Below are positions 1 to 64,000 of a DNA stretch of 64,000 nt, in pieces. Made by a program: the position numbers and the translations under genes. Positions within the stretch are counted from its first letter, which is position 1. Each line of letters opens with the position of its first letter. The notes under the pieces were generated by a model, which was not told the DNA's origin, searched no databases, and saw nothing but the letters and a program-made list of their open reading frames with translations. Source of the stretch: Deferrisomatales bacterium (GTDB lineage Bacteria; Desulfobacterota; Deferrisomatia; Deferrisomatales; JARGFW01); assembly GCA_029211085.1 (NCBI GenBank), contig JARGFW010000002.1, forward strand, positions 19,091-83,090, in the 5' to 3' direction.

Positions 1-323
1 CCGAGGACGTTGCCGGCGCGGATGTTCATCCCGCCGGTGAACCCCAGGCGGCCGTCCACCACCAGGATCTTGCGGTGGGTGCGCAGGTTGAGGTAGCGAA
101 AGCCCCACGGGGTGACCGAACACACGAAGCGGGCCGCGGGAACCCGATCCCGTCGGAGCCCCCAGATGACCGAAGGGAACGCGTAGCGGGCCCCGACGGC
201 GTCGACCAGCACGCGGACCTCGACGGCGCGCGCCACGGCTGCCCGCCGGCTCGCCCGGAAACGCTTCCCCCAGCGATCGTTGTCGAAGATGTAGGTCCCC
301 CCGCGCAACCCCCCCCTCAACAC
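1..323 (-). CDS. Cardiolipin synthase / phospholipase D family protein, N-terminally truncated and cut by the window edge
   Basis: The minus strand reads a continuous frame not listed in the ORF track. It contains [10 protein letters not shown], then [14 protein letters not shown], then the phospholipase D signature HRKILVVDG followed by LGFTGGMN (HxKx4D). This order is typical of cardiolipin synthases, which join phosphatidyl groups in the inner membrane. Family members normally have a further stretch before TYIFDND covering the membrane part and the start of the first PLD domain. Here an in-frame TAG (324-326) sits only nine codons upstream of that motif, and a GTG at 321-323 is the only possible start. 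The 5' end is therefore missing or broken next to a run of G residues. The 3' end lies outside the window. I am sure of the family and unsure whether the gene works. Confidence 0.7.
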
Positions 324-472
324 CTAGGGAAACCCACTCCGAGGGACGGCGCGGCGCGAAGCAAACAGAGCGGATCGCCGGGTCTGGGGCCGGTGGGTTC
401 CCTTCCCTGCACGCTGCAGTACACTGCGCCTCCTGGGCGACACCAGCAACCACCCGCGGAGGCTCGGAGCCC

Positions 473-2164
473 TTGAACGCAGACCGCTCGGTCGCCTACT
501 TCTCGATGGAAATCGCGGTTGACCCCGCCATGCCCACCTACTCGGGGGGGCTGGGTATCCTGGCGGGGGACACGGTGCGCGCGGCCGCCGACCTGAAGGT
601 GCCGATGGTCGCAGTGACCCTGTTGCACCGCAAGGGGTACTTCTATCAGGCCCTGGACGCCAGCGGCTGGCAGACGGAAGCCCCGGTGGATTGGGTGGTG
701 GAGGACTTCCTCCAGGAACTGGAACCCCGGGTGACGGTCACGGTGTCCGGCCGGCCGGTGCAGTTGCGGGCCTGGCGCTACGCGGTCCAGGGCGTGAAGG
801 GTTTCTCGGTCCCTGTGCTGTTCCTGGACGCGGATCTGCCGGAGAACACCCCCGAGGACCGCACCCTGACCCACTGGCTCTACGGGGGCGACCTGACCTA
901 CCGGCTGAGCCAGGAGGTGGTTCTCGGGTTCGGCGGCGTGCGCATGCTGCGGGCCCTCGGGCACGAGACTCTCGAGCGGTTCCACATGAACGAGGGACAC
1001 GCCAGCCTGCTGACCCTGGAACTCCTGGACGAGCGGTTGCGCCAAGCCGGTCGTGACACGGCCACGCCCGAGGACGTGGACGCGGTCCGGCACCTGTGCG
1101 TGTTTACCACCCACACGCCGGTGCCCGCGGGGCACGACCGCTTTCCCTGTGAGCTGGCCAACACCGTGGTGGGACACCGGGCCCTGGCCGAACTCGCCGA
1201 CGCCTGTCAGTTCGAGGAGCAGCTTAACCTCACCTACCTGGCGCTGAACCTCAGTCACTACGTCAACGGGGTGGCCAAGCGCCACGGGGAGGTGTCCCAG
1301 CACCTGTTCGCCTCCTACGTGATCGACTCGATCACCAACGGGGTGCACGCGGGCACCTGGGTCTGTCCCCCGATGGCCGGGGTGTTCGACCGGCACGTCC
1401 CGGGTTGGCGTGAGGAGAGCTACAGCCTGCGCTACGCGCTGGGCATACCCCCCGAGGAGCTGTGGGCAGCCCACGAGCAGGCGAAGCGCGCGCTCATCGA
1501 ACAGGTCAATCGGGAGACCAACGCCGGGTTGGATCGGGATTTCTGCACCATCGGCTTTGCCCGCCGGGCCACCGCCTACAAACGCCCACAGCTGGTCTTC
1601 TCCGACCCGGAGCGGCTGCGGGCCATCGCCGCGGCGGTGGGCCCCGTACAGTTCGTGTTCGCGGGCAAGGCTCACCCCCGGGACCAGGAGGGCAAGCAGG
1701 CGATCCAGAGGATCTTCCAGATGGACGCCGCGCTCCGCCCCGCCGTGCGCGTGGCCTACCTGCCCAACTACGACATGACCCTGGGGCGTCGGATGGTCGC
1801 GGGGTGCGACCTGTGGCTCAACACCCCCCGGCCTCCCATGGAGGCTTCGGGTACCAGCGGCATGAAGGCGGCGATGAACGGGGTGCCGTCCCTGAGCATC
1901 CTGGACGGCTGGTGGCTCGAGGGGTGTATCGAGGGTGTCACCGGTTGGGCGATCGGGCAGGACGGGCGCTCCGGCGCGCCGGTGGACGACGCCAAGGACG
2001 CCGGCTCCCTCTACGACAAGCTGGAGAAGGTGGTCCTCCCCATGTACTACAAGGACCGCGGTGCCTTCCTGGAGATCATGCGCCACGCGGTGGCCCTCAA
2101 CGGCTCCTTCTTCAACACCCACCGCATGCTGCAGCAGTACGTGGTGAAGGCCTACTTCGACTGA
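473..2164 (+). CDS. glgP: Alpha-glucan (glycogen) phosphorylase, short type
   Basis: This enzyme releases glucose-1-phosphate from glycogen or maltodextrin in the cytoplasm, using pyridoxal phosphate. The 563-residue protein starts with AYFSMEIA and [13 protein letters not shown], the usual opening of GT35 short-form phosphorylases. It also carries [10 protein letters not shown], the [10 protein letters not shown] segment and [14 protein letters not shown], where the lysine would bind the cofactor. Length fits the compact bacterial branch rather than the roughly 800-residue GlgP of E. coli. The start is a TTG preceded by GGAGG about 12 nt upstream, and no in-frame ATG gives a better N-terminus. 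It stands alone, divergent from the broken cardiolipin synthase gene, with no other glycogen genes nearby. Confidence 0.93.
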
Positions 2165-2457
2165 GGCTCGCAACCACGGTCGCAGGGCGTGGTGGCCATC
2201 CTGCGGGGATCAGCCCGGGGCTGAATGCCCGCTGCCGTGCCGACTCTCCCCGAAGCCCTTCTGCGTGCCGATCCGGAACGGCCGGCTCGGCAGCAACAGG
2301 ATGACGCGGTGGTAGTTCTGGAGGAGGTCAGGGAAGGGTCCGCGATCGCCGCCGATAGACCCTCAGCAACCTGCATCCAGACCCTGACCCTCCGGGTTGC
2401 CTGCCCCCCGGCATCAAACTGTATGGGCGAGTTCTTTGCGGCCGAGTCGGGGGGCGG
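2165..2457. other. Intergenic region without a recognisable gene
   Basis: Several overlapping ORFs cross this stretch but none resembles a known family or has a convincing ribosome binding site. A minus-strand frame of about 50 codons around 2210-2360 has protein-like composition (NYHRVILLLP) and might be a gene remnant. I cannot place it. Confidence 0.4.
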
Positions 2458-2670
2458 TCAGAATTCTATGGGATCGGAGCCGGCCCGTGCCAGGCCGTGG
2501 ACGATCCACCCGGCCCCCATCCCGAAGGCGAACACCAGGAAGAGCAGGATCACCCGGGACATGGAGAACTCCCAGAACAGGAAGCGGATGCTCACCACCT
2601 CGGCGTTCTGGAGGGTGAAGATCACCACGAGGAGCAGCAGGCTCCCTGCGACGATCAGCTTGTTCTGCAT
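2458..2670 (-). CDS. LapA-domain (DUF1049) small membrane protein
   Basis: The 70-residue protein has two hydrophobic helices (about residues 5-25 and 38-60) around the motif FTLQNAEVVSIRFLFW, which is characteristic of the LapA/DUF1049 family. Members are small inner-membrane proteins. E. coli LapA acts with LapB in controlling lipopolysaccharide synthesis, but here no LapB-like gene is adjacent, so that role is not shown. I start at the internal ATG (2670) because it has GAGAGGAG at the right distance. The ORF-track start 15 codons upstream does not. It lies 65 nt downstream of the flavoprotein gene on the same strand and may be co-transcribed. Confidence 0.8.
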   Translation of the reverse strand: MQNKLIVAGSLLLLVVIFTLQNAEVVSIRFLFWEFSMSRVILLFLVFAFGMGAGWIVHGLARAGSDPIEF

Positions 2671-2735
2671 GGGGCGCTCCTCTCGTCGGGGCCGGATCTG
2701 GATCCCCGGTTCCACCGCCAGGTTCGGGGGGTTGT

Positions 2736-3803
2736 TCAGTGCTTCTTCCCGCGCAGGAACTCCGCCACCGCCAGCACCGCCTTGGCTCCTTCGCCGGCCG
2801 CGATCAGGATGCGCTTGCCGAAGGTGTTGGTGAGGTCGCCGGCCGCGTAGAGGCCGGGCAGTCCCGTCCGGCAGTTGCGGTCGACCTCCACCTCGCCGCG
2901 CTCGTTGACGATCACCAGTTCCCGAACCAGTTCACTGTTGGGGACCAGGCCGATCTCCACGAACACGGCCTCCACGGGCAGGACTTCTTCCTCGCCGCTT
3001 TCCTGGTTGCGCACTACCAGCCGCTCGAGGCGGTCGGAGCCCTCCAGTCGCACCGGATCCCGGCCCGTGAGAACGGTGAGGTCCGCCTGGGCTTCGACCT
3101 CTTCTTTGAGGTAGGGATCCGCCCCGTAGGAACGCGCCACCAGCCGGGTCCGTGCGCCCCGTTTGGCCAGACCCAGTGCCGCCTGCACCGCCGAGTTGCC
3201 GCCCCCGACCACGGCCACTTCTTTGCCCGCGTACCTCTCGGCCAGGAGATCATGGTACTCGAGTACGCCCTTGCCCCGGAACTCGGGCTCCCCAGGAACG
3301 GCCAGGCGCCTCCGGCGCATGCCCATGGTCAGCAGCACCGCCCGGGATTGGAACACCTGGCCGTCTTCGGCGTGGACCCGGAAGGTGTCCCTGCTCTTCT
3401 CGATCCGGGTGACCTCGCAGATTTGGTGCGCCAGCCGGGGTTCGTCGAAGAGCTGCTTCTGGAAACGGCCGACCAGCTGGGGGCCCTCAATGGAGTCGAA
3501 CCCCGGATAGTTGACGATGCGGGTGGAGTCCCAGGCCTGGCCGCCCAGGCTCTTGGTGACGAGAAGCGTATCGATGTCTGTCAAGGCCGCGTAGATGCCA
3601 GCGGAGATCCCCGCGGGCCCGGCTCCCACGATGATCAGGTCATAGGCGTAGTCGGCGAGCTTCCTGTCGGGGTCGCAGGCGAACTTGTCCCGGCAGGCTC
3701 GGGAGCAGAAGTAGAGGGTTTCTCCCTGGCACTCGGTCGTTGGGGTCTGCGCAGTGGGCAGGACCGGCTTGCCACAGACCGGATCGACACATTCAGTTTC
3801 CAT
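2736..3803 (-). CDS. YHS-domain fused to thioredoxin-reductase-like FAD/NAD(P) oxidoreductase lacking the CxxC
   Basis: Residues 1-45 form a YHS/TRASH-like metal-binding module (DPVCGKPV ... YFCSRACRDKF). From residue 54 follows a thioredoxin-reductase fold: FAD-binding IIVGAGPAGISAGIYAA, the second dinucleotide motif VVGGGNSAVQAALG, and the C-terminal AAGDLTNTFGKR. In true thioredoxin reductases a CATC disulfide precedes the second motif. Here that position reads LEYHDLLAERYAGKE, so there is no redox disulfide and the protein cannot be a classical TrxB. Ferredoxin/flavodoxin-reductase-like or metal-linked electron transfer are possible roles. The start ATG has a GGGAGGAG site. It lies 66 nt downstream of corA on the same strand. 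Confidence 0.85.
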   Translation of the reverse strand: METECVDPVCGKPVLPTAQTPTTECQGETLYFCSRACRDKFACDPDRKLADYAYDLIIVGAGPAGISAGIYAALTDIDTLLVTKSLGGQAWDSTRIVNYPGFDSIEGPQLVGRFQKQLFDEPRLAHQICEVTRIEKSRDTFRVHAEDGQVFQSRAVLLTMGMRRRRLAVPGEPEFRGKGVLEYHDLLAERYAGKEVAVVGGGNSAVQAALGLAKRGARTRLVARSYGADPYLKEEVEAQADLTVLTGRDPVRLEGSDRLERLVVRNQESGEEEVLPVEAVFVEIGLVPNSELVRELVIVNERGEVEVDRNCRTGLPGLYAAGDLTNTFGKRILIAAGEGAKAVLAVAEFLRGKKH

Positions 3804-3869
3804 CAGAGCTCTCCTCCCGGCGATCTTGGGGACCCGCCATGGGGCCTGCGACCCGCCCGTGTAGCCTCT

Positions 3870-4934
3870 TTACAGCCAGTTCTTCCTCTTGAAGTACGCC
3901 AGCATAATGCCGGCCACCGCGATCATCACACCCCAGAAAACGAAATAGCTGTACTTGTAGTGCAGTTCTGGTAGGTACTCGAAGTTCGTCCCGTAGATTC
4001 CGGCTATGAACGTGAGCGGGATGAAGATGGCAGCGAAGATCGTCAGCACCTTCATGATATCGTTCATCCGGTTGCTGACGGCGGAGTTGTACATGTTCAG
4101 GTGGTCCGAGAGCATGTCGCGGTAGGTGTCGATCGCCTCGGTCGCCTGTGTGACCAGGTCTTCGAGATCCTTCAGAAACGGCACGGTGTCGGTCTTGATG
4201 AGGCCATTGTCCATCTTGGCGAGTTTGACGATGGCCTCCCGGGCCGGGCGGATGGATTTCCGAAAGTAGGCCATCTCCCGCTTCATGCTGTTGATGTTTT
4301 CCATGACAGAGGGGGTGGGGTCCCCCAGCACGGCTGCCTCCATGTCCTCGATCTGCTCTCCCAGTCGCTCGATCACGTAGATGTAGTTGTCCACGATGGT
4401 GTCCAGCAGGGCGTACCCCAGGTAGTCGATACCGGACGCCCGGATGCGGCCCTTCTGCTTGCGAATCCGTTCCCGGACCGGCTCGAACACGTCCCCGGGT
4501 CTTTCCTGGAAGGTCAACAGGAACGTCTCCCCGAGAACCATGCTCAGTTGCTCGGCCACCACCCGTTGGCTCGCCTCGTCGAAGTGGATCATCTTCAGGC
4601 AGATGAACAGATAATCGTCGAACTCCTCCACTTTGGGTCGCTGGCCGGTATTCAGGATGTCCTCCAGGACCAGGGGGTGCAACCCGAAGGTGGTGCCGAC
4701 CTCCCGGATCGCCTCCAGATCGTGCAGCCCATCCACGTTGATCCAGGTGACCGTCTGTGTCTTCTTGTACGCCCCCCCTTGACGGATCTCCTGCAGTTCC
4801 CCCTCTTCGAGCTTCGCACCGTCGTAATCGATCACCCGCACCCGCAGGGTGTCCGTCTTCTGTTGTCCGATGAACACCAGGGAACCCGGGGCCAGGCCGC
4901 GGTTGGCTCCCCGGTTTTTGAAAAAACGCGCCAT
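3870..4934 (-). CDS. corA: Magnesium/cobalt transporter CorA
   Basis: CorA forms a pentameric inner-membrane channel for Mg2+ (and Co2+). The 354-residue protein has the usual large cytoplasmic N-terminal domain, including the family segments VLEDILNTGQRPKVEEFDDY and LLTFQE. A long helix follows, then two C-terminal transmembrane helices and a basic KRKNWL tail. The signature loop reads YGTNFEYLPEL. The canonical GMN is replaced by GTN, though the surrounding residues fit. I start at 4934 because AGGAGG stands 7-8 nt upstream of that ATG. The much longer ORF-track start runs through non-homologous sequence. Confidence 0.92.
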   Translation of the reverse strand: MARFFKNRGANRGLAPGSLVFIGQQKTDTLRVRVIDYDGAKLEEGELQEIRQGGAYKKTQTVTWINVDGLHDLEAIREVGTTFGLHPLVLEDILNTGQRPKVEEFDDYLFICLKMIHFDEASQRVVAEQLSMVLGETFLLTFQERPGDVFEPVRERIRKQKGRIRASGIDYLGYALLDTIVDNYIYVIERLGEQIEDMEAAVLGDPTPSVMENINSMKREMAYFRKSIRPAREAIVKLAKMDNGLIKTDTVPFLKDLEDLVTQATEAIDTYRDMLSDHLNMYNSAVSNRMNDIMKVLTIFAAIFIPLTFIAGIYGTNFEYLPELHYKYSYFVFWGVMIAVAGIMLAYFKRKNWL

Positions 4935-5300
4935 GGGTGTACCTCCTGTGTCGTCGGGTCTGTCGCAGGCCGGCGGGGTGTGCCCGGCACGCAGCCGGGG
5001 CCTTGTGCGGCTTGTCATGGCCAACCTGGACGGTGCGCGGGGAAACGGCAAAGGTGTTCGGAACCGGAACTTCCGATGGCTCCACCATGGCGGTCCGAGC
5101 GCCGGGCTGGTCGGGAACTCGTGGCCGATCTGCCGGAGCACGGCGGAACCTGGGGTCCGGCCCCCGGTTGGCTCCCCCTGGGTTGCCGGCGAGAATACAG
5201 CTTTCAACGGTGCGCCACAAAGAAGCCGCGTCGTGGGACGCGGCGGTGAGGTTGGTCCCGGTCGCGCATGGCCACCCGTTGGGCCGTGGCTCGCGTCCGG
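4935..5300. other. Intergenic region upstream of corA
   Basis: About 360 nt with no supported gene. It presumably holds the corA promoter, but no clear -35/-10 pair stands out. Confidence 0.4.
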
Positions 5301-5577
5301 GCTGAGTTGGGTGGCCTGCTCGGTAAGTGCTTCGGTCTACGGAGGGGGTCGCAGGGTACAGCCTGCGGGTGGACTCATGGCAGGCCTGGCAAGCGAGGCC
5401 CGCGTGCCCTTTGCTGGAACCCATGGCCGAGTACTTGCCGGGCTGGTCAATCGGTTTTTGTTTGTCGTCAGACCCTGGCACAACGAAGCGCCCCTGGTCC
5501 TGGATGAGATGGGCGACGGGCGTGGATGTCGGGCATGTCTGGAGCAGCGGCAGGGTCTGACCCGGGACACCGCTGCC
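5301..5577 (-). pseudogene. Relic of a multihaem c-type cytochrome gene
   Basis: Between an in-frame TAG (5578-5580) and about 5320 the minus strand encodes a cytochrome-like segment: HLIQDQGRFVVPGSDDKQ, then GKYSAMGSSKGHAGLACQACHES with one CxxCH haem site, then LYPATPSVD. Near 5315 the reading frame breaks. Shifting by one base continues the homologous-looking text EQATQLSPDASHGP, which is how such cytochromes go on toward their next CxxCH. There is no start codon with a ribosome site, no signal peptide and no further haem motif. This is a decayed fragment of a larger periplasmic electron-transfer gene. The ORF track fuses it artificially to the corA region. Confidence 0.6.
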
Positions 5578-5637
5578 CTAGCTGATCACGGGCGCAATAA
5601 ACCGTAGCCCGAACCCGTGGGTACCTCGCACCAGACC

Positions 5638-6027
5638 TCACCGCGCCTCCTCGATCATCCTGAGAATCGCTGTCTGGACCTCCTCGGCCACGGCCTGCAT
5701 CTCCTCCAGTCGCGGGAACATCGCGAGCAACGCGGTGGGCAGCAGCGTTCCGATCTTGGTCTTGCCGCCCTCCTGGTAGACCGAGATGCGGCAGGGGAGG
5801 CCCAGGCTCACCGTCATGTCGGCGGTGAGCACCTTGGCCGCCTGCTGCGGGTTGCAGACCTCCAAGATCCGGCACTCGTTGGGAAAGTCGACCCCCTTCT
5901 CCTTGAGCTTCGCCCGGAGATCATAGACGTGCAGCACCCCGAAGCCGTTTCTCCTCACGGCCTCTTCGAGTTCCCGCGCGGCGGTATCGACCTCCTTGGT
6001 GGTTTCAACGACGTGCAGCACGGTCAT
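5638..6027 (-). CDS. DUF302 domain protein
   Basis: The 129-residue protein matches the DUF302 pattern: an N-terminal VETTKEVDTAARELEEAV, the core GFGVLHVYDLRAKLKEKGV, ILEVCNPQQAAKVL and LPCRISVYQEGGKTKIGT. DUF302 proteins are small alpha/beta proteins of unknown function, often near redox or sulfur metabolism genes. The cysteine in EVCNP and the LPCR cysteine are typical. No signal peptide is present from the start chosen here, an ATG directly behind GGGAAGGGAG. The ORF-track start 66 codons upstream overlaps the htrA promoter region and is unlikely. Confidence 0.82.
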   Translation of the reverse strand: MTVLHVVETTKEVDTAARELEEAVRRNGFGVLHVYDLRAKLKEKGVDFPNECRILEVCNPQQAAKVLTADMTVSLGLPCRISVYQEGGKTKIGTLLPTALLAMFPRLEEMQAVAEEVQTAILRMIEEAR

Positions 6028-6298
6028 CTCCCTTCCCGGTGGGGGCTCGCCGACCCGGCCAGCGTACCCCTCCCTTCCGAGATGCCAAGCCGCGGGGAAA
6101 GAGGGGGCGGTGCACTGGCCAGCGACCGCACGTGGTGCATACTGGGAAACGGCTGCCCACCCACCCCGGGTGTTCCCGGGCACCACCGTTGGTTCGTTCC
6201 CGACGCCTAAGGAAACTTTCATCACGGTCTCACGCGTCTTTCACCTTGCACTCTTACTTTATAGGGAACGGCACCTACACCACGAAGGAGTTGATCCC

Positions 6299-7696
6299 AT
6301 GACCAGAAATCCCTACGTACCCGGCGCGATCCTCGCGGTCGCGACCTTCCTCGCCGCGGCGGCCTGGGCCACCCCGGCCCCCGAGTCGTTCGCCCCGCTC
6401 GCGGAGAAGCTCCAGCCCAGTGTGGTCAACATTTCCACGACCAGCACCACGAAACATCCCCGCATGCAGGGGAACGACCCGAACCAGGACCGCCTGCGCG
6501 AGTTCTTCGGAGACGAGTTCTTCCGGCAGTTCTTCGGCGGCGACGCGCCCCACCCCGGGTTCAAGAGCCAGAGCCTGGGTTCGGGGTTCATCCTGGACCG
6601 GGAGGGCTATGTCATCACCAACAATCACGTGGTGGAGAACGCCGATGAGATCCTGGTGCGGCTCTCCGACGAACGCGAGTTCAAGGCGCAGGTGGTGGGC
6701 AAGGACCCGAAGACCGACCTGGCCCTGATCCGCTTCGACCCCAAGGGCGAGACCCTCCACCCGGTGGCGTTGGGCGACAGCGATGCCGTGAAGATCGGCG
6801 ACTGGGTAGTGGCCATCGGCAACCCCTTCGGGTACGGGCACACGGTCACCGCAGGCATCGTCAGCGCCAAGGGGCGGCTGATCGGGGCCGGCCCCTACGA
6901 CAACTTCCTGCAGACCGATGCGGCGATCAACCCCGGCAACTCGGGTGGGCCCCTGTTCGACATGCAGGGTCGTGTGGTCGGGATCAACAGCGCGATCGTC
7001 GCCGGGGGGACCGGGATCGGCTTCGCGATCCCCGTAAACCTGGCCAAAGAGGTCGTCTCCCAGCTCAAAGAGAAGGGCACGGTCACCCGGGGCTGGCTGG
7101 GGGTGATGATCCAGGAGGTCAGCCCGGAGCTGGCGAAACAGTTCGGCCTGGAGGAGGCCAGGGGCGCCCTGGTTGCCGAGGTTGCGTCGGGGGGGCCCGC
7201 CGAGAAGGGCGGCCTCCAGCGGGGCGACGTGATCCTGACCTTCGACGGGGTTGCGGTGGACAAGATGAACCAGCTGCCGCGGCTCGTGGCCCAGCGGGAA
7301 CCGGGCAAGAAGGTGGAGGTGGGGGTGCTGCGCAGGGGCGAGGAGAAGACCCTGTCCGTGGCCCTGGGCGAGTTGAAGGGAGAAGCCGTCGCCGGGGAGC
7401 CGGGTACGGCGGAGGCGTTGGGCCTCACCGTCCAGGAACTCACGCCGGCACTGCGTAAACAGCTCGACCTGGGGCCCGACGGCGGGCTGATCGTGGCGGG
7501 GGTGGAAGCGGACGGGGCCGGGGGAAAGGCGGGGCTGCGCCGCGGCGACGTGCTCCTGGAGGTGAACCAGACGCCCGTGCCGGACCTGGCCTCCTACCGG
7601 AAGGTCCTCGCCGACGCCAAGGGCAAGGACAGCGTCCTCTTCCTGATCAAGCGGGGGGAAGGGAGTCGGTATCTGGTGGTGCCCCTGGGGAAGTGA
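6299..7696 (+). CDS. degP: HtrA/DegP-family periplasmic serine protease with two PDZ domains
   Basis: This is a periplasmic protease/chaperone that removes misfolded envelope proteins. A signal peptide (about residues 1-25, AAAAWATPAPES) is followed by a trypsin-like domain. The catalytic His is in TNNHVVENADE, the Asp in PKTDLALIRFD and the Ser in GNSGGPLFD. PDZ1 begins near GWLGVMIQEV and PDZ2 near LGLTVQELTP. At 465 residues it has the size of DegP/DegQ/MucD. The ATG at 6299 follows GAAGGAG. Upstream, GGAAACTT at 6211 with GTCTTT 17 nt later faintly resembles a sigma-E promoter, a common control for this family, but the match is weak. Confidence 0.93.
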   Translation: MTRNPYVPGAILAVATFLAAAAWATPAPESFAPLAEKLQPSVVNISTTSTTKHPRMQGNDPNQDRLREFFGDEFFRQFFGGDAPHPGFKSQSLGSGFILDREGYVITNNHVVENADEILVRLSDEREFKAQVVGKDPKTDLALIRFDPKGETLHPVALGDSDAVKIGDWVVAIGNPFGYGHTVTAGIVSAKGRLIGAGPYDNFLQTDAAINPGNSGGPLFDMQGRVVGINSAIVAGGTGIGFAIPVNLAKEVVSQLKEKGTVTRGWLGVMIQEVSPELAKQFGLEEARGALVAEVASGGPAEKGGLQRGDVILTFDGVAVDKMNQLPRLVAQREPGKKVEVGVLRRGEEKTLSVALGELKGEAVAGEPGTAEALGLTVQELTPALRKQLDLGPDGGLIVAGVEADGAGGKAGLRRGDVLLEVNQTPVPDLASYRKVLADAKGKDSVLFLIKRGEGSRYLVVPLGK

Positions 7697-7712
7697 GCCC
7701 TCGATCCACCCC

Positions 7713-7982
7713 TTGGACGGAAGAGCAACTCTGCGGGGCCGGGGCCAGATGGCCCCGGCCCCCTGGCGCTGGAGACCGAAGGGGAGCCGGCTCCGGACCT
7801 ACCGGTTCCGCCACGGGGAGCAGTTCTACAACTTCCAGGGTCTGCTCGCCTACAAGGAGAAATTCGATCCCGTGTGGGAACCCCGGTATCTGGTGACCCG
7901 CGGCGGGCCCGGCGTGGCCCGCGCGCTGCTGGACGTGGCGGCGTTGATCGGCGGCGGCCTGCGGGCAGTGTTGGCGAAGTGA
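7713..7982 (+). pseudogene. C-terminal remnant of MprF (lysylphosphatidylglycerol synthase/flippase)
   Basis: The frame encodes RFRHGEQFYNFQGLLAYKEKF followed by DPVWEPRYLV and a hydrophobic tail LDVAALIGGGLRAVL. This is how MprF-type (DUF2156) proteins end. A full MprF is about 850 residues with many membrane helices. Only the last 65 or so residues remain, preceded by sequence without homology-like character. The relic directly follows htrA, and its stop codon overlaps the GTG start of the antiporter gene (GTGA), so it may still matter for translational coupling. Confidence 0.6.
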
Positions 7983-9430
7983 GCCCCGGCGCCGTGCGAA
8001 GACTCCCCTGGCTCCGGGGGCGGGTGCTCTGGCCAGCGGTGTTGCTGGTCCTGGGGACGGCGTTGCCCGCCCTCGGCTTGCCCGATGCAGCGGTGGCGGC
8101 GGGCATCGGCGCAGGCCTGCCCCTGGTTGCCGGGATGCCGTTCGCGGCGCTGCTGCTGTCCATCGCCGTGCTGCCCCAGGCGACCCCCAAGCTGTGGAAG
8201 CGTCACCACGGCAAGATCGCCGCAGTCTGGGGCCTGGCGGTGGCCGTGCCGTTCACCGCCGTTCTGGGGGCGGTCGCCGTGCAGGAGATCGTCAACGTGC
8301 TCCTGGCCGACTACGTGCCGTTCATCATCCTGCTCTGGACCCTGTACACCGTGACCGGGGGGTTGCTGGTGGAGGGCGGCGGCAACGGCACGCCGGCGTC
8401 CAACGCGGTGTGGCTGCTGGCGGGCACGGCCCTGGCCGGGTGGATCGGCACCACCGGCGCCGCGATGCTGCTGATCCGCCCGCTGCTGCGGGCCAATGGG
8501 TGGCGGCGGCGGCGTGCCCACACGGTGGTGTTCTTCATCTTCCTGGTGTGCAACGTCGGCGGCTCCCTCACCCCCCTGGGCGACCCGCCGCTGTTCCTGG
8601 GGTTCCTGCACGGCGTCCCGTTTCTGTGGACCCTGCGCCTGCTGCCGGTCACGGCCGCGGTGGCCGGTATGCTCCTGGGGGCGCACTTCCTGCTCGATTC
8701 GGCCCTCTTGCGGGCCGAGGATCAGGCCCCCCCGGCGCGGGCGCCGCTGCGCGTGCAGGGGGTCCACAACCTGCTGTTCCTGGGCACGGTCCTGGCGGTG
8801 GTCATCGCCAGCGGAGCGCTGGACTGGGGGGAGGTGGGGGCGCTGGGCGTGGGCCGTGACCTGGCGGGGCTCACCCGGGACGCCGCGCTGCTCCTGTGCG
8901 GAGCGCTGTCCCTGCGCACCACCCCGGGGGAACTGCGGCAGCGAAACGGGTTTTCGTGGGGCCCGATCCGCGAGGTGGCGCTGCTGTTCCCGGGAATCTT
9001 CGTGGCGATGTTGCCGGTGGTCCTGATCCTGAAGGCCGGGGCACACGGGCGTCTGGCCTCCCTGCACGGGTTCCTGGACAGCCCCGCCCACTATTTCTGG
9101 GTGACCGGCGGGTTGTCCAGCGTGCTGGACAACACCCCCACCTATCTGGTGTTCCTGGGGTCCGCCCTGGGGGCGTTCAGCCCACACCTGCAGGAGCCTG
9201 CCGCCCTGGCAGCGCTGCTGCGCGATAACGGAGGCACCCTGATGGCGATCTCGGCCGGGGCGGTGTTCATGGGAGCCACCACCTACCTGGGCAACGCGCC
9301 GAACCTGCTGGTGCGGTCCCTGGCGGAGGAGTCGGGGCTGGCCATGCCGGGGTTCTTCGCCTACGTGCTGCGCTACGCCGTACCCTTCCTGTTGCCGGCG
9401 CTCGCCGTGGCGGCGTGGGGGTTCTTCTGA
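7979..9430 (+). CDS. Sodium:proton antiporter of the CitMHS_2-like ion transporter group
   Basis: The 483-residue protein is a polytopic inner-membrane transporter with about 11-12 helices. Family hallmarks are FAALLLSIAVLPQATPKLW with the following WKRHHGKIAAVW, FFIFLVCNVGGSLTPLGDPPLFLGFL, and the late SSVLDNTPTYLVFLG plus GATTYLGNAPNLLV. These paired NxGG/DPP and DNTP/GNAPN re-entrant motifs are typical of the ion-transporter superfamily that includes NhaD. Annotated relatives are called sodium:proton antiporters. The substrate here is not proven. I start at GTG 7979, which overlaps the stop of the MprF remnant. The ORF-track start lies inside that remnant. Confidence 0.82.
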   Translation: MSPGAVRRLPWLRGRVLWPAVLLVLGTALPALGLPDAAVAAGIGAGLPLVAGMPFAALLLSIAVLPQATPKLWKRHHGKIAAVWGLAVAVPFTAVLGAVAVQEIVNVLLADYVPFIILLWTLYTVTGGLLVEGGGNGTPASNAVWLLAGTALAGWIGTTGAAMLLIRPLLRANGWRRRRAHTVVFFIFLVCNVGGSLTPLGDPPLFLGFLHGVPFLWTLRLLPVTAAVAGMLLGAHFLLDSALLRAEDQAPPARAPLRVQGVHNLLFLGTVLAVVIASGALDWGEVGALGVGRDLAGLTRDAALLLCGALSLRTTPGELRQRNGFSWGPIREVALLFPGIFVAMLPVVLILKAGAHGRLASLHGFLDSPAHYFWVTGGLSSVLDNTPTYLVFLGSALGAFSPHLQEPAALAALLRDNGGTLMAISAGAVFMGATTYLGNAPNLLVRSLAEESGLAMPGFFAYVLRYAVPFLLPALAVAAWGFF

Positions 9431-9656
9431 GATCCCACGCCTGACGACGCCCAACGGCATGAAAAGGGGGCGGCCGGCGGTCGGGAGAGCAGGGGCGGGG
9501 CCTGCCTTCCGGCGGACAAGATGCCTCTGTTTCGATGGGGTCACGAGCGAACCAGCGGTGCCCAAGGGGGCTGTTTGTAGGGAGAACCCGTGCTCCGCCG
9601 TTGGCTGCGCAACGGTCATTTCCCGTTATCGCCCGAAGTCTTTTCCGCTTTTCCGC
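9431..9656. other. Intergenic region, no gene seen
   Basis: No ORF here is supported. The downstream end leads into the promoter of the DUF5610 gene. Confidence 0.4.
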
Positions 9657-9684
9657 TAAAGCTCCTCAGGGCCTGAGCCGATTC
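9657..9684 (+). promoter_or_regulatory. Sigma-28 (FliA)-like promoter
   Basis: TAAAGCTC at 9657 and GCCGATTC at 9677 resemble the flagellar sigma-28 elements TAAAGTTT and GCCGATAA. The spacing from TAAA to GCCGAT is 16 nt, against 15 in the E. coli consensus. It ends 50 nt before the ATG of the DUF5610 gene. No flagellar genes are visible nearby, so this rests on the sequence match alone. Confidence 0.45.
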
Positions 9685-9734
9685 GAAGGGACACAACCCA
9701 CAGTGTACGAGACCCCACGGACGGAGGTCGAACC

Positions 9735-10526
9735 ATGACGAACGGAATTGTCGCGTCTCCCCCTCCCCAGCCCACGCCGTTTCGCCAGACCGAGCGCCTG
9801 CAGGAGGCGTTGAGCTACCGGTCCGAGTCCACCGACGTCCGCTACACCGACGCCGACGGGCGCTCCTTCAACCTCAGCCTGCGCACCGAGAGCATCTCCT
9901 ACGCGATGACCTACGACCGCGCCGCCCAGGTGCGCGGCGGCAGCCCGCCGGAGATCGGGCACCGCGAACACGAGCCTGCGGAGGGGCCTCGCAGGTACGG
10001 CCGCGGCCGGCACCGGGAGATCCGCAAAGAGCTCAGGGAACTGCACGAGGAGTTCCACGACCTGGAGAAGGCCCTCAAGCAGTCCGGCATCGAGGTCGAG
10101 GCCTTCAGCAAGATGCTGCACCGCATGCTGAAGTCCGTGGACCGCGGCTACCGGGATCACTTCCGCTACCGGGACCCGCTGGAGGGGGCCATCGTCGCCT
10201 CCGAGCAGGTGCACGTGGAGGCCGCGGCGGTGGGGCAGACGGCGACCCTGGCCATGGACGACGTGGACCCGGTGTACTGGAACGTGGAGAACACCGTCCA
10301 ACGCCTGGTGGATTTCGCCACGGGGCTGTACCGGGAAGGCGACCGGGGCGAGCACGTGGACAAGATGGTGGCGGCGATGCAGCGCGGCTACGCCGAAGCC
10401 GCCCAGGCGTTCGGCGGCGCGCTCCCGGAGATCGCCGACGACACCATCGAACTCGCCGTGCAGAGGCTGGAGGAGTGGGCCGCGGGCGACCCCGCACAGG
10501 AACCGGTTCTCGATCTGGTGGCCTGA
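9735..10526 (+). CDS. DUF5610 domain protein
   Basis: The 263-residue protein has no signal peptide. Its N-terminal half includes YTDADGRSFNLSLRTESISY, followed by a highly charged coiled-coil-prone stretch (about residues 95-135, RKELRELHEEFHDLEKAL). The C-terminal part, KMVAAMQRGYAEAAQAFGG then LPEIADDTIELAVQRLEEW, matches the DUF5610 pattern. Function is unknown. The sigma-28-like promoter just upstream would place it in the motility regulon, which fits reports of this domain among flagellum-associated genes only loosely. The gene is monocistronic and ends in a strong hairpin. Confidence 0.75.
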   Translation: MTNGIVASPPPQPTPFRQTERLQEALSYRSESTDVRYTDADGRSFNLSLRTESISYAMTYDRAAQVRGGSPPEIGHREHEPAEGPRRYGRGRHREIRKELRELHEEFHDLEKALKQSGIEVEAFSKMLHRMLKSVDRGYRDHFRYRDPLEGAIVASEQVHVEAAAVGQTATLAMDDVDPVYWNVENTVQRLVDFATGLYREGDRGEHVDKMVAAMQRGYAEAAQAFGGALPEIADDTIELAVQRLEEWAAGDPAQEPVLDLVA

Positions 10527-10554
10527 GCGGAGCCGCGCGCCTCAGGGAAGGTCC

Positions 10555-10580
10555 GGAGCCGCCCCCCGTGGGGCGGCTCC
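10555..10580 (+). terminator. Rho-independent-type hairpin between convergent genes
   Basis: A perfect 11-bp stem (GGAGCCGCCCC / GGGGCGGCTCC) with a 4-nt loop lies 28 nt after the DUF5610 stop and 20 nt from the end of the convergent TPR gene. The T tract is poor (GCTATTTCG), so it may serve both directions as a strong hairpin. Confidence 0.65.
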
Positions 10581-10600
10581 GCTATTTCGTGGGGGGTGGG

Positions 10601-12889
10601 TCAGGGGGTCAGTTCTTCGAGGAGTTGTCCGGCGTCGAACGCCCAGTCCCCCTTCTGTTTGGCGTCCAACGCCTCCCGCAGCAACTGGATCGACTGCTCC
10701 TTCTTGCCCAGTTTGGCGTACACCGCCCCCAGGTGGTAGGCGATCTCGGGGTGTTCGGGCATCGCGGTGCGGGCCTGCTCGATGTTGCGAGCCGCCCCCT
10801 CGTAGGAACCCATGCGGTACTGCACCCAGCCCAGGGTATCGCGGGTGAACGGGTTGTCCGGGGCGGCCTCCACCGCCTGCTCGGCCAACTGCAGGGCCTC
10901 CGGGCGCCGGTTATCGTCCGCGGCGTAGATCACCGCCAGGTTGTTGGCCGCCACCGGGTGTCCGGGGGCGTAGGCCAGGATGCGCCGGTACAGGGCAGCG
11001 GCGTCTTCGCCGCGCCGCTGGCTCTCGTACACGCCGGCCAGCAACAACAGGCTGGAGGTGCGCTGGGGGGCGGCGGCCAGGGCTTTCTGCAGCGCGGTCA
11101 CCGCTGCCGCCGAGTCCCCCGCCGCCAGGGCCAGCCGCGCCTCCAACTCCCGGGTTTCCGGCCGGTCGCCGTCCACCGCCAGGCTGCGCAGCAACAGGGC
11201 CTGGGCCGTATCCAGTTCTCGCCGCCCCAGATGGTAGGAAGCCAGGGCGTCGAGAACCGCCGGCACCTCCCCGTTCTTCTTCAGGAACCCTGTGGCGGCG
11301 GGCGCCACCTGCTCGTGGCGCCCCAGTCGGGCCAGGGCACCCATCTCCCGCAGCAGCGGCTCCACCGCCGCCGGGGCCAGTTCCCTGGTGCGGCGAAACT
11401 CGGCCAGGGAGGGCTCGTGGCGCCCCTGGGCGGCCAGGGCCTGGCCCAACAACAGGTGCAGTCCCGGGTCGTCGGGGGCACCCTTCAGGAGTTCGCCCAG
11501 CGCGCCCTCGGCCTCGGCAGCCTTGCCGGACTCCAACAGGGCGCGGGCCCGCACCCGAAGCGCGGTGGGATCCCCGGGCCGCCCCTTGAGCACCTGCGCT
11601 GCCCGCTCCAGGGCCGCCTCCGGGCGCCCGAGTTCCAGGTTGACCTTGGCCAGGTCCTGCAGGGCGAAGAAGTGGGCGGGCACCTCGTCGAGCACCTTGA
11701 GGTAGGCCGCCCGGGCCTTCTCCCAGTCCCGGCCCATGGCGTAGGCCTTGCCCAGGAACAGGTTCGCGTTCACCGAGTCGGGGGCCTCGCGCACGATCTG
11801 CTCCAGGGCCGTGGTGCCCTCCGCCAGGCGACCCTGCACGATGTCGAGCCGGGCTTGCAGCAGCCGGGCGTTGCGGTCGTCCGGGGCCTGGGCCAGGAGC
11901 TTCTCCACCAGCGGCTCGGCGGCGGTGTCGTCCCCCTCCAGCAGGTACAGGTTGGCCAGGCGCGCCAGGGTCTGGGCGTGGTCCGGTGCCAGGGTCTGCA
12001 CCTCCTGCAGGGTGTCCCTTGCCTGGGGCAGGTCGCCGATCAGGGAGTAGAAATTGGCCAGCTCTCCCAGGGCCGCGAGCCTGGCTTGGGAATCTTCACC
12101 GGCGCCGGTGAGGCCTTTGCGCAGCAGCGCCTCGGCGGCCGGGGCATCGCCCCGCTTGAGGCGATACAGGGCCACCGCCTTGAGCGCTCCGGGGTTGCCC
12201 GCGGACAGGTTCTCCACCTCCCCCATCAGGCGGTCGGCCGCTTCGAAGTCTTTCTGCTGGGCCAGCAGGTTGGCCAGCACCACCCGCAGGGTGGCACTGG
12301 GGGGGATCGTGCCAAGGCCATCGCGCAGCACGGCCGTGGCCTTCTCCAGCTGGTTGTTCGTGGCGTGCAGTCGGGCCAGCTCCACCCACAGAAGTTCGTT
12401 GTCGGGGGCCAGTTCCACGGCCCTCTGGGCCGCCGCCACCGCCCCTTCCCGGTCTTCCAGACCGGCCTTGGCGCGGCCCACCAGGGCGTGGCCTTCGAAC
12501 CGCTCGGGCAGCAGCTCGGTAGCCTTCTGGGCATGCTCCAAAGCGTCCTGGTAGCGCCTGCCCAGCAGCAGGAACGTGGCCACCTGGAGGCGGGCCTCCC
12601 CATCCTCGGGGGCCAGACTCACCACCTCCTGAAACTCCCGGAACGCGTTGGCAGGGTCGTTGAGCCGCAGATACACCCGCCCCAGGGCGCGGCGGGCCTC
12701 GGCGTTGCGGGGTTCGAGCTGAACGGCGTTGCGCAGCTCGATCGATGCCTCCGTCAGCCTGCCGTCCTCCTCGTAGGTCGCTGCGCGCTGACGATGCTCC
12801 TCCGCACGCTCGGCCACGCCGCCGAACGCGGCACTTCCGGCCAGCAGCAGCCCACCCAGCACCCACCCCGACCACATCCATCCCCGCAT
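10601..12889 (-). CDS. Large tetratricopeptide-repeat protein, secreted or periplasmic
   Basis: The 762-residue protein begins with a signal peptide (MRGWMWSGWVLGGLLLAGSAAFGG). It then consists almost entirely of TPR units of about 34 residues, roughly 20 in number, for example AEARRALGRVYLRLNDPANAF and ARLANLYLLEGDDTAAEPLV. No enzymatic domain is visible. The arrangement resembles the long TPR proteins associated with exopolysaccharide or PEP-CTERM export systems (PrsT-type). No such system is nearby and no PEP-CTERM motif is present, so only a scaffold role can be claimed. It is convergent with the DUF5610 gene and divergent from metY. Confidence 0.85.
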   Translation of the reverse strand: MRGWMWSGWVLGGLLLAGSAAFGGVAERAEEHRQRAATYEEDGRLTEASIELRNAVQLEPRNAEARRALGRVYLRLNDPANAFREFQEVVSLAPEDGEARLQVATFLLLGRRYQDALEHAQKATELLPERFEGHALVGRAKAGLEDREGAVAAAQRAVELAPDNELLWVELARLHATNNQLEKATAVLRDGLGTIPPSATLRVVLANLLAQQKDFEAADRLMGEVENLSAGNPGALKAVALYRLKRGDAPAAEALLRKGLTGAGEDSQARLAALGELANFYSLIGDLPQARDTLQEVQTLAPDHAQTLARLANLYLLEGDDTAAEPLVEKLLAQAPDDRNARLLQARLDIVQGRLAEGTTALEQIVREAPDSVNANLFLGKAYAMGRDWEKARAAYLKVLDEVPAHFFALQDLAKVNLELGRPEAALERAAQVLKGRPGDPTALRVRARALLESGKAAEAEGALGELLKGAPDDPGLHLLLGQALAAQGRHEPSLAEFRRTRELAPAAVEPLLREMGALARLGRHEQVAPAATGFLKKNGEVPAVLDALASYHLGRRELDTAQALLLRSLAVDGDRPETRELEARLALAAGDSAAAVTALQKALAAAPQRTSSLLLLAGVYESQRRGEDAAALYRRILAYAPGHPVAANNLAVIYAADDNRRPEALQLAEQAVEAAPDNPFTRDTLGWVQYRMGSYEGAARNIEQARTAMPEHPEIAYHLGAVYAKLGKKEQSIQLLREALDAKQKGDWAFDAGQLLEELTP

Positions 12890-13036
12890 CGCCGACTCCT
12901 GTCCCGTGGTCTACACCGAAAGGATAATCATAGCCGATGTCTGAGCGGCGGGGAAATTCCCCGGGGGTGGAGCCCCTGTGGCGGCATAGGCCGGCCCGAT
13001 GGAGGTCATCTCCGGGCCACTTCCTGTCCATTCCCC

Positions 13037-13065
13037 TTGACGTTCACACAAAATTCCTGTAGTCA
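13037..13065 (+). promoter_or_regulatory. Possible sigma-70 promoter of metY
   Basis: TTGACG (13037) and TAGTCA (13060) are separated by 17 nt and lie 42 nt upstream of the chosen metY start. The -35 is good and the -10 is weak. No SAM-riboswitch-like structure was recognised here. Confidence 0.4.
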
Positions 13066-13106
13066 TTCCACAATCACAACAGTCGACAATGCCACGGAGG
13101 ATTCCC

Positions 13107-14399
13107 ATGCCCTGGAAAACCGAGACCCTCGCCCTGCACGCCGGCCAGGAGCCGGACCCCGCCACCGGGAGCCGGGCGGTGCCGATCCACCAGACCAGCA
13201 GCTACGTGTTCCGCGACGCCGAACACGCCGCCAACCTGTTCGCCCTCAAAGAGCTGGGGAACATCTACACCCGGCTGATGAACCCCACCACCGACGTGTT
13301 CGAACGGCGCATGGCGGCCCTGGAGGGGGGCACCGCCGCCCTGGCCCTGTCCTCGGGAATGGCGGCGGAGACCGCCGCCCTGCTGTGCGCGGTGGAGACC
13401 GGCTACGAGATCGTCGCCGCCACCAGCCTCTACGGCGGCACCCGCACCCTGCTGCAGCACACCCTGCCCAAGATGGGCATCCGCACGGTGTTCGTGGACC
13501 CCAGGGACCCGGAGAACTTCCGCGCGGGGCTCACCGGCCGCACCCGGGCCATCTACGCCGAGTCCGTGGGCAACCCCAAGCTCGACACCCTGGACCTGGC
13601 CGCGGTGGCGGCGATAGCCCGGGAAGCCGGGGTGCCGTTCATCGTGGACAACACCATGCCCACCGCCTTTCTGCTGAAACCCCTGGAGCACGGGGCGGAT
13701 GTCGTGGTGGCGTCGGCCACCAAGTTCATCGGCGGCCACGGCACCAGCATCGGCGGCGTGATCGTGGACGGCGGCACCTTCGACTGGGGCAACGGGCGCT
13801 TCCCCCACTTCACCGAGCCGGACCCCAGCTACCACGGGCTGCGGGCCTGGGACACCTTCCGCGACTTCGCCGGCATGGGCAACGTGACCTTCGCCATGAA
13901 GCTGCGCCTGCAGTGGCTGCGGGACACCGGCGCCTGTGCCAGCCCGTTCAACTCGTTCCTGTTCCTCCAGGGGTTGGAAACCCTGCCCCTGCGCATGGAG
14001 CGCCACTCGGAGAACGCCCTGGCCGTGGCCCGCTTCCTGGAAACCCATCCCAAGGTGGCCTGGGTCAGCTACCCGGGCCTGCCCACCCACCCGAGCCACG
14101 ACCTGGCCCGCCGCTACCACCATCGCGGCCTGTTCGGAGCCATCGTCGGCTTCGGCATCGCCGGCGGGGCGGCAGCGGGGTCGGCGTTCATCGACCGGCT
14201 GGGGCTGTTCAGCCACCTGGCCAACATCGGCGACGCCAAGAGCCTGGCGATCCATCCGGCGAGCACCACCCACCAGCAGCTCGGCGCGGAGGAGCAGCTG
14301 GCCGCCGGGGTGACCCCGGAGTTCGTGCGGCTGTCGGTGGGGCTGGAGCACAGCGACGACCTGCTGGAAGACCTGGACCAGGCCCTGAACGGAGGGTGA
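13107..14399 (+). CDS. metY: O-acetylhomoserine sulfhydrylase-type Cys/Met metabolism PLP enzyme
   Basis: The 430-residue protein opens with ETLALHAGQEPDPATGSRAVPIHQTSSYVF, the standard start of O-acetylhomoserine (thiol)-lyases. These make homocysteine from O-acetylhomoserine and sulfide. The pyridoxal-phosphate lysine is in SATKFIGGHGTSIGG, and the phosphate-contacting YxR motif is in NIYTRLMNPT. The long insertion near residues 225-245 (DWGNGRFPHFTEPDPSYHG) separates MetY from cystathionine gamma-synthases. The ATG at 13107 has GGAGG 8 nt upstream, so I prefer it to the ORF-track start six codons earlier. The gene is monocistronic with no other methionine genes adjacent. Confidence 0.9.
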   Translation: MPWKTETLALHAGQEPDPATGSRAVPIHQTSSYVFRDAEHAANLFALKELGNIYTRLMNPTTDVFERRMAALEGGTAALALSSGMAAETAALLCAVETGYEIVAATSLYGGTRTLLQHTLPKMGIRTVFVDPRDPENFRAGLTGRTRAIYAESVGNPKLDTLDLAAVAAIAREAGVPFIVDNTMPTAFLLKPLEHGADVVVASATKFIGGHGTSIGGVIVDGGTFDWGNGRFPHFTEPDPSYHGLRAWDTFRDFAGMGNVTFAMKLRLQWLRDTGACASPFNSFLFLQGLETLPLRMERHSENALAVARFLETHPKVAWVSYPGLPTHPSHDLARRYHHRGLFGAIVGFGIAGGAAAGSAFIDRLGLFSHLANIGDAKSLAIHPASTTHQQLGAEEQLAAGVTPEFVRLSVGLEHSDDLLEDLDQALNGG

Positions 14400-14470
14400 A
14401 GGGTACGCCTCCGGCGGGGGAGGTGCGCGCCGGACGCGACGGGCGACCGCCCGCTGTGGCAACCGAGAAG

Positions 14471-14512
14471 AAAGAGGGCCACGCGCGCCGTAGCGGCGCC
14501 GTGGCCCTCGCC
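14471..14512 (-). terminator. Intrinsic terminator of the orphan molybdenum-hydroxylase gene
   Basis: GAGGGCCACG and CGTGGCCCTC pair around an inner GCGCC/GGCGC helix. Read on the minus strand, the stem is followed by TTTCTTCT, giving a good U-rich tail. It lies 50 nt after the minus-strand stop at 14562 and can also stop metY transcripts. Confidence 0.75.
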
Positions 14513-14561
14513 ATCTCAGCCTTCCGCATCCCCGCCCCGGCCGGCGGCGGCCGGGAACCCC

Positions 14562-16841
14562 CTACCGCTTGCCCTGGAGCAGCTTGAGCACCTGGTCCGG
14601 CGTGACGGGAACGCGGGTGGGCCGGACCTTCAGCGCGTCGGCGATGGCGTTGGTGATCGCCGGCAGTACCGCGATGTGCAGGGCTTCCGAGGCTTCCTTG
14701 GCGCCGTAGGGCCCGCTCGGGTCGAGGCTCTCGACGATGAGGGTCTGCATCTCGGGCACATCGGCCGCGCCCGGGAGCCCGTACTCGACGAGGTTGGTGC
14801 TGAAGGTCTGGCCGGAGTCGAACGCGAGCTGCTCCAACAGGGCCTGGCCGAGGCCGAAAGCGATGGAACAGTGGCTCTGCCCTTCGACGGCTGTCGGGTT
14901 GATGGCGAACCCGCAGTCCTGGGCCCCGGTCATCCCGAGGATGTGGATCGCGCCGGAGTCCGGATCCACCTCTACCTCGGCCACGGCCGCGCCGTAGCTG
15001 TAGGTGCCGGTGACCTGGCCCTGCTGGCGCCCGGGGGTCGTCCAGTCCCGGGTGTAGTTGATGTCGGGCCGGAAGTGGCCCTTCCCGGAGATCGGCTTGC
15101 CCTTCTGCAACGCCTTGATGACCAGCGACCGGATCAGCACGCGCTGGGCCGGGCTGCCGACCACCTGGGCGAAGCCGTCGGCCAGCACGATGTCTTCGGG
15201 CGCGGCTTCGAGCTTCTCCGCGGCCTGTTCCAGGAGCTGCCGCCGGGCGTCCTTGGCCGCCTCCCACACGGCGTTGGCCGAGACGTACGTCGCGGACATG
15301 CTGTAGCTGCCGGGGTCCAGGGGCGTGAGCTGGGTGTCGGCCGAGACCAGGGCGATCTCGGCCATGGGCACGCCGAGCTGATCGGCGGCGATCTGCACCA
15401 TCATGCTGTCGTTGCCCTGGCCGTTGTCGGTGGTGCCCGTGAAGAGCGTCGCGCCGCCCTCTTCGTTGAAGTGGATGTGCGCGGTGGACCCGGAGCGAAA
15501 GCCCATGTTGAAGCCGACGATGGACGACCCGCAGGCGACGCCGACCCCCCGGAGCCCGCGTCCGGCAGGTTTCGTCTTGCCGTAGCCCGCCGCTGCGGCG
15601 GACCTCTCGATCGCCTCCCGGAGCCCGCTGCTGGTCACCGTCGACCCGCTGTTGGTGGTCTCCCCCGTGTTCATGATGTTCCGCAGCCGCATCTCCACCG
15701 GGTCGATCCCGAGTTCCCTGGCCAGGCCGTCCAACAACGTCTCGAAGACGTAGTAGATCTGGTTGATGCCGTGGCCCTTCATCGCCCCCCGGATCGAGTT
15801 GTTGGTGTAGGCGCGGGTGGCGCGGTAGCGGACGTTCGGGATCCGGTAGGTGGCCTCGATGGTCGCGTAGGGCACGGAGATGGCGATCTGGCCCGTGCTG
15901 TTGTAGGCGCCGCCGTCCACCAGGATGTCGGCCTCGAACCCGGTCACCACGCCGCGGGCGTCGGCGCCGAGCTTCACCCGCGCGTGCCAGGGGTGCTTCT
16001 GTCGGGTGACCGTGAAGGTCTCCTCCCGGGAGTAGCGGATCTTCACCGGCTTGCCGGTCTTCATGGAGAGGAGCGCGGCGCAGTAGTCGGCCGGGGAGAC
16101 CTCGGAGCGGCCCCCGAACCCGCCGCCGATCTGGGCCTTGAGCACCCGCACCTTGTGCGGCGGAATCCCCAGGGTGTTGGAGAGCCCCTTCTGCTTGGTG
16201 AACGGGCTCTGGTGGGGCATCCACATGTCCAGCTGCCCGGTGGCCGGGTCGTAGGACGCCAGGGACACGTACGGCTCCAACTGGCAGTGGGAGAGGGCGG
16301 CGAGGTCGAACGTCTCCTCCAACACCGCGGCGGAGCCCTTCCAGGCACCCTCCAGGTCGCCGAAGTCGAGGCCCACGGTGGCGCTCACGTTGTCCGGGGC
16401 GTGGTCGTGGAGCACCGGTGCCCCCTCCTTCAGGGCCGCGGCCGGGTCGAACACGGCGGGCAGCACTTCGTACTCCACGCGGATCAGGCCCAGCGCCTCC
16501 TCGGCCGTGTCCCGGTCCACGGCGGCCACGGCGGCGACCTCGTCGCCCACGTAGCGCACCTTGTCCAGCGCCAGCAGGTACTGGTCGCGGCTGTGGGGAA
16601 ACACACCATACTTCTCGCCGGGGCCGTCGCGGCCGGTCACGACGGCCCGGACGCCCTTGAGGGAGACGGCCCGGCTCACGTCGATCGCGCGGATGCGGGC
16701 GTGGGGGTGGGGGCTGCGCAGGATGGCGCCGTGGAGCATGTGGGGGAGCTGGATGTCGTCGGTGAACCGGGCCGCGCCCTGGGCCTTGCCTGCGGCGTCG
16801 ATCCTCGGGACCCCGCGTCCAACCAGTGTACCTATTGCCAT
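14562..16841 (-). CDS. Xanthine-dehydrogenase-family molybdopterin-binding large subunit, orphan
   Basis: The 759-residue protein is a complete molybdenum-hydroxylase catalytic subunit. It shows GKAQGAARFTDDIQLPHMLHG at the N-terminus, the molybdopterin loop QIGGGFGGRSEVSP, TDNGQGNDSMMVQIAAD, and the active-site region GPYGAKEASEAL with the conserved glutamate. Such subunits hydroxylate aldehydes, purines or aromatic acyl-CoA/N-heterocycles. The GAKEASE variant reminds me of 4-hydroxybenzoyl-CoA-reductase-like members, but the substrate cannot be read from sequence. Enzymes of this family normally need FAD and [2Fe-2S] subunits, and neither is adjacent here. It could borrow those encoded at 38.8-40.2 kb. 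It is monocistronic with its own terminator. Confidence 0.85.
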   Translation of the reverse strand: MAIGTLVGRGVPRIDAAGKAQGAARFTDDIQLPHMLHGAILRSPHPHARIRAIDVSRAVSLKGVRAVVTGRDGPGEKYGVFPHSRDQYLLALDKVRYVGDEVAAVAAVDRDTAEEALGLIRVEYEVLPAVFDPAAALKEGAPVLHDHAPDNVSATVGLDFGDLEGAWKGSAAVLEETFDLAALSHCQLEPYVSLASYDPATGQLDMWMPHQSPFTKQKGLSNTLGIPPHKVRVLKAQIGGGFGGRSEVSPADYCAALLSMKTGKPVKIRYSREETFTVTRQKHPWHARVKLGADARGVVTGFEADILVDGGAYNSTGQIAISVPYATIEATYRIPNVRYRATRAYTNNSIRGAMKGHGINQIYYVFETLLDGLARELGIDPVEMRLRNIMNTGETTNSGSTVTSSGLREAIERSAAAAGYGKTKPAGRGLRGVGVACGSSIVGFNMGFRSGSTAHIHFNEEGGATLFTGTTDNGQGNDSMMVQIAADQLGVPMAEIALVSADTQLTPLDPGSYSMSATYVSANAVWEAAKDARRQLLEQAAEKLEAAPEDIVLADGFAQVVGSPAQRVLIRSLVIKALQKGKPISGKGHFRPDINYTRDWTTPGRQQGQVTGTYSYGAAVAEVEVDPDSGAIHILGMTGAQDCGFAINPTAVEGQSHCSIAFGLGQALLEQLAFDSGQTFSTNLVEYGLPGAADVPEMQTLIVESLDPSGPYGAKEASEALHIAVLPAITNAIADALKVRPTRVPVTPDQVLKLLQGKR

Positions 16842-17252
16842 GGCGATCTCCCGGACGGTCTTGCGTCCGCATCACGAGGTGTCAAACGGGAAGGGAGCGA
16901 GGCGGGCCTCGTCGCCGCCTAAGCCTACCGTATCCACCGTACCCCGAACAGACCTGTCACGGAGCGTGGGGAGGGCAGGGCGCCTGCGGGAGGGCAACAT
17001 AGGGTGGAGTGCTTCCGGAACGGCGCGGGCACCCGCCGGGGGTCGTCTCGGTGAACGCTGGGGAGCGGGAGCTCGCACCCTGGGGGGGGATCCGGCCCCT
17101 GAAACGGGGAAGAGGACGGGGGCCGGGGGGCTCGTCACCGGGGTGCCCGAAGACCGGGGTAGGTTCCCGGGCTCCACCCTGCGGCAGTTCGCCGGCACCG
17201 CCACGAGCAGCCCCTACTGAGGCATGCCACCATCCGGAAAGTGGACCAAGGA
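16842..17252. other. Intergenic region next to the cassette insertion
   Basis: About 410 nt of high-GC sequence without a supported gene. ORFs in it have no recognisable homology. It presumably holds the promoter of the orphan molybdenum-hydroxylase gene. Confidence 0.4.
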
Positions 17253-17327
17253 GTTGAACGTTTGTTTCACCGGGCGCTGAAAGCGCGCCAGCGCTTTCAG
17301 CGATCCGCGTGCAAACTATTGTTGGGT
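17253..17327 (-). repeat. Integron attC recombination site
   Basis: Read on the minus strand, the parts of an attC site follow in order. R'' is ACCCAAC (matches RYYYAAC), then a 4-nt spacer, then L'' GTTTGCAC and an unpaired spacer. Next come a 12-bp stem CGCTGAAAGCGC / GCGCTTTCAGCG with a 4-nt loop and an unpaired CCCG. L' GTGAAAC pairs with L'' leaving one extrahelical G. A 4-nt spacer and R' GTTCAAC (one mismatch to GTTRRRY) complete the site. The 75-nt total is within the attC size range. R'' begins 7 nt after the stop of the HEPN-like gene, the usual cassette geometry. Confidence 0.75.
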
Positions 17328-17334
17328 TCGCTGG

Positions 17335-18297
17335 CTAAACAGTAAAAACGCCATTGATATGCTTCACAATGGCGGAGACAGTGCTCTGAGCAACGTGCAC
17401 ATACTCAACTGCTGTCTTAGGCGAGATTGCCCACTGTGTACCAATTTCCTGATCCACACCATGGTCAGCTGCGTTCCGTATATGCCCTAGGTACTTCAAC
17501 ATAAACTTGTGCTTTGACAATAACTGGTTAGCTTGGCTTATAAATTCCGCTTTAGCATTAATTCCATTCGCATTTTGCAGGACGACACCATGGTAACCAG
17601 CAACCTGAACCAGGAAGGATTCTACAGCGTTTCCGGCATGTACTATAGGTGCTCTAGAATCGTCGGTGGCACTTGCAGCTCTTTGATATGCGGTAACTAG
17701 GTTATCTAACACATTGGGCCGATCAACCCAATCAACAGCCTCTTGGCCAAGAAGTTTGCTGACTTCAAGGACCGCGGTCTCTCGGTCCTGAATCACCTGA
17801 TCCAAAATGGTGAGATATTCTTTTGGATCATCTCGTCGAGGCTTGTACAACCCGCCGCCCTCCGAGATTAGTGACTGAGCATAGGTCCCTAAATCAATAA
17901 ATGTTGCGCTGATCACTTGTCGGTGCGCGTCTATGTTGTGCAGTGCTCTTGTCTGATTGGCTGCCTCGCCAACTACACCGGTAAGCTCAAGCCTCGCCTT
18001 GAAGGTACTATATGGCGCGTATTGTTCAAGAACATAGCGAAGGATCGCTGCCTTGTTGTCGCGAATTGCCGTGCACAAGTAGAGAGAGCACTTTGCGTCT
18101 GGAACAAACTTCCCGGGCTGAACTTCTCTCAATAGAGAGAGTTCTCTTGCCATCTGGAGGGCGTCACGCGCGTAGGGTGGCGTCGTATCTAGGAATGCAG
18201 AAACCAGGTTCTCATCTACACCGTCCTGCTTCTGCAACGCTGCATCCGTGGCCGCGATTACATTCTCAGCGCTTGTCTGGTAGATTTCATAAGGCAT
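17335..18297 (-). CDS. HEPN/Abi-like protein of the cassette, candidate RNase effector
   Basis: This 320-residue protein is not recognisable end to end. Its last 110 residues (about 205-320: AGNAVESFLVQVAGYHG ... LGHIRNAADHGVDQEIG ... SAIVKHI) look like an all-helical HEPN/Abi_C-type domain with RNAADH, matching the Rx4H catalytic motif of HEPN ribonucleases. The N-terminal 120 residues include LVSAFLDTTPPYARDALQMA and YVLEQYAPYSTFKARLELTG, a possible winged-helix-like or helical sensor region. No signal peptide or membrane helix is seen. The ATG has GGGAGG upstream and lies 18 nt after the partner gene's stop, so the two are surely one operon. GC content is far below the genome's. A toxin or abortive-infection role is inferred. 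Confidence 0.7.
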   Translation of the reverse strand: MPYEIYQTSAENVIAATDAALQKQDGVDENLVSAFLDTTPPYARDALQMARELSLLREVQPGKFVPDAKCSLYLCTAIRDNKAAILRYVLEQYAPYSTFKARLELTGVVGEAANQTRALHNIDAHRQVISATFIDLGTYAQSLISEGGGLYKPRRDDPKEYLTILDQVIQDRETAVLEVSKLLGQEAVDWVDRPNVLDNLVTAYQRAASATDDSRAPIVHAGNAVESFLVQVAGYHGVVLQNANGINAKAEFISQANQLLSKHKFMLKYLGHIRNAADHGVDQEIGTQWAISPKTAVEYVHVAQSTVSAIVKHINGVFTV

Positions 18298-18315
18298 GGA
18301 GCTACCCTCCCTGTC

Positions 18316-19056
18316 TTATGAATCCCTTGTGGTTTCGTCGTCTTCACCGTTAGTTGGGCGATCGATTTCTAGCATGAGCTTCCGAATCTTTTCTCCTAGT
18401 CCGTCTAGCTCAGATGGTTTTGCGTCGATGCGAAGCTCAATGTGTACAGATGCGCCTTTAGAAGGTAATGCTGACTGCCTAGAGACCTCATGTTGTACTT
18501 GCTCAGAACTTCCCGAAGGCTGCAAGGCCCCCCCCTCCGAGTGCAAGGATTGCTCACTAGCTGAGGTGCCTGCACTTGCGACCAATTGCCCATCATGCTC
18601 TCGAACAACACCCGCCGCACGTAACATGTCTACGACAGCCCGTGCCCCGGTCATAACGGGCCCCGACTTAGCCTCACCCGCAGAGTAGGCAATGTGAGAC
18701 TCCAGTGCAGAACTCTCCATCCTGCCACGGATTTTCACTGCGGCTGCCATCTTCTCTAAGAACTCATTGTCTTGCACAACAGTCAGCCAGTTCTCTTGCA
18801 TTTCGTCCGGGAGTTCGTGTTCCAATGCTTTTGCTAGGGCCCGCCCCTTCATGGTTGCGGCTTTCGCCCTACCACCCTCGATCAATTCAATATTCGCCAA
18901 GAACGCATTGTTGGCGCTGATGGCGGTCTTGTTCATTGCACAGTATTTTGCAACATCATCCAGAGAAGAAGGATCTTTCAGCCTGCCATACGCCTTAATG
19001 ATCTTGCAGATCTCTTCGTAAGACGAGCGTGGCAATTTGAACTTGGCTTCGGCCAT
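18316..19056 (-). CDS. Cassette protein with tandem winged-helix-like N-terminal region
   Basis: I do not recognise this 246-residue protein as a named family. Residues 1-75 (YEEICKIIKAYGRLKDPSS, then DDVAKYCAMNKTAISANNAF) and about 105-150 (ALESHIAYSAGEAKSGPVM, then ARAVVDMLRAAGVV) look like two winged-helix folds. A serine- and glutamine-rich linker (165-200) follows, then a short C-terminal strand-helix unit VHIELRIDAKPSELDGLGEK. This resembles DUF5343-like regulators in general plan only. I start at 19056 because AGGAGG stands 7 nt upstream. The ORF-track start would lie upstream of the cassette boundary. It is the first gene of the two-gene unit and could be the regulator, sensor or antitoxin of the HEPN-like protein. 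Confidence 0.65.
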   Translation of the reverse strand: MAEAKFKLPRSSYEEICKIIKAYGRLKDPSSLDDVAKYCAMNKTAISANNAFLANIELIEGGRAKAATMKGRALAKALEHELPDEMQENWLTVVQDNEFLEKMAAAVKIRGRMESSALESHIAYSAGEAKSGPVMTGARAVVDMLRAAGVVREHDGQLVASAGTSASEQSLHSEGGALQPSGSSEQVQHEVSRQSALPSKGASVHIELRIDAKPSELDGLGEKIRKLMLEIDRPTNGEDDETTRDS

Positions 19057-19102
19057 GTCTATTCCTCCTGTTTTCTGACGTGATATTCCAAACCCAACAG
19101 GT

Positions 19103-19149
19103 GTTATCCGGCGTGACGGATAACCCAATATCCGTGACAGCGGGATAAC
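19103..19149 (-). promoter_or_regulatory. Tandem inverted repeats flanking the cassette, possible operator
   Basis: GTTATCC and GGATAAC form a perfect 7-bp inverted repeat with an 8-nt centre (19103-19124). A second, imperfect copy follows (TATCC ... GGATAAC, 19129-19149) with the shared core GTGAC in both centres. They lie just outside the cassette start and upstream of its genes. A regulator-binding site or a promoter-linked repeat are both possible. Confidence 0.4.
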
Positions 19150-19613
19150 CCGCTATAGATGGCACCGCAGCTCGACCCGAAATCCGGCCCGGGGATGCGC
19201 CAGACCGCCCACCGGTTCACACTCGTTGCCGACCACTCCTACCAACAACCATCCCGCAAAAATGGCCACGAACCCCTGGGAGGCGTCGCGGCCACGGACT
19301 GCTGCGGTATCGATTCGCTTTCCCCTGGGTTGTCGCTTCTACATCGGAGGGGAGAGCGGAGTCAAGAACACGGAGCAGATAATATTGGAATTGAGGACGA
19401 ATGCTCCTGTGCAAATACAGTCGCCTCGTGATGCAGTTTGGAACGGTTGGAAACTGGAAACAGGAACAAACGAATGCCGGCAAATCGCTGCGCGAAAACG
19501 TTGGTTTCTAAACCAACGATAAGTCCACCCGAGTCATCCCGTCGGGTCCACCCAAGAGTCGGTTCACCACCGTAACCGTTTTTCACCCCCATCGAGAGCC
19601 GACACATTCGACA
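19150..19613. other. Gene-free region with mixed base composition
   Basis: No supported ORF. The stretch 19360-19520 is AT-richer than the genome and contains a perfect palindrome CGTTGGTTT-CT-AAACCAACG (19499-19518). It may be leftover foreign DNA beside the cassette. Confidence 0.4.
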
Positions 19614-19660
19614 ACCCGGCCGCGCTTGCCCGTTCTGGCGGCGCGGCCGGGTGGTTTTCT
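19614..19660 (+). terminator. Strong intrinsic terminator without an obvious upstream gene
   Basis: ACCCGGCCGCGC pairs perfectly with GCGCGGCCGGGT across a 15-nt loop and is followed by GGTTTTCT on the plus strand. No plus-strand gene is recognisable for more than 2 kb upstream, so it may end a small or untranslated transcript starting in 19150-19600. Confidence 0.55.
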
Positions 19661-19838
19661 CGGGTGGGGCGCCCCTGCCGGGGCAGGTTCTACCACGCCC
19701 GCACGCCCACCGCGCGCCCGATCCATCCGTCCCGAACCGTCCGTCGCTCCCGACAACCGGGTGCCCTGATGCCGTCGGGGCCCGGTCCCCAACACCCCGT
19801 GCAACGCCAGGCGGGGCCATTCCCAGGTATTTCCCCAT

Positions 19839-19882
19839 CTTCACGGTTTCTTCATGGGGGCTTCACGACCCTTTCACGACCC
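19839..19882 (+). promoter_or_regulatory. Four 11-bp direct repeats, OmpR-family operator
   Basis: Four consecutive 11-mers read CTTCACGGTTT, CTTCATGGGGG, CTTCACGACCC and TTTCACGACCC. An 11-bp spacing (one helical turn) is the binding pattern of OmpR/PhoB-type response regulators. A possible -10 (TACTCT) begins about 7 nt further on, so the repeats would cover the -35 position. This is typical of activated promoters. The gene downstream is the secreted protein at 20031, and an OmpR-type regulator is encoded at 21299. Confidence 0.6.
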
Positions 19883-20030
19883 CGCGTCTACTCTTGGAAC
19901 CGTATCCGACACCGTTCCAGGCAGAGGAGGTGAGGGAAATGCAAAGGGCGCCGCCCACGAGATTCCAAGGGATCCGACGGTCAGTTCCATCAAACGTTCC
20001 CGGGGGGACAAGAGACGGAGGGAGAAAACG

Positions 20031-20843
20031 ATGAAGTGGACACGTGCAGGTTCTTTGGTTCTGACGGCAGCGGTCGCGGCTACTCTGGTGGCGGCTGCCA
20101 CCGGCAGTTGGGCGGGGGACGAACTGCCCTTCAAGGAAGCCCAGTTCTTCATCGAGTACAACTCCTCGGCCGGGGACACGGGGGTCCAGGTGTTCCTCGA
20201 CGACGACAACTGGCGCCGCATCACCATCTCGGACCCCGACGACCACGTGCTCTTCACCGTGAAGGGCCAGAGTCAGCTCGGCCGGCAGGGCCTCACCGAG
20301 CTCTTCTTCGAGAGCGTGGAGCCCGAACTCGCCGATCTGCCGATCGTCGAGTTCCTGGAGCGGTTCCCGGAAGGAGCCTATGAGTTCGAGGGCATTCGAA
20401 ACGACGGGATCGACCTGGAGAGCGAGGTGGAGTTCACCCACGTGATCCCGTGCGGGCCCGAGGTCACCCCGGAGGAGGGTGAGGTGCTGAACCGCCGCCG
20501 GATCGAGATCGGCTGGGACGAGGTCACCCAGGTGGTCGATCCCGTCCAGACCGACGCCGCGGGCGAGACGGTCTGCGTAGATCCGGGCTACCTCGGCCAG
20601 GAGCTGTGGATCGACACCTACCAGGTCATCGTCGAGAACGACGATATCCACCTCATCGTCGACCTGCCCGCCGACGCGAGACAGCTGACGGTTCCTCCGG
20701 AGCTACTCGAGGAGAACACTGCCTACAAGTTCGAGGTCCTCGCCAAGGAGGAGAGCGGCAATCAGACGATCACGGAGAGTTTCTTCTGCACCGGACCCGG
20801 TCTCAGCCCAGAAGAGTGTGAGGATCTGGCCGACGCCCTGTAG
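20031..20843 (+). CDS. Secreted protein with C-terminal fibronectin-III-like domain
   Basis: The 270-residue protein has a clear signal peptide (residues 1-28, AAATGSWAGDELPF). The middle region FFIEYNSSAGDTGVQVFLDD, then LFTVKGQSQLGRQGLTELFF, is of no named family known to me. The last 90 residues (WIDTYQVIVEN ... NTAYKFEVLAKEESGNQTI) look like a fibronectin type III fold. The protein is acidic, with cysteine pairs at CGPE/CVDP and FFCT. The ATG has GGAGGGAG upstream. It probably belongs to the regulon of the two-component system encoded next to it, given the operator-like repeats. The role could be binding of a periplasmic ligand, which is not shown. Confidence 0.75.
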   Translation: MKWTRAGSLVLTAAVAATLVAAATGSWAGDELPFKEAQFFIEYNSSAGDTGVQVFLDDDNWRRITISDPDDHVLFTVKGQSQLGRQGLTELFFESVEPELADLPIVEFLERFPEGAYEFEGIRNDGIDLESEVEFTHVIPCGPEVTPEEGEVLNRRRIEIGWDEVTQVVDPVQTDAAGETVCVDPGYLGQELWIDTYQVIVENDDIHLIVDLPADARQLTVPPELLEENTAYKFEVLAKEESGNQTITESFFCTGPGLSPEECEDLADAL

Positions 20844-20858
20844 GCGGCTCGGAACCCG

Positions 20859-20909
20859 GGGGCTCCCTGTGCCTCTTCTCCGCGAGCGCGGCGGGGGGGA
20901 GGGAGCCCC
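20859..20909 (+). terminator. Possible terminator hairpin
   Basis: GGGGCTCCCT pairs with AGGGAGCCCC across a 31-nt loop, 15 nt after the secreted-protein stop. There is no T tract, so it may be a processing or protective hairpin. Confidence 0.35.
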
Positions 20910-21069
20910 GCCCTCGGTACGGCCTGCCGGCTGGGCCGGGACGGTCCGGAGCGGACCGAACGCGAGGGTGCAGGAGCGGGCACTCGATGGAACCGTCAGG
21001 AAACGATGTGACACGAGGACATGCGGCCCGCTCGGCCGCCATCGACACCCCGTTCCCGACCCTCGCCCC

Positions 21070-21192
21070 CGGAACCCGCTGGAACTCGAACCGGGGGAGC
21101 ACACGTGCTATGCCCCCGGCATCGGCCTGGTGCCGGAGAGCGGGATCGCCGGTGAGAACCGGGTGGAACGGGTCTCGGTCACCGTACCGTGA
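21070..21192 (+). pseudogene. C-terminal remnant of a secreted-protein gene
   Basis: The frame ends ELEPGEHTCYAPGIGLVPES then IAGENRVERVSVTVP and a stop, with strong protein-like composition. APGIGLV tails of this kind close a family of uncharacterised secreted proteins. Nothing upstream in the same frame continues the homology, and there is no start with a ribosome site. I read it as a decayed gene end. The rest of 20910-21298 holds nothing recognisable. Confidence 0.35.
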
Positions 21193-21298
21193 AGGGCCGG
21201 GGCCCTCGGCGGCACCCGGTCGCGACCCGGCGAGACCTTGTCAGCGGGCCGCCCGGGGGCCAATAATCGAAGGCCTGGGCCACGTGAATGAGGTGCCG

Positions 21299-21976
21299 AT
21301 GCGTTTGCTCCTGGTTGAGGACGACACCGACCTGTCCAACACCTTGGCGCGGGGATTCCGTGAGGAGGGGTTCTCGGTCGACCAGGCCTTCGACGGCCCG
21401 GAGGGCCTCCACGTGGCGCTGGGCGGCGAGTACGACCTGGTGATCCTCGACCTGATGCTCCCCGGCTTCGACGGTTTCCGGTTGCTCCGGGATCTTCGTG
21501 GCCGGGGCCACCGGGTTCCCGTGTTGTTCCTCACGGCCAGCGCGGACGTGGAGGACCGCATCCGGGGCCTCCAACTGGGGGGTGACGACTACCTGGCCAA
21601 ACCCTTCAGTTTCGAAGAGCTCCTCGCGCGGATTCGGGCCGTGCTGCGGCGAGCGGCCGGGGTGGCCCAGAACCACCTCACCTGGGACGGCCTGCGGGTC
21701 GAGGTCGATGCCCACCGGGTGTTTTGGCAGGACGCGGAGATCCCGCTGACTCCCAAGGAGTTCCACATCCTCGAGGCCCTCCTCCTCCAGCAGGGGAAGG
21801 TCCTCTCCCGGACCCGGTTGGTGATGCACGTGTACGACGAAGCCTTCGACAGCGACTCCAACGTCATCGACGCCCACGTGGCCAACCTGCGGCGGAAGCT
21901 GCGGGACGCGAGCGGTTCGGCGGTGGTGGAGACGGTGCGCGGCGTCGGGTTCCGGATACCGGAGCCGCCCGCTTGA
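21299..21976 (+). CDS. OmpR/QseB-type response regulator
   Basis: This 225-residue DNA-binding regulator has the acidic pocket in LLLVEDDTDL, the phospho-acceptor aspartate in DLVILDLMLPGFDG, the switch residues LTAS, and the lysine in DDYLAKPF. Residues 125-222 form the winged helix with LTPKEFHILEALLLQQGKVL and the recognition helix NVIDAHVANLRRKLRD. It overlaps the sensor kinase start (TTGA), so the pair is translated together. The four 11-bp repeats upstream of the secreted-protein gene are its most likely target. The ORF-track start 104 codons upstream runs through the gene remnant and is not used. Confidence 0.92.
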   Translation: MRLLLVEDDTDLSNTLARGFREEGFSVDQAFDGPEGLHVALGGEYDLVILDLMLPGFDGFRLLRDLRGRGHRVPVLFLTASADVEDRIRGLQLGGDDYLAKPFSFEELLARIRAVLRRAAGVAQNHLTWDGLRVEVDAHRVFWQDAEIPLTPKEFHILEALLLQQGKVLSRTRLVMHVYDEAFDSDSNVIDAHVANLRRKLRDASGSAVVETVRGVGFRIPEPPA

Positions 21977-23481
21977 CCTCCATACGCCGACGCATCCTGG
22001 TCCCCCTGGTGCCGCTGCTGGCCCTGGCCCTCGCGGTTACGGGGATGGGGATCTACGTCGCCATGCGTACGGACGTGCTGGCGGGGCTGGATCGTACGGT
22101 GGGGTTGCTGGCCCGGGGAGTGGACGCCTCGGTGGACGTAGAGCTCGGGGGAGATCTCGAGTTCGAGCTCGAGGGGCACCGGGCGTTGGAGTTCGAGGAG
22201 GAAGAAGGGGGCGCCTTCTTCGTGGTCCGCGCGGCGGACGGGGCGGTGTTCGTGTCGTCCCTGGCGTCGCCCCCCGAGCTCCCCCTGCCCCTGGACTCGG
22301 CGCCTCGCTTCTCGGATCAGGTGGTGGAGGGCCGGGTGTACCGGGTGTGCACGCTGCGGGTGGTCCGGGCCCCCGACGACGACGAGGGGGACCGCCAGGA
22401 GTGGCTCGAGCGGAACCCGGGGAAACCCCTCCCCGAGCGGCTGCCCCAGACCCTCTGGGTCACCGCGGGGTACCGCACCGAGGACGCGGACCAGACCCTT
22501 CGGTTCATCGGTGTCCGGCTCCTCGGTGGTTTCGGCGGGCTCTTCCTGGCGTCGATCCTCCTGACCGTGTGGATCGTGACCCGGGCCCTGCGCCCCCTCG
22601 ACCGCCTCTCGTCCCAGGCGGACCAGGTGGGTCCGGACGCGCCCCGGGCGCGGCTCGACGAGGCCCAGGCGGACCGGGAGGTGGTCGCGGTGGTCTCGGC
22701 CCTGAACCGGGCACTGGATCGCCTGATGGCCGCGTACGAACGCCAGAAGCGGTTCACCGCCGACGCGGCCCACGAACTGCGCTCGCCGCTGACGGCTCTG
22801 CGCGCCGGCCTCGAGGTGGTGCTGCGCAAGCCCCGGGGCTCCGCGGAGCTCCTGGCGGCCCTTCAGGCGGCCCACCACACGGCGCTGCGCATGGGCGACG
22901 TGGTGGAGAACCTGCTCTCGCTCAGTCGGCTCCAGCGTGACCAGCCGGTGGCGGATGGGCGGCCGGTCGACCTCTCCGAGGTCGCCCGGGGGGCCGTCGC
23001 CGTCAGCGAGCCCGCCGCCCGGGCCAAGGGGGTTCGGTTGGAGGTCCGGCTCCCGACGCCGATCCCCACCCTGGGCGATGCGGGCCTTCTGGCCGAGTGC
23101 GTCACGAACCTGGTGGACAACGCCGTGCGGTACACGCCGGCCGGGGGCTCGGTGACCGTCTCCGGCGAGAACGGTTCCCGCCCCTACCTGGCGGTGAGCG
23201 ACACCGGCGTCGGGATCCCTGCCGAGCACCTCGACCAGATCTTCGAGCGGTTCTACCGCGTGGACAAGGTCCGGTCCCGGGGCAACGGCGGCGTCGGCCT
23301 GGGCCTGGCGATCGCCCGGGAGATCGCCCGGCTCCACGGCGCCGAGCTCACGGTGGAGAGCCGGGTGGGTGAGGGCAGCCGCTTCGAACTGCGCGTGAAA
23401 GCGGCCGAGGGCACCGGCGCCGCCGGGGGGCATGCACGGCCCGACCGGGGGAAGGGTAAGGCGGAGCCGCCACCGGCATGA
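21973..23481 (+). CDS. Sensor histidine kinase of the OmpR-type pair
   Basis: The 502-residue kinase starts at a TTG overlapping the regulator's stop. An N-terminal helix (residues 4-28) and a second helix near 180-205 frame a periplasmic sensor. The sensor is rich in glutamate (LEFELEGHRALEFEEEEGG) and contains a DDDEGDRQEW stretch, which hints at a cation or charged ligand. HAMP follows. The phospho-accepting His is in TADAAHELRSPLTALRAG, and the ATP-binding N, G1 and G2 boxes are LVDNAVRYTP, VSDTGVGIP and GVGLGLAIA. The C-terminus ends in a proline- and charge-rich tail. Confidence 0.9.
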   Translation: MTSIRRRILVPLVPLLALALAVTGMGIYVAMRTDVLAGLDRTVGLLARGVDASVDVELGGDLEFELEGHRALEFEEEEGGAFFVVRAADGAVFVSSLASPPELPLPLDSAPRFSDQVVEGRVYRVCTLRVVRAPDDDEGDRQEWLERNPGKPLPERLPQTLWVTAGYRTEDADQTLRFIGVRLLGGFGGLFLASILLTVWIVTRALRPLDRLSSQADQVGPDAPRARLDEAQADREVVAVVSALNRALDRLMAAYERQKRFTADAAHELRSPLTALRAGLEVVLRKPRGSAELLAALQAAHHTALRMGDVVENLLSLSRLQRDQPVADGRPVDLSEVARGAVAVSEPAARAKGVRLEVRLPTPIPTLGDAGLLAECVTNLVDNAVRYTPAGGSVTVSGENGSRPYLAVSDTGVGIPAEHLDQIFERFYRVDKVRSRGNGGVGLGLAIAREIARLHGAELTVESRVGEGSRFELRVKAAEGTGAAGGHARPDRGKGKAEPPPA

Positions 23482-23656
23482 AGGGTGGGGGGCCTGGGGG
23501 CTCGAAGCGCCTCGCAGGATTTCCCGAAACGTTGGCCATGCGACCCGTTCGCCCGCGCCGCCGCCGCCGAATCCGGTGAAGCGGCGCGGTTGCCGCCCGA
23601 CCCCGAACGCCCCCTCCCTGCGCTGGACCCTTGACCGCGAGGCGCCGACCGGTCGA

Positions 23657-23677
23657 TCATTCGTATTCGAATCATTC
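23657..23677 (+). promoter_or_regulatory. Possible MarR operator
   Basis: ATTCGAAT (23665-23672) is a perfect palindrome inside repeated ATTCG/ATTC words, 25 nt before the marR start. It is the only AT-rich spot in the region, and TTGACC (23631) may be the -35. Self-regulation by the MarR protein is an inference. Confidence 0.35.
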
Positions 23678-23701
23678 ACCCCCGAACGGAAATAGGCGCC
23701 G

Positions 23702-24154
23702 ATGCCCGACCCGCAATCAGACCCCTGGGGCCCGACCCTGGGCCACCTGCTGGCCCAGGTCTCCCGGCTGGTGGGCGGCCGCATGCGGGCGCGGATGCAG
23801 GGGCTGGGACTGCGCCGGGCCCAGGCGCTGGCCCTGTTCCGGCTCTGGCACGAGGACGGCATGGCCCAGAACGTGCTGGCCCGGGCCCTGCACATCTCCC
23901 CCGCCACGGCGACCTCCACCCTGCAGGGCATGGAGCGCGACGGCTGGATCGCGCGCGGCCGGGACCCGGCGGACCAGCGGATCGTGCGGGTGCACCTCAC
24001 CGCCAAGGCGCGGGAGCTGCAGGCGGAGGTGCAGGGCTCCCTGGAGGCCCTGGACGAGGAGCTGACGGCGGGGCTTTCGGGGGAAGAACAGCGTCTGCTG
24101 CGGGAGTCGCTCCTCAAGGTGCGCGACCGCCTGGCCCCGGAGCGGCTCCCGTGA
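23702..24154 (+). CDS. MarR-family transcriptional regulator
   Basis: This 150-residue winged-helix protein has the MarR layout. Helical dimerisation ends flank MAQNVLARALHISPATATST, with the recognition helix, and the wing region DGWIARGRDPADQRIVRVHLT carries the conserved DxR. Proteins of this type usually repress adjacent exporter genes and release DNA on binding phenolic or drug-like ligands. The stop codon overlaps the GTG of the first ABC exporter subunit (GTGA), so regulator and transporter form one operon of three genes. Confidence 0.9.
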   Translation: MPDPQSDPWGPTLGHLLAQVSRLVGGRMRARMQGLGLRRAQALALFRLWHEDGMAQNVLARALHISPATATSTLQGMERDGWIARGRDPADQRIVRVHLTAKARELQAEVQGSLEALDEELTAGLSGEEQRLLRESLLKVRDRLAPERLP

Positions 24155-25947
24155 AATCCCTGATGCGCCTCTACGCCTTCCTGCGCCCCTACCGGGGACG
24201 GTCGATCGCGGCCCTGCTGCTGCTGGTCGGCATGGTGGTGGCCGATCTCCTCATCCCCCGGCTGACCCAACGGATCATCGACCAGGGGATCTTGCAGAAC
24301 GACTTCCACGTGGTGCTCACCACGGCCCTGGTGATGCTGGGCGCCTCCCTCGTTTCAGCGGCGTTCGCCCTGGCCAACAACTTCCTCTCGGTGAGCGCCG
24401 CCATGGGCTTCGGGGCCGACGTGCGCGGCGCGCTGATGCGCAAGGTGCAGACCTTCTCCTTCGGCAACCTGGACCAACTGCAGACCGGCGCGCTGATCGT
24501 CCGCTCCACCAGCGACGTGAACGCGGTGCAGATGATCGTGCTGCTGTCCCTGCGCATCCTCACCCGGGGGCCGATCTGGATCCTGGGGGCGGTGGTGCTG
24601 CTGGTGCTCACCAGCCACCGGCTGGCCCTGATGATGGCCGGGTTCGTGCCCCTGATCGTGCTGCTGGTGTGGCTGTTCGCCCGCAAGATCCGCCCCATGT
24701 ACCTCGGGGTGCAGCAGGTGCTGGACCGGCTGAACACGGTGCTGCAGGAGAACCTGGCGGGGGTGCGGGTGGTCAAGGCGTTCGTGCGGGCCGACCGGGA
24801 GGCGGCCCGCTTCGACGCGGCCAACGAGCTCCTCATGGACCGCACGACCCGGGTGGCCCAGGTGCTGGCGGTGTTCATGCCCACCATGCTCCTGGTGGTC
24901 AACCTGGCCATCGCCGGGGCGGTCTGGATCGGCGGCTGGACGGCCCTGTCGGGGGGCATGACCGTGGGGGAGGTGGTGGCGGCGATCAACTACCTCTCCT
25001 TCGCCCTGTTCCCCCTGCTCATGCTGGCCGGCATGCTCGGGCCGCTGGCCTCCGCGGACGCCTCCGCGAGCCGCATCCTGGAGATCCTCGACGCCGAGCC
25101 CCAGGTGCGCCCGCCGGTAATTGCGCGCCGGCTCCCGGCGCCCCGGGGGCGGATCGCCTTCGAGGACGTGGGATTCCGCTACGCCGGCAACGGCGCGGAG
25201 CCGGTGCTCTCGGAGGTCTCGTTCGTGGCCGAGCCGGGGGAGACGGTGGCGGTGGTGGGGGCGACCGGGGCCGGCAAGTCGACCCTGATCCACCTCATAC
25301 CCCGGTTCTACGACGTGACCGCCGGCCGGGTCACCTTCGACGGGGTCGACGTGCGCGAGCTGGACCTGGGGTTCCTGCGGGGCCAGATCGGGGTGGCCCT
25401 CCAGGACGCGCTGCTGTTCGGCCGCAGCGTGCGCGACAACATCCGCTACGGCCGGGCGGACGCCCCGGACGCGGAGGTGCTGGCCGCGGCCCGGGCCGCC
25501 CAGGTCCACGAGTTCGCCGCGGAGCTCCCCCAGGGCTACGACACGGTGATCGGCCCGCGCGGGGTCACCCTCTCCGGCGGGCAGCGCCAGCGGGTCGCCA
25601 TCGCCCGGGCGCTGCTGGTGCGGCCCAAGGTGCTCATCCTCGACGACTCCACCAGCGCCCTGGACGCCGAGACCGAGGTGCGGCTGCAGGACGCCCTGGA
25701 CCGGCTCATCGCCGAGTCTCGGGGCGCCACCACCCGGATCATCGTCGCCCAGCGCATCAGCACGGTGCTCCTGGCCGACCGGATCCTGGTCCTGGACCAC
25801 GGGCGGATCGCCGCGGCGGGGCCCCACCGGGAGCTCCTGGGGTCGAGCGAGGTGTACCGGGACATCTACCGCTCCCAGCTGGGGACGGTGCCGAAGCAGA
25901 CCATGGGGACCGCCGGAGCGGCCGGCGGGGGGGCAGGGCGTGGCTAG
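24151..25947 (+). CDS. ABC exporter subunit A with degenerate catalytic site
   Basis: The 598-residue half-transporter has six membrane helices (1-310) and an ATPase domain with Walker A GATGAGKST and signature LSGGQ. Two positions are degenerate. Walker B reads LILDDSTSALD, with Asp in place of the catalytic Glu. The H-loop is IVAQRIST, with Gln in place of His. This is the pattern of the non-hydrolysing site subunit in heterodimeric exporters such as TM287/288 and BmrCD, and it predicts pairing with the next gene. Export of drugs or lipids is the likely role given the MarR gene upstream. The GTG start overlaps marR. Confidence 0.9.
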   Translation: MKSLMRLYAFLRPYRGRSIAALLLLVGMVVADLLIPRLTQRIIDQGILQNDFHVVLTTALVMLGASLVSAAFALANNFLSVSAAMGFGADVRGALMRKVQTFSFGNLDQLQTGALIVRSTSDVNAVQMIVLLSLRILTRGPIWILGAVVLLVLTSHRLALMMAGFVPLIVLLVWLFARKIRPMYLGVQQVLDRLNTVLQENLAGVRVVKAFVRADREAARFDAANELLMDRTTRVAQVLAVFMPTMLLVVNLAIAGAVWIGGWTALSGGMTVGEVVAAINYLSFALFPLLMLAGMLGPLASADASASRILEILDAEPQVRPPVIARRLPAPRGRIAFEDVGFRYAGNGAEPVLSEVSFVAEPGETVAVVGATGAGKSTLIHLIPRFYDVTAGRVTFDGVDVRELDLGFLRGQIGVALQDALLFGRSVRDNIRYGRADAPDAEVLAAARAAQVHEFAAELPQGYDTVIGPRGVTLSGGQRQRVAIARALLVRPKVLILDDSTSALDAETEVRLQDALDRLIAESRGATTRIIVAQRISTVLLADRILVLDHGRIAAAGPHRELLGSSEVYRDIYRSQLGTVPKQTMGTAGAAGGGAGRG

Positions 25948-27739
25948 CCGGGAGGCGCGGGGGCCGCAGACCCCCCGGGCGGGGGGCTTCGCCGGCCGGC
26001 GGGGGGGCCACGGCCGCCCCGTGGAACGGGCCAAGAACCCGAAGGGCGCCCTGCGGCGCCTGGCCCCCTACCTGCGCCCCCATCGCGGCGCCCTGGTCCT
26101 GGTGGCCCTGACGGCCGCCCTGGGCACCGGCATGGCCCTGGCCCGGCTGGCGCTGTTCATGGCGGGCGCCTACGCCCTGGCCGCGGCCGCCCAGCTGGTG
26201 CAGGGGGTGCTGCTCGCCGGGGTCTCCCAGCGGGCCATACGGGTGCTGCGGGGCGATCTGTTCGGCCACCTGCAGAGCCTGTCCCTGCGCTTCTTCGACA
26301 CCCGGGCCCAGGGCGACCTGATGAGCCGGCTCACCAACGACATGGACGCCATCAGCCGGGTGCTCACCGACCACGTGTCCCAGTTCTTCACCGGGCTGCT
26401 GTCCCTGGTGGGGATCGTCGCGATCCTGTTCGCCCTGAACCCCTGGCTCGCCCTGGGCTCCATGCTGGTCTTCCCCACCATGATCGGCCTGGTGGGCGTG
26501 GTGGGGCGGCGCACCCGGGCGGCGTTCCGCGCCTACCAGGCGGACCTGGGGGAGCTGAACAGCGTCCTCGAGGAGACCTACAGCGCCCAGCGGATCGTGC
26601 TCGCCTACGGGCAGGGGGACAGCGTGCTGTCCCGGTTCGACCGGGCCAACGCAGGGGTGCGCGCCACCGGCGTACGGGCCATGGCCCTGTCCCTGCTGGT
26701 GATGCCGCTGATGGGCATCCTGGCCAACGCCAACGTGGCGATCCTGGGGGGCCTCGGGGGCTGGATGGCGCTCCGGGGGCTGGTGACCATCGGCACCATC
26801 GCCGCGTTCATCTCCTACTCCCGGCGCTTCGCGGAGCCCCTGCGTCAGCTGGGCGGGCTGTACAACCAGATCCAGGGGGCCCTGGCCGGGGCGGAGCGGA
26901 TCTTCGAGGTGCTGGACACCGCGCCGGACCAGGCCGACCCACCCCACGCCCCCGAGCTAACCCGGGTGGTCGGGGCGGTGGAACTCGACCACGTGGGTTT
27001 CGCCTACGTCCCCGGCGTGCCGGTGCTCACCGACGTCTGCCTGCGCACCCGCCCCGGGGAGCGGATCGCCCTGGTGGGGCCCACCGGCGCGGGCAAGACC
27101 ACCCTGGTCAACCTGCTCTCCCGCTTCTACGACCTGGAGGAGGGGACGATCCGCATCGACGGCACGGACATCCGCAGCGTCACCCGGGACAGCGTGCGCC
27201 GCCAGCTCGGGGTGGTGCTGCAGCAGTCGTTCCTGTTCGCCGAGTCGGTGCTGGAGAACATCCGCTACGGCCGCCTCGACGCCAGCGACGAGGAGGTGTT
27301 CGCGGCGGCGCGGCTGGCCCGGGCGGACGGCTTCGTGCGCCGGCTCCCCCGGGGTTACCACACGGTGCTGTCCGAGGGGGGCGCGAGCCTGTCGGGGGGC
27401 CAGCGGCAGCTGCTGACCATCGCCCGGGCGATCCTCGCCGACCCGGCGATCCTGATCCTGGACGAGGCCACCAGCTCGGTGGACACCCGCACCGAGGTCC
27501 GCCTGCAGGAGGCCCTCCAGACCCTCATGCAGGGGCGCACGAGCTTCGTCATCGCCCACCGCATGTCGACCATCGCCACCGCGGACCAGGTGGTGGTGAT
27601 CGAGGGCGGGCGCATCGTCGAACGGGGCACCCACGAGGAGCTCCGCGCCGCCGGCGGCGCCTACCAGCGCCTGTACCTGAGCCAGTTCCGGGGGGAGGCG
27701 GACCCCCTGGAACAGGTGCCCGCCCCGTCGGAAGGGTGA
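25940..27739 (+). CDS. ABC exporter subunit B with canonical ATPase site, shortened first membrane hairpin
   Basis: The 599-residue protein overlaps subunit A by 8 nt. It keeps the canonical Walker A GPTGAGKTT, LSGGQ, Walker B LILDEATSSVD and IAHRMST H-loop, so it would supply the active site of the heterodimer. The N-terminus carries a 30-residue Gly/Arg-rich extension. Between the start of helix 1 (GALVLVALTAALG) and helix 2 (RLALFMAGAYALAAA) about 20 residues normally forming the end of helix 1 and the first external loop are absent, compared with subunit A and ordinary exporters. This could be an in-frame deletion. Whether the protein still folds is uncertain. Confidence 0.88.
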   Translation: MASREARGPQTPRAGGFAGRRGGHGRPVERAKNPKGALRRLAPYLRPHRGALVLVALTAALGTGMALARLALFMAGAYALAAAAQLVQGVLLAGVSQRAIRVLRGDLFGHLQSLSLRFFDTRAQGDLMSRLTNDMDAISRVLTDHVSQFFTGLLSLVGIVAILFALNPWLALGSMLVFPTMIGLVGVVGRRTRAAFRAYQADLGELNSVLEETYSAQRIVLAYGQGDSVLSRFDRANAGVRATGVRAMALSLLVMPLMGILANANVAILGGLGGWMALRGLVTIGTIAAFISYSRRFAEPLRQLGGLYNQIQGALAGAERIFEVLDTAPDQADPPHAPELTRVVGAVELDHVGFAYVPGVPVLTDVCLRTRPGERIALVGPTGAGKTTLVNLLSRFYDLEEGTIRIDGTDIRSVTRDSVRRQLGVVLQQSFLFAESVLENIRYGRLDASDEEVFAAARLARADGFVRRLPRGYHTVLSEGGASLSGGQRQLLTIARAILADPAILILDEATSSVDTRTEVRLQEALQTLMQGRTSFVIAHRMSTIATADQVVVIEGGRIVERGTHEELRAAGGAYQRLYLSQFRGEADPLEQVPAPSEG

Positions 27740-27795
27740 AGGATGGGCTCGGGACGGGGCCGCGTGCTGCGGCGCTGAGATCAAGGGCTGGTTTT

Positions 27796-28066
27796 GGACA
27801 GGATCTCACGGATCTCACGGATCGGAAGATCAAAGACGGAAGGTCAGAGGCTCTTTTTGACAGGATTAACAGGATGAACAGGATGGGAAGTTCAAAGGCG
27901 AAAAACCGGTGGTTCAGGGGTTGGTCCTGAGATCCGTGTGATCCCGGCCAAGAAAAGGTCTTTCCGGTTCAAGGTCGGGGGCTGGTCTTGGACGGGATCA
28001 ACGGGGCCTAAACTTCAATAGCGAATTGGCTTTTTCATCCTGTCCATCCTGTTAATCCTGTCAAAA
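27796..28066. repeat. Intergenic repeat cluster with long inverted arms
   Basis: TTTTTGACAGGATTAACAGG continuing with ATGAACAGGATG (27854-27885) has its complement at 28036-28066 (CATCCTGT CCATCCTGTT AATCCTGTCAAAA). Related words occur at 27796 (GGACAGGATCTCACGGATC) and 28103. The unit is built from repeated ACAGGAT/CACGGAT words and is of the kind scattered between genes in many proteobacterial genomes. A related pair lies at 48279-48397. No gene is present in 27740-28159. Confidence 0.65.
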
Positions 28067-28159
28067 GAAGAACGCACTTCGGTCCACGGTCTGTGTCCGT
28101 TCTTGACAGAATCTCACAGCGGGGAAAGGCGAGACCGACCCCGTCCTGGCCCTCCCTGC

Positions 28160-28537
28160 TCAGCTGCGCCCGGTTCCGAACAGCACCAGGTCCGCGCCCC
28201 CGTCTTCCCTGCGGTCGCTGCGCAGCAACTCCATGTGGCGCAGCACCGCCAGGGCCCGCTTCGCCTCGGGCGGGCGCACGCCGAACAGGGCGGGGACCGC
28301 TTCTCGGGACACGCGAACGTCCTTCTTCACCCGCTCGAAGATCGCCTTCTCCAACCCCTTGAGTTCGCCCTCACCCCCCGCGGAGGTGGCAGCCCCCGTT
28401 GCCAGCTTCACCGCCCACGGGTCGCAACCCTGAGCGGGGCTCATCGCGTCCATCAGGCAGTCTTCGCACAGGTTCTGGCTACCGTGCGCCATGGCCTCTT
28501 CGGGCTCGACAACGGTTCCGCAGCGATCACACTTCAT
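28160..28537 (-). CDS. Small zinc-ribbon protein with C-terminal winged-helix-like region
   Basis: The 125-residue protein starts MKCDRCGTVVEP and continues NLCEDCLMDAMSPAQGCDPWAV, giving two CxxC pairs that should bind one zinc. The second half (LEKAIFERVKKDVRVSREA, then LFGVRPPEAKRALAVLRHMEL) looks like a small winged-helix domain. Conserved proteins with this head (CDRCG ... LCEDC ... SPAxxCDPWAV) exist in several proteobacteria, and their function is unknown. The ATG has GGAGAGAG upstream. It is minus-strand and follows the tiny ORF at 28564. Confidence 0.75.
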   Translation of the reverse strand: MKCDRCGTVVEPEEAMAHGSQNLCEDCLMDAMSPAQGCDPWAVKLATGAATSAGGEGELKGLEKAIFERVKKDVRVSREAVPALFGVRPPEAKRALAVLRHMELLRSDRREDGGADLVLFGTGRS

Positions 28538-28563
28538 GGTCTCTCTCCTTGGGGCGCCGCGGG

Positions 28564-28704
28564 TCAGGCGCCCGGTTCATCGAGCCGGTCCACCACCACG
28601 GTGGCGGCTGCGTGGGGTTGGACGAACGCTTCCATGACCTCCCGGAGTTCCCGCCCCGGGGCTTTGAGGCGTTCCTCCCCGCCGACGTCGGGGCCATGTC
28701 TCAT
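28564..28704 (-). CDS. Possible 46-residue protein of unknown function
   Basis: A short frame (MRHGPDVGGEERLKAPG ... VMEAFVQPHAAATVVVDRLDEPGA) lies 27 nt upstream of the zinc-ribbon gene on the same strand. GGGAGG precedes the ATG but with almost no spacing. The composition looks like protein. It could instead be the end of a decayed gene. I cannot assign a family. Confidence 0.3.
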   Translation of the reverse strand: MRHGPDVGGEERLKAPGRELREVMEAFVQPHAAATVVVDRLDEPGA

Positions 28705-28832
28705 CCCTCCCGTTTCGCCCGTGGTGGGCGGACGGTCCGGTGCCTGGTTTCTACCACGCCCCTCCTGGGGGCGGAACGTCCACCGACCCGGTACCCGCGG
28801 AGTGCGCCCGCGTCCCGACCCGAGGGGCGGGG

Positions 28833-29840
28833 TCACTGCAGGACGGGTCCGGCGCTGTAGCCTGCAAACCGCTGCCGATACTCCTTCGGCCCCATCCCCG
28901 TGAGCCGGACGAACACCTTGCGGAAGTAGGAGACATCCTCGTACCCGACCTGGTAGGTGATCTCCTGGAAGGTCAGGTCGCCTTCCTCCAGCAGCCGCCT
29001 GGCGGTCTCCACCCGGAGTTGCTGCAGATACCCCAGCGGGGTCACCCCGATGGCCTGTCGGAAGCGGCGTTCCAGGGAGCGGCGGCTGATCCGGTATTTC
29101 CAGGCCAGCCGGTCGTAATCCAGGGGCTCCGTGGGATGGGTTTCCATCCACTCCTGGGCCTTCCCGACCACCGGATCCCCGTGCTGCCTTGGTGCGAGGA
29201 AAGCGGCGTAGGGGCTCTGGGCCTCCCGTCCCAGGTCCAGGAGCATGGTCTTGGCGGACTGCACGGAGGCTTGCCGGCCACAGAACTTCTCCACCAGGTA
29301 GAGGGACAGGTCCATCCCGGCACTCACCCCGGCGGAACAATAGAGGCGGCCCTGGTCGAGGAACATCCTGTCTTCCCGCAACCGCACCTGGGGGTATCTA
29401 CGCCGGAACATCTCCGCGAACCCCCAGTGGAGGGTCGCCCCTTTGCCGTCGAGCAGACCGGTCTCCGCCAGCAGGAACGCGCCGGTGCAGATGCTGGCCA
29501 CGTGGGCACCGCGCTGGTACTGCCGGCGGATCCAGGGGACCAGTCCCGGTCCCGTTTCCATGACCTGATCGATGTAGGTCGCCGATGCGATGACGAGCAG
29601 ATCCGTCTGCTCGATGGCCTCGATGCCGGCGTGGGGTTGGACCAGGACGTTGTTCAGGCACTGGATGGGCCGGCCGTCCACCGAGGCGATGGCCACGTCG
29701 AAGAACGGGGTGGGCGGGGTGTTTCCCAACCGGTGCCAGAGCCGCCCCGCCTGGTTGAGGATGTCCATGGGGCCGAAGATGGTGGTGGCCATGGACTTGT
29801 GGCATCCGAGGATGGTGGCCTTCCGGACCGCGCCAGCCAT
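28833..29840 (-). CDS. GlxA-type transcriptional regulator (DJ-1/PfpI domain plus AraC HTH)
   Basis: The 335-residue protein has an N-terminal class-I glutamine-amidotransferase-like domain. Its nucleophile elbow ICTGAFLLAETGLLDG holds the conserved cysteine. From residue 225 there is an AraC DNA-binding domain with two HTH units (YRISRRSLERRFRQAIGVTP and ITYQVGYEDVSYFRKVF, then TGMGPKEYRQRF). Such GlxA regulators often sense small metabolites and control nearby catabolic genes. It lies downstream of nothing obviously related and is divergent from the DUF3795 gene. It might control that gene or, less likely, the N-heterocycle cluster 2 kb away. Confidence 0.88.
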   Translation of the reverse strand: MAGAVRKATILGCHKSMATTIFGPMDILNQAGRLWHRLGNTPPTPFFDVAIASVDGRPIQCLNNVLVQPHAGIEAIEQTDLLVIASATYIDQVMETGPGLVPWIRRQYQRGAHVASICTGAFLLAETGLLDGKGATLHWGFAEMFRRRYPQVRLREDRMFLDQGRLYCSAGVSAGMDLSLYLVEKFCGRQASVQSAKTMLLDLGREAQSPYAAFLAPRQHGDPVVGKAQEWMETHPTEPLDYDRLAWKYRISRRSLERRFRQAIGVTPLGYLQQLRVETARRLLEEGDLTFQEITYQVGYEDVSYFRKVFVRLTGMGPKEYRQRFAGYSAGPVLQ

Positions 29841-29992
29841 GGAGGACGTCCCTTTCCGGCACCCGGGCCGACCCCGTGGGCCCGCCCGCGGGGTTTGGCG
29901 TTATCGCCCTTGATAATGTCGTTTATGCCACTCCCGGTGCCGCGGCGCAACCGCTACTATCGGGGCACCCCATGCAGAAAAGGAGACCGACC

Positions 29993-30448
29993 ATGACCTC
30001 TGCATCGATGCTGGCGTCACTGGCCCCCTGCGGCCTGAGCTGCGAGACGTGCTTTGCCCATGTGGACGGAGATATCCGGCGGTACAGCATCCAGCTGCGG
30101 GAGCGGTTGGGGCACTTCGAGGCGTATGCCCAGCGGTTCGAGACCCTGCTGGGTGACCCGGTTTTTTCGAAGTACCCCGCGTTCAATGAGATGCTCGACT
30201 ACTTCGCTTCCGAGAACTGCCGGGGCTGCCGCAACGAGCAGTGCAAACTGCTCAAGACCTGTGGCGTGCGCGGGTGTCACCAGGAGAAAGGCGTCGAGTA
30301 CTGCTACCAGTGCGACGAGTTCCCCTGCGACAGGACCAACTTCGACGAGCAACTCCACGGGGCCTGGGTGAGGATCAACGAGAAGATCCGCGCCAAGGGC
30401 ATCGAAGCCTACTACGCGCGAACCAAGACCTCCCCCAGATACCTATGA
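29993..30448 (+). CDS. DUF3795 cysteine-rich protein
   Basis: The 151-residue protein has the DUF3795 pattern: LAPCGLSCETCFAHVDGDI at the N-terminus, then ENCRGCRNEQCKLLKTCGVR and GVEYCYQCDEFPC. That is about a dozen cysteines in CxxC/CxxxC spacings, probably binding zinc or an iron-sulfur cluster. Function is unknown. I start at 29993 because AAAAGGAG stands 7-8 nt upstream. The ATG at 29972 lies before that site. It is divergent from the GlxA-type regulator. Confidence 0.85.
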   Translation: MTSASMLASLAPCGLSCETCFAHVDGDIRRYSIQLRERLGHFEAYAQRFETLLGDPVFSKYPAFNEMLDYFASENCRGCRNEQCKLLKTCGVRGCHQEKGVEYCYQCDEFPCDRTNFDEQLHGAWVRINEKIRAKGIEAYYARTKTSPRYL

Positions 30449-30555
30449 AGAACGGCGGGCCGGGGCCCTTGGCCAGGCGGGCGGACGAGGGGTGCCCCGA
30501 GCCGGCTGCGGTCTTTGCCTTTTGAGATTCCGGGGTGGCACGGTTTCCGGACGCA

Positions 30556-30584
30556 AGGAGGGCCCCGCATCGCGGGGCCCTCCT
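30556..30584 (+). terminator. Bidirectional terminator hairpin
   Basis: AGGAGGGCCCCGC pairs perfectly with GCGGGGCCCTCCT around an ATC loop, about 105 nt after the DUF3795 stop and 80 nt from the end of the convergent aldehyde dehydrogenase gene. The T tract is weak on both sides. Confidence 0.6.
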
Positions 30585-30664
30585 CGGGTCTTCGTGCCGG
30601 GTCCAGGGGCCGTGCCGGTGCGTCTACGGGGACGCCGCGCGGCAGCCCGGCGCCGACCCGACGG

Positions 30665-32149
30665 CTACACCCACCGGGTGGTGACCGTCTTCTCGTCGAG
30701 GAACAGCCGCATCGACGCCATGCGGCTCTTGGCCGTGCCCAGGAAGGATTCGCGCTTGGACCCCAGGGGGAAGAACGCGTAGGGCTGGGGCACGGCGACG
30801 TTGATGCCCACGTTACCGACGATCGCCTCGCGGGTGAACTTGCGCGCCGCCTTGCCGCTCTCGGTGAAGATGCAGGCGGAGTGGCCGTAGTTGGTCTTGT
30901 TGTTGATCCAGTCCAGCGCCTCGTCCAAGCTCCCGGCCTGCATCAGCACCGCCACCGGGCCGAAGGACTCCTCTTTGGCGGTGGCCATGTCGGGGTTGCC
31001 GTTCTCCAGGATCGTCGGCGCCAGGAAGTAGCCGTTCTCGTAGCCTTGGACCACGGGGTTGCGCCCGTCCAGCACTATCTTGCACCCCTCGGCCAGAGCC
31101 CGGTCGATCCAGTCGATGACCTTGTCCTTGCCGGCCTGGGTGCACATGGGACCCAGTTCGGTGGTGTCGTCCAGGCCGTAGCCGAGCTTCATGGTCCGGG
31201 CCGCCGCCACGCACTTCTCCTTGAACTCCTCGTAGCGCCCGCCCACCAGGATCACGTTGTCCGAGCCCAGACAGCGCTGACCTCCCATACCGAAACAGGA
31301 GCGCAGCAACCACTCGGCCACCTGGTCCAGATTGGCATCGGGCATGACGACCACGTTGTTCTTGCCGTTGCCGTTCAGGGACGACGGTTTGCCGAGTTCG
31401 CCGCAGATCCTGTGCAGCTCCCAGCTGGCGGCGGTGGAGCCGATCAGGCCCACGCCCTGGATCTCGGGCTGCTCGAGGATGTACTTGTTGATGGCGCGGC
31501 CGCCGTGGACCAGGTTGATCACCCCGGCGGGAAAACCCACCTCAGTGGCGGCCCGGGCGATGGCGTCGGCCGCCACCGGGTCCTGCCGGCTGGGGCTCAC
31601 CACCACCGGGCAGCCCGCGGCCAGGGCGTAGGGCACGAAGGACGACCATGCGTGCATGGGGATGTTGCCGGGAGTGATGATCAGAAACGGCCCCAGGGGC
31701 TCGTAGACCATGTGCTGGTCGATGCCGGTGGCCAGTTGGTCCAGGTGCTCGTTGTCCTTCACCAGCCGGTAGGCGGCAGCGCACGCCGACTCCACGTTCT
31801 CGATCACCCGGCGCACCGAGCCCCGGGACTCGCCGATGGTGCGGCCGTGGTCCTGGCTCAGCACCCGGCTGAGTTCTTCGGCCTTCTGGTCGAGCTTGGT
31901 GCGGAGGTCGAACAGCAAGCGGGCCCGGTCGCGCAGGCACACGTCCTTCCACACGTGGAACGCCTTCTCGGCGGCCACCACCGCCGCCCGGGCCTCTTCG
32001 TGGGTGGCCTCGGGTACCTCGGCGATCACCTCATTGGTGGCCGGGTTGGTGACCGGTTGGACCCGGGTGGACTTGGACTCCACCCACTCGCCGCCGATCA
32101 GGAACTTGAGCTTGCCGTAGTGCTGCTTCACTTCGGTTATCAGCGCCAT
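30665..32149 (-). CDS. CoA-acylating aldehyde dehydrogenase of the methylmalonate-semialdehyde dehydrogenase (MmsA) type
   Basis: The 494-residue ALDH has FLIGGEWVESKS and NPATNEVIAEVPEAT at the N-terminus, GPFLIITPGNIPM for the cofactor site, the catalytic cysteine in GMGGQRCLGSDN, and the C-terminal DEKTVTTRW. All of these are MmsA traits. MmsA enzymes convert a 2-substituted malonate semialdehyde into an acyl-CoA plus CO2. The gene is the last of the minus-strand catabolic cluster. 2-Formylglutarate, the product expected from the enamidase in this cluster, carries the same beta-aldehyde-acid group, so glutaryl-CoA formation is a plausible role. No acyl-CoA genes follow within the window. 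An ordinary valine or inositol function cannot be excluded. Confidence 0.85.
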   Translation of the reverse strand: MALITEVKQHYGKLKFLIGGEWVESKSTRVQPVTNPATNEVIAEVPEATHEEARAAVVAAEKAFHVWKDVCLRDRARLLFDLRTKLDQKAEELSRVLSQDHGRTIGESRGSVRRVIENVESACAAAYRLVKDNEHLDQLATGIDQHMVYEPLGPFLIITPGNIPMHAWSSFVPYALAAGCPVVVSPSRQDPVAADAIARAATEVGFPAGVINLVHGGRAINKYILEQPEIQGVGLIGSTAASWELHRICGELGKPSSLNGNGKNNVVVMPDANLDQVAEWLLRSCFGMGGQRCLGSDNVILVGGRYEEFKEKCVAAARTMKLGYGLDDTTELGPMCTQAGKDKVIDWIDRALAEGCKIVLDGRNPVVQGYENGYFLAPTILENGNPDMATAKEESFGPVAVLMQAGSLDEALDWINNKTNYGHSACIFTESGKAARKFTREAIVGNVGINVAVPQPYAFFPLGSKRESFLGTAKSRMASMRLFLDEKTVTTRWV

Positions 32150-32179
32150 GTCTGGAACCTCCTTTGGGCTTTCGGCTGG

Positions 32180-32357
32180 GAAGCCAGGAAGCTAGGAGGC
32201 TCGGAAGCACCCCGCCCAACCTGTCCCGGCACAAGAGTTCTCATTCGCAACCGGGCCGCCGGAGACGGCCTGGCACACTAGGGTGGATCGCACGCAGCGG
32301 ACCCACCGGACTTTCAGCACGCAGCTATCAGCTGTCAGCCTCCTGGCTTCCTGCTTC
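32180..32357. repeat. Intergenic element with imperfect terminal inverted repeats
   Basis: GAAGCCAGGAAGCTAGGAGG (32180) recurs inverted as AGCCTCCTGGCTTCCTGCTTC (32337-32357) with two differences, enclosing about 135 nt without a gene. Words such as GCTATCAGCTGTCAGC next to it recur in inverted form near 35368 (GCTGATAGCTGTCA). It is probably a small non-coding genomic repeat sitting between the aldehyde dehydrogenase and DUF1185 genes. Confidence 0.45.
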
Positions 32358-32359
32358 GC

Positions 32360-32938
32360 CTAGCGCAACCCGTCCTTCTTCTCGGCCTCTCCCACGGTGA
32401 GCCCGCCCACCCGCGGCAGGGGGCGTCCGGAGTCGGTCACCACCAGGGCGACCACGATCTCGTTGCCCCGGGGGGCGTCCTGGACCCGGACGGGCATGGC
32501 GTCGAAGTGGGTGCGGACGAACGCGGCGTCCTTGTAGTGCACGGGCACGTCGATCTCGGTGCCGGGGGTGCCCATCTTCTTGGCCGAGGGGATGATGGAC
32601 TTGCCGCCCCCCAGGGCCGCCCGGAAGGGCGCACCCAGCTTGGGGTGGAGGAGGGCGGCGGCGTGCTCCAACTCGCCCTGGCTGCCCACGATCGCGGCCT
32701 TGCCGTAGCTCTCCGCCTGCTCGGGCCGGATGCCCAGGGCCTCCACCGCCTTGCGGCCTAGGAGCGCGCCGAGCTCCTCCCCGGTCTGCATCAACTCCGC
32801 GAGGTCCTCCACGTACCGGCCCGCGAACGGGTTGACGATCACCGCCGCCGCCGCGGCCCGCCGGGTGGGCGGATGTACCGGACGACCGGCCTCGGTGCGG
32901 GTCTCTTCCACGATGGTCACGATCTTGCGAATTTCCAT
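32360..32938 (-). CDS. DUF1185 (amino acid synthesis family) protein
   Basis: The 192-residue protein begins MEIRKIVTIVEETRTEAGRP and contains AAAVIVNPFAGRYVEDLAEL, ALGGGKSIIPSAKKMG and EIDVPVHYKDAAFVR. This is the DUF1185/AA_synth family, which is structurally known but has no proven reaction. I start at 32938, where GGAGGAGAAGCC precedes the ATG. The gene's start overlaps the UPF0280 stop by 22 nt, so the two are coupled. Its fixed place in a cluster with enamidase and the 6-hydroxynicotinate-reductase-like protein suggests a step in N-heterocycle breakdown or cofactor handling. Confidence 0.85.
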   Translation of the reverse strand: MEIRKIVTIVEETRTEAGRPVHPPTRRAAAAAVIVNPFAGRYVEDLAELMQTGEELGALLGRKAVEALGIRPEQAESYGKAAIVGSQGELEHAAALLHPKLGAPFRAALGGGKSIIPSAKKMGTPGTEIDVPVHYKDAAFVRTHFDAMPVRVQDAPRGNEIVVALVVTDSGRPLPRVGGLTVGEAEKKDGLR

Positions 32939-33843
32939 GGCTTCTCCTCCTTCTGGAAAACCTGTTTCTCTTCCAACCACTCCACCCCGCCTTCCCCCGG
33001 CCACCCCACGAACCGCCAGCGGCCTCCCAGGGTCAGGACCGCGCCCCGGATGCGGCCGGCCTCCACCTGCGCCTCCGCCCAGGCGGCCCCTCGGTCCAGG
33101 GCATGCTCGATCTCCCCCCCGGAGAGGGCACCCACCCGGCGGGTGACTCGCCGGCCGCGCAGGTCCGTGTCCGGGTCCAGGGACTCGGCCAGAACTCGCT
33201 CCACGGCTGGGGAGTCCACGTTCACCGCGTTTCCCGCCAGGGTGGCCGCCACGTCCGCCGCAGCCGCCCGGTCTCCGAAGACCGTAGCCGCGTCGGCGAT
33301 CCCCAGGGTGAAGCTCCGGCCGCCAAAGCCGCTGGTGGCCACGCCGCCCACCCCGTCCGCAGCTGCCACCCGCACCCGCGCCGCGGGCTGCCGGGCGTCC
33401 ACCCGTGGGACCAGCCCGACCGTGACCGATTCACCCGGTACGAGTCGCTGCGCCACGTCCCCGCCGTTGCTGACCACGGCCCAGGTGGCGCCCTGGGCGG
33501 CCAGTGCGTCCGCCACCGCGTCGGCCACGACCCCGGCCACGGCGATCAACGGCGTGACGCCCTCCTCTGCGTAGGGGCGGGACGCGTCAGCCGCGGCCCT
33601 CACCGCGCTCGGGAGGGCGTCGGTGTTGCGGATGCGCCGGACGTCCACCGTCAAAAGGCGCCGCATACCCGCCAGCTCCTCCAGCACCTCCAGTGCCCGC
33701 CGGCCTGCCGCATCCAGCCCCTCCCGCCGGGTCCCCCCCGGCCAGCGCGCCGACAGGACCAGACCCACCGGCCCCCACTCCACCCGCAGCCGTTCCGCCC
33801 CCAGGGGGATGAGCCGCGGGTCGCCGGTCGGCCCCGCGGTCAC
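32917..33843 (-). CDS. UPF0280 (ApbE-like fold) family protein
   Basis: The 308-residue protein carries LVLSARWPGGTRREGLDAAG, the core VAGVVADAVADALAAQGATW followed by VVSNGGDVAQRL, and GIADAATVFGDRAAAADVAAT. These fit UPF0280, a family sharing the ApbE-like fold of FAD transferases, but its own activity is unknown. The start is a GTG overlapping the stop of the upstream iron-sulfur protein gene (GTGA). The ORF track instead merges this gene with an out-of-frame reading of the upstream gene. A role in cofactor attachment to, or maturation of, the neighbouring reductase is conceivable but unproven. Confidence 0.85.
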   Translation of the reverse strand: MTAGPTGDPRLIPLGAERLRVEWGPVGLVLSARWPGGTRREGLDAAGRRALEVLEELAGMRRLLTVDVRRIRNTDALPSAVRAAADASRPYAEEGVTPLIAVAGVVADAVADALAAQGATWAVVSNGGDVAQRLVPGESVTVGLVPRVDARQPAARVRVAAADGVGGVATSGFGGRSFTLGIADAATVFGDRAAAADVAATLAGNAVNVDSPAVERVLAESLDPDTDLRGRRVTRRVGALSGGEIEHALDRGAAWAEAQVEAGRIRGAVLTLGGRWRFVGWPGEGGVEWLEEKQVFQKEEKPWKFARS

Positions 33844-35348
33844 CGCTCGCCGGGGGCCGCCCCGAACGGCTTCACCGCCTCCAGATGGCCGCCCATGGCG
33901 GCGTAGTCCTCCCAGCGCATGGTGTACTCCACGGGGATGACCAGCGCCGGGGTGGGTACCCAGGTGAAGGCTCCGGCCAGCACCCGCTCCACGTCCACCA
34001 TGAAGTTGATCCCGCCGCCCGGGAGCAGGAACGTGGCCGCCCCGCCCACGGTGAGCCGGGCCTGGCGGGCGTGCACGGCCCGGGTCAGGCGGATGGGGTA
34101 TCGGGTCACCCCGGCTCGGGCGCTGCCCCCCGTGCCCCCGCAGTAGAGCACCGACACCCGGCTCTCCTGGCAGGTCTCGGAGATGGCGGAGACGGCCCGG
34201 CGGGCGGCCTCCGGGAGATCGACCTCCTCCAGGGTCCCCCCCTCCAGGACCCGCAAGTAGACGGCCTGCTGGCCGGTGGTCTCGGTGATCAGGATGCGCG
34301 AACCCGGCCGCACGTCCCGGAGGCCGTCGGGCGCGAAGACCTGGCGTGGGTCCATCACCGATGTCCCCCCCCAGCCCTTGCCGTGGTCGCCGAAGTAGCG
34401 CCCCGGCGTGCTGCGCCGGAACCTCAGGCGGGCCCCCGAGGGGGTGGTGCCCAGGAACCGCCCCGCCGCGTGTTCGGTGAGGAGCCCGGTGAGGTGGCTG
34501 TCGAGCACCACCACCTCGTCCGCCGCTTCCTTCAGGACCGGCGCGAAGAGGCCCAGGGTCGCGCTCCCGCACCCCACCCGCATCTTGCCGATGGCAACGC
34601 CGTCCACCACGGGGGGCCGGCCGGCCTGGAGTTCGAGCCGGCTCCCCCCGTCGACCCTCACCCTCACCCGCTCCCGGTTGGCCAGGGCGGTCATGACCCG
34701 GGCGGCCCGGAACCCGTGGGGTCCGGTGAGGGTGTTGGCGCCGCCCAGGGCGAGGATCTTGGAGCCGTACTCCTCGGTGGTGACGTGGCCGATCTTCTCC
34801 CCCCCGGCGGTGACCGGGGCGCCTTCCTCCCCCAGGTAGGCGTCGGTGTCGATCTTCACCTTGACGCTGCTGTAGGAGAGCGGCGTCTCGGTGACCACGG
34901 TGACCACGTCCACCCCCTGGGAGAGCCCCCGGACGATCACCGGGGCGGGCTTGCAGTCGGGGTAGGTGGTGCCGGCGCCGATCCCCGTGACCAGGGGCTC
35001 GCGGAGGGCGGGCTCCCAGTCCGGCCCCACGATCTCCCGCACCTCCTCGAAGGTGCGCAGCGGCGCGTTGCGCACCAGCGTGCCCCCCTGGTTCCCGTAG
35101 CGCCGGCAGGCGCCGCTGCCGCCGTCGGGCACCCGGCACGCCACCGGGCACGACCCGCAGGCGACCCGGAGGTCGTCCGCCGGCAGCTCTTCGGTTACCG
35201 CGCCCTCGGGGCAGACCCGCAGGCACACCCGGCAGTCCACACACGGGGCGTCGATCACCGCCACCTTGTCCACCAGGGCGACGCACTCCAGCGGGCAGTT
35301 GGCCACACACTTGCCGCAGGCCGTGCAGCGGTCGGGGAGGATCTTCAT
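33840..35348 (-). CDS. hnr: 6-Hydroxynicotinate-reductase-like iron-sulfur protein
   Basis: The 502-residue protein opens with two [4Fe-4S] ferredoxin motifs (C8-x2-C11-x2-C14-x3-C18 and C36-x2-C39-x2-C42-x3-C46). A further cysteine group CGSCPVACRVPDGGSGAC follows, then a large domain with TGIGAGTTYPDCKPAPVIV, GWGGTSVMDPRQVF and FLLPGGGINFMVDVE. This organisation is that of Eubacterium barkeri 6-hydroxynicotinate reductase, which reduces 6-hydroxynicotinate to 1,4,5,6-tetrahydro-6-oxonicotinate with ferredoxin. It sits directly between the enamidase and UPF0280 genes. The substrate assignment rests on family resemblance plus the neighbouring enamidase. Confidence 0.8.
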   Translation of the reverse strand: MKILPDRCTACGKCVANCPLECVALVDKVAVIDAPCVDCRVCLRVCPEGAVTEELPADDLRVACGSCPVACRVPDGGSGACRRYGNQGGTLVRNAPLRTFEEVREIVGPDWEPALREPLVTGIGAGTTYPDCKPAPVIVRGLSQGVDVVTVVTETPLSYSSVKVKIDTDAYLGEEGAPVTAGGEKIGHVTTEEYGSKILALGGANTLTGPHGFRAARVMTALANRERVRVRVDGGSRLELQAGRPPVVDGVAIGKMRVGCGSATLGLFAPVLKEAADEVVVLDSHLTGLLTEHAAGRFLGTTPSGARLRFRRSTPGRYFGDHGKGWGGTSVMDPRQVFAPDGLRDVRPGSRILITETTGQQAVYLRVLEGGTLEEVDLPEAARRAVSAISETCQESRVSVLYCGGTGGSARAGVTRYPIRLTRAVHARQARLTVGGAATFLLPGGGINFMVDVERVLAGAFTWVPTPALVIPVEYTMRWEDYAAMGGHLEAVKPFGAAPGER

Positions 35349-35427
35349 GGCTATTCGCTATTGGCTGAGGGCTGATAGCTGTCACCACTTGGCCAAAAGC
35401 CAAGCGCCAACGGCCAACCGCCGTTTC
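35349..35427. repeat. Short intergenic repeat
   Basis: The gap between hnr and ena is made of small repeated words (GGCTATTCGCTATTGGC, then GCTGATAGCTGTCA and GGCCAAAAGCCAAGCGCC). Related words appear near 32323. It looks like a non-coding repeat inside the operon. Confidence 0.35.
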
Positions 35428-36588
35428 TCACTTCACCACCGCGTCCCGCTTGGCCGGGGGCGTGTTGCGGCTCTTCTTCACCACGATCTCGCCGTCCACC
35501 AGGATGATGCTCACCCCCGGGGTGTCGCCCGCCCGGTAGGCTGCGAGCAGGTCGTCGCCCACCGAGCCCATGGGAGCGTCGCAGAACACCAGATCGGCCG
35601 GAGCGCCCACGGCGATGCGGCCCTGGGGGAGTTTGTGGCAGCGGGCCGTGTTGCCCGTGGCCCAGGCGATGGCGACCGCGGGGTCCACGTCCGCCAGGCT
35701 GACCAGGTGGGCGATCACCCGTTGGATGCCCAGGGGCACCACGCCGGTGCCGGAGGGCGCGTCGTTGCCGATGATCACCCGGGCCAGGGCCCCCGCGTCC
35801 ACCGCCTCCCGGGCGGCGTGCACCGCCATCTTCGGGTTCCCGCAGTGGACGATCTCCACGTAGATGTCGCTGTTCCGAACGATGGTGGAGACCTCTTCCG
35901 GGCTGACTGCGGTGGGCCCGCCGTTGGTGTGGCACGCCACGTCGGCGCCGGCCGCCAGCACCTGTTCCGCGGTCACCGTGGAGGAACCCGGGATCGAGGT
36001 GCCCCCCATGTGCATGAGCACGGTCATCCCGTGCTGTTTGGCCCATCCCACCATGGGACGGGCATCGGCCGGCAGCTTGATCCCGCCCAGGCCGATCTCG
36101 CCCACGGTGCGCACCCCCCCCGCCGCCATCTCGGCGAAGTCCGCTTCGGTCAGACCCGGCTCGAGGATCACGGCGCCGCCGATCACCTTCATGCCGCCGG
36201 GCCGAAACGCGCCGAAGGACTTGGCCGCCAGGATGGCCAGGGCCTTGACCCCGGCGGGGTCCTTGGGCCGGCCCGGCAGGTGCACCTCGCCGGCGCTGAT
36301 GCCCGTGGTCACGCCGCCGTGCACCTCGCTCTCCAGGAACCCCAACTGGCTCTGCCGGGGGGTGAAGTCCCCCAGCACGGGGTGGCAGTGGGAGTCGATC
36401 AGGCCCGGGGTCAGGGCGCACCCCCGGGCGTCGATCACCCGGTCCACGGCCGAGTCGGCCACGTCGGCGTCCCGGCCCACCGCCGCGATCACCTTGCCGT
36501 CCAGGAGCAGGGTGTCGGCGGTCAGGAGCGGCTGCCCCACGTCCCCGGACACCAGGAGTCCCACGTTCACGATCTTCGTCTTCGCCAT
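35428..36588 (-). CDS. ena: Enamidase (amidohydrolase family)
   Basis: Enamidase hydrolyses 1,4,5,6-tetrahydro-6-oxonicotinate to 2-formylglutarate and ammonia. The 386-residue protein shows the metal-binding IDSHCHP, then FLESEVHGGVTTGISAGEVH, HMGGTSIPGSSTVTAEQV, HTNGGPTAVS, HCGNPKMAV, GNDAPSGTGVVPLG and the C-terminal VVKKSRNTPPAKR. These segments closely match what I recall of the E. barkeri enamidase (Ena) across its whole length, more than general amidohydrolases. The gene is adjacent to the molybdenum-hydroxylase genes, with a 1-nt gap to the large subunit stop, and to hnr. Confidence 0.85.
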   Translation of the reverse strand: MAKTKIVNVGLLVSGDVGQPLLTADTLLLDGKVIAAVGRDADVADSAVDRVIDARGCALTPGLIDSHCHPVLGDFTPRQSQLGFLESEVHGGVTTGISAGEVHLPGRPKDPAGVKALAILAAKSFGAFRPGGMKVIGGAVILEPGLTEADFAEMAAGGVRTVGEIGLGGIKLPADARPMVGWAKQHGMTVLMHMGGTSIPGSSTVTAEQVLAAGADVACHTNGGPTAVSPEEVSTIVRNSDIYVEIVHCGNPKMAVHAAREAVDAGALARVIIGNDAPSGTGVVPLGIQRVIAHLVSLADVDPAVAIAWATGNTARCHKLPQGRIAVGAPADLVFCDAPMGSVGDDLLAAYRAGDTPGVSIILVDGEIVVKKSRNTPPAKRDAVVK

Positions 36589-36589
36589 C

Positions 36590-38845
36590 TCAAGCCTCCC
36601 GGCCCGTTGCCTGCAGGGCCTCGCGCACCCGCTCCAGGTTGGCGGGCAACTGGGTAATCCTCTTCCCGCAGGCCTGGGCCAGGGCGCCCAGGATCGCCGG
36701 CGCCGTGGGGATCAGGGCGGGTTCCCCCACCCCCTTGGCTCCGTAGGGCCCCGTGGCCTCCCGGCTCTCCACGATCAGGGGAGTGAGCCGCGGCACGTCC
36801 AGGGCGGTGGGGATGAGGTAGGTGTCCAGGTTGACGTCCTTCCCCGGGGAGAACTCTTCCATCAGGGCCATGCCGAGCCCCATGGCCGCGCCGCCGCGGA
36901 TCTGACCCAGCACCCCGGGCGGGTGGATGGCCCGGCCCACATCGTGGGCGGCCGCGAGCCGCTCCACCCGGACCTGGGCGGTGGCCCGGTCCACGGCGAC
37001 CCGGGCCACCTGGGCGGCGAACGCGTAGGTCCCGTACGGGCGGCCCTGGCCGGTGCGGTGGTCCAGGGCCGAGGTGTCCGGGTCGAAGACGCCCGCCTCC
37101 CGGGCCGGCTCCCCGGCGGCGGCGAAGGCGGCGGCCACCTGGCCCAGGCCGGCGCCCCGGGAAGGCTGGGAGCGGGAATGCACACCGCCGTCCCGCAGTT
37201 CCAGGTCGTCTCGAGGCACCTCCAGGAGTTCCTCGGCACGCTCCAGCACCCGCTCCCGCAGCCGGGCCGCGGCCTCCAGCACCGCCCCGCCGGAGATGTA
37301 GGTCTGGCGACTCGCCGAGGTGGCCCCCGCGTTGGTGGTGCGGCCGGTGTCCCCGCGCACCAGGCGCAGTCCGTCCGGGTCGATGCCCAGGGTCTCGGCG
37401 CAGATCGCCAGGAGCACCTGGTCCGAACCCTGGCCGATGTCCGCGGCGCCGGTGAACAGGGTGAAGCGGCCGTCTTCCCCGAGCTCCACCTGGGCCGTGG
37501 AGGGGTTCGACACCCCGGTGTTGCCGATGCCGTAGTACATGGCGCCCACACCGATCCCGCGCAGGTGTTCCCGGTCGCTCCGGCAGGTGCGCCGCCAGCG
37601 GTCGCGCACGGCGTCCACCTTGGCCAGGCACTCCGAAAGCCCGACACTCGCCCCGAGCACATGGCCGGTGATGGTGGCGTCGCCGGGGCGCAGGGCGTTG
37701 CGAAACCGCACCTCCAAGGGATCGACGCCCAGGGCCTCGGCCAGGAGGTCCATCTGGCCCTCGTGGGCGAACGCCACCTGGGGTGTGCCGAACCCGCGCA
37801 TGGCGCCGGAGAAGGGGTGGTTGGTGTAGACGGCCCGGGAGCGGACGCGGGCGCTCGGCACCCGGTAGGGCCCGGCCGCGTGGACCGCGGCCCGCATGGC
37901 CACGGCCAGGCCGTAGGACGCGTAGGCCCCGGTGTCCGCCACCAGGTCCGCTTCCACGGCCAAGAGGCGTCCCTCCGGGTCCGCGGCGCTCCGATACTTC
38001 ATGACCATGGGGTGGCGCTTTCCCGACGCCAAGAGCGACTCTTCGCGGGTGTAGACCAGCCGCGACGCCCGCCCCGTGAGCCAGGTGGCGAGCGCCACGT
38101 ACGGTTGGGCCGAGAGATCGAGCTTGCCGCCGAACCCGCCGCCGGTGGGCGCCTGGGTGACGCGCACCCGCTCCGCCGAAATCCCCAGGAGCCGGCACAG
38201 GTCGTCCCGGTCGTAGTGGGGGTTCTGGGTGGAGCAGGTGACCGTGAGGACGCCCTCGTCCATCCAGGCCACGGCCGCCTCGGGCTCCAGGTAGGCGTGC
38301 TCGATCCAGGTGGTCCGGTAGGTCCGTTCCACCACGGCGGCGGCCCGGCCGAACGCCGCGTCCACGTCGCCCCGCTCGATGCGCTGCTCGAAGCAGAGGT
38401 TTCCCTTCTCGTGGAGGGGTGCCGCGTCCGCGGCCAGGGCTTCCTCGGGGGTCCAGAGGGCCGGCAGGGGTTCGTAGACCACCTCGACGGCCCGGGCGCC
38501 CAGGGCCGCGGTCTCCGGGGTCTCCGCCGCCACCAGGGCCACCGCGTCCCCCACGCAGCGCACCCGCCCGGGGGCGAGCATGGGCTGATCCGCGGTGAGG
38601 CGGATGATGCCGTAGCAGTTCTCCCCGGGGACGTCTCGGGCGGTGAAGACCCGCACCACCCCGGGTACGGCCTGTGCGCTCCCCGCGCGGATCTCCAGTA
38701 CCCTCGCGTGGGCCTCGGTGGACCGCACCACGGCCAGGTGGAGGCAGCCCGGCACTTTCAGGTCCGCGGCGTAGCGCAGCCGCCCCAGCACCTTGTCCAG
38801 GGCATCGCGCCGCACGTTGCGGGCCCCGATCGTGCCGCGGCTCAT
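36590..38845 (-). CDS. Molybdenum hydroxylase large subunit, probable nicotinate dehydrogenase-type
   Basis: The 751-residue catalytic subunit has DALDKVLGRLRYAADLKVPG, the molybdopterin contacts TGGGFGGKLDLSAQ and GAADIGQGSDQVLL, and the active-site glutamate in GPYGAKGVGEPAL. The ATG overlaps the stop of the FAD subunit gene (ATGA), so the three subunits are made from one message. In E. barkeri the nicotinate dehydrogenase large subunit is split in two, while here it is undivided. The context (enamidase, 6-hydroxynicotinate-reductase-like protein) argues for 6-hydroxylation of nicotinate. The family alone would also allow other N-heterocycles. The ORF-track version starts far upstream in the wrong frame of the FAD gene. 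Confidence 0.85.
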   Translation of the reverse strand: MSRGTIGARNVRRDALDKVLGRLRYAADLKVPGCLHLAVVRSTEAHARVLEIRAGSAQAVPGVVRVFTARDVPGENCYGIIRLTADQPMLAPGRVRCVGDAVALVAAETPETAALGARAVEVVYEPLPALWTPEEALAADAAPLHEKGNLCFEQRIERGDVDAAFGRAAAVVERTYRTTWIEHAYLEPEAAVAWMDEGVLTVTCSTQNPHYDRDDLCRLLGISAERVRVTQAPTGGGFGGKLDLSAQPYVALATWLTGRASRLVYTREESLLASGKRHPMVMKYRSAADPEGRLLAVEADLVADTGAYASYGLAVAMRAAVHAAGPYRVPSARVRSRAVYTNHPFSGAMRGFGTPQVAFAHEGQMDLLAEALGVDPLEVRFRNALRPGDATITGHVLGASVGLSECLAKVDAVRDRWRRTCRSDREHLRGIGVGAMYYGIGNTGVSNPSTAQVELGEDGRFTLFTGAADIGQGSDQVLLAICAETLGIDPDGLRLVRGDTGRTTNAGATSASRQTYISGGAVLEAAARLRERVLERAEELLEVPRDDLELRDGGVHSRSQPSRGAGLGQVAAAFAAAGEPAREAGVFDPDTSALDHRTGQGRPYGTYAFAAQVARVAVDRATAQVRVERLAAAHDVGRAIHPPGVLGQIRGGAAMGLGMALMEEFSPGKDVNLDTYLIPTALDVPRLTPLIVESREATGPYGAKGVGEPALIPTAPAILGALAQACGKRITQLPANLERVREALQATGREA

Positions 38846-39711
38846 TGCTGCCCCTTTCCGCGTTCGGCCAGGAAGGCATCGCGTGCCTCGCGGAGGGCCC
38901 GCACCACCAGGGCCCGCACCACGGGCAGTTTGTACGCCATGGAGGCCCGGCCCCCGGAGGCCTGGCGGACCACCTCCTCCACTGCCCGGCCCGCCTCCTC
39001 CAGCTGCGGGTCGCCGAAACCCCGGTGCACCACCTCTTCCGCCTCCAGGAGCCGTTGCGGGCGGGGGAACACGGCGCCCACGGCGATCCGCGCGAGGCCG
39101 GTTTCCGGGTTGGCCATGACCGCCGCCGAGAGGCGGCTGATGGCCGCGGCCCGCCGCCGTCCGATCTTCAGGAAGGAAGCGCCGTGGGGGGTTTGCCGGG
39201 GGATGAGGATGGCCACCAGGATCTCGTCGGCCGCCAGGACGGTCTGCCCGGGGCCCTGGAAGAACTCCCCCACGGAGAGCCGCCGCTCGCCCCGGGGTCC
39301 GGACACGGCGAAATGGGCCCGGAGCGCCGCCAGGGCCGGCAGGGTGTCGGCCGCCACGGAGGCGTTGGCCGTGTTGCCCCCCAGGGTGGCCAGGTTGCGC
39401 ACCTGCACCGACCCCACCCAGGACGACGCCTGGGCCAACAGCGGAGCCCGCCGGTGGACCAGGGGGCTCTCCGCGACCGCCGCGTGGGTGGTCGCCGCTC
39501 CGATCCGCAGCGTGCCGTCCCCGTCTTCTCGGAGCACCCGCAGCTCCGGGATCGCGGTCACGTCGACGAGGGTCCCGAGGGTCACCTTGCCGTGGCGCGA
39601 CGCGACCAGGAGATCCGTGCCGCCGGCGACCACTCGGGTGTCGCCGTCCTGCCCCAGCGCGTCGAGGGCCTCCCCGAGAACCCGGGGCCGCAGGTAGCGC
39701 AGCGCGCTCAC
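38842..39711 (-). CDS. Molybdenum hydroxylase FAD-binding medium subunit
   Basis: The 289-residue protein has the two FAD motifs of the xanthine-dehydrogenase medium subunit, VVAGGTDLLVASRHG and NLATLGGNTANASVAADT, plus the C-terminal CO-dehydrogenase-flavoprotein-like domain (SFLKIGRRRAAAISRLSAAV). It passes electrons from the [2Fe-2S] subunit to an acceptor such as NAD(P)+. The start is GTG overlapping the stop of the iron-sulfur subunit (GTGA). The ORF-track start 132 codons upstream lies inside that gene in another frame. Confidence 0.88.
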   Translation of the reverse strand: MSALRYLRPRVLGEALDALGQDGDTRVVAGGTDLLVASRHGKVTLGTLVDVTAIPELRVLREDGDGTLRIGAATTHAAVAESPLVHRRAPLLAQASSWVGSVQVRNLATLGGNTANASVAADTLPALAALRAHFAVSGPRGERRLSVGEFFQGPGQTVLAADEILVAILIPRQTPHGASFLKIGRRRAAAISRLSAAVMANPETGLARIAVGAVFPRPQRLLEAEEVVHRGFGDPQLEEAGRAVEEVVRQASGGRASMAYKLPVVRALVVRALREARDAFLAERGKGQQ

Positions 39712-40202
39712 GGCCGGATCGCTTCCCGGGACGCCGCGTACACCGCGTCCACGATGGCGTCGTACCCGGTGCACCGGCAGAGGTTCCCGGCGATCGCGAC
39801 CCGGATCTCTTCCCGGGAAGGCTGCGGGTTCCGATCCAGGAGGGCCTTGGCGGAGAGCAGCATGCCGGGGGTGCAGAACCCGCACTGGACCGCGTGCTTC
39901 TCCACGAACCAACGCTGCAGGGGGTGGAGGGCCTCCGGGCCACCCAGGCCCTCCACGGTCAGAACGTCTGCGCCGTCCACCTTGCCGGCGAGCACCAGGC
40001 AGGCGTTCACGGCCTGGCCGTCCAGCAGCACGGTGCAGCCGCCGCACTCGCCGACCCCGCACCCCTCCTTGGCGCCGATCAGGTCGAAATGCTCCCGCAG
40101 CAGCCACAGCAGCGTCCGGTGGGGTTCCACCCGGACGCTGACGGTCTCGCCGTTGAGGGTGAACGCGAGGGAAAGCAGGTCTTGGGACATCCCGTTTCTC
40201 AT
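39708..40202 (-). CDS. Molybdenum hydroxylase [2Fe-2S] small subunit
   Basis: The 164-residue protein has the plant-ferredoxin-type cluster GCGVGECGGCTVLLDG with a following NACL cysteine. It also has the second, helical cluster domain QCGFCTPGMLLSAKALL ... GNLCRCTGYDAIVDAV. These are the two [2Fe-2S] centres that carry electrons from molybdenum to FAD. The first start is ATG at 40202, and an ATG four codons on is equally possible. It is the first gene of the three-subunit enzyme, 46 nt downstream of the TRAP transporter genes on the same strand. Confidence 0.92.
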   Translation of the reverse strand: MRNGMSQDLLSLAFTLNGETVSVRVEPHRTLLWLLREHFDLIGAKEGCGVGECGGCTVLLDGQAVNACLVLAGKVDGADVLTVEGLGGPEALHPLQRWFVEKHAVQCGFCTPGMLLSAKALLDRNPQPSREEIRVAIAGNLCRCTGYDAIVDAVYAASREAIRP

Positions 40203-40248
40203 TCCAAATCCGGCCGGGTTACTCTGACCCGGCCCATTGGAGATTCAC

Positions 40249-41556
40249 CTACCGGGTCATCATCGCCGGCAGATACAGCGCGATCTGGGGGAAGATGGTG
40301 ATCAGGGCCACCACGACGAAGATCGCCAGGAGAAAGGGCAGCACGCCGCGGAAGATGGTCTCCACCCGCACGTCCCCGGCCACACCGGCCACGGTGAAGA
40401 CGTTTAGCCCCATGGGGGGCGTGATGAGCCCGGCCTCCATCATGAGCACGGCCATCACCCCGAACCAGATGGGGTCGAACCCCAGGTTGGTGATCACCGG
40501 GTAGATCACCGGCATGGTGAGGACCATCATGGAGATGGCGTCGAGGAAGCAGCCGAGCATGAGATAGATGAGCAGGATGACCACATGGATCAGATACGGG
40601 GAGACCGCCAGCTCGCTGGCCCACGTGGCCACCTGCATCGGGATCGTGGAGAGCGCCAGGAAGTAGCTGAACACGTTGGCGCCGGCCACCAGGAACAGCA
40701 CCATCACCGAGATGCGGGTGGCCTCCTGCAGGGCCTGCACCAGGTTCGTCCAGGTGACCTTGCCTTTCACCAGCGAGACCAGGAACAGCACGGTGGCGCC
40801 CACGGCGCCGGCTTCGGTGGGGGTGAAGAACCCCAGGTAGATGCCGCCCATGACGATGGCGAACAGCAGCAGCGGCTCCCACACCCCCAGCAGCGCCGTG
40901 AACTTCTGCGCCCAGGACACCGTCTCGGCCCGGGCCGGGGCGAGCTTGGGGTTCAGCTTCACAAGAAAGATGATGATTGCCACGTACGCCGCGGCCAGCA
41001 GGAGCCCCGGGAACATCCCGGCCACCAGGAGCTTGCCGATGGACTGCTCGGTGAGCATCCCGTAGACCACGAAGCCGATGCTCGGCGGGATGAGGAACCC
41101 GAGGGTTCCACCGGCGGCCACGGTGCCCGTGGCCAGGCGGGGGTGGTACCCGTAGCGCTTCATCTCGGGCAGGGCCACGGTGCCCATGGCAGCGGCCGTG
41201 GCCACCGACGACCCCGATACGGCCGAGAACCCGGCGCAGGCGCCGATGGTGGCGATGCCCAGGCCCCCGGGCAGGCGGCGCAGCCACTTCTCGAAGGCGC
41301 CGTAGAGGTCGCGGGTCAGGCCCGAACTGCCTGCGAAACCACCCATCACGATGAACAGCGGGATGACGGTGTAGGGGTAGTAGGAGGAGACCTCGTAGAC
41401 GGTGCGGGCCACCACGGGCAGCGCCGCCTGCACCGAAGCCAGATAGCTGATTCCGCCGAACCCCACCAGCATCAGGGCGAAGGCGATGGGCATGCCCAGG
41501 GCGAGCAGCGCGAACATTATCACGGTACCTGCAAGACCGACGATCATCGGGTCCAC
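40249..41556 (-). CDS. dctM: TRAP transporter large permease DctM
   Basis: The 435-residue membrane protein has about 12 helices and the DctM features ALGMPIAFALMLVGFGG, VIPLFIVMGGFAGSSGLTRD, FSAVSGSSVATAAAMG and GFLIPPSIGFVVYG. It forms the Na+-driven channel of a TRAP uptake system for organic acids. I start at GTG 41556, five nt behind GGAGG. The ATG three codons further in is too far from it, and the ORF-track start is 122 codons upstream inside dctQ in another frame. The position between the regulator and the catabolic enzymes makes the cluster's substrate, probably nicotinate or a related carboxylate, the likely cargo. Confidence 0.9.
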   Translation of the reverse strand: MDPMIVGLAGTVIMFALLALGMPIAFALMLVGFGGISYLASVQAALPVVARTVYEVSSYYPYTVIPLFIVMGGFAGSSGLTRDLYGAFEKWLRRLPGGLGIATIGACAGFSAVSGSSVATAAAMGTVALPEMKRYGYHPRLATGTVAAGGTLGFLIPPSIGFVVYGMLTEQSIGKLLVAGMFPGLLLAAAYVAIIIFLVKLNPKLAPARAETVSWAQKFTALLGVWEPLLLFAIVMGGIYLGFFTPTEAGAVGATVLFLVSLVKGKVTWTNLVQALQEATRISVMVLFLVAGANVFSYFLALSTIPMQVATWASELAVSPYLIHVVILLIYLMLGCFLDAISMMVLTMPVIYPVITNLGFDPIWFGVMAVLMMEAGLITPPMGLNVFTVAGVAGDVRVETIFRGVLPFLLAIFVVVALITIFPQIALYLPAMMTR

Positions 41557-41558
41557 GG

Positions 41559-42047
41559 TCACCTCCTCACCAGGCGGCCGCAGGCCTCGCCGAGGTCCAC
41601 AACCAGCTCCAGGAACAGGAGCACTCCCGCCAGGGAGACCAGGAGCTTGAAGGGCCGCTGGGGCACCCGGAGCATGTCCGAGACCGCTCGCTCCTCCATA
41701 CCCCCAGTCCACCCCTGCCAGGCGAGGACACCGATGATGAACAGGCTCAGCAGCAGGGTGAAGACCTCGAATCCAGCCGCTGCCCGCGGGGACAGCCGCG
41801 AGGTGAGCATCTCCACCCGCACGTGGGCCTTGGCCTGCTGGGTGTAGGCGACGCCCAGGAGCACGAAGACCGCCAGGAAGTAACTGGAGAGCTCCATGGT
41901 GCCGGGGATGGGCCGGGACCACACGGCCCGGCCCACCACCTCGGCAGAGGTCAGGAGCATGAGGGGCAGGAGCATGAACATGCCCAGGAACGATAGCCCG
42001 TAGGAAGTGCGACGGACCGCCGTCCGGAACAGCTGAAATACCGCCAT
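41559..42047 (-). CDS. dctQ: TRAP transporter small permease DctQ
   Basis: The 162-residue protein has four hydrophobic helices and the DctQ signature (MLLTSAEVVGRAVWSRPIPG, then TMELSSYFLAVFVLLGVAYT, and AKAHVRVEML). It pairs with DctM. The ATG follows GGAGAGG-type sequence, and its stop abuts the dctM start. Confidence 0.9.
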   Translation of the reverse strand: MAVFQLFRTAVRRTSYGLSFLGMFMLLPLMLLTSAEVVGRAVWSRPIPGTMELSSYFLAVFVLLGVAYTQQAKAHVRVEMLTSRLSPRAAAGFEVFTLLLSLFIIGVLAWQGWTGGMEERAVSDMLRVPQRPFKLLVSLAGVLLFLELVVDLGEACGRLVRR

Positions 42048-42088
42048 GGGAACCCTGCCTCTCCTCTCCTGTTATCCCGATCCCTGGA

Positions 42089-43144
42089 TCAGTGCCATTC
42101 CGCGGGGAACGCCTCGCACTTGGACCCGGACTCCTCGGCGATCTTGTTGTACATGGCCACGGCGTCCTTGGCGGCCAGGCCTTTCGCTTCCAGGTCGGCC
42201 ACCCACTTCTTGGTCTCCTCCTGGAACTTGGCAGACCAGCGTGCCTGCTCCGCGGCCGGGAGCTCGTAGAGTTCCACCCCCTTGTCCTTGATGTCCTGGA
42301 TCATCTTCTTGTACGCGTCCCGATCCAGTCCGTGGGTGGCGGCGAAGGGGTTGCCCACGACCTCGGCGATGATGGGTTTGAGATCGTCGGGAGTGTTGTC
42401 CCAGCTCTTCTGGTTCATCACCACGCCTTCGGTGACGCAGCCGAAGGTGGCCACCACGCCGTGTTTCACCACCTCGTGGAGCTTGAACGCCAACACCAGG
42501 GGCGAACAGGTGACCAGCCCGTCGATGGTGCCGGTCTCCAGGGCCAGGTACACGTCGCCCAGGGGCATGAACACCGGCTCGGCGCCGAGGGACTTGATGT
42601 AGTTGGTCTGGTGTCCGCCCGGGCTGCGGATCTTCAGTCCCTTGACGTCATCCATGGACTTCACCGGCTTCTTCGTCCAGAGGAAGGCCTGGATGCACCC
42701 GTTGAGCTCCAGGACCTTCACGCCCTCGAACTCCTTGTGCAGGACCTCCTCGGCCATCTTGTTGCCGATCGTCGTGGACGTGTCCTTGCCCTCGGTCCAG
42801 GTGGCCAGGGAGAGGACGTCGGAGAGGGGGAACCGGCCGGGGGTCCAGGTGGCGGTGAAGTAGCCCATATCCGAGAGGCCGTTCTTGACGATGTCATAGT
42901 GCTCCGGGCCCTTGCCCAGGGCACCGCCGGCGTAGAGGGTGTAGGTGATCCGGCCGTTGCTGCGTTTCTTCAGCTCCTCGAGCATCGGCTCCCACACCGT
43001 CTTGACCTCCCGGCTGGCGGGCGGGTGCCAGGTGCTGAACTTGATGTGGGTGGTGGATTCGGCGGCTACCGCCGCCGTCCCGGCGAGGGCGACCACCAGG
43101 GGAATGGACAAGAGCGCTCCGAGTACCGTTTTGACCATCTTCAT
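42089..43144 (-). CDS. dctP: TRAP transporter substrate-binding protein DctP
   Basis: This 351-residue periplasmic binding protein has a signal peptide ending near AVAAESTTHIKF. It then has FSTWHPPASREVKTVWEPML, LYAGGALGKGPEHYDIVKNG, DVKGLKIRSPGG with the carboxylate-binding arginine typical of DctP, and YLALETGTIDGLVT. The arginine supports an acidic ligand. It is the first structural gene of the catabolic cluster and has a strong promoter 160 nt upstream. A 41-nt gap separates it from dctQ. Confidence 0.92.
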   Translation of the reverse strand: MKMVKTVLGALLSIPLVVALAGTAAVAAESTTHIKFSTWHPPASREVKTVWEPMLEELKKRSNGRITYTLYAGGALGKGPEHYDIVKNGLSDMGYFTATWTPGRFPLSDVLSLATWTEGKDTSTTIGNKMAEEVLHKEFEGVKVLELNGCIQAFLWTKKPVKSMDDVKGLKIRSPGGHQTNYIKSLGAEPVFMPLGDVYLALETGTIDGLVTCSPLVLAFKLHEVVKHGVVATFGCVTEGVVMNQKSWDNTPDDLKPIIAEVVGNPFAATHGLDRDAYKKMIQDIKDKGVELYELPAAEQARWSAKFQEETKKWVADLEAKGLAAKDAVAMYNKIAEESGSKCEAFPAEWH

Positions 43145-43305
43145 TGCTCTACCCTCCTCGAACCGTGTGTCAGTTTCCGACAGCCCCTCTGGCTGATCGT
43201 GTCCACTCGTCAGGTCCTGCCCCTGTCTCCCTCACTGCCCCCTCTTTGCGCGCCACGTCGCCGCAGAAATCATCTGCAGCTTTAGTAATATCAATTTGCA
43301 GTTGA

Positions 43306-43334
43306 TTTATAGATGGGCCGCCAGGGTCTGTCAA
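43306..43334 (-). promoter_or_regulatory. Strong sigma-70 promoter of the TRAP/N-heterocycle operon
   Basis: On the minus strand TTGACA (43334-43329) and TATAAA (43311-43306) are separated by exactly 17 nt, a near-consensus promoter pointing at dctP. Immediately downstream an AT-rich stretch holds ATCAA ... TTGAT (7-nt centre) and two CTGCA words, plausible operator half-sites for the XRE-cupin regulator encoded next door. The rest of 43145-43540 contains no gene. Confidence 0.75.
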
Positions 43335-43540
43335 CAAGCATTTGAGCCCACACTCGACCTTCCGCGGCTGTGCCCGCGTGGCGGGTTGCGCATAGGATGC
43401 CAGAGATCTGGCATGTTTCCAGTCCCGGGTCGCAGATATCCGCGCTGCGGCATGGATCCCAATACGCAGGGACTGCGCGAAGCTCCGTGGCCGGGAGCGT
43501 TGCCCGAGAACCCGCACCCGAAAGGAGGTGGGTACGCCGA

Positions 43541-44092
43541 CTACCAGGACGGCGGAGAGATCACCCAGACGACTTCGACGTCCTCTTCTCCGCTGTTGAT
43601 CCAGTCGTGGGGGGTTCGGGAGGAGTAGTAGAAACTCTCCCCGGAGGCGACTGCATGGGTGGTGCCGCCGACCGTCAGGGTCAGGGTCCCCTTCAGGACG
43701 ATCCCGAACTCCTCTCCTGCGTGGGTGTAGGACTCCTTGGAGCCTCCCCCGGGAGGGACCACCGTATAGAAGGGCTGGATCAGTTTGCCCCGCGTGGAGC
43801 GGACCAGTTGCTGGATCCTGGCGTCCCACTTCCGCACCGACATGTCCCGCCGGTCGGCCACTTTCATCACCACCGGTTCCGACTCCTCTTCGTCGTGATC
43901 GAAGAAGTCGACGATGTTGACCCCCAGGGCCTGGGCGATCTTCTTGAGGGTCGCGATGGAGGGGGAGGTGTGGCCTTTCTCGATCTGGGACAGATGGGCC
44001 CCCGTGCACCCCACCTTGTCGCCCAACTGCTTCAGCGTCAGACGCCGCGCCTCGCGCATCGCCTTCAGTTTCTCCCCGATCTCATTCGGCAT
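43541..44092 (-). CDS. XRE-family regulator with C-terminal cupin domain
   Basis: The 183-residue protein has an N-terminal helix-turn-helix (IGEKLKAMREARRLTLKQLG, then VGCTGAHLSQIEKG and SIATLKKIAQALGV). A cupin ligand-binding domain follows from about residue 105, with SYTHAGEEFGIVLKG and TPHDWINSG. Such regulators sense small metabolites and usually control the transporter or catabolic genes beside them. I start at 44092 (MPNEIGEKL) because the ORF-track extension upstream does not look like this family. It lies upstream of dctP on the same strand, separated by the strong promoter, so it may repress that promoter. Confidence 0.88.
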   Translation of the reverse strand: MPNEIGEKLKAMREARRLTLKQLGDKVGCTGAHLSQIEKGHTSPSIATLKKIAQALGVNIVDFFDHDEEESEPVVMKVADRRDMSVRKWDARIQQLVRSTRGKLIQPFYTVVPPGGGSKESYTHAGEEFGIVLKGTLTLTVGGTTHAVASGESFYYSSRTPHDWINSGEEDVEVVWVISPPSW

Positions 44093-44319
44093 AGAGTCGC
44101 TCCACGCAACGGCTTCCCGGCCCCTTTGGGGCCGCGGCAAGTTCAAGCAACAGAAACCACTCGTAAACCAGAAGTTCATCATACGGGCTTTGGCGGCTCA
44201 AGCCCCGAGGAAGAACACGCCCCGCCGCGACGTGGAATCCGACCTTCCTTCCCGGTGCATCCGAGCTCGTGCCCCCCTTGCATCCTCTTCGCCGGGGATT
44301 GCCCGCCATCGCCCGAGGG

Positions 44320-45810
44320 TCAGGGGAGGGTGCCCTCCGAGGCCGCCCCGGCGCTCCCCAGCCCGCGCCATCGCCCCAGGGAACAGAGGATCCCCAAGCC
44401 GCACAGAAAGCAAAACGCCAGGAGCGAGACGCGCATGCTGAGCAGGAACGCAGGCTGGGTCTGGGGTGTCACGGAGTGGCCCCCCATGAATACCGAAAAC
44501 GCCACGGTAATGATCGTCATGCTGGTCATCATGCCCAGGGAGCGCATGCTGGCCGTGAGACCGGAGGCCACCCCAAGGTGACGGGGGGGGACACTGCCCA
44601 TGATGACGCTGGTGTTTGGCGAAGAGAAAAGCGCGAACCCGACACCGAGAAAGCTCAGCATGAACACGACCACGGGGAGGGGCGTGGGCGCCGCCAAGGT
44701 CGCAGCGATACCCAGGCCCACGGCGCACAGGGCCATGCCCGCCGTCGCCACCCGGTCCGCAGGGAAACGGTCCGACAATCGGCCGCACAGGGGGGAAAGC
44801 AACGCCTGTATCACCGGCTGCACCATCAGCACCGTGCCAGCGGTCCTGGGTGGGAGGCCCTTCACGTACTGCAAGTACAGGCTCAGAAAGAACGTCACCC
44901 CGAAGGTCGCTGCGTAGTTGAGGAGGGCCGCCAGGTTGCTCAGCGCGAAGACCCGGTTGTCCCGCAACAGGCGAACGTCCAGCACCGGGTAGGTCGTGCG
45001 GGCCTCGACCATGACGAAGAGGACCAACCCGGTCGCACCGGCAAGCATCGCCCCCCAGGGCCACCGTTCCCCGCCGAGATTCGAGGCGCCCACCACCAGC
45101 AAGCTGATGGCCCCGGCGTACAGAAGACTCCCCCGCCAGTCGAACGGCTCGCCCCGCGCATCGGCCCATTCCCCGCGCAGCTTCCAGCGGACCAGGAGGA
45201 ACGTGACGGACCCCAAGGGGATGCACAGATAGAACAGGGAGCGCCAGCCGAACGCGGTGACCAGTACGCCTCCGATGAACGGCCCGCAGGAAATGCCCGC
45301 GTAGACACTGGCTACCGAGATTCCCAACGCCCTGCCTCGCTCGTGGGGCGGGAAGACGGCCACCACGATGGCCATGCCGGTGGCCGCGATCATGGCACCG
45401 CCCATGCCTTGCAGAAAGCGGAGCCCGATGACCGCCTCGACCGAGCCGGCCTGGGACAGCGCGCCGCCGAACACCGTGAACAATACGATCCCCGTCTGGA
45501 AGACCCGTCGGCGTCCGTGAATGTCGCCCAGGCGGCCCATGGCGAGGAGCAACAGGGAGACCGAGAGAATGTAGGAGGTTTCCACCAGACCCAGTTGCTT
45601 GGCGCTGGCCCCGAGGTCCCGCCCCAGGGAAGGCAAAGCAACCCCCACGGCAGACATCATGAACGGGAGGAGGAAGTGGGCCACGGATACGGCAAACAGG
45701 GTGGCCATCCTGGAGGTGTCCTGTCGTCCCACCTCAGCCGCGTCCCCGAACGGCCCTGCGGAAGCCCCGGTCGGTCCACTCCCGCGGGGCCGGCCCCGGC
45801 GCCTCACCAT
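44320..45810 (-). CDS. MFS transporter, DHA2 (14-helix) drug-exporter type
   Basis: The protein has about 14 hydrophobic helices and DHA2 motifs: GVALPSLGRDLGAS, motif A GRLGDIHGRRRVFQTG, LRFLQGMGGAMIAATGMAIV with motif C-like features, and WRSLFYLCIPLGSV. It probably exports a toxic compound using the proton gradient. The N-terminus is uncertain. I take the ATG at 45810, but ATG 45708 (MATLFAVSVAHFLL) just before the first helix is equally reasonable. It is monocistronic with no regulator adjacent. Confidence 0.85.
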   Translation of the reverse strand: MVRRRGRPRGSGPTGASAGPFGDAAEVGRQDTSRMATLFAVSVAHFLLPFMMSAVGVALPSLGRDLGASAKQLGLVETSYILSVSLLLLAMGRLGDIHGRRRVFQTGIVLFTVFGGALSQAGSVEAVIGLRFLQGMGGAMIAATGMAIVVAVFPPHERGRALGISVASVYAGISCGPFIGGVLVTAFGWRSLFYLCIPLGSVTFLLVRWKLRGEWADARGEPFDWRGSLLYAGAISLLVVGASNLGGERWPWGAMLAGATGLVLFVMVEARTTYPVLDVRLLRDNRVFALSNLAALLNYAATFGVTFFLSLYLQYVKGLPPRTAGTVLMVQPVIQALLSPLCGRLSDRFPADRVATAGMALCAVGLGIAATLAAPTPLPVVVFMLSFLGVGFALFSSPNTSVIMGSVPPRHLGVASGLTASMRSLGMMTSMTIITVAFSVFMGGHSVTPQTQPAFLLSMRVSLLAFCFLCGLGILCSLGRWRGLGSAGAASEGTLP

Positions 45811-46221
45811 CCCGACGGAAGGGTTCGGCCATCGATGGCGGGCGCGGCGCCCCGACCCTCGAGGGCTCCCAGGCACCACCGGCTTGCAGGCGGATCCAAC
45901 TGTGGAGCGGGCTCAGGGCGCAGCCCAGGGAAGCCTCTGGAGGAGTCACTTTGCACCGGTTGTCTGTTGCCACGTGAACGGTAAGCCCAAAACGCTAGCC
46001 CCTCCAGGCCGGTCGCGTCAACCGCCCCTTCGTCCTCCACAGAGGGCCGCCCCCGCTCCGGAGGGTTCACCGGGTGCGGGGCCCCGGGCGGGGTGGCCGA
46101 AGGGCGGCGCACACCGACCGGGGGGGCCGTGCAGCCACCCGGGCCGGATCACCCCGGAACTTGATTCCACGCGGCATACTGGGCAACACTGACGCCTGCT
46201 GCGCCTCTCACCGGGACTACC
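45811..46221. other. Intergenic region between divergent transporter genes
   Basis: About 410 nt without a supported gene. It should hold the two divergent promoters, but I see no convincing hexamer pair or repeat. Confidence 0.4.
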
Positions 46222-47313
46222 ATGTCGTCGAGCCTCCTCAAACGCTGGGCCCGCAAATACTTCTCGGACCCCGAGGCCCTCATCCTCGTCGTGCTGCTGG
46301 CCCTGGGGTTCGCGGTGGTGCTGTTTCTGGGCAATACGCTGACGCCGGTGTTCGCCAGCGTGGTCATCGCCTACCTTCTCGAAGCCGCCGTCACCTGGCT
46401 GACCCGGCGCGGGGTGCCGCGCTTGCTGGCGGTCTTTCTGGTGTTCTGCCTGTTCCTGACGTTCCTGCTGTTCCTGTTCTTCGGCCTGGTGCCGCTGCTG
46501 AGCAAGCAGGTCACCCAACTGGCCCAGGAACTGCCGAAGATGATCGCCGTGGGCCAGCACCTGCTGCAGGTCCTGCCCGAACGCTATCCCCAGTTCTTCT
46601 CGATCCAACAGGCGGCCGAGATGGCCGCCAGCATCCGCTCCGGAGTCACCTCCTTCGGCCAGAATCTACTGTCCCTGTCCCTGTCCTCCCTGCCGCACCT
46701 GTTCACCCTGGCCCTGTACCTGGTTCTGGTGCCGGTGATGGTGTTCTTCTTTCTCAAGGACAAGGAACATCTCCACGATGTGCTGTCCCGGTACCTGCCC
46801 CGGGAGCGCGGGGTGGCGACCCGGGTTTGGGTGGAGATGGACCAGCAGATCGGCAACTACATCCGCGGCAAGATCACCGAGATCCTGCTGGTGGGGTTGG
46901 TCAGCGTCGTCACCTTCGCGGCCCTGGGGTTGAAGTACGCGATGCTGCTGGGAGCGTTGGTGGGGCTGTCGGTGGTGGTACCCTACATCGGCGCGATCGC
47001 GGTCACCGTACCGGTGGTGTTGATCGCGTACTACCAGTGGGGCCCGACCCGTGAGTTCGCCTATCTGTTTGGGGCCTACATGGTGATCCAGATCCTCGAC
47101 GGCAATCTGGTGGTGCCGTGGCTGTTCTCCGAGGCCGTGAACCTGCACCCCATCGCGATCATCGTGGCGGTGCTGGTGTTTGGGGGGGTGTGGGGGTTCT
47201 GGGGGGTGTTCTTCGCGATCCCCCTGGCGACCCTGGTCATGGCGGTGATCCACGCCTGGCCCCGTGCCACGGACGAGGGAGAGCACCCCACCGGCGGCGC
47301 CTCCCCCGCCTGA
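46222..47313 (+). CDS. AI-2E family transporter (UPF0118/PerM type)
   Basis: The 363-residue membrane protein has about eight helices and the family landmarks LTPVFASVVIAYLLEAAVTW, LYLVLVPVMVFFFLKDKEHL, IGNYIRGKITEILLVGLVSV, VPYIGAIAVTVPVVL and GVWGFWGVFFAIPLATL. Members include permeases such as PerM and proteins proposed to export autoinducer-2 or to work as Na+/H+ antiporters, so the substrate is open. The start at 46222 follows GGGACTACC with only a weak ribosome site. It is followed after 21 nt by the methyltransferase gene. Confidence 0.88.
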   Translation: MSSSLLKRWARKYFSDPEALILVVLLALGFAVVLFLGNTLTPVFASVVIAYLLEAAVTWLTRRGVPRLLAVFLVFCLFLTFLLFLFFGLVPLLSKQVTQLAQELPKMIAVGQHLLQVLPERYPQFFSIQQAAEMAASIRSGVTSFGQNLLSLSLSSLPHLFTLALYLVLVPVMVFFFLKDKEHLHDVLSRYLPRERGVATRVWVEMDQQIGNYIRGKITEILLVGLVSVVTFAALGLKYAMLLGALVGLSVVVPYIGAIAVTVPVVLIAYYQWGPTREFAYLFGAYMVIQILDGNLVVPWLFSEAVNLHPIAIIVAVLVFGGVWGFWGVFFAIPLATLVMAVIHAWPRATDEGEHPTGGASPA

Positions 47314-47334
47314 TCCCGCCTGCCTCTGCCCGCG

Positions 47335-48285
47335 ATGCACCTGTCTCCTCTGCTCGACGAGGTCCGCCGCCGGCACGACCCCGGTTCCCAAGCGGCGCGG
47401 CGGCTGTTCCATGGCCGGGGTGGCTGCTATCCGGGGCTCGACGCCGTGACCGTGGACTGGTTCCCCCCCGTGGCGGTGGTCACCCTGCACGCACCCGCCC
47501 CGGCCCCCAGGCTGGACGCCCTGGAGGAGGGGCTGGGGGCGATCCTGGGAGAGCGATTGGAGTGTCTGCTGGTGCAGCGCCGGGATCTGCCCGGGGCACC
47601 TTGGCGGGTGCTGCGCGGAGCGATTCCCGAACCGGCCTACGCGGTGGAGGCGGGCCTGCGTTACCGCCTGCGCCTGGGGGAGGGGCAGAATCTGGGATAT
47701 TTTCCGGACATGATCGACGGCCGGGCCCTGGTGCGGCGCCTGGCCACGGGCCGGAGGGTGCTGAACCTGTTCGCCTACACCTGCGCGTTCTCGGTGGCCG
47801 CCCTGGCGGGGGGGGCCGAGCAGGTGACCAATCTGGACATGAACCGCGGGGTGCTGGAACTGGGCCGCCAGAACCACCGGGACAACAGCGTCGAGCTGCG
47901 CCGCGCCTCGTTCCTGGCCCACGACCTGTTCAAGTCCTTCGGCAAACTGCGCCGCCTCGGTCCGTTCGGCCTGGTGGTGGTGGATCCGCCGAGCCACCAG
48001 GGCGCGAGCTTCTCCGCCCGCCGCGACTGGCCTCGACTGCTGCGGCACCTGCCGTCTCTGCTGGCACCGGGGGCCGAGGTGGTGGCGTGTCTGAACGCCC
48101 CCCACCTGGGGCCGGAGTTCCTGGTGGAGCAGTTCGCGGCGCACGCCCCCGGGTGCAGTCTGCAGGAGATCCTGCCCACTCCGCGGGACTTCCCGGACCG
48201 TTTCCCCGAGAGGGGGTTGAAGGTGCTGCGGTTCCAATGGGGGGGGGTAGAGAAGCAAGTGAAGATCGAAGGGCGTACTTTTTGA
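47335..48285 (+). CDS. Class I SAM-dependent methyltransferase, RlmI/RlmK-like
   Basis: The 316-residue protein has the SAM motif I VLNLFAYTCAFSVAALAGG with the acidic LDMNRGVLELGRQNH after it, and motif IV VVVDPPSHQ. Upstream comes the segment GEGQNLGYFPDMIDGR, typical of the RlmI/RlmK rRNA methyltransferase group. The N-terminal PUA domain of RlmI is absent, so the target base is unclear. The last codons and stop lie inside a repeated element (TTTTTGACGGGATTTCACGG), so the present C-terminus may derive from insertion of that repeat. Confidence 0.8.
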   Translation: MHLSPLLDEVRRRHDPGSQAARRLFHGRGGCYPGLDAVTVDWFPPVAVVTLHAPAPAPRLDALEEGLGAILGERLECLLVQRRDLPGAPWRVLRGAIPEPAYAVEAGLRYRLRLGEGQNLGYFPDMIDGRALVRRLATGRRVLNLFAYTCAFSVAALAGGAEQVTNLDMNRGVLELGRQNHRDNSVELRRASFLAHDLFKSFGKLRRLGPFGLVVVDPPSHQGASFSARRDWPRLLRHLPSLLAPGAEVVACLNAPHLGPEFLVEQFAAHAPGCSLQEILPTPRDFPDRFPERGLKVLRFQWGGVEKQVKIEGRTF

Positions 48286-48397
48286 CGGGATTTCACGGAT
48301 CTCGCGGATGGAACACCGAACCCTCAACCGATCGCTCAACCGGTTGTTTTCGCCTTAACCCTTGCCCTTCATCCGTGCGATCCGTGAGATCCTGTCC
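48279..48397. repeat. Inverted repeat pair of the GACAGGAT/CACGGAT family
   Basis: TTTTTGACGGGATTTCACGG and ATCTCGCGGATGG (48279-48311) are mirrored by CATCCGTGCGATCC followed by GTGAGATCCTGTC (48370-48397). The words match those of the repeat cluster at 27.8-28.1 kb. One arm overlaps the end of the methyltransferase gene. Confidence 0.6.
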
Positions 48398-48433
48398 AAT
48401 AGAGGATGTGGCCCTTCGGCACCGGGCGACCGC

Positions 48434-48802
48434 TTAGTCCAGGCTGACCCCCAGGGCCACGGTGGTGGCCGCCGGGTCCCACGGCGGATTGCGGAACAAC
48501 AGCGCCAGGTCCCCCAGATAGAACGCCCGGGAACACCACCCCCCCGGCATCTCCACCTGCAGCACCGAGTCCGCGTCGGTGGCGAACGGGGCGTCACCGC
48601 GACGTCCGCTCACCGTGTCGAGCCAGGCGATACCGCCGGCGGTGCCGTCGGCCTGGAACTGCACCGACACGAACACGCGCTCGTCCACCAGGAAGCGCTG
48701 ACAGCCCCCGTCGTCCACCCCCGCCCGAGCCACGGTCGTCAACGCCGCGGCGCACAGCAGCCAGCCTCCGACGACCAGCCGCTTCCACCCCGGGGACCTC
48801 AT
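48434..48802 (-). CDS. Small secreted protein coupled to the TlpA-like gene
   Basis: The 122-residue protein has a signal peptide (LVVGGWLLCAAALTTVARAG) and two later cysteines (GGCQRF, GGWCSR) that could form a disulfide. I recognise no family. Its ATG overlaps the stop of the thioredoxin-like gene (ATGA), so the two are translationally coupled. The partner suggests it is a redox-dependent envelope protein, or a substrate of that thioredoxin. Confidence 0.6.
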   Translation of the reverse strand: MRSPGWKRLVVGGWLLCAAALTTVARAGVDDGGCQRFLVDERVFVSVQFQADGTAGGIAWLDTVSGRRGDAPFATDADSVLQVEMPGGWCSRAFYLGDLALLFRNPPWDPAATTVALGVSLD

Positions 48803-49416
48803 GGCTCACCCCGCAGGGCCAGTATGTCGCTGGCGGTATCTGGGGCAGCGGTGGCCAGGATTCCCGGGAGCACGTCGTCCAGCTGTTCCGTGGTGATTCG
48901 CCCCACGTGGCGCCACTGCACCGAGCCGTCCTGGCCGATGAGGAACGCGGTGGGCGTGCCCAGCACCCCATACTCCCGGGCGGTTGCGTAGGGTGCGCTG
49001 CCGTCGGGGCCGACCAGGATGCGCGCCCCTGGGTAACGGGCCCCGGAAGCCAGCCAGTGGCGCACCATGGAGGGTTCGGAGAGCATTACGCACAGCACCT
49101 CCAGGCGATCGGCAAAGCGCTCGGCCACCCGCTGTACGGCGGGCGCGCTTTCCTCACAGGGGATGCAGCCCACGCTGCTGAACAGCACCAGGGCCGACCG
49201 ATCTTCCAGCAGTTGTTGCAGGTGGACCGCCCGACCCTGGAGGTCGGTGAGGCGGAAGTCCCCGGCCGGCTCCCCCACCACGGTCATGGCGGCACCAACC
49301 GGGTTCACCGCCAGTGCGCACCACACCAGTGCGGCCAGCGCCAGTGTGGCCGGCGTCGGGAAGCTGGTTCGGCATGTGGGGGGGGGGACTGCGAGACGGC
49401 GGGCAGGCGTGGCCAT
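48799..49416 (-). CDS. TlpA/ResA-like thioredoxin-fold protein
   Basis: After an N-terminal export or anchor helix (about residues 22-40) the 205-residue protein has a thioredoxin fold. It includes GDFRLTDLQGRAVHLQQLLE, the redox site SSVGCIPCEESAP and the cis-proline region GVLGTPTAFLIGQDGSVQW. CIPC fits periplasmic reductases that serve cytochrome c maturation or disulfide handling. I take the ATG at 49416, with GGAG about ten nt upstream. The longer ORF-track start adds a basic stretch that does not look like a leader. Confidence 0.75.
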   Translation of the reverse strand: MATPARRLAVPPPTCRTSFPTPATLALAALVWCALAVNPVGAAMTVVGEPAGDFRLTDLQGRAVHLQQLLEDRSALVLFSSVGCIPCEESAPAVQRVAERFADRLEVLCVMLSEPSMVRHWLASGARYPGARILVGPDGSAPYATAREYGVLGTPTAFLIGQDGSVQWRHVGRITTEQLDDVLPGILATAAPDTASDILALRGEP

Positions 49417-49911
49417 GGTTTCTCGACTCCGTTCGGCAGCCGTTCGACCCATCCGGAACCATTCCGGAGGGGCACTGGCTTTGCGTCCCCGCGTTACCGC
49501 GGGTTTGCCCTTTCGTGGAGCAGGAGCAACCCTTGCCCCCTGCCCGGTGCGGTCGCGCCGGGACCCGTCGAGGTCCGTCGCGCGCCGCACATACGGTACC
49601 TATCGGCACACTCCAGGATCTGGTTAAGTTTGTGGGGGAACGGAACGCCCTGGGCAACTCCCGCGGCGTGGCCTGCAGCCGTCATTTTGCATGAATCCCG
49701 GTCGGGGACGGGGTACTATCCAGCCACGGCCGCCGCAAGACCCCCGCGGTACCCGGGGGCGGGCGAGCCGTTGGACTCACCTGGCCACCCTCAGGGATCG
49801 AGACGCCCAAGCCCGAGTGCCGGGTTGCGCACCCGCACCAAAGGGGCGCCCCTGCGCCTCTGGCGGCCGAGAGCAAGACCACGTCACGACCTCCGCATCC
49901 TGGGGAGACCC
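49417..49911. other. Intergenic region between divergent genes
   Basis: About 495 nt with no supported ORF. It separates the TlpA-like gene (minus) and the CDF gene (plus) and must hold both promoters, though none stands out. Confidence 0.4.
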
Positions 49912-50844
49912 ATGGGCTATCGCAAGGAAGACGCTGGCGCCACGAGCCGCCGCACCGCCGAGGTGAAGCGGGTTCTGTGGATCATTCTCTTCCTGAACGT
50001 CGCCGTGGCGGCGGGGAAGTTCTTCTACGGTCTGTTCATCGACTCGGTGTCGATGCAGGCGGACGGCTTCCACTCCATGTTCGACGGCACCTCGAATGTG
50101 ATCGGTCTGGTGGGCATGAGCTTCGCCGCACGCCCCGCCGACCGCGGTCACCCCTACGGCCACGGCAAGTACGAAACCTATGCCTCGGCCATCATCGGCG
50201 CCATGCTCCTCATGGCCGCCTGGAAGATCGGCTCGGCTGCGGTGGGCAAGCTCTTCGCCGGGGTCGCCGAACCACCCCGGGTGGACGCCACGGCCTTCGC
50301 CGTGATGGCCGTCACCCTCCTGGTGAACATCTTCGTGGCCTGGTACGAGCGCCGCAAAGGGTTGGCGCTGCAAAGCGACATCCTGGTGGCCGACGCTTCC
50401 CACACCGGCAGCGACATCCTGGTGAGCAGCGGCGTACTCGTCGGCCTGTGCTTCGTCAAGCTGGGCATGCCTCTGGCCGATCCCATCATCGCGCTGCTGG
50501 TGGTCGCCGCGATCCTCTGGTCCGCCTGGGGGGTCTTCGGCAAGGTCAACCGCACCTTCTCGGACAGCGCCATCCTCCCCGTGGGGCAGGTGTGCGGCAT
50601 CGCCGAACGGGTGGAGGGTGTGCTGGGCTGCCACTCCATCCGCACCCGCGGCCCGTCGGCGCAGATCCACATCGACCTGCACATCCAGGTGGACCCGGAA
50701 CTCACCGTCGCCGCGGGCCACGCCATCGCCGAAGAGGTCGAGGAAGCCCTGTGCGAGGGCATTTCCGGAGTCGTCGACGTCATCGCCCACCTCGAACCCT
50801 GGGACGAGTACCAACAGAGCAAGACCCAGAAGCAGGGGTTTTGA
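49912..50844 (+). CDS. Cation diffusion facilitator (CDF) metal efflux protein
   Basis: The 310-residue protein has six membrane helices and the two metal-binding signatures of CDF pumps, DSVSMQADGFHSMFDGTSN in helix 2 and VADASHTGSDILVSSG in helix 5. A cytoplasmic C-terminal domain (GVLGCHSIRTRGPSAQIHID) follows. These exchange Zn2+, Fe2+, Mn2+ or other divalent ions for protons. I start at ATG 49912 behind GGGGAG. The ORF-track start a kilobase upstream reads through the divergent gene. Confidence 0.92.
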   Translation: MGYRKEDAGATSRRTAEVKRVLWIILFLNVAVAAGKFFYGLFIDSVSMQADGFHSMFDGTSNVIGLVGMSFAARPADRGHPYGHGKYETYASAIIGAMLLMAAWKIGSAAVGKLFAGVAEPPRVDATAFAVMAVTLLVNIFVAWYERRKGLALQSDILVADASHTGSDILVSSGVLVGLCFVKLGMPLADPIIALLVVAAILWSAWGVFGKVNRTFSDSAILPVGQVCGIAERVEGVLGCHSIRTRGPSAQIHIDLHIQVDPELTVAAGHAIAEEVEEALCEGISGVVDVIAHLEPWDEYQQSKTQKQGF

Positions 50845-50926
50845 CGCATCCACCGAAGCCCCTCCCGAGTCCTCGGCCGCGTCCGGGGCAAGACCCGGCG
50901 GTATGCCTGCCGAGCGCGCCTCTGTC

Positions 50927-52039
50927 TCACCCGAGGGCTCGCCCGGGAAGATCTACCCGAACCCGGGTGCCGGTTCCTGTGGGGCGGTCCGTCAGGGTTG
51001 CCTCGCCCCCCATGGCCCTGGCGAGGGTGCGGACGATGTAGAGCCCCAGCCCTGTGCCGGCCACCCCTTGGGCCGCCCGCCCGCGATAGAAGCGCTCGAA
51101 GATGAGATCCCTCTCCCTCCCAGGGATCCCAGGCCCCTCGTCATCCACTTCGAGAAAGACCCGCTCCTGGTTCCCGCCGGTGCGGACCACCACTGTGGTG
51201 TCCCGGGGACTGTAGCGGACCGCGTTTTCAACCAGGTTGGACAGGCAGACCCGCACCGCCAGCTCGTTGCCCAGGGCCGTGCGGCCGGGGGTGGCACCGT
51301 CCAGCCGCAGGCGGATGCCTCGTTCCTCCGCGGACTCCCTGTGGAAGCTGGCCACGACCTGGGCCAACTCGTTGAGATCCAGTTCCTCGGCGGGCAGACT
51401 CAGCACCCCGTTCTCCACCCGGCGCAGCAACAGGACCTCCTCGGCCAGGGTGCCCAGGTATGAGGACGTCTCGAGAATCACCTGGGCATAACGTCGGCCG
51501 CGCTCGTCCGCGACCGGCTTGGAGGCGAGCTGGTTAGCGAAACCGCCGATCACCACCAGTTTGTTTTTGAGTTCGTGAAAGAGCAGGTTCTGGAACTCCA
51601 ACTGGGACTCCCGACCCGCTTCCGACCGCCGCAGTTGGCGTGCCACTTCCTGGGTTTCCTTGGTCCTGGACAGCATATTCTGGACCTTCAGCACCACCTC
51701 CCGGACCGCGAACGGCTTGGCGATGTAGTCATCGGCCCCGAGTTCCAGACCCCGCAGCTTGTCCGAGACGGAGGCCAGCGCGGTTAGCATGACGATGGGC
51801 AGGCCGGATACGGCCGGGTCGGCGTGGCCACGGATCATGCGGCAGATCTCCCAGCCGGTCAGGTCGGGGAGGAGCAGGTCCAACAGGACCAGGTCCGGCT
51901 GCTGGTCACCGATGGCGCGGCACGCGGTGAGGCCGTCGTGTGCGGTGAGGGTGCGAAAGCCGGTTGCCTGGAGGTTGAACTCCAAAAGTTCCGCCACCTC
52001 GGGCTCGTCTTCGACGATCAGCACCGTGCTTTGCGACAT
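50927..52039 (-). CDS. Receiver-histidine kinase hybrid of the Pho regulon
   Basis: The 370-residue protein puts a PhoB-like receiver first (VLIVEDEPEVAELLEFNLQA, acceptor Asp in DLVLLDLLLPDLTG, Lys in DDYIAKPF). A coiled coil and a histidine kinase core follow (phospho-His in LLFHELKNKLVVIGG, N box LVENAVRYSP, G boxes DDEGPGIP and GTGLGLYIV). There is no membrane helix, so it is cytoplasmic. I start at ATG 52039, and the extra N-terminal residues of the ORF track lack homology. A Pho-box-like sequence with a correctly spaced -10 lies about 80 nt upstream, so phosphate limitation should induce it. Its receiver may be a target of PhoR, and its kinase may feed another regulator. Confidence 0.88.
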   Translation of the reverse strand: MSQSTVLIVEDEPEVAELLEFNLQATGFRTLTAHDGLTACRAIGDQQPDLVLLDLLLPDLTGWEICRMIRGHADPAVSGLPIVMLTALASVSDKLRGLELGADDYIAKPFAVREVVLKVQNMLSRTKETQEVARQLRRSEAGRESQLEFQNLLFHELKNKLVVIGGFANQLASKPVADERGRRYAQVILETSSYLGTLAEEVLLLRRVENGVLSLPAEELDLNELAQVVASFHRESAEERGIRLRLDGATPGRTALGNELAVRVCLSNLVENAVRYSPRDTTVVVRTGGNQERVFLEVDDEGPGIPGRERDLIFERFYRGRAAQGVAGTGLGLYIVRTLARAMGGEATLTDRPTGTGTRVRVDLPGRALG

Positions 52040-52107
52040 GGGTCTTCTCCCAGACACCGGGTCCCCGTCCCCATGAACAGGGACGCCTGCCACTTGCCTC
52101 TGTCTGG

Positions 52108-52141
52108 AGGGTAGCAGCCGACTGTTACGGCCGGGTGAACG
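52108..52141 (-). promoter_or_regulatory. Pho box with -10, promoter of the receiver-kinase gene
   Basis: On the minus strand CGTTCAC-CCGG-CCGTAAC (52141-52124) is a 7-4-7 repeat, followed after exactly 10 nt by TACCCT (52113-52108). The first half-site is the least conserved of the four Pho boxes seen here. Confidence 0.5.
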
Positions 52142-52192
52142 GCAGATGACGGTTTGGCGGACGAAGTGTAGTGAGTGGGGTGGCTGGGAGAG

Positions 52193-52423
52193 CTACTTGT
52201 TCCGCAGATCCCGGTGCCCGGCGAACGGATGGGGCCGCAGGCTGCGCAGCAGCTTGCCCAGGTAGGTGGGGCATCCGTCGTGGTTCGGGGAAGTGCAACG
52301 TGTGGGCTCCTGCCCAAGGGCCCTGGTAGCAGCGCCCAAGGAGGCCAGGCAGGACTCTGGACTTCCATACCGGTAGGGGCAGGCGCCGGGTTCTGGTTGG
52401 ATCGTGGGGAAGTGCATGGCCAA
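52193..52423 (-). CDS. Small cysteine-rich conserved protein in the Pho regulon
   Basis: The 76-residue protein contains CPYRYGSPESCLASLG, TRCTSPNHDGC and PTYLGKLLRSLRP, with four cysteines in a pattern I know from small uncharacterised proteins often encoded beside two-component genes. They may bind a metal or iron-sulfur cluster. The start is a TTG with GAGGAG 8 nt upstream. A Pho box and -10 lie 40-70 nt before it. It precedes the receiver-kinase gene on the same strand with a 153-nt gap that holds a second Pho box. Function is unknown. Confidence 0.65.
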   Translation of the reverse strand: MAMHFPTIQPEPGACPYRYGSPESCLASLGAATRALGQEPTRCTSPNHDGCPTYLGKLLRSLRPHPFAGHRDLRNK

Positions 52424-52458
52424 GGGTGTCTCTCCTCTTCTGGGGGGTTGTTGTGCGT

Positions 52459-52492
52459 AGTGTAGCTGCTCCGAGTTACCGGTGGGTTACAG
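52459..52492 (-). promoter_or_regulatory. Pho box with -10, divergent to pst
   Basis: On the minus strand CTGTAAC-CCAC-CGGTAAC (52492-52475) is followed after 10 nt by TACACT (52464-52459). The repeat is nearly identical to those of the pst operon and pstS, so PhoB should activate the small cysteine-rich gene at the same time as phosphate uptake. Confidence 0.7.
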
Positions 52493-52606
52493 GCGGATGA
52501 AGGTTTTCCGGAGGTGGTCTGGCGCTTGCCCACCCATCGCGGCGCGGCCCGAAACCCGCCCGGTTCATGGGCCCGGGGGTGGAATATTCATCTGGCCGAA
52601 ATCGGG

Positions 52607-52640
52607 TTGTAACATTCCGGTAACATGCTATCTGTATGCT
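52607..52640 (+). promoter_or_regulatory. Pho box with -10, promoter of pstCAB-phoUBR
   Basis: TTGTAAC-ATTC-CGGTAAC (52607-52624) followed after 10 nt by TATGCT (52635-52640). PhoB-type activators bind such 11-bp-spaced repeats in place of a -35 element. Transcription would begin near 52647, downstream of the ATG used in the ORF track. Confidence 0.75.
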
Positions 52641-52710
52641 GCGGGCCGGAAGCGTCGAGAGGCGCATCCGCTCGCATTCTGCCCACCGGACCCCGACCGC
52701 GGAAAACACC

Positions 52711-55383
52711 TTGCCGATCAACGAGTCCCCATCGACAAACACCCACCGCGCCGACAGCGGTCCCGCGGAGCCGGCGCCGGGTGAGGCTGCGCCGAAAGCC
52801 CAGGAGGTCGTCTACCGCCGCAACAAGGAGACGCGACGGGCAGTCTTCATCGCGGATCGCCTGGCCAAGCGGGTGATCAGCGTCGGCGGCATAGCGGTCA
52901 TCGCCGCCGTCCTGGGAATCATGGTCTTCCTGGTTGCCGAGGTCGCACCGCTGTTCATGGGCGGAGAGGTCCTGGACGAAAGTGCCTATTCGCTGGCCGT
53001 GCCCCCCCGTTCCGGCACGGCCACCGCGTGGGACGAGTACCGCCGTATGGCGACCATGATCAGCCGGGACGGCTCCATCACCGCGGTACACGCCCCCAGC
53101 GGCAGGGTACTGCTGACGGAGGACCTCGCGTTCGCCCAGGTGCCCTCCGCCAGTGCTCACATCCTGGGCGGGTCCCAACTGGTCTTCGGGTTTCCCGACG
53201 GCAGCGCCCAGGTGGTCGCCGCGGGGTTCCGCAGCGAGGTCCTTCCGTCCGAGGAGGAACCCGCGGGACTGGAGCACCTGCCCGGCGGTGACCGTACCGA
53301 CGGGGCGGCGGTCTTTTCCGATATCCCCGGTGGCCAGGTGCGCAGGGTGTACGTCGAGAGGCTCCTGGAGGATTCCTTTCGGGTCACCGGTGGTCTGGGA
53401 GTGCGCGCCATCGGCATGGCGGACTCGGGCGGGGGGCAGGACTCGACCCGCGCCTTCGTGGCCCTGGACTCAGCCGGCGAACTCTGGCTGACCCAGGCCC
53501 GCACCAAGAAGAATCTGATGACCGGGGCCCTGCGTACCAGGACGCGAACGGTCCAGCTCCCGCGCATCCCGGGGCTCTCCGCCGACCCGTATCTGCTGCT
53601 GTCGAGGGGCGGCCAGAACGTCATCGTGGCGCTGCAGGACGGCACGGTCTTCCGCTTCGACGCCAGCGATCTGGCGGAGCCCGTGCTGGCCGAGACCTCG
53701 CGCCTCACCCCGCCGGGGGTGGGCGTCGCGGCCCTGGCCTTTCTGGTGGGTGAACAGTCCCTGGTGGTGGGCGGGACCGACGGCAGCGTCAACATCCACT
53801 TCCTTTTGCGACGGGACGGGGCAGGAAGCACCGATGGCCGGCGTCTGGTACGCACCCGTGACCTGCAGCCCCACGGGGCAGCGGTGACGCGCATCGTGCC
53901 CAGCGGGATCGACAAATCCTTCCTCACCGCGGATACTACCGGGGCCCTCTGGTTGCGCCACGCCACCAGCAACCAGGTGCTGCTGCGGTTTTCCCGGGAG
54001 CAGGACGCGATCTATCAGTACCTGGCCCTGGCGCCCCGCCAGAATGGCGTGTTCGCGGTGACCGAGGCGGGAGCGGCCCGGTATTGGCACATTTCGGTGC
54101 CCCACCCGGAGACCTCCTGGAAGACGTTCTGGGGGCGTATCTGGTACGAGGGCTATCCGGAGCCCACCTTCACCTGGCAGTCCTCGGCCGCCACCGATGA
54201 CTTCGAGCCCAAGCTCTCCCTGGTGCCGCTCGTCTTCGGCACGCTCAAGGCCACCTTCTACTCCATGCTGTTTGCCGTCCCGGTGGCGCTGTTGGCGGCG
54301 TTCTTCGTCTCCGAGTTCATGGGGGGACGGGCGAAGGGCGTATTGAAGCCCGCCATGGAGATGATGGCCTCCCTGCCGTCGGTGGTGCTCGGCTTCGTGG
54401 CGGCGCTGGTGTTGGCGCCCGTGGTCGAGACCTGGATCGGCTCCGTGCTGCTCTGCTTCCTCACGGTTCCGGCGCTGCTGGTGCTCGGGGCTCACCTGTG
54501 GCAGCTGCTGCCCCGCAACCTCGCCGACCGCTACGACGGCAGTGTGAAGTTCGCCTGTATGGTCGCCTCCCTGGTGGTCGGGGTCTACCTCGCGGTGCTC
54601 CTGGGCAGCGGCTTCGAGCGGGTCTTCTTCCAGGGCAGCATCACCCGCTGGCTGTCCGGCACCGAGGGCTCCGGGCGTCCCCTGACCTTCCTGCTGCTGT
54701 TGCCGCTCTCCCTGTTCGCGGTGCTGGCCTACGGGGCCCGTCACCCGGTCAACCCCTTCTACCGTCGCTCCAAGAACGCCGACGGTCTGCGGGCCGGACT
54801 CTACTCCTTCGCCGGGTTCTCCTTGTCGCTGGTGGCGGCCGGGGTGCTGTCCGCAGTCGCCGCGGAAGGTCTGGTGCGCTTCGGTTTCGACCCCCGCGAC
54901 GGCCTGGTGGGCACCTACGTGCAGCGCAACACCCTGCTGATCGGCTTCGCCATGGGGTTCGCGGTGATTCCCATTGTCTTCACCATCGCGGAGGACGCCC
55001 TGTCCGCGGTGCCCGATCACCTGCGGGGGGCGAGTCTGGGGTGCGGGGCCACCATCTGGCAGACGACCCTCTGGGTGGTCATGCCGGCGGCCATGAGCGG
55101 CATCTTCTCGGCGATCATGGTGGGTATGGGGCGGGCTGTGGGGGAGACGATGATCGTGGTCATGGCGGCGGGCAACACCCCCATCATGGACATCAACGTG
55201 TTCAACGGGCTGCGCGCCCTCTCCGCGAACATCGCCGTCGAGCTTCCGGAAGCCGTGGTGGGCGGAACCCTGTACCGGACGCTGTTTCTGTCCGGCCTGG
55301 TGCTGTTCGCCGCGACCTTTGTCGTGAACACCGTGGCCGAGCTCGTCCGCTTGCGCTACCGGAAGAAAGCCAGGCAGCTGTAG
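52711..55383 (+). CDS. pstC: Phosphate ABC transporter permease PstC with large periplasmic insert
   Basis: A membrane helix (GGIAVIAAVLGIMVFLVAEV) is followed by about 430 residues with repeated blade-like units (SGRVLLTEDLAFAQ, DGTVFRFDASDL, GTDGSVNIHFLLRR), which looks like a beta-propeller in the periplasm. The C-terminal permease part has LVFGTLKATFYSMLFAVPVA and the ABC-contacting EDALSAVPDHLRGASLGCGA. Ordinary PstC is about 300 residues, so this long form is roughly three times that size. The ORF-track ATG at 52636 lies inside the -10 of the Pho promoter, so I prefer the TTG at 52711 (weak GGAAAA site). The true start could be elsewhere nearby. Confidence 0.85.
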   Translation: MPINESPSTNTHRADSGPAEPAPGEAAPKAQEVVYRRNKETRRAVFIADRLAKRVISVGGIAVIAAVLGIMVFLVAEVAPLFMGGEVLDESAYSLAVPPRSGTATAWDEYRRMATMISRDGSITAVHAPSGRVLLTEDLAFAQVPSASAHILGGSQLVFGFPDGSAQVVAAGFRSEVLPSEEEPAGLEHLPGGDRTDGAAVFSDIPGGQVRRVYVERLLEDSFRVTGGLGVRAIGMADSGGGQDSTRAFVALDSAGELWLTQARTKKNLMTGALRTRTRTVQLPRIPGLSADPYLLLSRGGQNVIVALQDGTVFRFDASDLAEPVLAETSRLTPPGVGVAALAFLVGEQSLVVGGTDGSVNIHFLLRRDGAGSTDGRRLVRTRDLQPHGAAVTRIVPSGIDKSFLTADTTGALWLRHATSNQVLLRFSREQDAIYQYLALAPRQNGVFAVTEAGAARYWHISVPHPETSWKTFWGRIWYEGYPEPTFTWQSSAATDDFEPKLSLVPLVFGTLKATFYSMLFAVPVALLAAFFVSEFMGGRAKGVLKPAMEMMASLPSVVLGFVAALVLAPVVETWIGSVLLCFLTVPALLVLGAHLWQLLPRNLADRYDGSVKFACMVASLVVGVYLAVLLGSGFERVFFQGSITRWLSGTEGSGRPLTFLLLLPLSLFAVLAYGARHPVNPFYRRSKNADGLRAGLYSFAGFSLSLVAAGVLSAVAAEGLVRFGFDPRDGLVGTYVQRNTLLIGFAMGFAVIPIVFTIAEDALSAVPDHLRGASLGCGATIWQTTLWVVMPAAMSGIFSAIMVGMGRAVGETMIVVMAAGNTPIMDINVFNGLRALSANIAVELPEAVVGGTLYRTLFLSGLVLFAATFVVNTVAELVRLRYRKKARQL

Positions 55384-55392
55384 GGAGCGGAG

Positions 55393-57111
55393 ATGCGGAC
55401 GAAATCGATCCCAAACGGTGAAGTACTCGTGAAGCGCTCGGCCAGGGCAGGCCTCGGCGCCCGCGGCGAGCCCCAGGTGTGGTCGCTCGGGGGATCCCTG
55501 GCCCTGGGGGTGCTGATGATCGTGGGGTTCCTGTTGCTGATCCTGTGGAACGGGATCGTGACCTTCTGGCCCAAACCAATCGAGGTGCTGCGCCTCCACG
55601 ACGGCAGGGTGATCGCCGGGGAGCGCACCCGCAGCGAGATCTACCGCCCGCGCCCCGACGAATTGGCCCGCTGGTCCGAGGAAGCCACCGGGACGGTGGC
55701 AGGGGACGGCATGGCCGGCCGCTCCCTGTACCGGATCGCCAACTTCGACCTCTACAACGAGGATTTCGCCTGGGTCTCCGACTACCAGATCGGCTCGCGC
55801 ACCCGGGACCCAGATTTCTATTTCGTGGAGCGCACCGAGTGGGGCCCCTTCGTGGGCAAGGTGGCGGCCCTGCACCTGGACTCCCAGGCTCTCGACGACG
55901 TGGGGAAGATTGTCGAGGTGCTTCCCCGGGAGCTCGAGGCGGCCGCCGAACGCCGCGAAACCCTCCGGACCCTCGAGCGCACGGAGCTCGGCAACATCAA
56001 CCGCGCCTTCGAGGAACTGCGGCTGGAGCTGAGGGCGGTGGCCCTGAAACACGGCGAGCAGAGCGAGCCGTACCGCAAGGCGCAGCTCGACCAGCGGGAA
56101 GAGATCGCCGAGCTGGAGGCGCGCCACCAGGAGCTTGCCGCGGAGGCACAGGCGGTCCGGGGCCAGGACCAGAAGTTCGAGCTGGTGCTGCAGGACGTGA
56201 ACGGCACCGAGAAGACCCTGCGGCTGAGCGACGTGGTGCGCCTGTACCCGGCCAACCGGCTGGGCGTGTTCGGCAAGGTGGGGGTCTACCTGTCCCGCTG
56301 GGCGGAGTTCCTGACCAGCGAGCCCCGGGAAGCGAACACCGAGGGCGGGGTCATGCCCGCCATCTTCGGTACCTTCGCCATGACCCTGCTGATGGTGCTG
56401 TTCGTGGCCCCGTTCGGGGTGCTGGCGGCCCTGTACCTGAGCGAGTACGCGAAGCAGGGGCGCATCGTCAGCGCCGTGCGCGTCTCGGTCAACAACCTGG
56501 CCGGGGTACCTTCCATCGTCTACGGGGTGTTCGGCCTGGGGTTCTTCGCCTACCTGGTGGGCGGCGGGATCGACCAGTGGCTGTTCCCCGAGCGTCTGCC
56601 CAGCCCCACCTTCGGCACGGGCGGCCTGCTGTGGGCTTCCCTGACCCTGGCCCTCATGACGGTTCCGGTGGTGATCGTCGCCACGGAAGAGGCCCTCTCC
56701 GCGGTCCCCCAGTCCATGCGCGAAGGGTCCCTGGCGTGCGGCGCCTCCAAGTGGCAGACGGTGCGCAACATCGTGCTGCCCCGGGCCATGCCCGGGATCA
56801 TGACGGGGCTGATCCTGGCCATGGCCCGCGGGGCGGGTGAGGTGGCCCCGCTGATGCTGGTGGGGGTGGTGAAGCTGGCGCCGGACCTGCCCATCGACGG
56901 CGTCTTTCCCTACGTGCACCTGGAACGTAGCTTCATGCACCTGGGCTTTCACATCTTCGACGTCGGCTTCCAGTCCCGCAACTCCGAGGCGGGCAAGCCG
57001 ATGGTGTTCGTTACGACCCTGCTCCTGATTGCGATCGTGGCGCTCATGAACGCCGTCGCCATCGTCATCCGGAACCGGCTCAAGCGCAGATTCGCGACGG
57101 GGCATTTCTGA
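55393..57111 (+). CDS. pstA: Phosphate ABC transporter permease PstA with coiled-coil insert
   Basis: The 572-residue protein has an N-terminal helix ([19 protein letters not shown]). About 270 periplasmic residues follow, including a long charged coiled coil ([20 protein letters not shown] ... [17 protein letters not shown]), then the PstA permease domain. That domain has [38 protein letters not shown] and the ATPase-contact motif [20 protein letters not shown]. Standard PstA has about 280-300 residues. Both permeases in this operon therefore carry matching extra periplasmic parts, which probably meet each other or PstS. Confidence 0.92.
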
Positions 57112-57112
57112 C

Positions 57113-57934
57113 ATGCAAACGGCAGCGGCACCTGTGGACCGTTACGAAGAGACCATCTACCACGAGAAACTGGGGCCCGACGGCCCGCTGGTGGTGATCG
57201 AGAACTTCAACCTGTGGTACGGCCAGGCCCAGGCCCTCTACGATGTCACCCTGAATTTGCAGAAGGGGCTGGTGACCGCGTTGATCGGCCCCTCAGGCTG
57301 CGGCAAGTCCACCCTGCTGCGGTCCCTGAATCGCATGAACGATCTCATCGACGGGCTGCGGGTGGCGGGCGGTGTGCGTTTCGACGGGCAGGACATCTTC
57401 GCCCGGGATCTCGACGTCATCGGGTTGAGAAAACGCATGGGCATGGTCTTCCAGAAGCCCAACCCGTTCCCCATGTCGATCGCCGAGAACGTCACCTATC
57501 CACTGAAAGTCGATGGGGTGCGCGACCGGTCCCTGCTGGAAGCGATCATGGAGAAGGCTTTGCGCGGGGCGGCGCTGTGGGACGAGGTCAAGGATCGGCT
57601 GAAGGAGAGCGCGCTGGGCCTGTCCGGCGGCCAGCAGCAGCGGCTGTGCATCGCCCGGGCCATCGCCGCAGACCCCGACGTGCTGCTCATGGACGAGCCG
57701 TGCAGCGCGTTGGATCCCGTGGCCACGGCGAAGATCGAGGAGCTGATGGAGGAACTCAGCGGCCGGTACACCATCGTCATCGTCACCCACAACATGCAGC
57801 AGGCGGCGCGGGTCTCCCACAACACGGCGTTCATGTACCTGGGCCGGCTGATCGAGTACGGTGAGACCCTCAAGATCTTCACCACACCCAAGGGCGACCG
57901 CACCAAGGAATACGTCACGGGCCGCTTCGGCTAA
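57113..57934 (+). CDS. pstB: Phosphate ABC transporter ATPase PstB
   Basis: The 273-residue ATPase has [15 protein letters not shown], Walker [10 protein letters not shown] with the PstB-typical [12 protein letters not shown], signature [14 protein letters not shown], Walker [14 protein letters not shown], and the H-loop [12 protein letters not shown]. It energises phosphate import through PstCA. It starts one nt after the pstA stop, so the operon is tightly packed. Confidence 0.96.
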
Positions 57935-57946
57935 GGGGACAGGCAG

Positions 57947-58642
57947 ATGAAGCAACACACGAGTAGAGCCTTCGCGCAGGAACTGGAACAACTGAGAGAA
58001 ATGGTCCTGCGCATGGGTGGCCACGTGGAGACCGCCATCGCCGAGGCCATGCGCGCCCTGGTGGAGCGCGACCCGGACCTGGCCCGCAAATGCATCGGCG
58101 AGGACCACGCCGTCAACAAGATGGAGGTGGACATCGACGAACTGTGCGTCAGCATCCTGGCGCGCCGTCAACCGGCGGCGGAGGACCTGCGGCTGCTGAT
58201 CAGTGGACTCAAAACCTCCACGGACCTGGAACGGATCGGCGACCTGACGGTGAACATGTGCGAGCGAACCCTGGATCTCCTGGAGGTCCCGCCGCTGAAA
58301 CCCCTGATCGACCTGCCCCGCATGGCCGAACTGGCCGGCGGCATGTTGAGCGACGCCTTGAACGCCTACGTGAAGGGGGACGCGGAGCTCGCCCAGGAGG
58401 TGTGCATCCGCGACGATCTGGTCGATCGGCTGAACGAGCAGGTGTTCCGGGAACTGATCACCTACATCATGGAGGACCCCCACACCATCTCCCAGGCCCT
58501 GGCGCTGATGATGATCTCCCGCTACCTGGAGCGGATCGCCGACCACGCCACCAACATCGCGGAGATGGTGATCTATCAGGTGAAGGGCCGAGACATCCGC
58601 CACATGCGGGTCGGCGAGGAACACGCCGGAAAACCGGTGTAG
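57947..58642 (+). CDS. phoU: Phosphate signalling protein PhoU
   Basis: The 231-residue all-helical protein has two PhoU repeats. The metal-binding motifs are MEVDIDELCVSILARRQP with TSTDLERIGDLTVNMCER in the first repeat, and RYLERIADHATNIAEMVIYQ in the second. PhoU links the Pst transporter state to PhoR and keeps the regulon off when phosphate is plentiful. It follows pstB by 12 nt. Confidence 0.95.
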   Translation: MKQHTSRAFAQELEQLREMVLRMGGHVETAIAEAMRALVERDPDLARKCIGEDHAVNKMEVDIDELCVSILARRQPAAEDLRLLISGLKTSTDLERIGDLTVNMCERTLDLLEVPPLKPLIDLPRMAELAGGMLSDALNAYVKGDAELAQEVCIRDDLVDRLNEQVFRELITYIMEDPHTISQALALMMISRYLERIADHATNIAEMVIYQVKGRDIRHMRVGEEHAGKPV

Positions 58643-58650
58643 GGTGGGGC

Positions 58651-59346
58651 ATGGCGAGAATCCTGGTAGTCGATGACGAGAAGGATCTGCTGGAACTGCT
58701 GCAGTTCAACCTGGAGGTGTCCGGCCATGGGGTCGCGACCGCCACAACCGGGTGGGAAGGGCTGGAAAGGGCCCGCGCCGACAAACCCGATCTGGTGGTG
58801 CTGGATGTGATGCTGCCCGACCTGATCGGCTTCGAGGTCCTCAGGAAACTGCGCGAGAGAGAGGAGACCCGCTCGATACCGGTGATCCTGTTGACGGCCC
58901 GGGGCGAGGAGTCCGACGTGCTGGTGGGCTTCGAACTGGGTGCCGACGACTATGTCTGCAAGCCGTTCAGCCCCAAGGAGCTGCTCGCGCGCATCCGGGC
59001 GGTTCTCCTGCGCGGCCGCGACACGGCGGGCGGAGCGCAGTGCGTGCGCTTCGGCAGTCTGGAGGTGGATATATACAGTCACCAGGCGCGCAAGAACGGC
59101 CAGGAGATCACCCTGAGCCCCCAGGAGTTCAAGCTGCTGGCGTTCCTGGCGACCCACCCCAGGCGGGTGTTCACCCGCGAGAGCCTGCTGGCCCATGCCT
59201 GGGGCACGGATGTGTACGTGGATCCTCGGACCGTGGACGTGCACATTCGACGATTGAGGACCCAGGTAGAGGACGACCCCTCGAAGCCGCGCTTTCTGGA
59301 GACGGTGCGCGGAACCGGTTACCGCTTCAATCCCAACGTGACATAG
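58651..59346 (+). CDS. phoB: Phosphate regulon response regulator PhoB
   Basis: The 231-residue OmpR-family regulator has ILVVDDEKDLLELLQFNLEV, the acceptor Asp in DLVVLDVMLPDLIGFEVL, and DDYVCKPFSPKELLARI. The winged helix carries LSPQEFKLLAFLATHPRRVF and the recognition helix DPRTVDVHIRRLRTQVED, which is PhoB-like. It should bind the Pho boxes of this region. I start at ATG 58651, 8 nt after phoU. The ORF-track start lies inside phoU in another frame. Confidence 0.95.
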   Translation: MARILVVDDEKDLLELLQFNLEVSGHGVATATTGWEGLERARADKPDLVVLDVMLPDLIGFEVLRKLREREETRSIPVILLTARGEESDVLVGFELGADDYVCKPFSPKELLARIRAVLLRGRDTAGGAQCVRFGSLEVDIYSHQARKNGQEITLSPQEFKLLAFLATHPRRVFTRESLLAHAWGTDVYVDPRTVDVHIRRLRTQVEDDPSKPRFLETVRGTGYRFNPNVT

Positions 59347-59354
59347 GGGACAAG

Positions 59355-61094
59355 GTGCGCAACTCGATTCTCTCCCGCCTGGTCTTCCACTCCATTCTGG
59401 CCCTATTGGCGCTGTTGGTCACCGCCGGTTTTCTGCTCGACCGGTATCTGAGTGAGCGAGAGATCGGGCGGCTGGAAGGTGAGTTGGCGCGAGCCGCCGG
59501 AGTGGCGGCCATCTTCCTCGATGACGGTGTCGGCGCGTTGGAGCGGAACCTCAAGGAGCTCAGCGCGCGCTCCGGGATGCGCTACACGGTCATTCGGAGA
59601 GACGGGGTCGTGCTCGCGGATTCCTCAGCCGACCCGGCTAGCATGGATAACCACGCGGACCGGCCCGAGATCGCCACGGCACTCCAGGGTCGCAAGGGGT
59701 CGTCGCAACGTGCCAGCCCGACCCTCGATTTGGGTATGCTCTATGTGGCCATTCCCACCGACCCGGTGATCCGGGTGGCGAAGCCGGTTGCCGAGGTCGA
59801 CGTCCTCCTCCAGCAGATCCGGCGGCGGATCGTCCTCGCCTGCGTTCCTGCCTTTTTGCTGGGGCTGGCGCTTTCGGTAGGACTCTCCCTGGGGCTCAAG
59901 CGGCGCATCCAAACCATGGAGCGCTTCGCCAAGAAGCTGGCCGCAGGGCAGTACGAAAAGGCGCTCGCAGTCTGGGGCAGTGACGAGCTGGGCAGCCTGG
60001 AGATCAGCCTCGACGGGCTGCGGGTGGAGCTGGAACGTCAGATCAATCAGATCAATGCAGACCGGGAACGGCTGCTGTCGCTGCTGGACGGGATTCCCGA
60101 TGCCGTGCTCCTGTTCGACGCCTCCAGTCGTTTGACGGCCCACAACCGGATGGCGGAGCGCTTGCTGGAGCTGGTCGGGAAAGGTACGGCCGGCGTGTAC
60201 GGGGCCGAGGTGATTCGCCACCCAGGGATTCTTCGCAGGCTCGATGCGGCGTGCCACGGGGAGGCGATCGACCCCGCCCCCCTCGGCGTGCACTGGGACA
60301 AGGGCAATCGGGAACTCAGTGTCACCTTCCATGCGGTGAAGACCGGTAGGGGCGAGAACCACATCCTGGTCCTGCTGCGGGACATGACCCACGAGGCACA
60401 CCTGGAGAAGGTCCGCACCGACTTCATCGCCAACATGGCCCATGAGCTCCGCACCCCGCTGACCGCCCTGCGCGGCGCTTCCGAGACCCTCCTGACCACC
60501 GGCAGGGACAATCCCGCGCTGCTGGAGCGCTTTCTGGGCACCATCAACCGTCACGCGGAGCGGCTCGGCAACATCCTGGCCGACATTTCCCAACTCGCGC
60601 TCACCGAGAGCGGCGCGGTCCAGGCGAAGCCCACCCCTCACGACGCGCGGGCAGTGGTCGCGGAGGTGCTGGCCCTGTTCGGCGACCAGGCGGAGCGCGC
60701 CGGCGTTTCCCTGCTGAATGCCTCGCCGGCCGGGGCGGTGCCCCTCGTCTCGGACGTGGAGGTGGTGGAGTCGATCCTCGTCAATTTGGTGCAGAACGGG
60801 GTCCGATACACCCCCAAGGGCGGCACGGTGACCGTGGGCGTTCAGTCGCTGCCCGAGGGGAAGGTGGAGTACTCGGTGCGAGACACCGGAATTGGCATCC
60901 CACCCCGCGACCTGCCCCGCGTGACCGAGCGCTTCTACCGGGTCGATGCCGGGCGCTCGCGGGACAGCGGCGGCACCGGGCTGGGGCTGAGCATCGTCAA
61001 ACACCTGGTGGGCCTGCTGGAGGGTGAGTTGGCCATCGAGAGCGAGTACGGGAAGGGCACCGCGGTTCGGGTCACCCTGCCGTCCCTCGGCTGA
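59355..61094 (+). CDS. phoR: Phosphate regulon sensor histidine kinase PhoR
   Basis: The 579-residue kinase has two membrane helices (about 8-30 and 150-175) around a periplasmic segment (GVGALERNLKELSARSGM), then HAMP. A PAS domain follows (LLSLLDGIPDAVLLFDASSR), then the phospho-His in ANMAHELRTPLTALRGASE, and ATP-binding boxes LVQNGVRYTP, RDTGIGIPPRD and GTGLGLSIVKH. Unlike short E. coli PhoR it has a periplasmic loop of over 100 residues, as in the Bacillus or long proteobacterial forms. The start is GTG 59355 behind AGGGGA, 8 nt after the phoB stop. Confidence 0.92.
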   Translation: MRNSILSRLVFHSILALLALLVTAGFLLDRYLSEREIGRLEGELARAAGVAAIFLDDGVGALERNLKELSARSGMRYTVIRRDGVVLADSSADPASMDNHADRPEIATALQGRKGSSQRASPTLDLGMLYVAIPTDPVIRVAKPVAEVDVLLQQIRRRIVLACVPAFLLGLALSVGLSLGLKRRIQTMERFAKKLAAGQYEKALAVWGSDELGSLEISLDGLRVELERQINQINADRERLLSLLDGIPDAVLLFDASSRLTAHNRMAERLLELVGKGTAGVYGAEVIRHPGILRRLDAACHGEAIDPAPLGVHWDKGNRELSVTFHAVKTGRGENHILVLLRDMTHEAHLEKVRTDFIANMAHELRTPLTALRGASETLLTTGRDNPALLERFLGTINRHAERLGNILADISQLALTESGAVQAKPTPHDARAVVAEVLALFGDQAERAGVSLLNASPAGAVPLVSDVEVVESILVNLVQNGVRYTPKGGTVTVGVQSLPEGKVEYSVRDTGIGIPPRDLPRVTERFYRVDAGRSRDSGGTGLGLSIVKHLVGLLEGELAIESEYGKGTAVRVTLPSLG

Positions 61095-61152
61095 ACGGCA
61101 CCGGATCCGGGTCTCCAAAGATCTGTCCCCCCCCGGCACCCTTTTCACCAAA

Positions 61153-61197
61153 CCACAACGCGGCCATAACAATCCGGTAACACCGCGGCAGTAAACT
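61153..61197 (+). promoter_or_regulatory. Pho box with -10, promoter of pstS
   Basis: Three 11-bp units run in series: CCACAACGCGG, CCATAACAATC, CGGTAACACCG (61153-61185). The last two form the core 7-4-7 Pho box. TAAACT (61192-61197) begins exactly 10 nt after CGGTAAC. pstS thus has its own PhoB-driven promoter downstream of phoR. Confidence 0.75.
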
Positions 61198-61284
61198 CCC
61201 CCACAAGAAACTCAAGCAGCCTGCAACCCGTTGCGCGGCGTCGGATTGCGGGTTCTACGGAAGCGCCGCCTGGAGTGGAGTCAA

Positions 61285-62256
61285 ATGAGAGTATTCATCA
61301 AGGGATTGTCGATCACCGGATTGGCCCTGTGCCTGGCTGCCCCGAGCCTGGCACTGGAAGTGGACTCGAAGATTCAGCCGTACAGCAAAGTGAGCGGGGT
61401 CTCCGGCAGCATCAAGTCGGTGGGCAGTGACACCCTCAACAACCTGATGACCCTGTGGTCGGAGGGCTACCGCGCGTCCTACCCCGCCGTGAGGATCGAG
61501 ATCGAGGGCAAGGGGTCCTCCACCGCGCCCCCGGCGCTGATCCAGGGCACCTCGCACTTCGGCCCCATGTCGCGCGCCATGAAGGGCAAGGAGTCAGACG
61601 AGTTCGAAAAGAAATTCGGCTACAAGCCCTCCCGGGTGCGGGTGGCGGTTGACGCCCTGGCGGTGTTCGTGAACAAGGACAACCCGCTCCAGTGTCTCTC
61701 CATGAAGCAGCTCGATGCGATCTTCTCCAAGAACCGCAAGGGCGGCTACCCGGACGACATCCACACCTGGGGCGAACTGGGCCTGACCGGCGAGTGGGCC
61801 AACAAGCCGATCTCCCTGTACGGCCGCAACTCGGCCTCGGGCACCTATGGGTTCTTCAAAGAGGAAGCGCTCTTCAAGGGCGACTACAAGGACAGTGTCA
61901 AGGAGCAGCCCGGTTCCTCGGCTGTCGTGCAGGGCGTCGCTTCCGACAAGTACGGCATCGGTTACTCCGGCGTGGGCTACAAGACCGCCGACGTGCGCAC
62001 CGTGCCCCTGTCCGGCGAGGGCGGGTCCTGTTACGACGCCAACGCCGAAAACGCCTACAGCGGCGACTACCCCCTGGCCCGGTTCCTCTTCGTCTACCTC
62101 AACAAGAACCCCAACACCGGTCTCGACCCCCTGCGGGGCGAGTTCATCAAGTACGTGTTCTCCAAGGAAGGCCAGATCGCCGTCATCAAGGACGGGTACT
62201 TCCCGGTGTCGAAAGCCCTTGCCGATCAAGACCTTGCCGGGATCGGTCTGAAGTAG
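61285..62256 (+). CDS. pstS: Phosphate-binding periplasmic protein PstS
   Basis: The 323-residue protein has a signal peptide (GLALCLAAPSLALEVD) and phosphate-binding loops typical of PstS: VGSDTLNNLMTLWSEGY, GKGSSTAPPALIQGTSHFGP and GRNSASGTYGFFKEEAL. It delivers phosphate to PstCA. I start at ATG 61285 with GGAGTGGAG upstream, and the ORF-track start 18 codons earlier would place basic residues before the leader. The separate promoter and terminator let it be made in excess over the membrane parts. Confidence 0.95.
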   Translation: MRVFIKGLSITGLALCLAAPSLALEVDSKIQPYSKVSGVSGSIKSVGSDTLNNLMTLWSEGYRASYPAVRIEIEGKGSSTAPPALIQGTSHFGPMSRAMKGKESDEFEKKFGYKPSRVRVAVDALAVFVNKDNPLQCLSMKQLDAIFSKNRKGGYPDDIHTWGELGLTGEWANKPISLYGRNSASGTYGFFKEEALFKGDYKDSVKEQPGSSAVVQGVASDKYGIGYSGVGYKTADVRTVPLSGEGGSCYDANAENAYSGDYPLARFLFVYLNKNPNTGLDPLRGEFIKYVFSKEGQIAVIKDGYFPVSKALADQDLAGIGLK

Positions 62257-62300
62257 CACCGAGCGATCCGCGTATCTCCAACCGATCCACCTCATGTTGA

Positions 62301-62332
62301 GCGGCCGGGTTCCCCCGGCCGCTTCTTCTTGT
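62301..62332 (+). terminator. Intrinsic terminator of pstS
   Basis: GCGGCCGGG pairs with CCCGGCCGC around TTCC and is followed by TTCTTCTTGT, 44 nt after the pstS stop. Confidence 0.85.
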
Positions 62333-62543
62333 CTGGTTCCCGAGGTGCAACAAGGTTTCCCCGTCATCTGGAGCACAGATGTTATCCTCGCCGGGGAGCG
62401 ACGGTGGCTGCCCTTCGGACGCGCAAGAGGAGTTTGCGGGGTTTGATCGGATCGCTGCTGTGGCGGGGGGGGGTAGCGGCAGTTACCCAGGTAGGCAGCC
62501 CTCGGGTTGAGGCTCTCGCTGCCGCCTGGGGGCTGACTGGGGG

Positions 62544-62837
62544 TCAGGCCTCGGGATTAGGGAAGCGGCCCCGGTAGAGAAGCCGTTCCCACCACCGCGC
62601 CTTCCGCAACGCCGGATCGTCGGCAGCCAGTTCGTACTGCTTGCCACGGCGGGTACGGACCAGGATCGTGCCGTCGGATTGCACCCCAGTGACGACCCAG
62701 AACTTGTCCACATGATACGTGTAGGTTTCACCGCGCGGTGCAGGGTGGACGTCCGTGGCGCGTGGCCCGGGGTGGGGTGAGTGTTTGGTTCTGCGGTAGA
62801 TCACCGCGTCTGTTGGTTTGAATCGACGGTCCATCAT
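62544..62837 (-). CDS. Small conserved protein of unknown function
   Basis: The 97-residue protein contains YRRTKHSPHPGPRATDVHPA, YTYHVDKFWVVTGV, ILVRTRRGKQYEL and RKARWWERLLYRGRFP. Proteins with this HPGPRA ... KFWVV ... TRRGK ... ARWWERL order are conserved in several bacterial phyla but have no known role. The basic, aromatic composition might suit nucleic acid or membrane-surface binding. It starts at ATG 62837 or the next codon and is convergent with pstS. Confidence 0.7.
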   Translation of the reverse strand: MMDRRFKPTDAVIYRRTKHSPHPGPRATDVHPAPRGETYTYHVDKFWVVTGVQSDGTILVRTRRGKQYELAADDPALRKARWWERLLYRGRFPNPEA

Positions 62838-63092
62838 GTGTTCCCCATTTCATAAGAGCGATCGGTGCAACACCCGTGGTCTGCTCGGGCCAACCCCCAG
62901 CCAGTCCGGCAGGGACGGTAGGCTGGTTCACTGCACCGCGGCACGCCCACGGCTAGCATACACTACCTTGTAGGGCGTGTATATTTGCGCCCGATCCCGG
63001 CAATCTCGAGTCGCGACGTTGGAACCTGTCCTTGCTCGACGTGGTCCGGGCGACGCGGCCGGGGCCACGGGCCCCCGAGGCAGAACGTGACG
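62838..63092. other. Intergenic region
   Basis: About 255 nt without a supported gene. It contains an AT-rich patch (GGCGTGTATATTTGCG, about 62978) that may be a promoter for the small conserved protein. Confidence 0.35.
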
Positions 63093-63117
63093 AAAAACCC
63101 CGGGCCGAGGCCCGGGG
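63093..63117 (-). terminator. Intrinsic terminator of the lipoprotein/porin unit
   Basis: On the minus strand CCCCGGGCC pairs with GGCCCGGGG around a 2-nt loop, followed by TTTTT. It lies 46 nt after the stop of the lipoprotein gene. Confidence 0.85.
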
Positions 63118-63162
63118 TCGCTGTTCGTGTTTCGGTACTGCAATGGCAAGGGCCGCGTGTGG

Positions 63163-63453
63163 CTACTCCGGCCCGTCTTTCCGAGCCTCCCCGCCGGCCC
63201 GGTGCTGGTCGCGTCGGTGCAGAAGATCCGTCAGGGTGAACTCGACCCCGCCCTTTTCTCCGGAGAACAGCCCCGGGCCCTCAGCCACTTCCCGCTCACC
63301 GTCGGCGCCGTTCTGGTATGTCGCGCCGTTGGTCTGCCGAACGCCGGCTCCGGCACCACAGCCGAAGATGCCGGCAGACAGACAACCCATGAGCAGGGCG
63401 AGAACGAGGGGCCCGATGGCCTTTGGCGCGCGACTTCCGATCATGGCGGCCAT
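63163..63453 (-). CDS. Small predicted lipoprotein
   Basis: The 96-residue protein has a basic start, a hydrophobic leader and candidate lipobox cysteines (LALLMGC or GIFGC), then a short polar tail with TNGATYQNGADGERE. No family is recognised. It follows the porin gene by 6 nt on the same strand and ends in the terminator, so it is probably co-expressed with the porin. Confidence 0.55.
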   Translation of the reverse strand: MAAMIGSRAPKAIGPLVLALLMGCLSAGIFGCGAGAGVRQTNGATYQNGADGEREVAEGPGLFSGEKGGVEFTLTDLLHRRDQHRAGGEARKDGPE

Positions 63454-63459
63454 CGTGCC

Positions 63460-64000
63460 CTAGAACTTGACCCGGGCGCCAGCAAGGAATCCGGAGATCG
63501 TGTCGAAGTCCCCACCCTTCCGGTCGAGGTCGTGGCTGCGGTAGCCGGCGTACAACTCCGTGCCGTACTCGTCGAGTTTCTGCACCAACTGCACGCCGAA
63601 CACCTTGGCTTCGTCGTCGTCCTGCTTTACGTCGTTGAAGACACCGTAGTCCACGGAGAATGCGGTCTTGCCCAGATCGGAGAACTTCCGCTGGTAGCCG
63701 AGCTTTCCGTAGAAGTAGGTGGGATCCTCGCGGCCGCTTTGGTCGCGCACTTGCTTCGCACTGGCGACGGTGAGGTTGATGCCGGAGTCGTGGAGCACGG
63801 ATATGGAACCCGAGTTGGCCTCGGTCCTGGCGGCTGTGCCCTCGTAGGCGTGGGCGACTGCGGCCTCTATCTTCAGACCCGCGACCTTGCCTGTATACCG
63901 TAAGGCCACGTCGCAGCGGTCTTCCTGGACCAGCGAACCGGACAGCGTGAAGCCGAACAGTGAGGGGCTATCGTAGCGTACCCGGTCTCTGCGACTGAGA
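63460..64000 (-). CDS. Outer-membrane porin, 3' part (gene continues beyond the window)
   Basis: The minus-strand frame stays open from the window edge to 63460. It is longer than the ORF-track entry, which begins at an internal GTG (63909). It encodes alternating amphipathic strands typical of general porins: RVRYDSPSLFGFTLSGSLVQ, CDVALRYTGKVAGL, TYFYGKLGYQRKFSDL and GTELYAGYRSHDLD. It ends in the terminal phenylalanine needed for BAM recognition (GARVKF). The 5' half with the signal peptide lies outside. Nearness to pst is not enough to call it phosphate-selective. Confidence 0.82.
   Translation of the reverse strand, partial: LSRRDRVRYDSPSLFGFTLSGSLVQEDRCDVALRYTGKVAGLKIEAAVAHAYEGTAARTEANSGSISVLHDSGINLTVASAKQVRDQSGREDPTYFYGKLGYQRKFSDLGKTAFSVDYGVFNDVKQDDDEAKVFGVQLVQKLDEYGTELYAGYRSHDLDRKGGDFDTISGFLAGARVKF

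Follow-up and report, generated by a model that had tools for sequence, protein, structure and literature searches.

A candidate Pho-controlled, receiver-driven histidine kinase and a four-cysteine protein beside the pst operon of a Deferrisomatales bacterium

The 64,000-nucleotide stretch of Deferrisomatales DNA analysed here (the window) encodes, beside its phosphate uptake genes, a histidine kinase that may be controlled by a receiver domain of its own. We propose that this protein is a phosphate-starvation-induced, Rec-controlled soluble kinase forming a second tier within Pho two-component signalling, a reading for which we judge the case about evenly balanced. The proposal is built from sequence: the domains and catalytic residues of the protein, its Pho promoters, a two-gene layout, its conservation, and the Pho association of its relatives. 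Textbooks present the Pho system as a two-component pathway of a single kinase and a single regulator; a conserved Pho-controlled kinase with a receiver as its sole input would give it a further tier, with feedback or branching, here in a group of bacteria whose phosphate signalling has been little studied. Rec-controlled kinases would in turn gain a tractable nutrient pathway outside pathogens.

The kinase reading frame (52039-50927, minus strand) is intact and its ATG start is preceded by the ribosome site GGGAGAAG. Its 370-aa product (50927..52039) has the Pfam order REC-HisKA-HATPase_c, with a receiver at aa 6-119 (51683..52024, minus strand; Response_reg PF00072, 1.3e-24), a HisKA/DHp domain at aa 148-211 (51407..51598, minus strand; PF00512, 4.5e-5, slightly under the Pfam cut-off) and a catalytic domain at aa 258-365 (50945..51268, minus strand; PF02518, 3.8e-25); the Pfam scan of the 370 residues returned no other domain. 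The catalytic residues are complete both in the receiver (E10/D11, the phospho-acceptor D54, T86, K108) and in the kinase core (H155 in the H-box FHELKNKL, N272, D300). Across 38 aligned family members the catalytic residues of the kinase are nearly invariant and D54, K108, H155, E156 and N159 do not vary at all, while the PhoB-type interface residues of the receiver are kept in 36 of 38 (R/K91) and in all 38 (E111). An AlphaFold2 model (13-sequence alignment, mean pLDDT 84) showed one uninterrupted helix, 112-173, leading from receiver alpha5 into DHp alpha1, and nothing pointing to a membrane segment. The distance from K108 to H155 is 47 residues in 36 of 38 members and 40, one heptad shorter, in the other two, so that spacing changes in heptad steps within the family. 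On these grounds the first-pass annotation was correct in placing a PhoB-like receiver ahead of a soluble kinase core.

That annotation had also called the domain order inverted. The receiver is indeed N-terminal here and C-terminal to the kinase core in classical hybrid kinases, but Rec-controlled kinases such as LvrB are a recognised class, described as frequent (PMC13269768), and the idea of an unusual order finds no support. LvrB of Leptospira (PDB 8vc9) is the best PDB fold match to our model over its full length (E 2.5e-22) and also a full-length sequence match (aa 8-360); the large rmsd fits a differing domain placement in the monomer model. The two proteins share the REC-DHp-CA order, the lack of any other sensor, a soluble nature, a length of about 370-380 aa and, as modelled here, the unbroken alpha5-alphaS-alpha1 helix. 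Phosphorylation of the LvrB receiver, mimicked with BeF3, activates the autokinase: the receivers dimerise via alpha4-beta5-alpha5, alphaS forms a coiled coil and the catalytic domains are set free (PMC13269768). The resemblance has its limits, since identity is only ~20% and LvrB itself belongs to a phosphorelay for virulence that runs from LvrA to LvrC, whereas the H-box HELKNKL, the predicted Pho control and the association with pst and porin genes are peculiar to the kinase described here. In canonical HisKA kinases the H-box carries a proline. The family H-box, HE[LMIV]xN[QKHS], lacks Pro at H+5 in 38 of 38 members, and autokinase activity may therefore be altered; it also holds an invariant E-x-x-N, which in HisKA kinases is known as the phosphatase motif. 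Together these two features suggest that the kinase/phosphatase balance may be shifted.

The protein also resembles the PhoR-PhoB pair, its receiver matching PhoB (TIGR02154, 6.6e-35) and its core PhoR (TIGR02966, phoR_proteo, 1.4e-33) as well as PnpS (6e-37) and ArcB, and it appears to share the same Pho-box control. Unlike PhoR sensor kinases it has no membrane anchor with PAS or HAMP input in the Pfam scan, and unlike PhoB/OmpR response regulators no C-terminal Trans_reg_C DNA-binding domain.

As first annotated, the kinase is transcribed away from pst, the plus-strand series pstC-pstA-pstB-phoU-phoB-phoR starting at about 52636. It comprises pstC (52636..55383), pstA (55393..57111), pstB (57113..57934), phoU (57947..58642), phoB (58651..59346, putative start judged from MARILVVDDEKD) and phoR (59349..61094, start approximate), so that a complete PhoBR pair is encoded in the window separately from the kinase. 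Further on lies pstS (61231-62256, plus strand; PF12849, 3.3e-32), preceded at 61164-61181 by a weaker Pho box, CCATAACAATCCGGTAAC (61164..62256 with the box included). The called pstC, at 915 aa, is very long, and the -10 predicted for the pst promoter contains its first ATG; its true start is therefore probably further in, downstream of 52636. On the other side a gene for a cation-diffusion-facilitator-like transporter (49990-50843) converges on the kinase, with no sign of a shared unit.

The intergenic region between kinase and pst contains exact GTAAC-N6-GTAAC boxes (half-sites at an 11-bp period) at 52475-52490 on the minus strand and 52609-52624 on the plus strand, a pattern with five exact copies in the entire 5.78-Mb assembly against two for its reverse. 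A -10-like TAnnnT stands exactly 10 nt beyond the last half-site at the Pho boxes, and the composite KTMAC-N6-KTMAC-N10-TAnnnT occurs three times genome-wide (control 0), each time in this intergenic region; as the pattern was drawn up after the sites had been viewed, the count measures specificity and carries no independent p-value. One composite promoter, recovered by the pattern scan, serves the pst operon (GTAACATTCCGGTAAC-N10-TATGCT, 52609..52640, plus strand) and two serve the kinase side, namely a distal one (GTAACCCACCGGTAAC-N10-TACACT, 52459..52490, minus strand, with a third half-site extending to about 52503) and a proximal one (TTCACCCGGCCGTAAC-N10-TACCCT, 52108..52139, minus strand) 100 bp ahead of the kinase. 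The kinase-side and pst promoters each combine a PhoB box with a correctly placed -10, as expected of the Pho regulon. The half-site also fits (c/t)GT(n)AC, the PhoB motif of Desulfovibrio vulgaris (PMC3333781). The claim that the kinase lies behind its own Pho box held in part: the Pho promoters are real, but the strong box is ~435 bp upstream, ahead of a small gene not reported before, and the proximal box is the weaker (score 13.4 against 17.6). Pho control as such is strongly supported by the composite promoter and its recurrence in relatives. Degenerate Pho boxes with two mismatches were about as common in the window as expected by chance (13 against 11.9), and a scan for sigma-70 promoters and terminators gave no useful result. 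One composite site at 6229 (plus strand), which falls within an ORF and fails the stricter pattern used genome-wide, was put down to chance.

The small gene (52193..52423, minus strand; start TTG 52423 or ATG 52417) encodes a 76-aa protein with four cysteines and separates the distal Pho promoter from the kinase, as the first gene of a putative operon. A 171-aa ORF in another frame (52018-52533, minus strand) was dropped, the conserved protein occupying the 52193-52423 frame. A related genome, G001, repeats the layout, with a 77-aa homologue (45% identical) immediately upstream of a 55%-identical kinase and both downstream of a composite Pho promoter.

Homologues of the kinase were found at 31-55% identity in the order of the window and in other orders of the phylum, and in a tree the window kinase clusters with that of G001 and two f4 genomes (99/94). 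Conservation beside pst, which the first-pass annotation had named as a check, was borne out. For 13 of the 38 family members, window included, the surrounding sequence fetched (up to 18 kb) contains pst genes, and seven further members have a phosphate-selective porin of the Porin_O_P type without pst (Pfam-confirmed for L014). Kinase and pst genes diverge at L122, L125, L179, L180, L181 and L166, repeating the window layout; the kinase precedes phoB, phoR and pst on one strand at L168 and L174, and it lies beside phoB/phoR at L161, L167 and L179. Among 78 other REC/HK hits only one (L076) has pst nearby. Fisher's test of the family against these hits gave 1e-6 for pst, with homologues that are non-independent and cases that span several families; the 4e-11 obtained for pst or porin is generous, because the homologues are non-independent and porins were uncounted in the controls. 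Boxes upstream of the kinases scored above those upstream of the remaining genes at these loci (p = 5e-5 by permutation); the test is conservative, since its controls included pst and porin genes, some with boxes of their own. The composite promoter lies upstream of 8 of the 38 members against 0.03 expected, and four of these eight (L129, L180, L163, L175) had played no part in recognising the pattern. It is more specific than the simple Pho-box score, a noisy measure that reached significance for 15 of 38. Neither pst nor porin appears in the fetched stretch of about half of the homologues (some stretches being short); several of these carry Pho-type promoters. Many of the 38 have no recognisable Pho box upstream and most have no four-cysteine gene directly adjoining.

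Taken together these data argue for a conserved, sequence-level association of the kinase family with phosphate genes; the outcome that would have told against the first-pass reading, homologues with no association to pst or Pho boxes, did not occur. They also bear on an alternative in which an ordinary Rec-kinase stands next to pst by accident. Kinases away from pst do exist (L094, L123, L124, L159), but the association spans several families and Pho promoters are found even where pst is distant, members such as L094, L014 and L015 carrying some of the best boxes; an accidental neighbour is disfavoured, and in our estimate very improbable. A second receiver-kinase of G001 (L095:1094-2230, 40% identical) has no Pho box or pst neighbours and is apparently a non-Pho paralogue.

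The hallmarks of Pho control that this receiver-kinase shares with many relatives make an extra tier in the phosphate response probable, and how it would work, from PhoB binding and the phosphate donor to the mode of activation, the target and the part played by the cysteine protein, we infer as follows. Phosphorylated PhoB would turn on two units from the shared intergenic region, with pst-phoU-phoBR to one side and the cysteine protein with the kinase to the other. The receiver would act as the kinase input, D54 being phosphorylated most likely by PhoR, and would dimerise via its PhoB-like alpha4-beta5-alpha5 face. The DHp/CA core could then be re-set through the unbroken alpha5/alphaS helix, in the manner of LvrB, and once active would autophosphorylate H155. 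The kinase would finally give phosphate to, or as a phosphatase take it from, a response regulator, either PhoB or one encoded elsewhere. Phosphotransfer from PhoR to the receiver is plausible from the expression logic and from the phoBR genes that adjoin the kinase gene in several genomes. Similarity within the genome was tried as a guide to PhoB/PhoR specificity and set aside, as neither is the closest paralogue: the receiver is 39% identical to PhoB (95 bits) against 45-48% (95-97 bits) for two other receivers, and the PhoR core is not the nearest to the kinase core.

On the output side, no dedicated response regulator was found adjoining the kinase in the window, so the first-pass suggestion that the signal passes to another regulator is a guess. 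A dedicated orphan regulator was also considered as a recurrent neighbour and rejected, such genes being seen singly (an extra PhoB-like regulator at L122, a PhoB-like regulator near pstS at L126). The main rival to a second tier has the kinase, induced by PhoB~P, target PhoB alone, as an extra kinase or an E-x-x-N phosphatase, and so tune the length of the response. The phoBR genes sharing its strand or adjoining it in the five loci named above, the high scores of the core with PhoR-type models and the invariance of E156 and N159 all point this way, but the conserved receiver goes unexplained unless it is also phosphorylated within the loop, and PhoR is not the closest core in the genome. We regard feedback on PhoB alone as a serious possibility, though a minority one.

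The cysteine protein accompanies phosphate porins and Pho receivers and reveals a family lacking a Pfam or NCBIfam model, the window protein scoring above no curated cut-off in either collection. A search with a nine-member alignment placed the family in 25 of 395 genomes of the phylum. C15, C25, C43 and C51 are invariant in 21 aligned homologues, within the conserved surroundings CPYL, C-x-AS and C-x-[ST]-[ED]-[DE]-[HF]-x2-CP. Most of the small-ORF cases lie no more than 1.5 kb from a Porin_O_P gene, from the gene for a PhoB-like receiver or from one for a receiver-kinase. Porins of this type (OprO/OprP, PF07396) are frequent neighbours of both kinase and cysteine protein in related genomes; none lies in the window, and the two copies of this genome (L215, L216) are elsewhere with no recognisable Pho box nearby. 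The protein adjoins the receiver-kinase in the window and in G001, G104, G070 and G053, and a different receiver-kinase in G067. This pairing, together with the arsR/ACR3-like genes (recognised by eye) beside the G053 pair, would suit a system that is Pho-regulated but signals elsewhere, its receiver drawing phosphate from its own H155, from acetyl phosphate or from a different kinase, and its cysteine protein bringing in a metal, redox or other signal. Most kinase homologues, though, lack the cysteine gene directly beside them, and the AlphaFold2 prediction of the protein was uninformative (pLDDT 58, fold unpredicted). We consider such a separate pathway unlikely.

Other Pho loci of the phylum carry extra receivers in comparable surroundings. 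A parallel ARRANGEMENTS at L211:3333-10625 has the single-strand order phoB, phoR, cysteine protein, receiver-kinase, pstS, pstA, pstB, phoU, and its receiver-kinase, with the H-box HDLKTP, is a second type at a Pho locus. At L210 the order is phoB, phoR, single-domain receiver, cysteine protein, Porin_O_P, pstSCAB, phoU, and the L212 set is similar. These layouts indicate that an extra receiver with a cysteine protein recurs at Pho loci whether or not a kinase is fused to the receiver. The lone receivers (L210:7674-8368, L212 at about 7200-7843, L214:7008-7412) are PhoB-like proteins of 134-143 aa encoded immediately upstream of cysteine-protein and Porin_O_P genes at a pst cluster. Their comparable position would fit a receiver that serves as a phosphate sink, competing with PhoB for PhoR phosphate and delaying or damping the response, with any kinase output secondary. 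A pure decoy role, however, would not preserve the near-invariant kinase residues of the 38 members, and the lone receivers are nearer to PhoB than to the receiver of the window kinase, so that the resemblance of these loci to the window may be convergence; the decoy seems to us quite improbable. Extending the second-tier reading to these loci, we tentatively speculate that a conserved, undescribed Pho accessory module exists in this deltaproteobacterial phylum, in which a receiver supplied by PhoR, joined to a kinase or, in some genomes, standing alone, and a modulating or sensing four-cysteine mini-protein would make a branched phosphorelay; it is a possibility we hold with less conviction than the tier itself.

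Both the kinase architecture and the Pho regulon are already known. The D. vulgaris Pho regulon (PhoB DVU1083) extends past phosphate transport, and the parts of its description consulted here name no Rec-kinase or small cysteine protein among the PhoB targets (PMC3333781); in the open-access literature we found no conserved Pho-controlled Rec-kinase clade with a four-cysteine partner. Two further arrangements were noted in the phylum-wide comparison. A Desulfuromonadales MAG encodes a stand-alone receiver (L017:6620-6964) 53% identical to that of the kinase, with no in-frame kinase behind it, and at L128:5834-10059 a receiver-kinase and cysteine-protein pair lies beside arsR-, arsC- and ACR3-looking genes, which hints at a link between arsenate and phosphate.
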